A stretch of 32,039 bases of DNA from positions 1 to 32,039 of the IMG/VR virus record IMGVR_UViG_3300017605_000831; one strand, 5' to 3'. A program made the translations under genes and the position numbers. The stretch is from a virus. Under the pieces are notes generated by a model, which worked only from the letters and a program-made list of their open reading frames with translations, was not told the origin of the DNA and made no database searches. Positions 1 through 32,039 of the stretch are shown in pieces. The stretch's first letter is position 1, and each line of letters begins with the position of its first letter.

Positions 1-246
1 CGCACCCGCACCGGGCAGGCCGAGGCCGCGCTCGCCCGCGTCCGGGAGCTGCACCGGCCCGTCACCTGGCCCGCTGAGCCCCCCACCGGCGCTGGCCCCG
101 ACGCCGAGTACTTCGACGGCCCCGTCACCGTGTGCGCCGCCGAATCCGACGACCCCGCAGGCCGCACCCACTGGACCCCGTGGCCCTGCGCCACCATCCG
201 CGCCCTCGACGACCCGATCCCGACCGGCACCACCCCGAAGGACTGA
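1..246 (+). CDS. Hypothetical protein, C-terminal part (5' truncated by window)
   Basis: The forward frame is open from base 1 to a TGA at 244-246 and encodes the last 81 residues of a protein whose start lies outside the window. It opens with a short helical heptad-like stretch (ALARVRELHRP) and continues into a Pro/Asp/Thr-rich tail containing VTVCAAESDD and THWTPWPC. The next gene starts 2 bases after the stop, which supports a real gene in an operon. I do not recognise a family. Proteins that begin with such a coiled stretch are common in the accessory region of Streptomyces phages, but that is only a resemblance. Confidence 0.5.
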   Translation, partial: RTRTGQAEAALARVRELHRPVTWPAEPPTGAGPDAEYFDGPVTVCAAESDDPAGRTHWTPWPCATIRALDDPIPTGTTPKD

Positions 247-248
247 CC

Positions 249-539
249 GTGTCCCAGACCCGCGACCCCGAACGCGACCAGCAACTCCCCACCCCCGGCC
301 GCCAGCCCGTCCAGGCCGCGCTCATCCGGGCACTCGCCGAACGACGCGACTACGGCACCCGCAAATACGGCCGGCCCCTGGAAACCCACAACGGCCGCGA
401 CGCCCTCACCGACGCCTGGGAGGAAGCCCTCGACCTGCTGACCTACCTCACGCAGATGCGGCTGGAACGCGGCGACCAGATCGCACCCGGCATCCCGGGC
501 GCCGCCATCGGGACGGAGCTGGGGCCGGAGCTGAGGTGA
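249..539 (+). CDS. Small helical protein, MazG/DUF5664-like (putative NTP pyrophosphohydrolase fold)
   Basis: A 96-residue protein starting at GTG 249, two bases after the previous stop. An in-frame ATG at 132 would overlap the previous gene by over 100 bases, so the GTG is preferred. Residues about 22-70 carry a pattern RRDYGTRKYGRPLETHNGRD followed by a DAWEEALDLLTYLTQ helix. A KYG...NGRDAL...EEALDL signature is seen in phage proteins related to all-alpha NTP pyrophosphohydrolases (MazG-like, DUF5664-like), where the acidic EE..D residues bind metal. Only one such acidic helix is evident, so catalytic activity is uncertain. The last 20 residues look disordered. The stop overlaps the next start (GTGA at 536-539), implying translational coupling. 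Confidence 0.65.
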   Translation: MSQTRDPERDQQLPTPGRQPVQAALIRALAERRDYGTRKYGRPLETHNGRDALTDAWEEALDLLTYLTQMRLERGDQIAPGIPGAAIGTELGPELR

Positions 540-733
540 GCCGCCGCAGTCCCGGCGATCGGCGGCCCGTCATACGCCTCAGCCTCTTCGAACAGCTCGC
601 CTTCATGCAGATCATCGACCGCGAAACCCACCACCACGCGCGGCGTCTCCTCGACACCTGGGTACGACCCGACGCACACCCGCACGCCGAACGGCTCCTC
701 GGCCAGGCACTCAAGGCCATGTGGCGCGCCTGA
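536..733 (+). CDS. Small hypothetical protein
   Basis: A 65-residue basic protein starting at a GTG that overlaps the preceding TGA (GTGA), so probably translated by coupling. It is predicted to be helical with a His-rich middle (DRETHHHARRLLD) and no Cys pairs, signal peptide or membrane segment. I recognise no family. It sits between the MazG-like gene and the DUF6011 gene in a compact run of small genes, typical of phage accessory regions. Confidence 0.5.
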   Translation: MSRRSPGDRRPVIRLSLFEQLAFMQIIDRETHHHARRLLDTWVRPDAHPHAERLLGQALKAMWRA

Positions 734-748
734 CGCACACTGAACCCC

Positions 749-967
749 ATGCACCCCGACCCCGCCCCGCTGCCCGGCCTCGCCACCGACGAGGAACTGG
801 CGGCGGGGCGGCGTGTTGTCCGCTGCCGGGTGTGCGGGCACCCGCTGACGGGACGCACCGCGCGCACGCTCGGCCTCGGCGAGGACTGCGCCGCGAAACT
901 CGGCATGCGGACCGCACCCGGGGCCGGGCGGTTCGAGGTCGAGCAGGACGGGCTGTTCGGGGAGTGA
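749..967 (+). CDS. DUF6011-type zinc-finger-like protein
   Basis: A 72-residue protein with the pattern RCRVCGHPLTGRTAR followed by LGLGEDCAAKL at residues about 25-51. This matches DUF6011: a CxxC pair, a short loop containing PLT, then GLG..C, presumably a small metal-binding knuckle. The family is widespread in Streptomyces phages and mobile elements and its function is unknown. The ATG lacks a convincing Shine-Dalgarno sequence (upstream bases are ACTGAACCCC), so it may be read by coupling or from a near-leaderless transcript. The gene ends just before the repeat-rich region upstream of the serine recombinase. Confidence 0.7.
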   Translation: MHPDPAPLPGLATDEELAAGRRVVRCRVCGHPLTGRTARTLGLGEDCAAKLGMRTAPGAGRFEVEQDGLFGE

Positions 968-984
968 GTTGCCCGTGGCGGCTG

Positions 985-1115
985 TTCATCAATCGGTCGT
1001 TAGGTGGGATCGGTGAACGACCGGGCCCGGGTGGCCTTTTGGGCACCCGAAATCGTTCACCAAACGATTCATCAACTGGTATCGTTCAGGAACACCCCAA
1101 CTCTCCTTTGATGAA
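985..1115. repeat. Cluster of inverted and direct repeats upstream of the serine recombinase (possible res/crossover site or operator)
   Basis: Within 131 non-coding bases: TTCATCAA at 985-992 and 1068-1075, with its complement TTGATGAA at 1108-1115; a perfect 9-bp inverted repeat GGTGAACGA (1012-1020) / TCGTTCACC (1053-1061) enclosing a second stem CGGGTG (1028-1033) / CACCCG (1044-1049); and an imperfect dyad TCGTTAGGT (997-1005) / GGTGAACGA (1012-1020). TCGTT or AACGA occurs five times (997, 1016, 1053, 1063, 1082). Small serine recombinases bind paired inverted half-sites directly next to their own gene, and this layout fits such a site, although an ordinary operator is equally possible. 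Confidence 0.5.
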
Positions 1116-1126
1116 TACGAGATGAC

Positions 1127-1735
1127 ATGGCACTGATCGGACTCGTCCGCGTATCCACCGACAAGCAGAACGTCGACCGCCAGCACGACGCACTCGACCC
1201 CATCTGCGCCAAGGTCTTCGAAGAGAAGGTCTCCGGCAAGCTCACCGTCGCCGAACGCCCCGGCCTCAGCGCCGCCCTGGAATACCTCCGCAACGGCGAC
1301 ATGCTCTGCGTCCAGGAAGTCGACCGCCTCGGCCGCGACACCCTCACCGGACTGGTGACCCTCGCCGAACTCTTCAACCGCAGCATCGCCGTCAAGGTCC
1401 TCGAAGGCGTGGGCGCCGGCGAGCACAAGGAGATGAACCTCCTCCTGGAACTCGCCCTGGTCCTCGCCTCCGAGCGGCGCCGCGACATCGTCAAGAAGAC
1501 CAAGGACGGCCTCGAAGCAGCCCGCAAACGCGGCCGCGTCGGCGGACGCCGCCCGGTGATGACCGAGGCCCTGATGGTCCAGGCGGTGGCCCTACGAGAG
1601 AAGGGCTTCAGCATCCGCCAGATCCAGCCCCACCTCCGCATCGCGGAGGGGGCCAACAAGGGCAAGAACCCCAGCACCGGCGCCATCTCCCAAGCCCTGA
1701 AGGCCCACAACGAGACGAAGCAAGGTGCACGATGA
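1127..1735 (+). CDS. Small serine recombinase (resolvase/invertase family)
   Basis: A 202-residue site-specific recombinase. The N-terminal resolvase domain has the catalytic serine in VRVSTDKQ (Ser10, with Arg8), the conserved DRLGRDT block (Arg67, Arg70) and the long helix around SERRRDIVKKTKDGLEAA (about 115-132) that carries dimer contacts, followed by a GRVGGRRP linker and a C-terminal helix-turn-helix region (about 146-195). At about 200 residues it belongs to the small resolvase/invertase group, not the 450-600-residue phage serine integrases. It probably resolves multimers or inverts a segment. Starting at ATG 1127, it follows a symmetry-rich region that may be its recombination site. 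Its stop overlaps the next small gene (ATGA). Confidence 0.92.
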   Translation: MALIGLVRVSTDKQNVDRQHDALDPICAKVFEEKVSGKLTVAERPGLSAALEYLRNGDMLCVQEVDRLGRDTLTGLVTLAELFNRSIAVKVLEGVGAGEHKEMNLLLELALVLASERRRDIVKKTKDGLEAARKRGRVGGRRPVMTEALMVQAVALREKGFSIRQIQPHLRIAEGANKGKNPSTGAISQALKAHNETKQGAR

Positions 1736-1854
1736 TCTGCCCGACCTGTGCCACCGCCGCTGACCAGCGCGCACCCCAAGACGAGTACTGCACCGACCCC
1801 AAGTGCACCTGCGGCCACCGCACCGACCGCTACCGGCCCGTCACGGAGGATTGA
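1732..1854 (+). CDS. 40-residue zinc-finger-like protein
   Basis: A short gene whose ATG overlaps the recombinase stop (ATGA at 1732-1735). The product begins MICPTCATAADQ and has a later C.....CTC.H block, i.e. a CxxC pair followed by Cys/His ligands (about residues 20, 25, 27, 30). That spacing suggests a single structural zinc site. The overlap with the upstream gene, the complete absence of other reading frames here and the 3-base gap to the next ATG (1858) all support translation. Tiny proteins with this layout are common in Streptomyces phage genomes; function unknown. Confidence 0.6.
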   Translation: MICPTCATAADQRAPQDEYCTDPKCTCGHRTDRYRPVTED

Positions 1855-1857
1855 CCC

Positions 1858-2337
1858 ATGGCCCATTCCCGAAGCATCAGCATCACCAGCAAGGCAGGCG
1901 CCCTCGGCGCCCAAGTCCTCCTCGACGGCACGAACATCGCCAACGGCGTCGACGCCATCACCGTCACCATGCGCGCCGGCCAGCCGACCAGCGTCGAACT
2001 GAACATCCCCGTCATCGACATCACCGAGATCCAGCACGCGGGGGCCCGGGTCTACATCAGCCCCGCGTCCCGGGCCGTACTCGAAGCCCTCGGCTGGACC
2101 CCGCCCGCCGAGCCGGGCGAGGAAGCCGCGGGCATGCCCGCCGCCGATCCGCTGCCCGATTTCATCGACATCGAGGAGTACCGCGCCGATCGGGGCTCGC
2201 GGGCGTGGGTGTTCCGCTGCTGGGGCCACGGCACCTGCGAAGGCGCCCTGCACCTCGACCTCAGCGACCGGGCCTATGCCGAGCGCAAGGCCCGCGAACA
2301 CCTCGCCGCCGAGCACACCACCCCGAAGGAGCGCTGA
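1858..2337 (+). CDS. Hypothetical phage protein
   Basis: A 159-residue acidic protein. The first 60 residues look beta-rich (SRSISITSKAG, VLLDGTNIANGVDAITVTM, SVELNIPVID) and resemble a small sandwich domain. The middle is a Pro/Glu/Ala-rich linker, and the C-terminal part has RAWVFRCWGHGTCEGALHLD and a final charged helix AERKAREHLAAEH. No signal peptide or membrane segment. The gene lies between the recombinase/zinc-finger pair and another small gene, starting 3 bases after one stop and ending 3 bases before the next ATG. I do not recognise the family. Confidence 0.65.
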   Translation: MAHSRSISITSKAGALGAQVLLDGTNIANGVDAITVTMRAGQPTSVELNIPVIDITEIQHAGARVYISPASRAVLEALGWTPPAEPGEEAAGMPAADPLPDFIDIEEYRADRGSRAWVFRCWGHGTCEGALHLDLSDRAYAERKAREHLAAEHTTPKER

Positions 2338-2340
2338 CCC

Positions 2341-2631
2341 ATGCCGATACGCCTCTCCGCGTCCACGGAACTTGTCGACGTCATCGGGCCCGAGCGGTTC
2401 GAGGACTACCTCAAGGCATTCAACGCCACCGTCGTCGGCAGATCCCTCGCCGACATGGGCCTCCGAACCATCTACACCCTCGACATCCCGGACGCACCCG
2501 AAGGCGCCGCCCGCGTCGAGCCCCTCTACGGCGCTCGCTACCACGGAGGCAAGGCCACCCCATACCTGATCCGACTCGACTGGTACGACGCCGCCGGACG
2601 CCTCATCCACCCCCAGCCGCCCGCCCCGTGA
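2341..2631 (+). CDS. Hypothetical phage protein
   Basis: A 96-residue protein starting with MPIRLSASTELVDVIGPERF. It is predicted alpha/beta with a hydrophobic core (TIYTLDIPD, PYLIRLDWYDAAG) and ends with a Pro-rich tail. No catalytic motif, metal ligands or membrane segment can be seen. It begins 3 bases after the previous stop, and its own TGA overlaps a GTG start (GTGA at 2628-2631) for a short downstream gene. Family not recognised; the compact spacing is the main evidence that it is a real gene. Confidence 0.6.
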   Translation: MPIRLSASTELVDVIGPERFEDYLKAFNATVVGRSLADMGLRTIYTLDIPDAPEGAARVEPLYGARYHGGKATPYLIRLDWYDAAGRLIHPQPPAP

Positions 2632-2756
2632 GGGGCATCACCGTGGCGCTGGCGGTCTGCTTCGTGTGGGCCGCCCTCGCCCGTCCCGCGACCGAAATCC
2701 GCTACACCTGCGCCCCTCGTGCGACGATCGACACCCAGAAAGGAGGCGCACCGTGA
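2628..2756 (+). CDS. Short putative membrane or exported peptide
   Basis: A 42-residue frame starting at a GTG overlapping the previous TGA and ending in a TGA that overlaps the GTG of the terminase small subunit. Residues 4-18 (ITVALAVCFVWAALA) form a hydrophobic segment after a single Arg, like a short transmembrane or signal segment, followed by a basic tail with one Cys. A strong ribosome binding site for the next gene (AAAGGAGG at 2739-2746) lies inside its 3' end. It fits the tiling of overlapping genes, but it is short and could instead be spacer sequence. Confidence 0.4.
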   Translation: MRGITVALAVCFVWAALARPATEIRYTCAPRATIDTQKGGAP

Positions 2757-3262
2757 CCGAGCCCGTCCGCAACAGCCAGGGCAGCTTCATCCGCGGCCCC
2801 GAAAAGGTCGACCACGACGCCCGTGCCGCCCAGCTCCGCGGCCAGGGGCTGTCGTACCGCGCCATCGCCGCCGCGCTCGGCGTGTCCGTCTCCAGCGCCC
2901 ACCAGGCCGTCGCCCGCGCGTTCCGCGACACCCTCACCGAACCCGCCGAACAGGCCCGCGCGGTGGAGTTGGCCCGGCTGGAGGACGCCCACGACGCCGC
3001 GCTCGCGGTACTCCTGCGTGAGCACGTCACCGTCTCCCACGGCAAGGTCGTCGTCGATGACGACGGCACCCCGATCCTCGACGACGCCCCGGCTCTCCAG
3101 GCTGTGGACCGCATCCGCGCCCTGTCGGAGTCCCGCCGCAAACTCCTCGGCCTCGACGCGCCGGCCCGTGTGAGCGTGGACGCCGAGAACATCGGCCGGG
3201 AAATCGGGGACCTGCTGACCGCCCTCGCCCAGAACGCTGCCGATGACCAGCCCGGCACCTGA
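2753..3262 (+). CDS. Terminase small subunit
   Basis: A 169-residue DNA-recognition subunit of the packaging motor. Start GTG 2753 is chosen because AAAGGAGG lies at 2739-2746, 6 bases upstream. Residues about 24-53 form a helix-turn-helix (LSYRAIAAALGVSVSSAHQAV), as expected for TerS binding at the packaging site. A central helical region (AVELARLEDAHDAAL) should mediate oligomerisation, and the segment ALQAVDRIRALSESRRKLLGL is typical of actinophage TerS proteins. The gene overlaps the start of the large terminase by 20 bases, the usual TerS-TerL order. The short C-terminal tail would contact TerL. Confidence 0.85.
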   Translation: MTEPVRNSQGSFIRGPEKVDHDARAAQLRGQGLSYRAIAAALGVSVSSAHQAVARAFRDTLTEPAEQARAVELARLEDAHDAALAVLLREHVTVSHGKVVVDDDGTPILDDAPALQAVDRIRALSESRRKLLGLDAPARVSVDAENIGREIGDLLTALAQNAADDQPGT

Positions 3263-4748
3263 CCTCGACCGGGTCCAGCAGCAGATCGACCAGCTGGTGC
3301 GCGCCGGCGACACCCGCCAGCTCAAGCTGCTGCGTGACTCCCTGAAGTCCCAGCTCGACCGGCGGACCCTCGCCGCACGCACCAGCAAGTACGGGGCGGA
3401 CCCGGTGCGGTGGGTCACCGAGCGACTGGGACAGATGGCGTGGTCGAAGCAGCGGGAGATCCTCAAGGCGATCCGCGACCACCGGCGGGTCGCTGTCCGG
3501 TCGTGCCACGGCGTGGGCAAGTCCCACATCGCCGCCGTCGCGGTGGCGCACTGGCTCGACACCCACCCGCCCGGTGAGGCGTTCGTCGTCACCACCGCAC
3601 CGACCGCGGCACAGGTCCGGGCGATCCTGTGGCGGTACATCCGCCGCAACCACAAGCGCGGCAAGCTCCCCGGCAGGGTGAACCAGACCGAGTGGTTCAT
3701 CGACGACGAGATGGTCGCCTACGGCCGCAAGCCCGCCGACCAGGACGAATCCAGCTTCCAGGGCATCCACGCCCGGTACGTCCTCGTCGTCATCGACGAG
3801 GCGTGCGGCGTCCCGGAGCAGCTGTGGATCGCCGCGGACGCACTGACCACCAACTCGGACTGCAGGATCCTGGCCATCGGCAACCCCGACAACCCGGCCG
3901 CGCACTTCCGGAAGGTGTGCATGCCCGGCTCGGGCTGGCACGTCATCGGCATCTCCGCCTACGACTCGCCGAACCTCACCAGCGAGGACGTACCCGAGGA
4001 GCTACAGCAGGTGCTGGTGTCCGCGTCCTGGGTGGAGGAGAAGCGCCGCGAGTGGGGCGAGGACAACCCGCTGTACCGGTCGAAGGTCCTCGGGGAGTTC
4101 GCCGACGACGCCCCGAACCAGGTGGTGCGCACGGCCGATGTGGCGGCCTGCCGCATCCCGTCCGATGTGGCGCCGGCGGAGGAGGAGTTGCTGCCCGTCG
4201 AGTTGGGCGTGGACGTCGGCGGCGGCGGCGACGAGACCGTGATCCGGGAGCGGCGTGGCCGGTGGGCCGGGCGGGAGTGGCGGGCGACCACGGACCGGCC
4301 GGAGAAGATCGCCCCGATGATCCTCGCCGCGATCCGCGAGACCGGGGCGACCGCGGTGAAGGTCGATTCCATCGGGATCGGCTTCGGTGTGATCGGGGAG
4401 CTGCGGAACCTCGCCAACCAGGGCACGCACCGGGCGCACATCGAGGCCGTGAACGTCGCGGAGCGGGCGTCCGAGCCGGACAAGTTCATCAACCTGCGGG
4501 CCGAGCTGTGGTGGCAGGTCGGGCGTGGCCTGTCCGAGCGGGGCGGGTGGGACCTGTCCGCGATGGCCAACGGGGATACGACGGTTGCCCAGTTGCTGGA
4601 GCCGCGCTGGTCGGTGGATCCGCAAGGGCGCATCCGGGTCGAGCCGAAGGACGACATCCGCAAGCGCCTCGGCCGCAGTCCCGATAATGCGGATGCTCTG
4701 CTGCTGGCGTTCTACAGCGCGGGCCGGCCGCGGATCCGCTGGATGTGA
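3243..4748 (+). CDS. Terminase large subunit (packaging ATPase/nuclease)
   Basis: A 501-residue packaging motor that pumps DNA through the portal and cuts concatemers. The N-terminal ATPase has a Walker A CHGVGKSH (Gly90, Lys93, Ser94), the VVTTAPTAAQVRAILW motif and a Walker B VLVVIDEA (Asp185, Glu186). The C-terminal RNase-H-fold nuclease shows the expected acidic residues: Asp324 in LGVDVGGGGDET, Asp375 in VKVDSIG and Asp484 in DNADALLLAF. Length and order of domains are normal and the protein looks intact. It starts at ATG 3243 within the TerS gene and overlaps a GTG of the following frame, though that gene probably starts at 4790. Confidence 0.95.
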   Translation: MTSPAPDLDRVQQQIDQLVRAGDTRQLKLLRDSLKSQLDRRTLAARTSKYGADPVRWVTERLGQMAWSKQREILKAIRDHRRVAVRSCHGVGKSHIAAVAVAHWLDTHPPGEAFVVTTAPTAAQVRAILWRYIRRNHKRGKLPGRVNQTEWFIDDEMVAYGRKPADQDESSFQGIHARYVLVVIDEACGVPEQLWIAADALTTNSDCRILAIGNPDNPAAHFRKVCMPGSGWHVIGISAYDSPNLTSEDVPEELQQVLVSASWVEEKRREWGEDNPLYRSKVLGEFADDAPNQVVRTADVAACRIPSDVAPAEEELLPVELGVDVGGGGDETVIRERRGRWAGREWRATTDRPEKIAPMILAAIRETGATAVKVDSIGIGFGVIGELRNLANQGTHRAHIEAVNVAERASEPDKFINLRAELWWQVGRGLSERGGWDLSAMANGDTTVAQLLEPRWSVDPQGRIRVEPKDDIRKRLGRSPDNADALLLAFYSAGRPRIRWM

Positions 4749-4789
4749 CCCGCCCGGGTCGCCGTCTGTCACTCAACCTGGAGGTCACC

Positions 4790-4957
4790 GTGTGGAAGCT
4801 CTTGGCCCGCCTACCGAAGGAGTTCCTGTCCTGGTCGGTGTTGACGGGGGGATTTACACTCATCGCTGTAGGGTGCGGGAGAATCGGCGGTTTGGGTGTG
4901 GGGCTCATCGTCGGCGGGATCGCGGTGGTGCTGATGCACACGGTAGCGAAGAGCTGA
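4790..4957 (+). CDS. Small two-helix membrane protein
   Basis: A 55-residue protein. GTG 4790 is chosen because GGAGG lies at 4780-4784, 5 bases upstream; an in-frame GTG at 4745 has no such site. The sequence is almost entirely hydrophobic after the basic N-terminus VWKLLARLPKE: WSVLTGGFTLIAVGC and GIGGLGVGLIVGGIAVVLM-like stretches are consistent with two membrane helices. Placement between terminase and portal is unusual for a membrane protein, since head genes normally run uninterrupted here. It could be a moron-type membrane protein or an extra holin-like peptide. Function cannot be assigned. Confidence 0.6.
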   Translation: MWKLLARLPKEFLSWSVLTGGFTLIAVGCGRIGGLGVGLIVGGIAVVLMHTVAKS

Positions 4958-4969
4958 TCGGAGGAGCCC

Positions 4970-6433
4970 GTGGGAAGCAGCCTGCTGGACCCCCTCCGCG
5001 CCTTCCGCAACCGCGCACCCGTCCCCTACGCGCCCCCCGGCGCCCGCGGTATCGGCGGCCTGTTCGCCCGGCCCGGCGGCATGCAGGCACAGATGCGCGC
5101 CCAGGGCACCAGCGGCGTCCTCTACGCGATCGTCGACCGCATCATCACCTCGTACTCGCAAGTCGAGTGGCGCCTGTACCGCAAAGCCAAGTCCGGCCTG
5201 AAAGAGGACCGCAAGGAGGTCACCTCCCACGCGGCCCTCGACCTGTGGAACAAGCCCAACCCGTTCATGACCGGCCCCGCGTTCCGCGAAGCCACCCAGC
5301 AGCACGAGGAACTCGTCGGCGAGCAGTGGTGGATCGTCGCCCGCGACCCGCGGTTCACGATCCCCCTGGAACTGTGGCCGGTCCGCCCCGACCGCATGGA
5401 GCCCGTCCCCGACCCGGACGACTTCATAGCCGAGTACCGCTACCTCGGCCCGGGTGGCGAGCAGGTGACCCTCAAACTCAACGAGGTCATCTTCCAGCGG
5501 CGCCCCAACCCCATGGATCCGTACCGCGGCCTCGGCCCCGTCCAGACCGTGATGCTGGACCTGGACTCGGTGCGCTACGGCGTCGAGTGGAACCGGAACT
5601 TCTTCCTCAACTCCGCCGAGCCCGGCGGGATTGTCGAGGTCGACAGGCGCCTGTCGGATCCCGAGTTCGACGAGGCGCGCGCCCGCTGGGCGGAGCAGCA
5701 CCGCGGCGTCGGCAACGCGCACCGGGTGGCGATCCTGGAGAACGGCCTGAAGTGGGTCGGCAACAAGTTCTCCCAGCGCGACATGCAGTTCGTGGAGCTG
5801 TCGCAGGTCGGCGACGAGAAGATCCGCACGGCGTTCGGGTTCCCCAAGCCCATGCTCGGCAGCGTCGACGACGTGAACCGGGCCAACGCCGACGCCGCCG
5901 AGCTGGTCTTCGGCCGCTGGCTCCTCGTGCCCCGCCTGGAACGCACCAAGGCCGCGCTGAACACCCGGCTGCTGCCCATGTACGGGGCGTCCGCCGAGGG
6001 CCTGGAGTTCGACTACGTCAGCCCCGTCCCCGCGGACGTCGAGGCCGAGGCGGCGCAGCTCACCGCCCGGGCCGAGGCGGCTGCGAAGCTGCGGGCGGCC
6101 GGATGGAACGACGAGGACATCCTCGCAACCGTGGGCCTGCCCCCGATGCGCTACGCGGCCCCGTCCGCGCCTCCGGTCGCATCCTTCCGCGAGGCGGTCG
6201 CCCGGCTGCTCGACGGGCCCGATGCGGCGATGCGGTGGGTCGCGGTGTGCGCGGACGACGACAACTCATGCCAGCCCTGCGTGGACAACAACGGCAAGAC
6301 GTACCGCAACCGGGCCGACGCCTACAAGGACTACCCGGGCGGCTCCGGCTACATCCACTGCCTCGGCGCGGCGAACTGCCGCTGCACGGTCGTCAAGCGC
6401 GGCAAGGCCAACGACGGGGAAGACGGCTCCTGA
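4970..6433 (+). CDS. Portal protein with MuF-like Cys/His C-terminal motif
   Basis: A 487-residue portal that forms the dodecameric ring at the head vertex for DNA entry and neck attachment. Start GTG 4970 follows GGAGGA (about 4960). Portal hallmarks include VLYAIVDRIITSYSQVEWRLYR near residue 50, LDLWNKPNPFMT, FQRRPNPMDPYRGLGP and GVEWNRNFFLNSAEPGG, then the clip/stem region with FGFPKPMLGSVDDVNRANADAAE. After residue 420 the protein continues into CQPCVDNNGKTY (Cys434, Cys437), DYPGGSGYIHC (His463, Cys464) and NCRC (Cys470, Cys472). This pattern resembles the end of the Mu gpF-type head morphogenesis domain. No separate MuF gene follows. Confidence 0.92.
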   Translation: MGSSLLDPLRAFRNRAPVPYAPPGARGIGGLFARPGGMQAQMRAQGTSGVLYAIVDRIITSYSQVEWRLYRKAKSGLKEDRKEVTSHAALDLWNKPNPFMTGPAFREATQQHEELVGEQWWIVARDPRFTIPLELWPVRPDRMEPVPDPDDFIAEYRYLGPGGEQVTLKLNEVIFQRRPNPMDPYRGLGPVQTVMLDLDSVRYGVEWNRNFFLNSAEPGGIVEVDRRLSDPEFDEARARWAEQHRGVGNAHRVAILENGLKWVGNKFSQRDMQFVELSQVGDEKIRTAFGFPKPMLGSVDDVNRANADAAELVFGRWLLVPRLERTKAALNTRLLPMYGASAEGLEFDYVSPVPADVEAEAAQLTARAEAAAKLRAAGWNDEDILATVGLPPMRYAAPSAPPVASFREAVARLLDGPDAAMRWVAVCADDDNSCQPCVDNNGKTYRNRADAYKDYPGGSGYIHCLGAANCRCTVVKRGKANDGEDGS

Positions 6434-6473
6434 TCCTCCCCGCGCGGGCGATGGCGGCCCGGATCGCGTGGGA

Positions 6474-6488
6474 TTGAACCGCGTTCAA
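6474..6488. repeat. 15-bp palindrome TTGAAC-CGC-GTTCAA
   Basis: Two perfect 6-bp arms, TTGAAC (6474-6479) and GTTCAA (6483-6488), separated by CGC, with GG/CC pairs further out after one mismatch (6471-6472 / 6490-6491). It lies between the portal stop and the end of the convergent XRE gene, adjacent to a terminator-like stem. It could be part of a bidirectional terminator or an operator-type dyad. A lone GTTCAA half-site recurs at 6945-6950 in the region upstream of the protease gene. Confidence 0.4.
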
Positions 6489-6514
6489 CCCGCACCGGCT
6501 TCGCCCGGTGGGGG
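6489..6514. terminator. Terminator-like hairpin between portal and convergent XRE gene
   Basis: CACCGG (6493-6498), loop CTTCGC, CCGGTG (6505-6510), extended beyond one G-G mismatch by CCC (6489-6491) pairing with GGG (6512-6514). A stable cUUCGc-type tetraloop closes the stem. It sits immediately downstream of both convergent genes (portal on the plus strand, regulator on the minus strand), so it could stop transcription from either side. There is no clear T-run, which is usual in high-GC actinobacteria. Confidence 0.5.
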
Positions 6515-6516
6515 CG

Positions 6517-6804
6517 TCAAGCGCTCAGCTCGTCTGCCGTCTCGGTCGTGGCCGCCGCGACCTCCCGCAACAGCTGCGCGTACGCCGCCCGCTGATCCAG
6601 ACGTGGTTCGGTCTCGCCCCGCTCCCACCGGCTGACCGTCATCTGGCTCACGCCGAGCGCGCCGGCGAAGTCTTCGAGCGTCACGTGGGCCGCCCGCCGA
6701 ATGTGGGCGCGTGCGGCCGGAGATGGCAGCTGCGCCGCCCGCACTCTCCCGGCCAGCCCATCGACCCGCGAGGACGCTTCACCCTGCGCAGTGTTTACCT
6801 TCAT
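6517..6804 (-). CDS. XRE-family helix-turn-helix transcriptional regulator
   Basis: A 95-residue DNA-binding protein on the minus strand inside the head gene cluster. Residues about 30-67 form the HTH: IRRAAHVTLEDFAGALGVSQ, then MTVSRWERGETEPR, the classical Cro/CI-type fold with the SxxTVSRWExG recognition helix. The N-terminus is low-complexity and the C-terminus is Ala/Thr-rich, with no ligand domain. ATG 6804 has no Shine-Dalgarno sequence; a -10-like TACCAT (minus strand, 6818-6813) lies 8 bases upstream, so the mRNA may be leaderless. Inverted copies of GCGAATG overlap and flank this promoter, suggesting autoregulation. It may control the downstream capsid operon or only itself. Confidence 0.85.
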   Translation of the reverse strand: MKVNTAQGEASSRVDGLAGRVRAAQLPSPAARAHIRRAAHVTLEDFAGALGVSQMTVSRWERGETEPRLDQRAAYAQLLREVAAATTETADELSA

Positions 6805-7111
6805 GCAGTCAGATGGTACGCGAATGGGAGCTAACGCGCATTCGCTTGATGCGCGGCGCCGAGGCTCTCTGTTAGAGAAATGTGAAGCGCCTGATACGAA
6901 AATGGTGAAAAGGCGTTACCCCAGGTCAGAGGCCATGTGATCGTGTTCAAACTCCCCTCTACTAGTGCACAATTACCCTCGTGGCGATGCGAATGATGCC
7001 GTTGTCACGCCGGGGACGGGAGGCGTAAAGCGGTGAGCCACGCATATCCATGCACCAACCGTGCGGCCGGTATCGCCCGCCCGCCCGTGACCGCCAGGGA
7101 GGCCACCGCCC
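6805..7111. promoter_or_regulatory. Divergent regulatory region between XRE regulator and prohead protease
   Basis: This 307-base gap is visibly AT-richer than its surroundings. The heptamer GCGAATG occurs at 6820-6826 and 6989-6995, and inverted (CATTCGC) at 6839-6845; a 7-bp dyad CGCGCAT (6835-6841) / ATGCGCG (6849-6855) overlaps them. A weak rightward promoter can be proposed from TTCAAA (6946-6951) and CACAAT (6968-6973), 16 bases apart. A short frame at 7033-7125 has a GGGAGG upstream but is too short to trust. The protease ribosome binding site (AGGGAGG, about 7096-7102) closes the region. Confidence 0.45.
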
Positions 7112-8494
7112 ATGCCGTGGATTGAGGTCCCCGACTTCCAGCCCAAGCGGCCGGTGCAGGCCCGGGCGCAGGCGCAGGGCGAGCGTCGCTGGTACACCAT
7201 CAGGAACGCCGCTTCCGCAGACGAGGCGGAGTTGCTGCTGTACGACGAGATCGGGGGCTGGTTCGGCGCGACCGCCGACCAGTTCGTGGACGACCTCAAG
7301 GCCGTGACCGCCCCGAATATCCGCGTCCGCATCAACTCCCCTGGCGGGTCCGTGTTCGAGGGCCTGGCCATCGCCAACGCCCTGCGCGCACACCCCGCGA
7401 ACGTCACCGCCCAGATCGACGGGCTCGCCGCATCCATCGCGTCCGTGATCGCCATGGCCGGTGACCGGCTGGTGATGATGCCGAACAGCATGCTGATGAT
7501 CCATGACGCTTCCGGGCTGTGCGTGGGCGACGCCGCCGAGATGACCAAGATGGCCGAGGTCCTCGGGCTCATCTCCGACAACATCGCCGACGTCTACGCC
7601 ACCAAGGCCGGCGGCACCCGCGAGCAGTGGCGCGACACGATGCGCGCGGAGACCTGGTACCTGCCCGAGGACGCCGTCAAGGCCGGGCTCGCCGACGAGG
7701 CCGTCCCCGGGAAGGCGCCCGCCGAGGGCGACCCGGAGATGCACGCCGCCTACGACCCCGCCGTGTACGGCTACCACGGCCCGGCGCAGCCCGAGCGGCC
7801 CAAGCCCGGCCCGCCCCCGGCGAAGGCGCAGACCGAGGAGCCCGCGCCGGCCGCGCTCACCATCAGCCTCGGCGACGCCGTCGGCGAACAGCTTGTGGCC
7901 GCGCTCCGGGCCTCCGTCAAGGCCAACGCGGCGATCGCGGACACCGCGTCGTCCGTGCACCACACCGCCACCACCGACGCGGCCTGGGACGGCCCCGCCG
8001 CAGTGGCCGCGATGCCCAACGAGGAATCCGTGCTGCGGTACTGCCACGCCTGGTACGACCCGGACGGCGACCCCGACGCGAAAGCCTCCTACCGGTTCCC
8101 GCACCACAAGACCAAGGGCGGCCCCGCCAACCTCGCCGCCTGCCGCAACGGCCTCGCCCGCCTCGACGGCTCCAACATCCCCGACTCGGAGAAGGCCGGC
8201 GTCCGCCGCCACCTGCAAGCACACCTCGATGACGCCAAGGGCAACGCGGACGACACCGCCCCGGCCGAGGCGCTCGGCGAGCACGGACAAGAACCGCCCA
8301 GCTCCGACCCGCGGGGCGCCGGCGAGTCCGGTGCGCCCGACGCGGAGCCGGCGCCCATGGCAGTCGCCTCCGAGCCGGCCGAGCCTACGTGGGCCGATGT
8401 CGTCTCCCGCCTCACCAACGGCCAGCCCACCACCTGGGCCGGGGCCATCCAACGTCTGACCCGTGCCTCGTCGTCCAGCGCGACGGAATCCTGA
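7112..8494 (+). CDS. ClpP-like prohead (head maturation) protease
   Basis: A 460-residue serine protease that trims head proteins during maturation. Residues about 20-200 have the ClpP/crotonase-like fold: VRINSPGGSVFEGLAIANAL, the nucleophile motif DGLAASIASVIAMAGD (Ser108 the likely nucleophile), and MLMIHDASG (His131). An acidic residue in RAETWYLPEDAVKAGLAD (near 180) could complete the triad. The remaining 260 residues are linker-rich and include a domain with LRYCHAWYDPDGDP and YRFPHHKTKGGPANLAA, a pattern seen in phage protease/scaffold fusions, so the C-terminus may act as scaffold. It starts at ATG 7112 after AGGGAGG and precedes the capsid gene by 10 bases, the normal order. Confidence 0.92.
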   Translation: MPWIEVPDFQPKRPVQARAQAQGERRWYTIRNAASADEAELLLYDEIGGWFGATADQFVDDLKAVTAPNIRVRINSPGGSVFEGLAIANALRAHPANVTAQIDGLAASIASVIAMAGDRLVMMPNSMLMIHDASGLCVGDAAEMTKMAEVLGLISDNIADVYATKAGGTREQWRDTMRAETWYLPEDAVKAGLADEAVPGKAPAEGDPEMHAAYDPAVYGYHGPAQPERPKPGPPPAKAQTEEPAPAALTISLGDAVGEQLVAALRASVKANAAIADTASSVHHTATTDAAWDGPAAVAAMPNEESVLRYCHAWYDPDGDPDAKASYRFPHHKTKGGPANLAACRNGLARLDGSNIPDSEKAGVRRHLQAHLDDAKGNADDTAPAEALGEHGQEPPSSDPRGAGESGAPDAEPAPMAVASEPAEPTWADVVSRLTNGQPTTWAGAIQRLTRASSSSATES

Positions 8495-8504
8495 GGAGGA
8501 ACCA

Positions 8505-9854
8505 GTGGCACTCACCCTGACCGTCCCGCGCAACGCCGACGAGCTCGCGGAGATGATCGGCGACATGGGCAAGCTTGCCCAGATCACCGAGAGCCCCGAG
8601 GTGTTGACACAGTTCATCGACGCCTACGGGCAGAAGCAGCGCACCGCGGACCCGGGCATCGAGCAGCAGATCCGGGACGAGACACAGCGCCAGTTCGCCG
8701 ACGTCCTGCGCAACGGGCAGATCGACGCGATCAACCGCCTCAACCTCACCCCCGGGGACATCCCGCAGGCCCGGTCCAAGCACTACAACCCGAAGGCCCC
8801 CGGAGCCAAACTCGACCAGCAGTACCAGAACTGGGCCGACTACTTCGGCACCACCTGGACGGGCAACACTAGCGCGGAGGCCCTTGCCGGCCGGTCCGAG
8901 ATCACCCGCATCCAGAACTCGTTCGGGTCCACCGTGCCGTCCGACGGCGGGTTCCTGATCCCGGAGGTGCTCCGCGCGGAGCTGTTGCGGGTCGCCCTGG
9001 AACAGTCCGTCGTGCGGAAGAACGCACGCGTGGTACCGATGGAGTCGCTTACCGTCCCCTACCCGATCCTCGACTCCACCAGCAACGCCAACTCCGTGTA
9101 CGGCGGCGTGATCGGCTACTGGACGGAAGAGGGCGGAACCCTCACCGACTCCTCGCCGACCTTCGGCCGGATCGTACTCTCGGCGAAGAAGCTGACCCTG
9201 TACAGCGAGATCCCCAACGAGCTGTTCTCCGACTCGCTGATCTCCGTCCAGCAGTTCATGGCCGAGTCCTACCCCGAGGCGCTGATGTGGTTCGAGGACT
9301 GCGCGTTCACCGACGGCAACGGCGTCGGGCAGCCGCTCGGCTACCTCAATGCCCCGGCCGCCGTGTCGGTGGCGAAGGAGTCCGGCCAGCCGGCGGCCAC
9401 GATCGTGTGGGAGAACATCGTCAAGATGTACGCCCGCATGCTGCCCTCCTCGATCTCGCGGGCGGTGTGGGTCATCAACAACGACGCGTTCCCCGAGCTG
9501 GCCACCATGGCCCTGTCGGTGGGCACCGGCGGGTCCGCGATCTGGATCGGCGACGGCGGTGGCGAGGCTACTCCGCCGATGCGCATCCTCGGCCGCCCGG
9601 TCATCTTCACCGAGAAGGTCAGCTCGGTTGGCACCGCGGGCGACATCAACTTCGTGGACTTCGGCTACTACCTCATCGGTGACCGGCAGGCCATGCAGAC
9701 CGCCACCAGCACCGAGTTCAAGTTCGGCGCGGACAAGACCTCGGTGCGCGTCATCGAGCGGGTCGACGGCACCCCGTGGATCAAGTCCGCGATCACCCCC
9801 CGCAAGGGCGGCAACACCCTGTCGCCTTTCGTCAAGGTCGCCACCCGCTCCTGA
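8505..9854 (+). CDS. Major capsid protein (HK97 fold)
   Basis: A 449-residue capsid subunit. Start GTG 8505 is supported by AGGAGG at 8494-8499, 5 bases upstream, overlapping the protease stop. The first ~110 residues (ELAEMIGDMGKLAQITESPE, EQQIRDETQRQFADVL) are helical and charged, like the HK97 delta domain that serves as an internal scaffold and is removed by the protease. The remainder shows HK97-family features: STVPSDGGFLIPEVLRAELL, a beta-rich E-loop region (VYGGVIGYWTEEGG), ELFSDSLISVQQFMAE, FTDGNGVGQPLGYLNAP, and WVINNDAFPELATM followed by PVIFTEKV. Immediately downstream of the protease, as expected. Confidence 0.94.
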   Translation: MALTLTVPRNADELAEMIGDMGKLAQITESPEVLTQFIDAYGQKQRTADPGIEQQIRDETQRQFADVLRNGQIDAINRLNLTPGDIPQARSKHYNPKAPGAKLDQQYQNWADYFGTTWTGNTSAEALAGRSEITRIQNSFGSTVPSDGGFLIPEVLRAELLRVALEQSVVRKNARVVPMESLTVPYPILDSTSNANSVYGGVIGYWTEEGGTLTDSSPTFGRIVLSAKKLTLYSEIPNELFSDSLISVQQFMAESYPEALMWFEDCAFTDGNGVGQPLGYLNAPAAVSVAKESGQPAATIVWENIVKMYARMLPSSISRAVWVINNDAFPELATMALSVGTGGSAIWIGDGGGEATPPMRILGRPVIFTEKVSSVGTAGDINFVDFGYYLIGDRQAMQTATSTEFKFGADKTSVRVIERVDGTPWIKSAITPRKGGNTLSPFVKVATRS

Positions 9855-9937
9855 CATCCGCCAGCCTGGCCAGGCAGTAACGCCCCTGGCCGGGCCGCTC
9901 CGAACCGGCACTCAACCCCCGCAAGGAAGGCAGCACC

Positions 9938-10354
9938 ATGGCAGCAATGGAATGGCTCGGACGCGGCAACGTCGTCCCGATCGCCGCAGGGGCCGCGCTG
10001 TCGATGCGCGACTGCGGCGGCATCACGTTCGTGTGCACCGGCAACGACACGTTCACGCTCACCGTGTCCGATGCGTTCGGCGGGTCCTACGCGACGCCGG
10101 GCAGCATCATCACCCACAAGATCACGAACACGTCGACCAACGGCACCGCGGCCTGGGCCACCGCCACCCAGACCGCGTCCAACGCCGTCACTATCTCCAG
10201 TGGCGCCGTCGCGTTCTACGTCAGCGGCGACATGCTGCCCGACGGCAAGTCGTACGTGAAGGTCTCCGTCGGCGGGTCCGGGCTCGTCACTGCGGTCCTC
10301 CACGACCTGACCGCACAGCGCAAGGCCGACAACCTCTCCATCCCGGGGGCCTGA
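9938..10354 (+). CDS. Putative capsid decoration or head-associated structural protein
   Basis: A 138-residue beta-rich protein starting at ATG 9938 after AAGGAAGG (9923-9930). It is rich in Thr/Ser/Gly with alternating hydrophobic strands (ITFVCTGNDTFTLTVSDAF, IITHKITNTSTNG, AVTISSGAVAFYVSG, YVKVSVGGSGLVTAVLHDL) and lacks Cys pairs or enzymatic motifs. Genes directly after the capsid in this phage type often encode head decoration proteins, and the compositional bias fits. The assignment rests on position and composition rather than on a recognised family. Confidence 0.6.
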   Translation: MAAMEWLGRGNVVPIAAGAALSMRDCGGITFVCTGNDTFTLTVSDAFGGSYATPGSIITHKITNTSTNGTAAWATATQTASNAVTISSGAVAFYVSGDMLPDGKSYVKVSVGGSGLVTAVLHDLTAQRKADNLSIPGA

Positions 10355-10356
10355 CC

Positions 10357-10842
10357 ATGTCCGTCATCATCCAGGGCGGTCAACTCCGCACGCTCTTCCT
10401 CGGCACCAAGGTCGACCGCGCCACGGCGACACTCCCGCAGACCGCAACTGGCGCCCTGTTCACCGTTGCGGGCGGCCGGGTCCTCCTCACCTCCATCGTG
10501 GGCGAGGTCACCACCGCCCTCGGCGCGACCGCGACCAGCCTCAACCTGGTGCACACCCCGACTGTCGGCACCGTCGGCGACCTGTGCGCGGCCACCGTGT
10601 GCACCTCCGATTCGGTCGGCACGCTCTACGGCATCACCGGGATCCCCGCGGATCTGATGTCCGCGGAGAAGAACGGCGGCACCGTCGTCCCCGTCGACTA
10701 CAACACCGGCCTGCCGCTGCGCGGCCTGATCCTGCCCATCGGCGCGATCGGCCTCAAGTCGACGGCCAACGACACCGGCTCGGTGAAGTGGTCCATCACC
10801 TACGTGCCGTACGACGACCCCGCCTCCGTGACGGCGGCCTGA
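10357..10842 (+). CDS. Putative virion structural protein
   Basis: A 161-residue protein whose ATG follows the previous stop by 2 bases. It is beta-rich and Thr/Val/Gly-rich: GALFTVAGGRVLLTSIVGEV, TTALGATATSLNLVHTPT, DLCAATVCTSDSVG and a C-terminal RGLILPIGAIGLKSTANDTG. The composition resembles the adjacent decoration-type protein and the 171-residue protein after the tape measure, suggesting another surface-exposed sandwich. The paired Cys (near 71 and 76) could form a disulphide. Family not recognised. Position between capsid and neck genes supports a head-surface role. Confidence 0.55.
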   Translation: MSVIIQGGQLRTLFLGTKVDRATATLPQTATGALFTVAGGRVLLTSIVGEVTTALGATATSLNLVHTPTVGTVGDLCAATVCTSDSVGTLYGITGIPADLMSAEKNGGTVVPVDYNTGLPLRGLILPIGAIGLKSTANDTGSVKWSITYVPYDDPASVTAA

Positions 10843-10843
10843 C

Positions 10844-11254
10844 ATGGCCCTGTGGATCTGCCGGGACTGCACCGCCGCGTACTCGGTGGACGCCCCGGCG
10901 TGCCCGCAGTGCGGCAGCGCCGATCGCGTCGACGAGAAGGAACAGAACATGCCGAAGATCACCGTTGCCGGGGGTCCCTCCGTTGCCGGGATCACCGCCG
11001 CATGGGGCAGCGAAGAGCCCACCGAGAACACCGAGGGGAGTGAGCAGACATCTCCTGGTACCAGCTCCTCGACATCCTCACAGAAGCCGTCGACCTCGCC
11101 CGAGACGAGCAGCAGCGAGACCCCGTCGCCTGCCCGAACGACGGCGAGCCGCTCCAGGAAGGCCCGGACGGGCTCCTCTGCTGCCCCTTCGACGGCTATC
11201 GACCCGACGGCACCTACGTCCGGCACCGACTCTGACGAGGGCGGCGAGAAGTGA
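10844..11254 (+). CDS. Zinc-ribbon protein with low-complexity tail
   Basis: The first ~35 residues form a zinc ribbon: WICRDCTAAY and PACPQCGS (two CxxC pairs at Cys6/9 and Cys20/23). A short PKITVAGGPSVAGITAAWG segment follows, and from residue 66 onward the protein is an extended Ser/Thr/Pro-rich tail ending SDEGGEK. Starts one base after the previous stop. The tail's composition is what results from reading another coding frame: that frame (11050-11235) encodes a well-structured small protein, so part of this gene is dual-coding. The ribbon may bind nucleic acid or a protein partner; function unknown. Confidence 0.65.
   Translation: MALWICRDCTAAYSVDAPACPQCGSADRVDEKEQNMPKITVAGGPSVAGITAAWGSEEPTENTEGSEQTSPGTSSSTSSQKPSTSPETSSSETPSPARTTASRSRKARTGSSAAPSTAIDPTAPTSGTDSDEGGEK
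11050..11235 (+). CDS. Overlapping gene: SWYQLLD-type small Cys-containing protein (probable ATC start)
   Basis: In the -1 frame relative to the zinc-ribbon gene, an open frame from 11044 to a TGA at 11233-11235 encodes SWYQLLDILTEAVDLARDE, then VACPNDGEPLQEGPDG and LLCCPFDGYRPDG. Proteins with this SWYQLLD...CPNDGEPL...GPDG...CPFDG pattern are familiar to me from Streptomyces phages. A strong ribosome binding site GAGGGGAG (11033-11040) stands 9 bases before ATC 11050, exactly where homologues have their initiator Met; no ATG, GTG or TTG exists in frame, and a TGA at 11041 blocks entry from upstream. Initiation at ATC is inferred. The Cys residues suggest metal binding. Function unknown. Confidence 0.6.
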   Translation: MSWYQLLDILTEAVDLARDEQQRDPVACPNDGEPLQEGPDGLLCCPFDGYRPDGTYVRHRL

Positions 11255-11373
11255 GCACCTCGCAGGCCCCCGGTACCTACCTCGTCTCCTGGGTCGAAAG
11301 GGCGGGCGACGGCACGTCAGAGCACCTGATCTCCATCGAGCGCATCGCCGAAGACGCCACCACCGGCGCCTGA
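11251..11373 (+). CDS. Short hypothetical protein
   Basis: A 40-residue frame starting at a GTG that overlaps the TGA of the zinc-ribbon gene (GTGA). The product VSTSQAPGTYLVSWVERAG continues into EHLISIERIAEDATTGA and looks like a single small beta-hairpin unit. The overlap and the coding-like third-position bias support it, but there is only a weak purine-rich stretch upstream and I recognise no family. Confidence 0.4.
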   Translation: MSTSQAPGTYLVSWVERAGDGTSEHLISIERIAEDATTGA

Positions 11374-11447
11374 CGACCGCACCACCGCCGTGACCCCGCC
11401 CGCTCCCGTCCGGGGGTGGCCGGCCAGGAAAGCAAGGGCACAGGATC

Positions 11448-12509
11448 ATGGGCACAGGCTGGTACGCCACCCGCGAGGACGTGAGGTCTGCGCTGGGTTC
11501 GGCGTCCACTGCGCGGGACGACGCGCAGGTCGACCGCGCGCTGGAGGCGGCGTCCCGCGCGGTCGAAGCGGTGTGCCAGCGGGACTTCCGGCCCGTGCTC
11601 ACCACCCGCTACAAGGACTGGCCGTCCGAGCAGACCTCGCGTCCCTGGCGTCTGTGGCTGGACCGCGACGAACTGATCTCCGCCACGCTCATCACCTCCG
11701 GCGGCACCGTGGTCCCGTCGACGGACTACAACCTGGAGCCCGCCAACTTCGGGCCTCCGTACAACCGGATCGAGATCCGCCTGGACCGGCCGTCCGCCTG
11801 GTCGTCCGGTAGCACCCGCCAGCACGCCATCGCGATCACGGGCCTGTTCGGGTACCGGGACGACGCGGCGCCGGCCGGGGCGCTCGCCGCAGCCATCAGC
11901 AGCACGACGGCCACGGCGGTCACGGTCACGGACTCGACCGCGGTCGGCGTTGGGGACCTGATCCGGTGCGGTGACGAGCGGATGACCGTCACCGACAAGT
12001 CGTTGGCCGACACCGGGCAGACCGTACAGACCCCGCTCACCGCGCAGAAGAACGATGTCCTCCTGGCCGTGACCAACGGTGCCGCCTACCGCAAGGGCGA
12101 GGTGCTGACTCTCGGCGCGGAACGGGTCCGCGTCCGCGACATCGCGGGCAACACCCTCATGGTGGAGCGCGCCTGGGACGGGACGCAGCTCGACGCGCAC
12201 TCCGGGACGGCGATCTGGGCGCCCCGCCTCCTGACTGTCGCCCGGGCCGCGGCCGGCAGTGCGGCGGCCACCGCGCTGAACGGCGCTCCGCTGACCCGGT
12301 GGGTGCCGCCGGGCCTGGTGCACACCCTGACGATCGCCGATGCCATGTGCACGCTGCTGTCCGAGCAGGCCGGGTACGCGCGGACGGTGAAGTCCCAGGC
12401 CGGCACGGGCACCCGATCGGTGGCCGCGGTGACGTTGGAGCGGGACGCACTGCGCGAGCGGGTCGCCGACTCCGACGTGGCCCGCAAGATCCGGATTCGG
12501 GTGGTGTGA
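11448..12509 (+). CDS. Head-tail connector (neck adaptor) protein with inserted beta modules
   Basis: A 353-residue protein at the usual position of the HK97 gp6-type adaptor. The N-terminal part has the adaptor pattern WYATREDVRSALGSAS, then ALEAASRAVEAVCQRDF and RWLWLDRDELIS-like strands, and the C-terminal part resumes helical with LVHTLTIADAMCTLLSEQAG and a final ARKIRIRVV. Between them (about 145-265) lie one or two small beta modules (TAVTVTDSTAVGVGDLIRCG, DERMTVTD, MVERAWDGTQLDAHSGTAIW). The insert resembles the last 80 residues of the 736-residue minor tail protein. It is longer than typical adaptors because of this insertion. It would dock under the portal. Confidence 0.75.
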   Translation: MGTGWYATREDVRSALGSASTARDDAQVDRALEAASRAVEAVCQRDFRPVLTTRYKDWPSEQTSRPWRLWLDRDELISATLITSGGTVVPSTDYNLEPANFGPPYNRIEIRLDRPSAWSSGSTRQHAIAITGLFGYRDDAAPAGALAAAISSTTATAVTVTDSTAVGVGDLIRCGDERMTVTDKSLADTGQTVQTPLTAQKNDVLLAVTNGAAYRKGEVLTLGAERVRVRDIAGNTLMVERAWDGTQLDAHSGTAIWAPRLLTVARAAAGSAAATALNGAPLTRWVPPGLVHTLTIADAMCTLLSEQAGYARTVKSQAGTGTRSVAAVTLERDALRERVADSDVARKIRIRVV

Positions 12510-12511
12510 CG

Positions 12512-12907
12512 ATGCCCGAGGCCATGTTCGACGCGCGCCTGATCAAGCGCGGCCCGATGTTCAACGGCAAGACCGCGGCCGCGCTGCACACCTACGCGGA
12601 CGAGGTCGGCTACAAGGTCGCCACCTACGCCGAGGACCAGGTGCAGCAGCGCCTCGCACAGGTGCTGCAGCACCCCACCGGCTACTACCAGTCCAAGGTC
12701 ACCGTCGAGCGGGCCGGGACCGGCTACCGGGTCACCGACCAGGGCGTGGTGTACGGGCCGTGGCTGGAGGGTGTCTCCAGCCGCAACGAGACGACCAGAT
12801 TCAAGGGGTACGCCACGTTCCGCCGCACCAAGGCCCTCGTGGACCGCCGCGCCTCGCAGATCGCCTACGAACTGCTCACCCGCTACAAGGCGATGGGGCT
12901 GATCTGA
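12512..12907 (+). CDS. Neck protein (putative head closure/HK97 gp10-like)
   Basis: A 131-residue protein starting at ATG 12512, two bases after the adaptor stop. Features: MFDARLIKRGPMFNGKTAAA, a helix YADEVGYKVATYAEDQVQQR, beta strands YYQSKVTVERAGTGYRVTDQ, GVVYGPWLEGVSS and a basic helix at the end. The GPWLEG motif and the helix-strand layout are like small neck/tail-completion proteins found between adaptor and tail terminator genes. The family name is tentative; position and size are the main support. Confidence 0.6.
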   Translation: MPEAMFDARLIKRGPMFNGKTAAALHTYADEVGYKVATYAEDQVQQRLAQVLQHPTGYYQSKVTVERAGTGYRVTDQGVVYGPWLEGVSSRNETTRFKGYATFRRTKALVDRRASQIAYELLTRYKAMGLI

Positions 12908-12908
12908 C

Positions 12909-13379
12909 ATGGCCGACACCCCGCTCGACATCGTCACGATCCTCGACGCGGTGCAGTCCCACGCCCTGGCGTCCGGCTGGTTCACCTCCGTCAACGGTGA
13001 GGAACCCAAGTCCCCGCCCGACACCAGCGGCCTCACTGCCGCGGTGTGGGTGCAGGACATCGGGCCCGCGCGCGGCGGTTCCGGCCTGGTATCCACGTCC
13101 GTCCGTCTGGCGCTCACGGTGCGTCTGTACGCCGGGTTGTGGACCGAGCCGGGTGATGCGATCGACCCGAATCTGACGGCCGCCCTGGACGTGCTCCTGC
13201 GCTCGTACAGCGGCGACTTCACCCTTGGCGGCACCGTCCGTGAGGTCGACCTGCTCGGCCAGTTCGGCGACCCGCTGTCCGCGAAGGCGGGCTACATGGT
13301 CCAGTCCGGCACCGAGTACCGCGTCATGGACATCGTGCTGCCCCTCATCGTTGACGATCTTTGGGACCAGGAGGAATAG
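12909..13379 (+). CDS. Tail terminator protein (putative)
   Basis: A 156-residue protein in the slot normally occupied by the tail terminator, which caps the tail tube and joins it to the neck. The N-terminal helix DIVTILDAVQSHALASGWF is followed by strands LTAAVWVQDIGPA, TSVRLALTVRLYAG, a helix NLTAALDVLLRSYSG and strands AKAGYMVQSG, YRVMDIVLPLIVDDLWDQEE. This alpha/beta layout with a repeated strand pair matches terminator-like folds. It starts one base after the previous stop and precedes a tail-tube-like gene. Confidence 0.6.
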   Translation: MADTPLDIVTILDAVQSHALASGWFTSVNGEEPKSPPDTSGLTAAVWVQDIGPARGGSGLVSTSVRLALTVRLYAGLWTEPGDAIDPNLTAALDVLLRSYSGDFTLGGTVREVDLLGQFGDPLSAKAGYMVQSGTEYRVMDIVLPLIVDDLWDQEE

Positions 13380-13382
13380 GCC

Positions 13383-14129
13383 ATGGCCAAGCAAGGCGGT
13401 CTCGGAGACCGCTTCTTCATCGGCGGCGCGGACGTCTCCGGTGACGTCAGTGCCCTGGGCAACATCGGCGGCGGTCCGGCCCTGTTGGACGGCACCGACA
13501 TCACCCAGCCCGCGATGGCCCGCATCCCGGGCCTGCGGGACGGGCGCATGGAGTTCACCGCGTTCTTCAACCCGACGGTGGGCGCGACCCACGACAAGCT
13601 CGCCGCGCTGCCCACCTCCGACGTGATCTGCACCTACTGTCGCGGAGCCGTCCTCGGGAACCCGGCCGCGTGCCTGGTCGCCAAGCAGGTCAACTACGAC
13701 GGCACCCGCGGGAACGACGGGGCGTTCACCTTCGCGGTGTCCGCGCAGGCCAACGGGTTCGGCCTGGAATGGGGGCTCCAGCTCACCGCAGGGCTGCGCA
13801 CGGACACCGCGGCCACGAACGGCACGTCGATCGACACCACGGCCTCGGCCAGCTTCGGGGCGCAGGCGTACCTCCAGGTGACCGCGTTCACCGGCACCGA
13901 CGCCACGGTGAAGATCCAGGACTCCGCCGACAACTCCAGCTTCGCCGACGTCACCGGCCTCACCTTCACCCAGATCACTGCCGCCCCGGCCACGCAGCGC
14001 CTGGCCACCGCGAACACCGCGACGATCCGCCGCTACCTGCGCGCCGTCACCGTCACCACCGGCGGCTTCACCAGCGCCACGTTCTCCGTCGTCATCAACA
14101 AAAACCCGATCGCGGGAGCGAGCTTCTGA
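13383..14129 (+). CDS. Tail tube-like protein with C-terminal beta-sandwich domain
   Basis: A 248-residue protein starting at ATG 13383 after AGGAGG. Residues 1-135 have the tail-tube type beginning GDRFFIGGADVSGDVSALG and the strand pattern MEFTAFFNPTVGATHDKLAA, AVSAQANGFGLEWGLQL. Residues about 140-248 form a separate beta domain (ASFGAQAYLQVTAFTGTDAT, VKIQDSADNSSFADVTGLTF, RRYLRAVTVTTGGFTSATFS), a sandwich often attached to phage tail and head proteins for surface display. A second tube-like gene lies at 14570. This one is a strong candidate for the major tail protein with an external domain, but the roles could be reversed. Confidence 0.7.
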   Translation: MAKQGGLGDRFFIGGADVSGDVSALGNIGGGPALLDGTDITQPAMARIPGLRDGRMEFTAFFNPTVGATHDKLAALPTSDVICTYCRGAVLGNPAACLVAKQVNYDGTRGNDGAFTFAVSAQANGFGLEWGLQLTAGLRTDTAATNGTSIDTTASASFGAQAYLQVTAFTGTDATVKIQDSADNSSFADVTGLTFTQITAAPATQRLATANTATIRRYLRAVTVTTGGFTSATFSVVINKNPIAGASF

Positions 14130-14563
14130 TGTCCCGACCCGAACCGCGCATGGGCCCCGAGTCGTACAAGACGTTCGCGATCGCCGTCCCGTCCGACGAC
14201 TGGCGGCTGGCGACGTGCGCGGAAATCGACTGCCCGGACTACCTGCACGGCTGGCGCGTCCGCGTGGAGGGCCTGCCGCCGGAGCTGGTCCACGCCGCGA
14301 GGAACAGCGGCCGGCGCTACACCGAGATGCGGGTGGCCGAGGGCGAGACGTGGCTGGTGTTCGAGGCCGGACAGGCGTGCTTCCAGAGGACCGAGCACCG
14401 CACGCGGAAGCACGAGAGGCCCGAGCTGTTCCTCGTGCGCGACGGCGACTACCGCGGCAACCCCCGCGGCACGAAGGCCCGGCTGCACCAGCGGCCGGCG
14501 GACTGGCAGGAACACTTCGCCGAGCACCAGCAGGGGCTCGCCGACGCACTCCAGGAAGGGTGA
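14129..14563 (+). CDS. Hypothetical tail-region protein
   Basis: A 144-residue protein whose ATG overlaps the previous TGA (TGATG). Sequence features: ESYKTFAIAVPSDDWRLATC, EIDCPDYLHGWRVRVEGLPP, YTEMRVAEGETWLVFEAGQA, and C-terminal RKHERPELFLVRDGDYRGNP and a Trp-containing helix RPADWQEHFAEHQQGLADAL. This pattern is familiar from Streptomyces phages, always among tail genes, but no function is established to my knowledge. Two or three Cys residues (near 30, 34 and 87) might bind metal. It separates the two tail-tube-like genes. Confidence 0.6.
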   Translation: MSRPEPRMGPESYKTFAIAVPSDDWRLATCAEIDCPDYLHGWRVRVEGLPPELVHAARNSGRRYTEMRVAEGETWLVFEAGQACFQRTEHRTRKHERPELFLVRDGDYRGNPRGTKARLHQRPADWQEHFAEHQQGLADALQEG

Positions 14564-14569
14564 GCACAC

Positions 14570-14977
14570 ATGGCCAAGAGCAGCGGCCTCGGCTGGACCA
14601 CGCTCAGCGTCGATGACGCTGCGGGCAGTCCGCAGGACATCCGCAACGACATCACCAACCTCAGCTTCGCCACGCCGCGCGCGGTGCAGGACATCACCGG
14701 CATCGACAAGTCGGCGAACGAGCGGCTGCTGCTGCTCGCGGACTTCTCCATCACGCTGGAGATCGTCTTCAACCCGGCGGCGAACAAGGGCCACGCGGTG
14801 TTCTCGACGGTGCCGTCCACGTCGGTGGCGCGGACGGTGTCGATCGGTGTCGGCGGGAAGACCCTGGCGAACGAGGTGTTCTTCACGGACTACCCGTTGC
14901 AGCGCTCGAACTCGGGTGAGCTCACCGCGAGCATTCCCGGCGCGCTCGCGGACGGCGCAGTTCCTACGTGGGCATGA
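14570..14977 (+). CDS. Tail tube-like protein (candidate major tail protein)
   Basis: A 135-residue protein starting at ATG 14570 after AGGAAGG. Strand-rich with the typical tube pattern: GLGWTTLSVDDAAGSPQDIR, NDITNLSFATPRAVQDITGI, LADFSITLEIVFNPAANKGH, TVSIGVGGKTLANEVFFTDY and a final ELTASIPGALADG. This layout, including dimer-interface insertion strands, matches the compact tail-tube proteins of siphoviruses. It lies directly before the tail assembly chaperone gene, which is the canonical place of the major tail protein. The 248-residue protein at 13383 has a similar first domain, so one of the two may be a minor tube or end-cap component. Confidence 0.7.
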   Translation: MAKSSGLGWTTLSVDDAAGSPQDIRNDITNLSFATPRAVQDITGIDKSANERLLLLADFSITLEIVFNPAANKGHAVFSTVPSTSVARTVSIGVGGKTLANEVFFTDYPLQRSNSGELTASIPGALADGAVPTWA

Positions 14978-15013
14978 CAAGACGATCGCTCGTTTCGGGC
15001 AAGGAGTAACGCC

Positions 15014-15403
15014 GTGGGCTGCAAGCGCAATCCGAAGATCTACAAGCTCGTCTTCGACGAGGACACCGACCACCCGGGCCTGGAGGTGCAGGTCCGGTCC
15101 CTGTCCATGGGGCAGCTCCTGAAGGTGTGGGCGGGCGACGGCACGAGCGCGGGGACGTTCGAGATGTTCGCCGAGCGACTCATCTCGTGGAACCTCGAAG
15201 ACGAGGTCACTGGCGAGCCGGTCCCGACGACGCGTGAGGCGCTGGAGGCCGAGGACGACGACCTGATCAACGCGATCATCAAGCTGTGGATCGCGGAGGT
15301 CATGGGTGTGCCGGCCCCTTTGGAGAGCGGCTCCGGCTCTGGCGTGACTTCCCCGGTGGAATCGATGCTGGCGGAGATCCCGTCACAAAGCCTGGCGAGC
15401 TGA
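15014..15403 (+). CDS. Tail assembly chaperone, short form (gpG-like)
   Basis: A 129-residue protein starting at GTG 15014 after AAGGAG (15001-15006). It holds the tape measure during tail tube polymerisation and is not in the finished virion. Features: NPKIYKLVFDEDTDHPGLEV, QVRSLSMGQLLKVWAG, EMFAERLISWNLEDEVTGEP with VPTTREALEAEDDDLINAII, a pattern common to actinophage chaperones. The last ~25 residues are a Ser/Gly-rich tail, as expected where the ribosome has missed the frameshift. A slippery site at 15316-15322 allows the longer form. Confidence 0.85.
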   Translation: MGCKRNPKIYKLVFDEDTDHPGLEVQVRSLSMGQLLKVWAGDGTSAGTFEMFAERLISWNLEDEVTGEPVPTTREALEAEDDDLINAIIKLWIAEVMGVPAPLESGSGSGVTSPVESMLAEIPSQSLAS

Positions 15404-15558
15404 TCTACGCGGAGGAGATCCTCCGCCTGTGCGACCGGTGGCATAAGACACCGCCGGAGATCGAAGCCCTGCCCGGTGAGGTGTGGCGGCTGCTGGAGAT
15501 TGAGCGTCTGGGGGTGAAGTCCGATGGCGAACGTGGTCGAGATCCTGATTACGGCTAA
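15014..15558 (+). CDS. Tail assembly chaperone, -1 frameshifted long form (gpGT-like)
   Basis: Reading 15014-15322 and then, after a -1 slip, 15322-15558 gives a 181-residue fusion. The -1 frame continues without stop as GERLRLWRDFPGGIDAGGDP, ELIYAEEILRLCDRWHKTPP and LPGEVWRLLEIERLGVKSD, ending in TAA 35 bases inside the tape measure gene. This second half has helices typical of the gpT-type domain that binds the tape measure. No good start or ribosome binding site exists for it alone. Translational -1 frameshifting between two chaperone frames directly upstream of the tape measure is conserved in long-tailed phages. Confidence 0.75.
15316..15322 (+). promoter_or_regulatory. Slippery heptamer C CCT TTG for -1 frameshifting
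   Basis: In the zero frame the codons are GCC CCT TTG; the heptamer C-CCT-TTG fits X-XXY-YYZ exactly (re-pairing on CCC TTT). It lies about 80 bases before the zero-frame stop and within the overlap of the two chaperone frames, followed by GC-rich sequence (GGAGAGCGGCTCCGG) that can fold. No other heptamer in the overlap fits as well. Confidence 0.65.
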
Positions 15559-18500
15559 GAACCTGACCGGCCCGACGATGGCCGCGGTGAACGCGGAGGT
15601 GAACAAGGCGGGGAAGGGCATGGCTGCGTTCCACAAGACGGCCATGCTCGCTGGGGCTGGGCTTGTCGCTGTCGGTGTGGAGTCCGTCAAGATGGCCGCG
15701 AAGTTCGACTCCGAGATGACCCTGTTGCAGACGCAGGCCGGGGTGTCCGCGGACAAGATCGACGGGTTGAAGAAGGGTGTCCTGGATCTGGCGGGGAAGG
15801 TCGGCCAGGACCCGGACAGCCTCGCGGAGGCACTGTTCCACGTCGAGTCGAACTTCGCCTCCATGGGCATCAGCAGCGCGAAGGCCTTGAAGCTGACCGA
15901 GACCGCGGCGAAGGGCGCCACGGTCGGCCACGCGGATCTCGTGGACGTCACCAACGCCCTTACCGCCGCCGTTGCGTCCGGTATCCCTGGGGTGGAGAAC
16001 CTCGACCAGGCCATGGGTGTCCTGAACGCCACGGTCGGTTCGGGTGACATGAAGATGCAGGACCTCGCGTCGGCGTTCGGGTCCGGCATGGTCGCCACCG
16101 TCAAGGGCTTCGGCCTCTCGATCACCGATGTCGGCGCGGCTCTGGCGACGTTCGGTGACAACAACATCCGCGGCGCACTGGCGGGCAACCAGCTCCGCAT
16201 GTCCGTGATGGCGCTGGCCAAGCCCATCGCGGGCGGCGCGGACGCTCTGAAGAGCATCGGCCTCCAGACGGACACTCTCGCGAAGGACATGCAGAAGGGC
16301 GGTCTGAAGCTCGCCCTGGAAGACCTCGTGGCCCACATGCAGGCCGCAGGTGTTTCCTCCCAGGAGCAGGGCCAGGTCATCACCGACGCCTTCGGCCGGA
16401 AGGCCGGCGCCGGCCTCAACATCCTGGTGGACCAGATAGGCCGCTTCGAAAGCAAGATTCCGGAAATCAAGGATGGCGCCGAGAACTTCTCCCAGGCGTG
16501 GGCGGACACGACCAAGACGTTCGCGTTCCAGATGAAGTCCATGCAGACGGGTCTCGAAGCCCTGGCTATCGGTTTCGGGGAGAAGCTCATTCCCCCGATC
16601 CAGGCGACGATCGGTTTCCTCCAGTCCAACCGCTCCGCCGCGATCGGTGCCACCGAAGCCTTGGGCGGTCTCTTGGCTGTCACCGTGGCTGTATCTGCGG
16701 CAATGAAGGTCGCGGCCGGAGCGAAGCTGGCGTGGGCCGGCATTACTGGCGGCGCGCTGGCGGCGAAGGGCGCGATGGAGACGGTTGCACTCAAGGCCAT
16801 GTACATGCGGGACGCCTCGATCGCGGCAGGCAGAGGCATCAAGGGTCTCGGTGCGGCTTTCGGCGCCTTGTCCACCGGAGCCAAGGCCGGCTTGGCGCTC
16901 GCCGCGGTCGCGGGCTTGGTCATCCTGGTGGCCAAGCTGAACGCTTCCAACAAGGAAGCCCGGGTCAGCACCGACGACCTGGCCCGATCACTGGAGAACG
17001 GGGCATCCAGAGGGAAGATTATCTCTCCGGTCCTGGACGACCTCCGCAGAGCCCAGCAGGGCTTGGTGAAGGACACTGACGCGTCCGCAGGCATGTTGGA
17101 CAAGATCTCGTACTCCTTCACTCACTGGGGCGCAAAGTTCTCATCCAGCGCATCGTCGGCCAAGGCCGCGGCCAACGACTACCGGGACCTGGGCAACGCC
17201 GTCGGGCAGATCGCGAAGAACGAGAGCGTCGATGAGGCCGCCAAGGCGCTGGAGATGCTGGCCCAGCAGGGTACCGAGATTCCGACGAAGTACCTCAAGG
17301 AGTACACCGCGGCGCAGGCCGACGCGGCGGTGCACAGCGCCATCCTCGCAGCGGCCGAGGGGAGGTACGGGGAGGTGGCCGAGAAGGTCACCGCGGACAA
17401 CCAGGCCCAGACTGATGTTCTCAAGGGCCTCAAGGACAGCTACATCGCCCTTGACCAGATTTTCCTGGACACCTTCGATACCGAGACTCGGATGGCGGAG
17501 GCCAGCGACAAGCTGACGGAGTCGTTCAAGAAGAACGGCGAGACCCTCGACGCCAACACCGAGAAGGGCCGCGACAACAGGGATGCCGTCAGCGCTTTCG
17601 TCAAGGCCACCGACGACCGGATCGCGGCTATGACGAAGGCCAAGGACAGCGATGAAGCCGTCGACAAGGTGTGGGCGAAACAGGTCGAAACCCTCAGCGC
17701 GCGACGCCAGGCGATGGGAAAAAATAAGGAAGAGTCCGACAAGTGGGCTGCATCTATTCTTCATATCCCCAAAACGGTCAAAATCCAGGCGAACATCGAC
17801 GACCTTACGGCCAAGCGGAACAAGATGGTCCGGGAGCTGAAGACCGCCACCGGGCCGCGGAAGGTCAAGCTAGACGCGGACAAAAGCGCCGCTGACGCTA
17901 AAATCGCCAAACTCCAGATGGAATTGGACAATCTCCACGGCAAGACGATCGACATCGTCGCCACTCTGACCACTACGGGGGTCGTTTCCCATGAGGGCGG
18001 CGGGTATGCCTCCGGCGGCCGGGTGTCGGGCCCCGGGTCGGGTACCTCCGACGAGGTGCCGATCTGGGCCAGCAACGGCGAGTTCGTGGTGAACGCGGAC
18101 GCCGCCCGTAAGAACCGGCGGCTGCTGGAGGCCATCAATAAGGGTGGTCATGGGGTGGCGGCGTTTGCGAAGGGCGGCCGGGTCTCGAAGGAGCAGGCGG
18201 GTGCGGAGCGGCAGGCTCGGGGGGATGCGGCCGGGCAGTTGACGATCTCGGCGTATGGGCAGATGGCGGGGTACAAGACGTCGTCGTTCACGAAGTCCGC
18301 CGGGGCGCCGGGCGATATCGGCAGTCTCGTCGGCACGCTGAACGAGTGGCGGGCGCGGATCAAGGCGGCGACGCACGGGGCGACGGAGTCGCGGTTGGTG
18401 AAGGCGCTGGCGAACTTCGGTGCGGCTGCGCTGAAGAACGAGCGGGCGCTGGAGAAGGTCAACTCGCAGTTGGACGGGGCGAAGAGCAAGCTCGCCAACC

Positions 18501-19288
18501 TGAAGGACTCGTTCGCGCAGCTCCGCGACGGGATCGCTTCCAGCGTGGTGTCGTTCGGCAGCATCGCGAAGCAGGGCGGCGCCGGCCCGCTGGGGAAGAT
18601 CAGTGTCGCCGAGCAGCTCCGTAACAGCGTGGGGCAGGCGCAGGAGTTCGCCGCGGACCTGGCCCGGCTGAAGAAGATGGGCCTCAACGCCCAGAGCTTG
18701 AGCGAGATCGCGCAGGCCGGGATCGAGGGCGGCGGCCTGGAGACCGCGAACCGGCTCCTCGGGTCGTCGCCGGACCAGATCAAGCAGATCAACGATCTGG
18801 AGAAGCAGCTCATCGCCGCGGGCAAGGCTGCGGGTACGTCGACGGCGGATGCCATGTACGGGGGTGGCATCAAGGCTGCCGAGGGCATGGTGAAGGGGCT
18901 GGAGAAGGAGCAGCACCGTATCGAGAAGGTCATGGCCGCCGCGGCGCAGGCGATGGCGAACCAGCTGAAGAAGGCGTTCGGGATCGGACGTAAGGCGTCC
19001 GGTGGCGTGGTGGGTGCTGCGGCTTCGGGCGGGAACCGGTGGGGCCGCACTTTGGTGGGTGAGTACGCGCCGGAGATCGTGGATCTGCCGATCGGGTCGC
19101 GGGTGCACTCCGGGCCGGACACGCAGCGGATGCTCGCCGGTGGCGGTGGCGGCCGGGTCCCGCCGATCGAGATCACGCTGATGATCGGCGACACCGACCT
19201 GGGCACGGTGCTGGTTGATCCGTTGAGCAGGGTCATTCGCAACCGCGGCGGCAACGTCCAGGCGGTTCTGGGAGTAAGGGGAAAGTGA
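15524..19288 (+). CDS. Tape measure protein
   Basis: A 1254-residue protein that sets tail length and is injected ahead of the DNA. At about 0.15 nm per residue it predicts a tail near 190 nm. The N-terminus (VVEILITAKNLTGPTMAAVN) and ALFHVESNFASMGISSAKAL through VGAALATFGDNNIRGALAGN match the phage tape measure core domain. Two hydrophobic stretches (near 375-405 and 445-465) could cross the host membrane. The C-terminal third carries GGYASGGRVSGPGSGTSDEV plus WASNGEFVVNADAARKN and GRTLVGEYAPEIVDLPIGSR, conserved tape measure endings. An AT-richer stretch with a run of six A lies at about 17717-17790. The ATG overlaps the chaperone frame by 35 bases. Confidence 0.95.
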   Translation: MANVVEILITAKNLTGPTMAAVNAEVNKAGKGMAAFHKTAMLAGAGLVAVGVESVKMAAKFDSEMTLLQTQAGVSADKIDGLKKGVLDLAGKVGQDPDSLAEALFHVESNFASMGISSAKALKLTETAAKGATVGHADLVDVTNALTAAVASGIPGVENLDQAMGVLNATVGSGDMKMQDLASAFGSGMVATVKGFGLSITDVGAALATFGDNNIRGALAGNQLRMSVMALAKPIAGGADALKSIGLQTDTLAKDMQKGGLKLALEDLVAHMQAAGVSSQEQGQVITDAFGRKAGAGLNILVDQIGRFESKIPEIKDGAENFSQAWADTTKTFAFQMKSMQTGLEALAIGFGEKLIPPIQATIGFLQSNRSAAIGATEALGGLLAVTVAVSAAMKVAAGAKLAWAGITGGALAAKGAMETVALKAMYMRDASIAAGRGIKGLGAAFGALSTGAKAGLALAAVAGLVILVAKLNASNKEARVSTDDLARSLENGASRGKIISPVLDDLRRAQQGLVKDTDASAGMLDKISYSFTHWGAKFSSSASSAKAAANDYRDLGNAVGQIAKNESVDEAAKALEMLAQQGTEIPTKYLKEYTAAQADAAVHSAILAAAEGRYGEVAEKVTADNQAQTDVLKGLKDSYIALDQIFLDTFDTETRMAEASDKLTESFKKNGETLDANTEKGRDNRDAVSAFVKATDDRIAAMTKAKDSDEAVDKVWAKQVETLSARRQAMGKNKEESDKWAASILHIPKTVKIQANIDDLTAKRNKMVRELKTATGPRKVKLDADKSAADAKIAKLQMELDNLHGKTIDIVATLTTTGVVSHEGGGYASGGRVSGPGSGTSDEVPIWASNGEFVVNADAARKNRRLLEAINKGGHGVAAFAKGGRVSKEQAGAERQARGDAAGQLTISAYGQMAGYKTSSFTKSAGAPGDIGSLVGTLNEWRARIKAATHGATESRLVKALANFGAAALKNERALEKVNSQLDGAKSKLANLKDSFAQLRDGIASSVVSFGSIAKQGGAGPLGKISVAEQLRNSVGQAQEFAADLARLKKMGLNAQSLSEIAQAGIEGGGLETANRLLGSSPDQIKQINDLEKQLIAAGKAAGTSTADAMYGGGIKAAEGMVKGLEKEQHRIEKVMAAAAQAMANQLKKAFGIGRKASGGVVGAAASGGNRWGRTLVGEYAPEIVDLPIGSRVHSGPDTQRMLAGGGGGRVPPIEITLMIGDTDLGTVLVDPLSRVIRNRGGNVQAVLGVRGK

Positions 19289-19291
19289 GAA

Positions 19292-19807
19292 ATGCACCGG
19301 TATAAGACGTGGAACGGGCCGATGCCGACGACCGCGGCGCAGGCCAAGGTGACCACGGGCACGGCGATCAAGACGATGCTGCAACTGGCCACACCGTCCA
19401 CGCGGCAGATCCAGCTCATCTCCTGGGGGTTTGCCCTTGACGCGTCCCCGGCGACGACGAGCGTGGGCGTGGTGGAGCTGCTCCAGACCGATGTGGCGGC
19501 CACTGTGACCGCGCATTCGGCGTCCGGGGTGCAGCCGTTGGATCCGAACGCGCCTGCGTCGCTGCTGACGCTGAGCGCCTCGGGGACCGGGTTTACCGCC
19601 AGCGTGGAGGGGTCGACCACGGGGACGCGGGTGTTCGATGTGGTGCAGGTCCCGGGGCTCACGGCGGGCGGCGACGGCATCAACCCTTACGTCTACCAGT
19701 GGATGCCGGACGAGCGGCCCATCGTCGGCACGAGCAAGTTCCTGCGGGTCCGCGTCACGTTCGCCGCTGCGGTGAACATGACGACGTTCGTGGTCTGGGA
19801 CGAGTAG
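19292..19807 (+). CDS. Putative minor tail/structural protein
   Basis: A 171-residue beta-rich protein starting at ATG 19292, 3 bases after the tape measure stop, preceded by GGGGAAAG. Sequence features are STRQIQLISWGFALDASPAT, VGVVELLQTDVAATVTAHSA, RVFDVVQVPGLTAGGDGINP and YVYQWMPDERPIVGTSKFLR, ending TFVVWDE. It is rich in Thr/Ala/Val and looks like a jelly-roll type surface domain. Position between tape measure and the large minor tail protein suggests a tail or tail-tip component. I recognise no named family. Confidence 0.6.
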   Translation: MHRYKTWNGPMPTTAAQAKVTTGTAIKTMLQLATPSTRQIQLISWGFALDASPATTSVGVVELLQTDVAATVTAHSASGVQPLDPNAPASLLTLSASGTGFTASVEGSTTGTRVFDVVQVPGLTAGGDGINPYVYQWMPDERPIVGTSKFLRVRVTFAAAVNMTTFVVWDE

Positions 19808-19810
19808 CCG

Positions 19811-22021
19811 ATGCCCATGTCCGCAGTCGCGCCCCGTGTTGCGGGCTGGCAGCGCCGCCTTGGCGGTCTGGCTGGCCCGCTCGCTGTCGCGTCCGCATCC
19901 GGGGTGGCGTCGGGCGGGACGGGCCCGAACGGTCTGCTGGTGGAGTTGCTGGTGGATGGGTCGTGGGTGGACATCACCGGCCGGGTGATGGTGCGGGACA
20001 CCGGCGGGCAGATCAGCATCACGCGGGGGCAGTCCGCGGAGGGCAGCAACCCGAACCCGGGCACGTGCAGCCTGACGTTGAACAACCGGGACGGGCTGTT
20101 CTCCCCGGCGAACCCGGTGTCTCCGTATTGGGGGAAGATCGGCCGCAACACGCAGCTGCGGGTGTCTGTGGCCAAGGGGGACGACAAGTCGTACCGGTTC
20201 TGGGGCGAGGTCACCGCGTGGCCCGAGGACTGGGACTCGACCGACACCGACGTGTGGGTCGACATCACCGCGGCCGGCATCCTCCAGCGCCTGAACCAGG
20301 GCAGCACGCCGCTGCGCTCCACGATGTATCGCGGGCTGATGTCGGCCGCGACGACCGCGCCGGTGGCGTACTGGCCGATGGAGGACGGCTCATCCTCCAC
20401 CTCGCTGGCCTCGGCCACGGGCGGCCGGCCGATGACGATCGGCGGGTCCCCCTCGCTGGCCAGCGACACGGGCTTCTTCTGCTCGGCCGCCCTCCCCGCC
20501 ATGAGCGGCGGCGCGTTCACCGGGCCCGTCCCGTCATACGCGGTGACCGGCGAATCGCAGGTGCGGTTCCTGATGTGCCTGCCGACCGCGCCGGCGGACA
20601 ACACGGTCCTGGTGCAGGCGGCCACCGCGGGTGGCACGATCCCCCGTTGGGCGGTGGTGTTCAACACCGGCGGGGCCCTTTCGCTGAAGGGCCTGGACAC
20701 TGACGGCACCGTCCTGATCACCTCAGGCCCCATCGTCTTTAACGTCACCGGGCTGCGCGTCCGAGTGTCGCTGGAGTTGACGCAGAGCGGTGCGAACGTC
20801 GACTGGTCACTATCGACCGTCAACGCTGCGACGGGCGGAGTCCTGGCCCTCGGCGGGACGTTCACATCGCAGACCGTCGGACGGTTCACCTCGGTCACGG
20901 TATCGCCCGCGGGGGATCTGACCGACGCCGTGTTCGGGCACGTGTCAGTGCAGGCCGATGTGACCAGTGTGTTCGATCTCGTCGGGCAGGTCACCGCCTA
21001 TGTGGGTGAGACCGTGGCGAGCCGTCTGGCTCGGTTGTGCACGGAGGAGGGTGTGGACTTCGTCAACTTCCCTGCGGCGTCCACTGACGCTATGGGCCCT
21101 CAACTGCCCGCGACGTTCATGGCGCTGGCGCAGGAGTGCGCCGACGTTGATCAGGGTGTGCTGCTGGAGCGGGAGGTCTCGTTCGGGCTGGCGTACAAGT
21201 CGAGGGCGTTCTTGTACAACCAGGGGTCCGGTCTCACGTTGTCCTACCCGGGGAACCAGCTCGCCGCGATCCCGAAGCCGGTGCCGGATGCGAAGCTCGT
21301 GCAGAACTCGGTGACGGCGTCCAGGCCGAATGGGTCGTCTGCGACGTACGTGCTGGAGAGCGGCGCGCTGTCCGTGCTGGCACCGCCGCTGGGTGTCGGC
21401 ACCTATCCGGACAGCCCGTCGCTGAACGTGGAGTCCGACGACGACCTCCTGCACCGCGCGGCGTGGCGCGTACACCTGGGCACCGTGGACGAACCGCGGT
21501 ACCCGGCGATCAGCGTGAACCTCGCGCACCCGTCCATGGCCGCACGGCGGATCAGCACCCTGAACGTGCTGTTCGGGTCCCGCATCGTCGTGGAGGATCC
21601 GCCGTTGCGGCTGGGCGGGGACATCTCCCAGCTCGTCATCGGCATCACTGAGACGATCACGCATTTCGAGCACCGCATCACGTATGTGTGCCAGCCGGAA
21701 TCCCCGTATCGGGTGGCGACGCTGGACGATGCCACGTATGGGCGGCCGGATACGGACGGCTCCACGCTGGCCGACGACATGACGCCGACGTCCACGAGCG
21801 TGCGGGTCGCCACCGTTGCGGGGGCACCGTTGTGGACGACCGATTCGGCCGATTGCCCGTTCGGCGTGACGGTGGGCGGGGAGCAGATGACGGTCACCGC
21901 GATCACCGGCTCCAGCAGCCCGCAGACGTTCACGGTCACCCGCTCGGTGAACGGGGTCGTGAAGACCCATCAGGTCGGCGATGACGTCCGGCTGACCAGC
22001 CCCATGATTCTGGCCCTGTAG
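19811..22021 (+). CDS. Minor tail protein (tail tip, LamG/concanavalin-like domain)
   Basis: A 736-residue tail-tip protein. Residues about 35-150 form a module beginning GLLVELLVDGSWVDITGRVM and VRDTGGQISITRGQSAEGSN with LTLNNRDGLFSP, characteristic of actinophage minor tail proteins. Residues about 170-390 (APVAYWPMEDGSS, FLMCLPTAPADNTVLVQAAT, VRVSLELTQSGANVDWSLST) resemble a concanavalin/LamG sandwich that could bind sugars. The following region (DLVGQVTAYVGETVASRLAR) is like a baseplate hub/Dit-Tal segment. The last 80 residues (TSVRVATVAG, VGGEQMTVTAITG, TRSVNGVVKTHQVGDDVRLT) form a small beta module also found in the neck adaptor. A host-recognition role is inferred. Confidence 0.8.
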   Translation: MPMSAVAPRVAGWQRRLGGLAGPLAVASASGVASGGTGPNGLLVELLVDGSWVDITGRVMVRDTGGQISITRGQSAEGSNPNPGTCSLTLNNRDGLFSPANPVSPYWGKIGRNTQLRVSVAKGDDKSYRFWGEVTAWPEDWDSTDTDVWVDITAAGILQRLNQGSTPLRSTMYRGLMSAATTAPVAYWPMEDGSSSTSLASATGGRPMTIGGSPSLASDTGFFCSAALPAMSGGAFTGPVPSYAVTGESQVRFLMCLPTAPADNTVLVQAATAGGTIPRWAVVFNTGGALSLKGLDTDGTVLITSGPIVFNVTGLRVRVSLELTQSGANVDWSLSTVNAATGGVLALGGTFTSQTVGRFTSVTVSPAGDLTDAVFGHVSVQADVTSVFDLVGQVTAYVGETVASRLARLCTEEGVDFVNFPAASTDAMGPQLPATFMALAQECADVDQGVLLEREVSFGLAYKSRAFLYNQGSGLTLSYPGNQLAAIPKPVPDAKLVQNSVTASRPNGSSATYVLESGALSVLAPPLGVGTYPDSPSLNVESDDDLLHRAAWRVHLGTVDEPRYPAISVNLAHPSMAARRISTLNVLFGSRIVVEDPPLRLGGDISQLVIGITETITHFEHRITYVCQPESPYRVATLDDATYGRPDTDGSTLADDMTPTSTSVRVATVAGAPLWTTDSADCPFGVTVGGEQMTVTAITGSSSPQTFTVTRSVNGVVKTHQVGDDVRLTSPMILAL

Positions 22022-22031
22022 GAGATGACCG

Positions 22032-22556
22032 ATGGCCACTTACCAGCCCTTCGCAGCGGGCCAGAGACTCACGGCCGGGGACCTCGACGCCCAGTTGATG
22101 ATCGGCAAGGTCGTGTTCCAGGCGATGCGTACCGCGTCACAGACGATCACCACCGGGGCGGAGAGCGCGTCGAACGCGATTTCCTGGGACGCGGTCAACT
22201 ACGACCTGCTGGGCGCTTGGTCGGCGGGCTCGCCTACGCGGTGGACGTGCCCGCTGGCGGGATGGTGGACACTCTCGGGTTCCATTTCGCTCAACAACAA
22301 CTCGGGCGGCAGTAACCGGGATGCGCTGTGGTTCGTGAACGGCGCGAACATCACGGGGGGCCGTGCCAGGACGTTCGCGGAGTCGGGCATCTCGGCTTCG
22401 CTGGTGGTCACGGTGGAGGCCCGTACTCTGCCGTTGCTCCTCGCCGTGGGCGACTACGTGCAGTTGATCCCCGCCCACAACATCGGGGCATCCGAGGTCA
22501 CCGCCACCGGTACGGCGGCACCGTACATGTCCGTCACCTACTCCGGCCCCAACTGA
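22032..22556 (+). CDS. Putative tail fibre protein with C1q/TNF-like head
   Basis: A 174-residue protein starting at ATG 22032 after GGAG. The first 35 residues, YQPFAAGQRLTAGDLDAQLM, are a common N-terminal segment of actinophage fibre and minor tail proteins. The rest is a jelly roll: SNAISWDAVNYDLLGAWSAG, TRWTCPLAGWWTLSGSISLN, RTFAESGISASLVVTVEART and a final YMSVTYSGPN, the pattern of C1q/TNF-like trimeric receptor-binding domains. It follows the large minor tail protein, so a receptor-binding role is plausible. Two Cys at most; no enzyme motif. Confidence 0.65.
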   Translation: MATYQPFAAGQRLTAGDLDAQLMIGKVVFQAMRTASQTITTGAESASNAISWDAVNYDLLGAWSAGSPTRWTCPLAGWWTLSGSISLNNNSGGSNRDALWFVNGANITGGRARTFAESGISASLVVTVEARTLPLLLAVGDYVQLIPAHNIGASEVTATGTAAPYMSVTYSGPN

Positions 22557-22624
22557 CCACTTCACACACGACGCGGGCCGGCCCCGCCTGACCCCGCACA
22601 TCCCGACCGAGGAAGGTGATATGC

Positions 22625-23125
22625 GTGACCGCCTACGCCCCGCCCGTCTACACCTACTCGGTCAACGAGGTCCCCGGTGTGGTGGCCGCGAACAACTTCC
22701 TGTCGCTGCTCAACCCCGCCGGGAACCCGTACGTTTTCGTCGTCACGACAGCCTTCGTCATCCCGTACGCGACCGCGGGCACGACCTCGACTGTCGGCAT
22801 GAGTACCGACAGGATCACCGCCGCCAGCGGCGGAACACCGGTTTCCAAGCCGACGATTCCCAAGCTCAATACGGCGCACCCGGACTCCACGGCCGACGTC
22901 CGGTTCGGGAACCCGGCGGCGACCAAGACCGGGTACACGTTCGGGCACATCCCACCGGCCATCACGGGGGCCGGTGCCGGCATGGGCGCCTCGGCGATCA
23001 TTCCCTCGCCCGGCGGCGGCCTGCTTCTGTATCCCGGGCAGGGAGTGGTGTTCTCTACGACTTCCGGTGAGACCAATCAGGTGTGGAATCTGGGGTGGGT
23101 CTGGATGGAGCGGAAGATCGGCTAG
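22625..23125 (+). CDS. Hypothetical tail-associated beta protein
   Basis: A 166-residue protein. Start GTG 22625 is chosen because AGGAAGG at about 22610-22616 gives 8-base spacing; an in-frame GTG at 22616 would overlap that site. Beta-rich and Gly/Thr/Pro-rich: YTYSVNEVPGVVAANNFLSL, YVFVVTTAFVIPYATAG, ASAIIPSPGGGLLLYPGQGV and WNLGWVWMERKIG. The ending LLYPGQGVVF is like phage capsid/fibre cap domains that form jelly rolls. Last gene of the structural block before the small lysis-region genes; a tail fibre accessory or virion surface role is likely but unproven. Confidence 0.55.
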   Translation: MTAYAPPVYTYSVNEVPGVVAANNFLSLLNPAGNPYVFVVTTAFVIPYATAGTTSTVGMSTDRITAASGGTPVSKPTIPKLNTAHPDSTADVRFGNPAATKTGYTFGHIPPAITGAGAGMGASAIIPSPGGGLLLYPGQGVVFSTTSGETNQVWNLGWVWMERKIG

Positions 23126-23190
23126 GGCGGGTCCGGCACTCTGCCCCGCGCCGACCGGCCGGGGATGACACAACGCCCAGGGAGGGCACC

Positions 23191-23463
23191 ATGACCGATC
23201 AGCAGCCCAGCGTCGGCCGCGCAGTTCACTACCTCAGCCACGGCACCCCCGTCCGCGACGACGGGAGCCAGGCATTCCCGACGACCTGCCGCGCCGCGAC
23301 CGTTACCGAGGTCCACCCCGACGACCCGGCCCTCATCGGCATCGCGGTCACCAATCCCACTGGGATGTTCTTCCGCCCGCTGGAGTCCGGCGGCTGCCTT
23401 TACCGCGACAACGGTACGGACGCCGACTCCGGCGGCACCTGGCACTGGGCGGAGCACGCGTGA
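23191..23463 (+). CDS. Conserved small phage protein (GMFF / GTWHWAE type)
   Basis: A 90-residue protein starting at ATG 23191 after GGGAGG. It has VGRAVHYLSHGTP, a central CRAATVTEVHPDD, the segment GIAVTNPTGMFFRPLESGGC and ends GGTWHWAEHA. This combination (VHY...CRAA.VTEV...NPTGMFF...GGTWHW) is familiar from many Streptomyces phages near the lysis genes. Probably a small SH3-like barrel. Its TGA overlaps the next ATG (TGATG), coupling it to the RyR-domain gene. No function known. Confidence 0.65.
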   Translation: MTDQQPSVGRAVHYLSHGTPVRDDGSQAFPTTCRAATVTEVHPDDPALIGIAVTNPTGMFFRPLESGGCLYRDNGTDADSGGTWHWAEHA

Positions 23464-23801
23464 TGGCCGACCTGGAGGCGGTCGCCCGCGTCTGTCATGA
23501 GGCCAACCGCGCCTGGCAGCGCGCGACCGGCGACCCCGTTCCGTCTCCGCCGTGGGACGAAGCACCCGCCTGGCAGCGCGACAGCGCCATCGACGGCGTC
23601 AGGCGGGCGCGGGCCGGAGCCACGGCCGAGCAGCTCCACGACGCCTGGTGCGACTTCAAGCGCGCCGACGGATGGACCCATGGCGACACCAAGGACCCGG
23701 CGGCCAAGACGCATCCCTGCCTCGTGCCCTATGGCGAACTCCCCGAAGAGCAGCACCGCAAGGATGTCCTGTTCGCCGCCGTCGTCACCGCGCTGAGCTG
23801 A
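23463..23801 (+). CDS. RyR-domain protein
   Basis: A 112-residue single-domain protein. The sequence EAVARVCHEANRAWQRATGD, PWDEAPAWQRDSAIDGVR, DGWTHGDTKDPAAKTHPCLV and PYGELPEEQHRKDVLFAAVV matches the RyR repeat domain (named after ryanodine receptors) as found in bacteria and phages. ATG 23463 overlaps the previous stop; GTG 23460 is an in-frame alternative one codon upstream. Comparative genomics has linked prokaryotic RyR domains to nucleotide-related conflict systems, so ligand binding is likely, but no ligand can be read from sequence. Next gene is the endolysin. Confidence 0.85.
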   Translation: MADLEAVARVCHEANRAWQRATGDPVPSPPWDEAPAWQRDSAIDGVRRARAGATAEQLHDAWCDFKRADGWTHGDTKDPAAKTHPCLVPYGELPEEQHRKDVLFAAVVTALS

Positions 23802-23810
23802 GGAGGCGCC

Positions 23811-24776
23811 ATGGACACATCTCACGGCCTCGATGTCTCGTCCTACCAGGGCGTCCAGGACTGGGCGGGCTTGGCCAGGTCCGGGCTGACGTTCGCGTTC
23901 GCCAAGGCGTCCGAGGGCCAGCACTCGCGCGACGGCAGGTTCGACACGCACATGGCCGGGATCATCAAGGCCGGCCTGGTGCCGGGTGCGTACCACTACG
24001 GCTGGCCATCCCAGAGCCCGGACGCCGAGGCGGCGAACTACATCGCCGCCGTGAAGCCCTACGCGCGGCGCGGGTTCATCCACGTCCTCGATCTGGAACG
24101 GCGCTCCGACGGCGCGAACTACGCGGGGCGCACCTCCGGGCAGATCCGGGAGTGGGCCGAGACCTGGGTCACCCGCGTGCGGGCCGCGTTCCCCGGGCAG
24201 CGCGTCATCGTCTACACCTCGGGCGACGACATCAAGACCGGCCGCGTGCCCGCCAGCACTGACGGCCTGTGGTACCCGGCGTACCCGTCGGGCGCGATGA
24301 CCTACGAGCAGGCCGAAGCCTGCGCCTGGCCCGCACCGTCCGGGAAGCACCCGCTGTTCTGGCAGTTCACCAGCACCCCTCTCGACCGCAACCTCGCCTG
24401 CCTCCCCCCGGCCGCGCTGCGCGCCTGGGCGGCGGGCGACACCACCCCGGAGGACACCGACATGCCCCTGACCGACGCCGAGTGGACCAAGCTGCGCGCG
24501 ATTGTCCGCGAGGAGCTGGCCGGCCTGCTCACGACCCGCCTGCCGAACATCGCCGACCCGGCCAAGACCCTGTACCTGCGCGACCACCTCCGCGGCGAGG
24601 GCCTGGCCGCCGTCGTGCGGGCACAGGGCGCCGCGCAGACCGCCGCGATCAAAGCACTGGCCGCACAGCTCGGTGAGGACGTCGACACCGACACGGTGGT
24701 CGCCGCGATCCAGAAGGCGATCTCGGAGGCCGTCGTCCACGTCGACGTGGACGTCACCGGACCGGCGGCCGGCTGA
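23811..24776 (+). CDS. Endolysin, GH25 lysozyme with helical C-terminal domain
   Basis: A 321-residue cell-wall hydrolase cleaving the glycan strand of peptidoglycan. Residues 1-205 are glycoside hydrolase family 25: HGLDVSSYQG (Asp8), FAFAKASEGQ, PGAYHYGW, and HVLDLERR with the catalytic Asp94/Glu96 pair, then VIVYTSGDDI and LFWQFTSTPLDRN. Residues about 215-321 are a mostly helical domain (TDAEWTKLRAIVREELAGLL, ALAAQLGEDVDTDTVVAAIQ) that may bind the wall or oligomerise; no LysM or SH3 repeats are visible. No signal peptide, so a holin is needed for export. Start ATG 23811 after GAGGAGG. Its TGA overlaps the next ATG. Confidence 0.92.
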   Translation: MDTSHGLDVSSYQGVQDWAGLARSGLTFAFAKASEGQHSRDGRFDTHMAGIIKAGLVPGAYHYGWPSQSPDAEAANYIAAVKPYARRGFIHVLDLERRSDGANYAGRTSGQIREWAETWVTRVRAAFPGQRVIVYTSGDDIKTGRVPASTDGLWYPAYPSGAMTYEQAEACAWPAPSGKHPLFWQFTSTPLDRNLACLPPAALRAWAAGDTTPEDTDMPLTDAEWTKLRAIVREELAGLLTTRLPNIADPAKTLYLRDHLRGEGLAAVVRAQGAAQTAAIKALAAQLGEDVDTDTVVAAIQKAISEAVVHVDVDVTGPAAG

Positions 24777-25351
24777 TGACCGCGATCGACTACGACCTGG
24801 AGTTCCTGGAGGACGGCCGGACGATCGAGCTGATCTCGATCGGCATGGTCGCCGACGACGGCCGCGAATACTACGCCGTCAACCGGGACATGCCCGTCCG
24901 CCGTATCCGGAAGCACCGGTGGCTGATGGACAACGTCGTGCCGCACCTGCCGAAGGCGCACGGCGACCGGCGGCTGAGCATGCCGAAGCGGTGGTTGTTC
25001 GACTACGCCGACCGGGCTGTGAAGCCGCGTGCGCAGATCGCGGCCGAGGTGGCCGCGTTCATCCAGGCGACTGGTGATCCCGCCGAGGGCGCCAACGACG
25101 TCGAGCTCTGGGCGAACTACGGCGCCTACGACCACGTCGCCCTCGCGCAGCTCTGGGGCCGCATGATCCGCCTTCCGGCGGGGGTGCCGATGTTCACCAA
25201 CGACATCCAGCAGGAAGCCCGGCGCCTCGGGATCGGCTGGGACGCGCTGCCCAAGCAGGAGGGCGCCGAGCACAACGCGCTCGCCGACGCCCGCCACAAC
25301 CAGACCGTCCGCCGCTGGCTCGCCCAGCACGCCATGGGGCAGGCATCGTGA
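24776..25351 (+). CDS. DnaQ-like 3'-5' exoribonuclease (Rv2179c family)
   Basis: A 191-residue RNase-H-fold (DEDDh) exonuclease. The first acidic pair is in DYDLEFLEDGRTIELISIGM, followed by VADDGREYYAVNRD, the Rv2179c-type signature. A third acidic residue is in ELWANYGAYDHVALAQLWG, and the last His/Asp in AEHNALADARHN. A segment WLMDNVVPHLPK before it is also typical. The family is chromosomally encoded in Streptomyces and mycobacteria and degrades RNA with a 3' tail. The ATG overlaps the endolysin TGA, so it is coexpressed with lysis genes. A role in host RNA turnover or nucleotide salvage late in infection is inferred. Confidence 0.85.
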   Translation: MTAIDYDLEFLEDGRTIELISIGMVADDGREYYAVNRDMPVRRIRKHRWLMDNVVPHLPKAHGDRRLSMPKRWLFDYADRAVKPRAQIAAEVAAFIQATGDPAEGANDVELWANYGAYDHVALAQLWGRMIRLPAGVPMFTNDIQQEARRLGIGWDALPKQEGAEHNALADARHNQTVRRWLAQHAMGQAS

Positions 25352-25689
25352 TCGTCAACCTCACCCCGCACCCGATCCGGCTGTACTGGCCCGAGCGGGA
25401 GGACGGGCTCGACGACCTCGACGCGAACCTGCTTGAGGTGTTCCAGCCCGAGGCAAAGCCCGCCCGCCTGGCCACGATCGAGCTCGGCGTCTGCGACGGC
25501 GCCGAGATGGTGGAGTTCGGCCACGCCCACGATCTGCCGCCCAAGCGGCCTGGCGTCCGGTACATCGTCGCGCTCGTCGTTGCGATCTCACTGGCCGACC
25601 GCCGCTCGGACCTCCTCGTCCCGTACCGCGAAGTGCGGAACGCCGCCGGCACCGTCATCGGCTGCCGCTCACTCGCCCAACCCGTCTGA
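25348..25689 (+). CDS. LTPHPI-type conserved hypothetical protein
   Basis: A 113-residue protein starting at a GTG overlapping the exonuclease stop (GTGA at 25348-25351). It begins MIVNLTPHPIRLYWPE, and later has ARLATIELGVCDGAEMVEFG, YIVALVVAISLADRRSDLLV and PYREVRNAAGTVIGCRSLA. The LTPHPI...V.......R.DL..P..V.R...G..IGCR pattern is widespread in phages of many hosts and is familiar as a small conserved protein of unknown function. No metal motif or membrane helix apparent. Confidence 0.75.
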   Translation: MIVNLTPHPIRLYWPEREDGLDDLDANLLEVFQPEAKPARLATIELGVCDGAEMVEFGHAHDLPPKRPGVRYIVALVVAISLADRRSDLLVPYREVRNAAGTVIGCRSLAQPV

Positions 25690-25717
25690 CTCAACCAGCA
25701 GAAACGGAACCGTCATC

Positions 25718-25984
25718 ATGGCCAGCATCAATCTGCCCGGCCCGGGCGCACTCCTGACTACCGCCCGTACCTACGCGGTCGACCTCGGCGAGCGTGTGGC
25801 CGCCACGTTCGTCGTGTCCGCCGCAGGTGTCGCCGTGGCGGCCGGGCCCGCGGACATGTTCCACGCGTCGTTCTGGGAGACGGTGGCCGCGGCTGGGCTG
25901 GCCGCCGCCGGGTCTCTCGTCAAGGGCGTCCTCGCGCGGGCGGTCGGCGACAAGAACAGCGCCGGCCTTACCAGGGGCGCCTGA
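25718..25984 (+). CDS. Holin, r1t-like
   Basis: An 88-residue membrane protein starting at ATG 25718. It has two hydrophobic segments, VAATFVVSAAGVAVAAGPAD and ETVAAAGLAAAGSLVKGVL, flanked by charged residues, with a conserved opening ARTYAVDLGERVAATF and a C-terminal ARAVGDKNSAGL. This is the r1t-type holin pattern common in actinophages (ATFV...FW..V..AGLAA..S..KG..A). It makes the pore that lets the endolysin reach the wall. It sits downstream of the endolysin and before a second membrane protein, a normal lysis layout. The ribosome binding site is weak, which fits low or timed expression. Confidence 0.8.
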   Translation: MASINLPGPGALLTTARTYAVDLGERVAATFVVSAAGVAVAAGPADMFHASFWETVAAAGLAAAGSLVKGVLARAVGDKNSAGLTRGA

Positions 25985-26000
25985 ACCACGGGAGTAGCAC

Positions 26001-26291
26001 GTGCCGGACGAGCCGACGCTGGGCGAGCTGGGGCGCCGGTTGGACGACCGCATCAGGGATGTCCGTGACGACATCACCCAGCTCGGGAAGCGCATCGACG
26101 ACAAGGTCGACGCGAGGATCTACCAGATCCAGTACGACGCGCTCGCCGCCCGGCTGGCCGCGCTGGAGACGCTGCGCACCCAGGACGCGGCCCGGGTCGC
26201 GGCGACCCGGCGGTGGCTGATCGGGGCGGTCATCATGCCGCTGGCGGCGGTGCTGCTGGCGTTCCTGCTGAGCAAGGGAGGGTCGGGGTGA
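26001..26291 (+). CDS. Coiled-coil single-pass membrane protein (second holin-like component)
   Basis: A 96-residue protein from GTG 26001. Residues 5-65 are a charged coiled coil ([20 protein letters not shown], then [20 protein letters not shown]), and residues 70-90 are a membrane helix [20 protein letters not shown] with a short KGGSG tail. Arrangement coil + C-terminal helix is seen in accessory holin or holin-antagonist proteins next to actinophage holins. The stop overlaps the next GTG (26288), so it is coupled to the collagen-like protein. Function inferred from position and topology. Confidence 0.65.
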
Positions 26292-26962
26292 CGGACTCCG
26301 AGGTGCGGACGGAGGCACAGCGGCGGCGCCGCGGTGACGTGCTGGCCATCGCCGGGGCGGTCGCCGCGGGGTGCCTGCTGGCGTGGCTGATCGTGAGTGT
26401 CCAGGGTCTGAACGATGATCTCGGTACCGCGAATGCGGCGCGGGACCGGCTGGCGGCGCAGGTGCAGCAGCTCGGTGCGTCCCCGGTCGCCGGGCCGCCC
26501 GGGTCGCGGGGTGAGCCGGGCCCGGCGGGTACCGGCCCGGTGGGGCCGCGCGGTCCGGCCGGACGCCCCGGACCGCCGGGGCCTGCTGGCCGGGCGGGCA
26601 CGGGAGCGAACGGCGCCCCGGGGGCGGTCGGTTCGCCCGGAGCGAACGGCCCGACCGGCGAACCCGGGACAGCCGGCCAGGAAGGCGCCACGGGAGCGGC
26701 CGGACCGGCGGGACCCCAAGGCGAGCAGGGGGCGGCCGGACCGCAGGGCGACACCGGGCCCGCGGGCGCTCAGGGCGACACCGGCCCCCAGGGGCCCGTG
26801 GGGCCGGCACCTTCGGGCTGGATATTCACCGACCCCGCGGGAACGACGTACGAGTGCACACCGGATGCGGCGGACAGCACTCACTACACGTGCACGCCCT
26901 CACCGTCGCCGTCGCCGAGTCCGTCGAGCCCGCCGGGGCTGCTGGACCGGCGGCGCACGTGA
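26288..26962 (+). CDS. Membrane-anchored collagen-like protein
   Basis: A 224-residue protein from GTG 26288, overlapping the previous stop. Order: a basic N-terminus (EAQRRRRGD), a membrane helix [20 protein letters not shown], a short coil ([19 protein letters not shown]), then about 34 Gly-X-Y triplets from residue ~77 to 180 with two GT interruptions, many Pro in X and charged residues in Y, as in trimerising bacterial collagens. After the triplets comes [16 protein letters not shown] with a Cys pair, and a Pro/Ser-rich tail ending GLLDRRRT. Since a signal-anchor helix precedes the repeats, they face outside the cell or form a virion spike. Frequent in Streptomyces phages; role unknown. 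Confidence 0.8.
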
Positions 26963-27090
26963 TGGCCCGGATGTCCGGCGTGTGCCGACGGCGAGTCGCT
27001 CCTGCCGCCCGTCCGGGTGGCGGGGGCGCCCTTCGTGTTCCGGGGGCGCTGAGGCTGGGCATGAGGCAAGGCAACAGCTTGGGAGGCGTG

Positions 27091-27585
27091 ATGGATGCAC
27101 GGCCCGGGGATTTCGGGTTGGTCCGCATGGAGGGCCACGTCGGGCGCATGATCCGGGTGGGTCAGTGGCTCAACGGTGACGGGTTCGCCGACTTCGAGCA
27201 TGCGTTCGTGTACGTGGGTGACAACCGCATTGTGGAGGCCCAGCCCGGCGGGGCGCGCGAGACGGGCCTGGCGGACTACGACGGGCGGCCGATCGCCTGG
27301 TCCACGGGGAAGGTCCCGGTGACGGACGAGCAGCGGGCGGCGATCGTGGACGCGGCCTACTCGTACCTGGGCGTCCCGTACAGCTTCGCCGACTATGTGT
27401 CGCTCACGCTGGCCAGGTTCCACCTGCGGCTGCCGTTCGTGCGGCGGTACGTGGCGGCCACGGGCCACATGATCTGCAGCCAGCTCGTTGACCAGTGCTA
27501 CCAGGATGCCGGCGTGCACCTGTTCGCCGACCGGCGCTGGCCCGGGGACGTGACGCCCGGGGACCTGTACCGGCTGATCCGCTGA
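27091..27585 (+). CDS. YiiX/NlpC-P60-like papain-fold protein
   Basis: A 164-residue protein. ATG 27091 is preferred because GGGAGG (27081-27086) precedes it; open frame continues upstream to ATG 27061 and beyond. Motifs: ARPGDFGLVRMEG, FEHAFVYVGDNRIVEAQPGG (His in EHAFVYVG), YSYLGVPYSFADYVSL, and MICSQLVDQCYQDAGVHLF with a probable catalytic Cys in ICSQLVD. A His before Cys order is the circularly permuted papain-like arrangement (YiiX/YaeF, LRAT-related), not the usual Cys-His NlpC order. It could hydrolyse peptidoglycan or a lipid/peptide bond. Last gene of the rightward operon, followed by a strong terminator. Confidence 0.75.
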   Translation: MDARPGDFGLVRMEGHVGRMIRVGQWLNGDGFADFEHAFVYVGDNRIVEAQPGGARETGLADYDGRPIAWSTGKVPVTDEQRAAIVDAAYSYLGVPYSFADYVSLTLARFHLRLPFVRRYVAATGHMICSQLVDQCYQDAGVHLFADRRWPGDVTPGDLYRLIR

Positions 27586-27609
27586 CGGCCCGCTTATCCC
27601 GCAACGGCA

Positions 27610-27647
27610 CCGCCCCCGTCTGGACCTCGCGGTCCGGGCGGGGGCGG
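27610..27647 (+). terminator. Strong terminator hairpin ending the late operon
   Basis: Outer stem CCGCCCCCG (27610-27618) / CGGGGGCGG (27639-27647), inner stem GGACC (27622-27626) / GGTCC (27631-27635), loop TCGC, with TCT and GGG bulges between. Followed by CTTCGTGCTGTCT. It starts 25 bases after the last rightward stop codon. Confidence 0.8.
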
Positions 27648-27674
27648 CTTCGTGCTGTCTGGGGTGTGGTCACG

Positions 27675-27766
27675 CGTCCGCCCCGACCCCCGTGACGGGG
27701 CGGACGTGGGTGTGCCCCGCCGGCACCGGTCTGAAGGGAGGGCGGGGCACGGACCCCGAGGGGGTC
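27675..27766. repeat. Three further hairpins in tandem (27675-27706, 27712-27750, 27752-27766)
   Basis: Perfect stems: CGTCCGCCCCG (27675-27685) / CGGGGCGGACG (27696-27706), loop 10; GTGCCCCGCC (27712-27721) / GGCGGGGCAC (27741-27750), loop 19; GACCCC (27752-27757) / GGGGTC (27761-27766), loop GAG. They lie between convergent genes and directly follow the terminator. They could be successive bidirectional terminators or a structured RNA. No tRNA or coding frame explains them. Confidence 0.7.
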
Positions 27767-27808
27767 GGGGCAATCTTGCACCCGAATGGGGTGGATGTAC
27801 ACCCGGGA

Positions 27809-28264
27809 TCAGGCGCGGGGCGCCCACTCCGGCTGGTAGTCGGGGTGATCGACGTACGGCAGCGCGAGTAGGCGCAGCGTCTCGCATGGGTCCAGCTCGA
27901 ACACGACCTGCCCGTCCTCCGTGCCGAGGCTGCACCGGGGGCAGGTCTGGCCGGACCGGTGGTGCGCCTCGATGAGCCGCCGCTTGGCCGCGACCTCGCG
28001 CAGCGCGCGGGCCGGATCGTGGCGGGCGATGTGCGTCGCGGCCACCCCCGCCATCGACAGCGTGCACGACTGCTCGCGATCCCAGAGCCCTACGTTGTCG
28101 GCCGCGCGCACCAGACCCACACCGTCCAGGCCGTCGCGCTGATTGGTGTAGGTGCCTTCCGAGACGTCCTCGTACCAGGGGCTCGGGTCGACCGTCTCCG
28201 CGAGTCGAGCGGCCTCCTCATCCTCGTCGAGCCGGGCCCGCAGGAAGTCGATCAGGTCGCTCAT
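27809..28264 (-). CDS. DUF6221 family protein
   Basis: A 151-residue protein on the minus strand. ATG 28264 is chosen because GAGGAGAG (minus strand, 28278-28271) precedes it; an in-frame upstream start would overlap the RloB-like gene. Hallmarks: DLIDFLRARLDEDEEAARLA at the N-terminus, ATHIARHDPARALREVAAKR, a Cys pair QTCPRCSL and the ending LRLLALPYVDHPDYQPEW. This matches DUF6221, very common in Streptomyces chromosomes and phages, function unknown. It lies 52 bases downstream of the RloB-like gene on the same strand and could be cotranscribed with it. Ends facing the hairpin array. Confidence 0.85.
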   Translation of the reverse strand: MSDLIDFLRARLDEDEEAARLAETVDPSPWYEDVSEGTYTNQRDGLDGVGLVRAADNVGLWDREQSCTLSMAGVAATHIARHDPARALREVAAKRRLIEAHHRSGQTCPRCSLGTEDGQVVFELDPCETLRLLALPYVDHPDYQPEWAPRA

Positions 28265-28316
28265 GTGCTGCTCTCCTCGCTGGGTGGTCCCGGCGAACGG
28301 ACGCCTGGGGTCGGGG

Positions 28317-28940
28317 TCAGACTCCCTGGATCTCGTCGATGAGCTGCCACACTCCGCTGCTGGGATTGCTGGCCGCGGGGGAACCGTCACCTAAGTGCTT
28401 GGCTTCGAGCGCCAGGGCGCGTTTCTTGGCTGCGGCGAACCGTTCCGGGAGGGCGAGGGCTTTCAGTGCCGCTTCGGTGAGGTTCTTGTCGCAGCCCAGG
28501 TGGCCGCTGGCAGCACGCTGGGCGTCGTGGCGGTGTATGTCCCCGGTCTGGTCCTGAAAGTGCAACAGGAACCACAGCTCCAGGCAAGGATTCGAAAACG
28601 CCGTGCGGATGTCGTGCCTTCGGGCCAGGTCGAAGGCTTCCGACAGTTTGGGGTGTTCGTCGCGGTCGAAGATGCACCAGACCTGGTCGTGCGCCCGTCC
28701 GCGCCCCCTCTTCTCCTCCCGGGCCTCCCGCCGCACGACCCGGACGGCTTCCTCCACGAGGGTGAGCGGGGTGCCGTGTCCGGGGAAGAACTCGACGTTC
28801 ACCCGGTGCCGGTACCGGCGGTGCCAGTCCGTTAAGTACTGCCTCTCGGTGGCTTCGCCCTCCGCGAAGACGAGCAGGCTCAGGCGCTGGGCGGAGCGTG
28901 ACGGGGTTCGGCGCGGGGGGCCGGATCTGCCATGGCTCAC
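28317..28940 (-). CDS. rloB: RloB-like Toprim-domain protein
   Basis: A 207-residue protein starting at a GTG overlapping the TGA of the upstream ATPase gene (GTGA), so translationally coupled. The N-terminus carries LSLLVFAEGEATERQYL (Glu27) and later VWCIFDRDEHPK (Asp92, Asp94): the EGxTE and DxD pair of a Toprim-like nuclease site. The segment RTAFSNPCLELWFLLHFQDQ (about 112-131) is the RloB signature, and the C-terminal half is helical with conserved basic residues. RloB proteins pair with RloA-type ATPases; by analogy with Gabija and PARIS, where an ATPase activates a Toprim nuclease, this may be the effector. Activity and target are inferred. Confidence 0.85.
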   Translation of the reverse strand: MSHGRSGPPRRTPSRSAQRLSLLVFAEGEATERQYLTDWHRRYRHRVNVEFFPGHGTPLTLVEEAVRVVRREAREEKRGRGRAHDQVWCIFDRDEHPKLSEAFDLARRHDIRTAFSNPCLELWFLLHFQDQTGDIHRHDAQRAASGHLGCDKNLTEAALKALALPERFAAAKKRALALEAKHLGDGSPAASNPSSGVWQLIDEIQGV

Positions 28941-30301
28941 GCGGGCCCGCCGGAGGTCGCGGGTGCGGTTGCGGCGGCGAAGTCCCCGGCGGACAGGATC
29001 GGAACCGCCCCGTAGCGGCCGGCCAGGTAGCGGCGGGCGATCGCCTCCTCCTTGCGGGGGTCGAGGTCGGCCAGGGCGAACAAGTCGGTGTTGCCGTCGT
29101 TGTACTTCTCTGCGAACCACACCTGGTCGCGTCCGATGGGGCGCTCGTTGACGGAGTCGCCCATCAAGGTCACGTCGTGTGAGTTGAAGATGAGCTGGGC
29201 GTGGCGGGGGTTGGTTTCCGGGTCTTGGAAGAGCTGGACCAGCTGAGAGGCGAGGGCTGGGTGGAGACTCGCGTCGAGCTCGTCGACCAGGAGGACTGAC
29301 CCTTGGGTCAGGGCTTGGATCGCGGGGCCGGTGAGGCCGAACCATACGAGGGTGCCTAGGGATTCGTCGTCGGTGGTCATCTCGACGTCGCCGGCGGTAC
29401 CGCGGTGGATCAGGTTGGTGTCGAGGGTTTCGAGGTCCGGGATGTCGGCGTCGCTGCCGTCGTCGTCTTCGCGGCGGGAGTGGGCACGGAATATTTTTTG
29501 CATCGCCTCCCGCATCGCCTCTCGGATCACCGGGTCCATCTCCCGCCGGTTGGCGCCGGTGATTCCCAGATCTGCTGCGCGCAGGAGGTCCAGGACTTGG
29601 GGGCGGCGCGTTTCGTCCTCCAGTAGCTGCCGGGTCACTGTCTGCCGGAAGGTCCGGGTGCGCGCGTCGGCGAACACCAGGTTCTGCTCGAACCATGTGT
29701 ACAGCGGCAGGAGGTCCGGGTGGCCCGCCGATGCCGCCGTGGACAGGAACAGGGCGTTCGGTCGCAGCAGCGTCTTGACTGCCTCACCCCGGGGGCGGTT
29801 GCTCGCCCCGAGGTTCACCTGGTCGCCGGTGCGGTCGAACAGGAGTGCGGCGCGGCCGTGTGGGTATCGGACGGCCCGCTCGCTCACGACTTTCTGGTCG
29901 TCCACGGTGAAGCCGTAGCTGTGGCGGACGCCGCTCAGGATCAGGTCGATCTCGAACCGGGACGGTGCTTGCCGGGCCTGCGGGTCCAGGAGGAAGGGGC
30001 GCCGGGGGACTCCTCCGCCCGGCATGCCCATCCGGAAGGAGTGCAGGACCAGCCCCTGCATGTCGGCCATGGCTTTGAGTACGTTCGTTTTGCCCGAGGC
30101 GTTGGCGCCGAAGATGCCCGCCACTGGCAGGACATCGATCGTCCGGCCGCCGGACCGCCAGACCACTTTTCGTACCGCCGACTTCTCGGCGAGGCTTGTC
30201 GCCAGGAGGGACAGCCCCCACTCGCCGCGGAAGGATCGGATGTTCTCGGCCTGGAATGACAGGAGGGCCGAAGTGTTCGGCAACTCATCGACCTTGTCCA
30301 C
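28937..30301 (-). CDS. rloA: RloA-like ABC/AAA_15-type ATPase
   Basis: A 454-residue ATPase from GTG 30301. Architecture: ALLSFQAENIRSFRGEWGLS (SMC/RecF-like opening), Walker A GIFGANASGKTNVL (Lys71, Thr72), a long regulatory insert (about 80-300) including DDDGSDADIPDLETLDT, signature-like DDESLGTLVWFGL (about 312-323), Walker B SVLLVDELDASLHPAL (Asp340, Glu341) and switch histidine in IFNSHDVTLM (His375). This is the OLD/AAA_15 family, typical of phage-defence ATPases. The start is supported by coding similarity from VDKVDELPN and by a -10-like AAATAT ending 7 bases upstream with TTGATG 17 bases before it, suggesting a leaderless mRNA; an upstream start is possible. It overlaps the RloB-like gene. 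Confidence 0.85.
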   Translation of the reverse strand: MDKVDELPNTSALLSFQAENIRSFRGEWGLSLLATSLAEKSAVRKVVWRSGGRTIDVLPVAGIFGANASGKTNVLKAMADMQGLVLHSFRMGMPGGGVPRRPFLLDPQARQAPSRFEIDLILSGVRHSYGFTVDDQKVVSERAVRYPHGRAALLFDRTGDQVNLGASNRPRGEAVKTLLRPNALFLSTAASAGHPDLLPLYTWFEQNLVFADARTRTFRQTVTRQLLEDETRRPQVLDLLRAADLGITGANRREMDPVIREAMREAMQKIFRAHSRREDDDGSDADIPDLETLDTNLIHRGTAGDVEMTTDDESLGTLVWFGLTGPAIQALTQGSVLLVDELDASLHPALASQLVQLFQDPETNPRHAQLIFNSHDVTLMGDSVNERPIGRDQVWFAEKYNDGNTDLFALADLDPRKEEAIARRYLAGRYGAVPILSAGDFAAATAPATSGGPA

Positions 30302-30335
30302 GCGGCGATATTTGCAGGAAACCCGCACAGCATCA
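30302..30335 (-). promoter_or_regulatory. Putative promoter of the RloA/RloB-like operon
   Basis: On the minus strand, TTGATG is followed after 17 bases by AAATAT, then six bases to the GTG at 30301. The spacing suggests transcription starting at or next to the GTG (leaderless), which is common in actinobacteria. The -10 match is weak (3 of 6), so this is tentative. The upstream gene ends in a strong terminator 130 bases away, so a separate promoter is needed. Confidence 0.35.
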
Positions 30336-30436
30336 AGGCTGGTTCCGGTCGGACATCCGTTTGGCGGTCCCGTGCCCGGATCATGCGGGTGCGCTGGCGC
30401 CGGTGTCGGGGCTGCCGCTGCTGGCGCCGGCCCCGG

Positions 30437-30478
30437 GGTGTGGGTTCGCGCCGAAAATTTCCGGCGCGAACCCACACC
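30437..30478. terminator. 17-bp-stem terminator with AAAATTTC loop
   Basis: Perfect inverted repeat GGTGTGGGTTCGCGCCG (30437-30453) and CGGCGCGAACCCACACC (30462-30478), loop AAAATTTC. The stem begins 2 bases after the stop codon of the leftward gene at 30481. It should end that transcript and isolate the ATPase operon. Confidence 0.75.
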
Positions 30479-30480
30479 GG

Positions 30481-31242
30481 TCAGCCTGCGCCCGGGCCGA
30501 GGAGTTCGCCGTCCAGGGCGGCCAGCCGCAACCGGGCCCGGGGCAGGGCGGGTTCCTTCCCGGGGATGGGCCAGTCGTCGGCGCACAGGCCGTACCGCTT
30601 CGGCGGCTCCCAGCGGCTGCGGGCCACATTCGACCCCCAGGCGTACAGCCGCGTCCAGCCCTCATCGCCCGTCTTGAGCACCAGGAACGAGGGCAGCAGG
30701 CCGCCGCGATTGGGGATCGGCTCGGGGAAGTCCATGGCGCGCAGGGCCGCCGTGCATGCCTCGCCGTAGGCGTGGTGCCGGGAGCAGTACCAGATCGGCG
30801 TGTGCCATCCCGTGACCGGATCGACGTTGAACGACTTGGCGGTTGCGCGTTGGCCGCACTCGCCGGCGCGGCGGACCATCGGTGCGGAGCACCGGTCTTC
30901 GTGCCAGATTGCTTCGCTCTTGTCCGGCTCGTAGCGGGGTCGGTCTGCGTCGATGAGTAGCGCGGTCTGCGAGCGCCCGAGGACGTCCAGCCCGAGTATC
31001 TTCTCGGAGCGGTCCCACGTGCTGATGTAGGTGCCGTCGTTGTCGTAGCGGGCGGGGTCTCGCTTGTTCAGCCACGCGAGCAGCAGGATCAGTTCGCGGG
31101 ACTCCGACGTCATCCGCTTGTCGCGGTAGACCTGTTCCACCAGTGTGTCGTAGCCGTCGTCGCCTCCTCCGCCGCCTTTGCGTTTCCGCTTGGGGCCGGG
31201 TGGGGCCTGGTGGACTTCGGCGAGGTGGAGTGCGGCGCCCAT
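30481..31242 (-). CDS. Cys/His-rich conserved hypothetical protein
   Basis: A 253-residue protein; ATG 31242 follows AAGGAG on the minus strand (31253-31248). The N-terminus is basic and Gly-rich (PKRKRKGGGGGDDGYD), followed by a helical segment YRDKRMTSESRELILLLAWL and NKRDPARYDNDG. The middle has RCSAPMVRRAGECGQRATAK and TPIWYCSRHHAYGEACT, which supply at least five Cys and two His suitable for a zinc site. The end contains LLPSFLVLKTGDEGWTRLYA and WGSNVARSRWEPPKRYGL. Similar proteins occur in Streptomyces mobile elements; function unknown. It diverges from the lipoprotein gene across a repeat-rich region. Confidence 0.75.
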   Translation of the reverse strand: MGAALHLAEVHQAPPGPKRKRKGGGGGDDGYDTLVEQVYRDKRMTSESRELILLLAWLNKRDPARYDNDGTYISTWDRSEKILGLDVLGRSQTALLIDADRPRYEPDKSEAIWHEDRCSAPMVRRAGECGQRATAKSFNVDPVTGWHTPIWYCSRHHAYGEACTAALRAMDFPEPIPNRGGLLPSFLVLKTGDEGWTRLYAWGSNVARSRWEPPKRYGLCADDWPIPGKEPALPRARLRLAALDGELLGPGAG

Positions 31243-31310
31243 GGTTGCTCCTTCTGGTGCGTGGTTGAGGTTACGTCCGGGTGGTGACTGTCTCCCGGTG
31301 ATGCCACATC

Positions 31311-31402
31311 GGGTTGCATCGTCGTGATCCCTCCTGGTGTTGCAACCCCGCATGGCCTACGCGTTGGCCTACCGGTTGGCCTAATGCGCGGTCGGGATCA
31401 CG
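31311..31402. repeat. Iteron-like 12-bp direct repeats nested in inverted repeats
   Basis: TGGCCTA recurs at 31353, 31365 and 31377 with an exact 12-base period (two copies extended to TTGGCCTA). They are flanked by the perfect 9-bp inverted repeat CGTGATCCC (31323-31331) / GGGATCACG (31394-31402). A further dyad GGGTTGCA (31311-31318) / TGCAACCC (31341-31348) and the palindrome GTTGCAAC (31339-31346) overlap. Located between divergent genes; could be an operator, a replication or partition site, or an attachment region. The remainder of the gap 31243-31538 shows no gene. Confidence 0.6.
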
Positions 31403-31538
31403 CGGGTGCACCTGCCTCGGCTGGTGGCGGGCCGCGCTGCCGTCGGCCTCGGTCGTGCGTCACGACTTGGTCACGTCCCGTACAGGCCGGGCGGTGGGGC
31501 GTAAGACTCCCCGTCTCATCACCACACGAGGGGGAGCT

Positions 31539-31814
31539 TTGCGTACCCGCACCACAACGGCCGCCATCGGCCTGCTCACCACCGGCCTGCTGCTCACCGG
31601 CTGCTCCGGTGGCGGCGACGGAGACGCGACGCCCACGGGGGACTACGGCGCGCCCGGCCCGGTCGCTTGCAAGGCTGCGATCAAGGATCAGTACGCGCCC
31701 GGAACCATCCAGCTCACCGGCGCCCCGACCGAGCCTCCCGCATGTCTCGGGCTCACGACGGATGAGGTTTCGCAGATCGCGACGGAGGTCATCGACGAGC
31801 AGCTCGGCAACTGA
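31539..31814 (+). CDS. Small secreted lipoprotein (TTG start)
   Basis: A 91-residue protein beginning at TTG 31539, preceded by GAGGGGGAG (31528-31536). It opens with a basic n-region (LRTRTTTAAIG), a hydrophobic core LLTTGLLLTG and a lipobox LTGC, so Cys about 22 would be lipidated and the protein exported to the outer face of the membrane. The mature part is Gly/Asp-rich, then ACKAAIKDQYAPGTIQLTG and PPACLGLTTDEVSQIATEVI, with two more Cys that could pair. Short lipoproteins of prophages can block superinfection or modify the surface; that is inference. Confidence 0.7.
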   Translation: MRTRTTTAAIGLLTTGLLLTGCSGGGDGDATPTGDYGAPGPVACKAAIKDQYAPGTIQLTGAPTEPPACLGLTTDEVSQIATEVIDEQLGN

Positions 31815-31875
31815 CCGGCTGTGCCGCCCCGCCCCGTCGCCGTCCTGGTGACGGACTCGTGACGCGTGTCCGGGG

Positions 31876-32039
31876 TCATGCGGGTGTCTCGGCTTCGGTG
31901 GCGCGGCGTGCGGCTTCGGCCAGCAGCTCGGCGAGCTTGCCGTCGGAGACCGGTCCGGTGGTTGCGGCGGTGGTGCAGCTTTCGCACGCTGCCTCGCCGG
32001 GCCGTACTCGGTAGTGCTGGCAGGTCGGGCACGGGTCCC
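31876..32039 (-). CDS. Zinc-ribbon protein, C-terminal part (start beyond window)
   Basis: The minus-strand frame is open from the window end to a TGA at 31878-31876. The visible 53 residues are DPCPTCQHYRVRPGEAACES followed by CTTAATTGPVSDGKLAELLA and an acidic helix ending EAETPA. Two CxxC pairs (CPTC and CESC) make a zinc ribbon, and the remaining helix resembles tails of small phage zinc-ribbon proteins. The start codon lies to the right of the window. It converges on the lipoprotein gene; 61 bases separate the stops. Confidence 0.6.
   Translation of the reverse strand, partial: DPCPTCQHYRVRPGEAACESCTTAATTGPVSDGKLAELLAEAARRATEAETPA

Follow-up and report, generated by a model that had tools for sequence, protein, structure and literature searches.

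The window analysed here, 32,039 bases in length, is an entire IMG/VR record that is classed as linear and is probably a fragment of a phage genome. It encodes a tailed phage, Streptomyces-type accessory genes included. A large terminase (3243-4748) with a probable small-terminase gene directly before it, a major capsid protein (8463-9854, PF05065) and a GH25 lysin (23811-24776) were located, and no tyrosine integrase was found in this probable fragment. A two-gene pair on the minus strand (28317-30586) matches AbiL and is a candidate phage-borne anti-phage defence system; one gene encodes the AAA ATPase AbiLi (E=2.5e-84) and the second RloB/AbiLii (PADLOC E=2.3e-24, Pfam RloB 1e-34). A 95-aa HTH_3 regulator is also encoded on the minus strand (6517-6804), where it separates the portal gene from the protease gene within the plus-strand structural operon.

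Near the left end of the window, a small serine recombinase gene is preceded by a putative res-like site. The features of this locus are as follows.

983-1123, plus strand: full extent of the res-like site, matched by a 24-locus sequence model (77 bits, E=6e-23) that matches nowhere else in the window
984-1009, plus strand: predicted crossover site I, 26 bp, with dyad symmetry
984-995: left arm of site I, GTTCATCAATCG
996-997: central dinucleotide of site I, GT
998-1009: right arm of site I, CGTTAGGTGGGA, degenerate in the window phage (6/12 arm matches)
1010-1054: spacer of about 43 nt, free in sequence and fixed in length; it includes GGTGAACGA, which forms the left arm of a 9-bp inverted repeat
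1055-1059, plus strand: predicted half-site F2 (GTTCA), exactly 12 bp before F3 in 32/32 loci
1067-1075, plus strand: predicted half-site F3 (ATTCATCAA; GTTCATC.A in most relatives), from the alignment
1084-1088, plus strand: predicted half-site F4 (GTTCA), 17-18 bp after F3
1107-1116, minus strand: predicted inverted half-site R5 (TTTGATGAAT), 24-26 bp downstream of F4 and immediately ahead of the translation start region
1127-1735, plus strand: small serine recombinase, predicted resolvase, 202 aa, intact ORF

The recombinase has the resolvase N-terminal catalytic domain (PF00239, E=1.6e-26) and matches phrog_125 with E=5.5e-42. The full ORF is kept, in agreement with the sequence-only reading, which had called the recombinase intact. 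The catalytic residues R8, S10, D66, R67 and R70 are invariant in 28 homologues, and the length of 202 aa is also that of a small serine recombinase. Among relatives the dN/dS values were 0.01-0.30, which indicates purifying selection. The nearest solved structures are Gin (4m6f, 1.5e-24) and the Tn3/gamma-delta resolvase. The AlphaFold model of the recombinase was too poor to be informative (mean pLDDT 68.6, pTM 0.44), and a Foldseek search found nothing with E below 0.001. Compared with an Actinocorallia relative (L028), the recombinases of Streptomyces phages have a helix-turn-helix whose turn is longer by about 10 residues, yet the DNA site is similar.

Close relatives of the recombinase, about 60-89% identical, were found in 19 viral contigs and at most of 12 genome loci, mainly Streptomyces prophages. 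They were present in 9/393 Streptomyces genomes. The phage collection contained no recombinase match at 60% identity or above, and the matches listed there were Cin- and Gin-like invertases near 37-41%.

The DNA directly upstream of the gene is rich in repeats. The sequence-only reading had counted five TCGTT/AACGA pentamers and three octamers, and the recount gave the same numbers: TCGTT occurs three times (997, 1053 and 1082) and AACGA twice (1016 and 1063), while TTCATCAA lies at 985 and 1068 (3 copies in the whole 32 kb) and TTGATGAA at 1108, its sole copy in the window. The perfect 9-bp inverted repeat that it had reported is also present, but there are two of them instead of one, GGTGAACGA/TCGTTCACC at 1012-1020/1053-1061 and ATTCATCAA/TTGATGAAT at 1067-1075/1108-1116. 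In 5000 dinucleotide shuffles of 985-1126, any pentamer reached 5 copies with p=0.04, any octamer reached 3 copies with p=0.003, and any 9-bp inverted repeat appeared with p=0.05. With p values of about 0.003-0.05, the repeat signal in the window itself is thus only moderate.

The decisive evidence came from homologues, whose conserved upstream DNA confirms at the sequence level that the site is real. We aligned the upstream DNA of 32 loci and found that conserved and free segments alternate, which revealed a modular site within 150 bp upstream of the recombinase that is kept in more than 30 relatives. The conserved boxes reach about 1.2-1.5 bits per column across the 32 loci, compared with 0.29 in the spacer and 0.24 outside the site. 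F1 and the start of F2 are 69-71 bp apart in 32/32. A free sequence with a fixed spacer length is the pattern expected from a protein-DNA assembly with defined geometry. The sequence-only reading had named a lack of repeats beside homologous recombinases as evidence against its proposal; instead, they are kept at fixed spacing in all 32 aligned homologues, and the site is also detected beside three plasmid cousins. An intrinsic-terminator-like hairpin was seen by eye just left of the site in several loci (L010, L017, L021 and L025).

The consensus of site I is GTTCATCAATCG-GT-CG..., with CG-NN-CG around the central dinucleotide. In 34 sequences, dyad symmetry computed at the CG-NN-CG centre averaged 8.0/12 arm matches, and other centres within 20 bp gave 1.7-4.3. 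The central dinucleotide is GT in 27/34 and AT, CT, AC or AG in the others. Such variation is expected if the crossover overlap needs to match only between partner copies. In the window, the degenerate right arm (6/12) of site I could weaken this copy. Among the predicted accessory half-sites, F2, F3 and F4 share one orientation, head to tail, and the inverted R5 follows, so that the conserved order is F-R, then F-F-F-R, with six half-sites over about 133 bp.

This layout was compared with those of known resolution sites. Tn3 res has three dimer sites over 114 bp and no architectural protein (PMC9943657), and its length is similar to the 133 bp here. In tnpR-res of Tn3/gamma-delta, site I is an inverted pair of roughly 26-28 bp around a central dinucleotide; the predicted site I is by computation such a pair, and in both systems the accessory sites, predicted here, are placed between it and the start of the gene. 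In contrast to Tn3/gamma-delta, where sites II and III are each an inverted pair, three half-sites are head to tail here, and the locus has no transposase. In Sin res, site I is inverted and site II is head to tail; these two dimer sites occupy 86 bp and act together with HU (PMC2428073). The predicted head-to-tail half-sites F2, F3 and F4 may resemble those of Sin and of beta recombinase resH, which are used for plasmid dimer resolution, depending on which pair binds a dimer, but six conserved half-sites over about 133 bp differ from two dimer sites in about 86 bp. The predicted half-site order therefore matches neither the Tn3 nor the Sin layout.

Another reading is that a Tn3-family transposon left its resolvase behind and that the gene now serves no function. 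In line with this, Tn3-family transposases flank a cousin on plasmid NBC_00842. Nevertheless, this reading is highly unlikely and was rejected, since the linked transposase of Tn3/gamma-delta was found in 0/20 viral records; strong purifying selection and the intact catalytic residues also speak against it.

Plasmid cousins provided a held-out test of the site. Their recombinases are 58-68% identical, and their translated C-termini are without the about 10 extra helix-turn-helix residues of the phage family. A site model made from the sequences of 24 phage loci was run on these cousins, which were outside the model. It found the site on three actinobacterial plasmids, L053 (E=3e-18), L055 (pXL100, 3e-9) and L056 (6e-8). 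In L053 and L056 the site is directly upstream of the recombinase, and in L055 it precedes a small ORF adjoining the recombinase gene. The plasmid recombinases, of pXL100, Nocardia sp. NBC_01377 and Streptomyces sp. NBC_00842, thus combine a related enzyme with the same predicted site and differ from the phage systems in their plasmid carriers. In the Arthrobacter cousin L054 the model detected no site, which counts against a resolution function. On plasmids, multimer resolution is a usual role of such recombinases.

The number of sites per genome was also determined. In all 20 viral records a single recombinase is accompanied by a single strong site. The 8 whole genomes likewise contain one strong site apiece, and the few additional matches are weak. 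A weak second site in S. atratus (G025:C76) is located just upstream of a diverged relative of the recombinase, which supports the link between site and enzyme. These counts bear on the proposal that the recombinase is a DNA invertase of the Gin/Cin/Hin type which switches a tail gene or another gene. The closest named families, phrog_125, Gin and Cin (38.6%), are in its favour. However, Gin and Hin act, with a Fis-bound enhancer, on two inverted crossover sites flanking a switchable segment, whereas here we found one site per record or genome (the window being incomplete), upstream of the gene and without a second inverted copy, and the accessory half-sites are unlike invertase sites. We consider an invertase very improbable. 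The inversion role suggested by the sequence-only reading thus gained no support, and the second copy of the repeat pattern that it had advised looking for did not appear either: the site model matches once in the incomplete window, and the relatives have one strong site each.

Delimited lysogens were informative about integration. The prophage ends of three lysogens are direct att repeats of 75-160 bp, at 400838-400941/465678-465781 in S. rishiriensis, at 274431/360666 (75 bp) in S. olivaceus and at 223994-224152/280454-280612 in Streptomyces sp. NBRC 109706. In each of them a tyrosine integrase adjoins one att repeat, and the recombinase with its unbroken site persists about 3.4, 7 and 18 kb inside the prophage. 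The idea that the recombinase serves as the phage integrase, with an attP in front of the gene that encodes it, was prompted by the DNA left of the site, which differs between loci and is unrelated; the dyad site adjoining the recombinase also fits it. But the site of such an enzyme is split at the prophage ends as attL and attR, while the site here is internal and intact in the three lysogens, and a tyrosine integrase is present in 8/19 records. An integrase function is extremely improbable, and the unusual integration system raised by the sequence-only reading is refuted for the family by these three lysogens.

The position of the site relative to the packaging genes was considered as well. 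In P1, lox lies near pac, and Cre is a phage-borne recombinase that reduces genome dimers. In a similar way, two sites in the terminally redundant ends of packaged DNA might recombine and circularise the incoming genome. This would use the same direct-repeat substrate, and in the window about 1.7-1.8 kb separate the site from the probable small-terminase gene downstream. However, in the three relatives where the large terminase was located, it is 21-28 kb from the site, and the two redundant ends would then seldom both contain the site. For this reason P1-like circularisation was set aside as improbable. Cre also differs as a tyrosine recombinase with a 34-bp site in a plasmid prophage, whereas here a serine recombinase with predicted accessory sites is found in integrating phages.

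Comparison between loci showed how the cassette is distributed. DNA similarity is usually limited to about -148 to +600 of the start codon, with unrelated flanks. The left edge of similarity is the border of site I in most close pairs, and the right edge, at the gene end, is equally sharp. The structural proteins of the window have few matches in six related prophages. These results are best read as a cassette of about 750 bp that has been shuffled among unrelated Streptomyces temperate phages. The limits of similarity, with the left edge at site I, could also come from recombination between sites on different phages, which would swap the flanking accessory genes. But the right edge is just as sharp without a site, so functional boundaries alone explain the limits, and res-type sites normally suppress intermolecular reactions. 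Such exchange is therefore quite improbable. Downstream of the recombinase, accessory regions at about 8342-9391 in L011 and about 11384-12286 in L024 appear by eye to encode ATP-dependent DNA ligase-like and Ku-like proteins.

Multimer resolution is textbook for serine resolvases of plasmids and transposons, and res-type sites limit recombination to direct repeats in one supercoiled molecule, as dimer resolution needs. We consider it probable that the locus is a res/resolvase multimer-resolution cassette in a temperate Streptomyces-type phage. The resolution role that the sequence-only reading had listed first fits the res-like multipart site, its single copy per phage and the same predicted site on plasmid cousins. 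A precedent exists in Salmonella genomic island 1 (SGI1), which is integrated at attB and, once resolution is restored, eliminates tandem multimers by res/resolvase (PMC12217951). Like the phage loci, where the site is predicted, SGI1 is a chromosomally integrated element with a serine resolvase and a multipart res (PMC12217951), but it is a mobilisable island with a Tn3-like res, in contrast to the phage carrier and the different predicted half-site order of these loci. The res-like anatomy, a crossover site and accessory half-sites before the gene start, together with this precedent favours resolution of circular dimers and tandem prophages. Other observations count against it: no multimeric or tandem prophage was seen, the degenerate right arm may weaken the site of the window, and the half-site order is unlike the characterised res sites compared, by their published descriptions.

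Under multimer resolution, circular dimers of the phage genome or tandem prophages would provide two direct copies of the site. Dimers of the recombinase would occupy site I, through its inverted pair, as well as the accessory half-sites F2-F3-F4-R5, and the two copies would then synapse. Cleavage of both at the central GT of site I, staggered by 2 bp, would be followed by strand exchange, which would convert the multimer to monomers. Recombination at the site may thus be selective for resolution and would benefit the phage by keeping prophages single-copy and circles monomeric.

No res/resolvase multimer-resolution system was found in any deposited phage genome searched, and the open-licence literature searched held no report of one in Streptomyces phages. 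We tentatively propose, as one possibility, that these loci combine a new res layout (an inverted crossover pair, then three head-to-tail and one inverted half-sites) with recombinases that keep integrating actinophages single-copy per cell, in a mobile cassette of 750 bp. Intermediate between the Tn3 and Sin types, the predicted layout could help to explain how resolvases are controlled by the geometry of their accessory sites, and the recombinase family with its defined crossover core (CG-NN-CG) could serve as a resolution tool in Streptomyces. The wide sharing of a probable resolution cassette among temperate phages that integrate suggests a cost of phage genome dimers or tandem prophages high enough for counter-selection.
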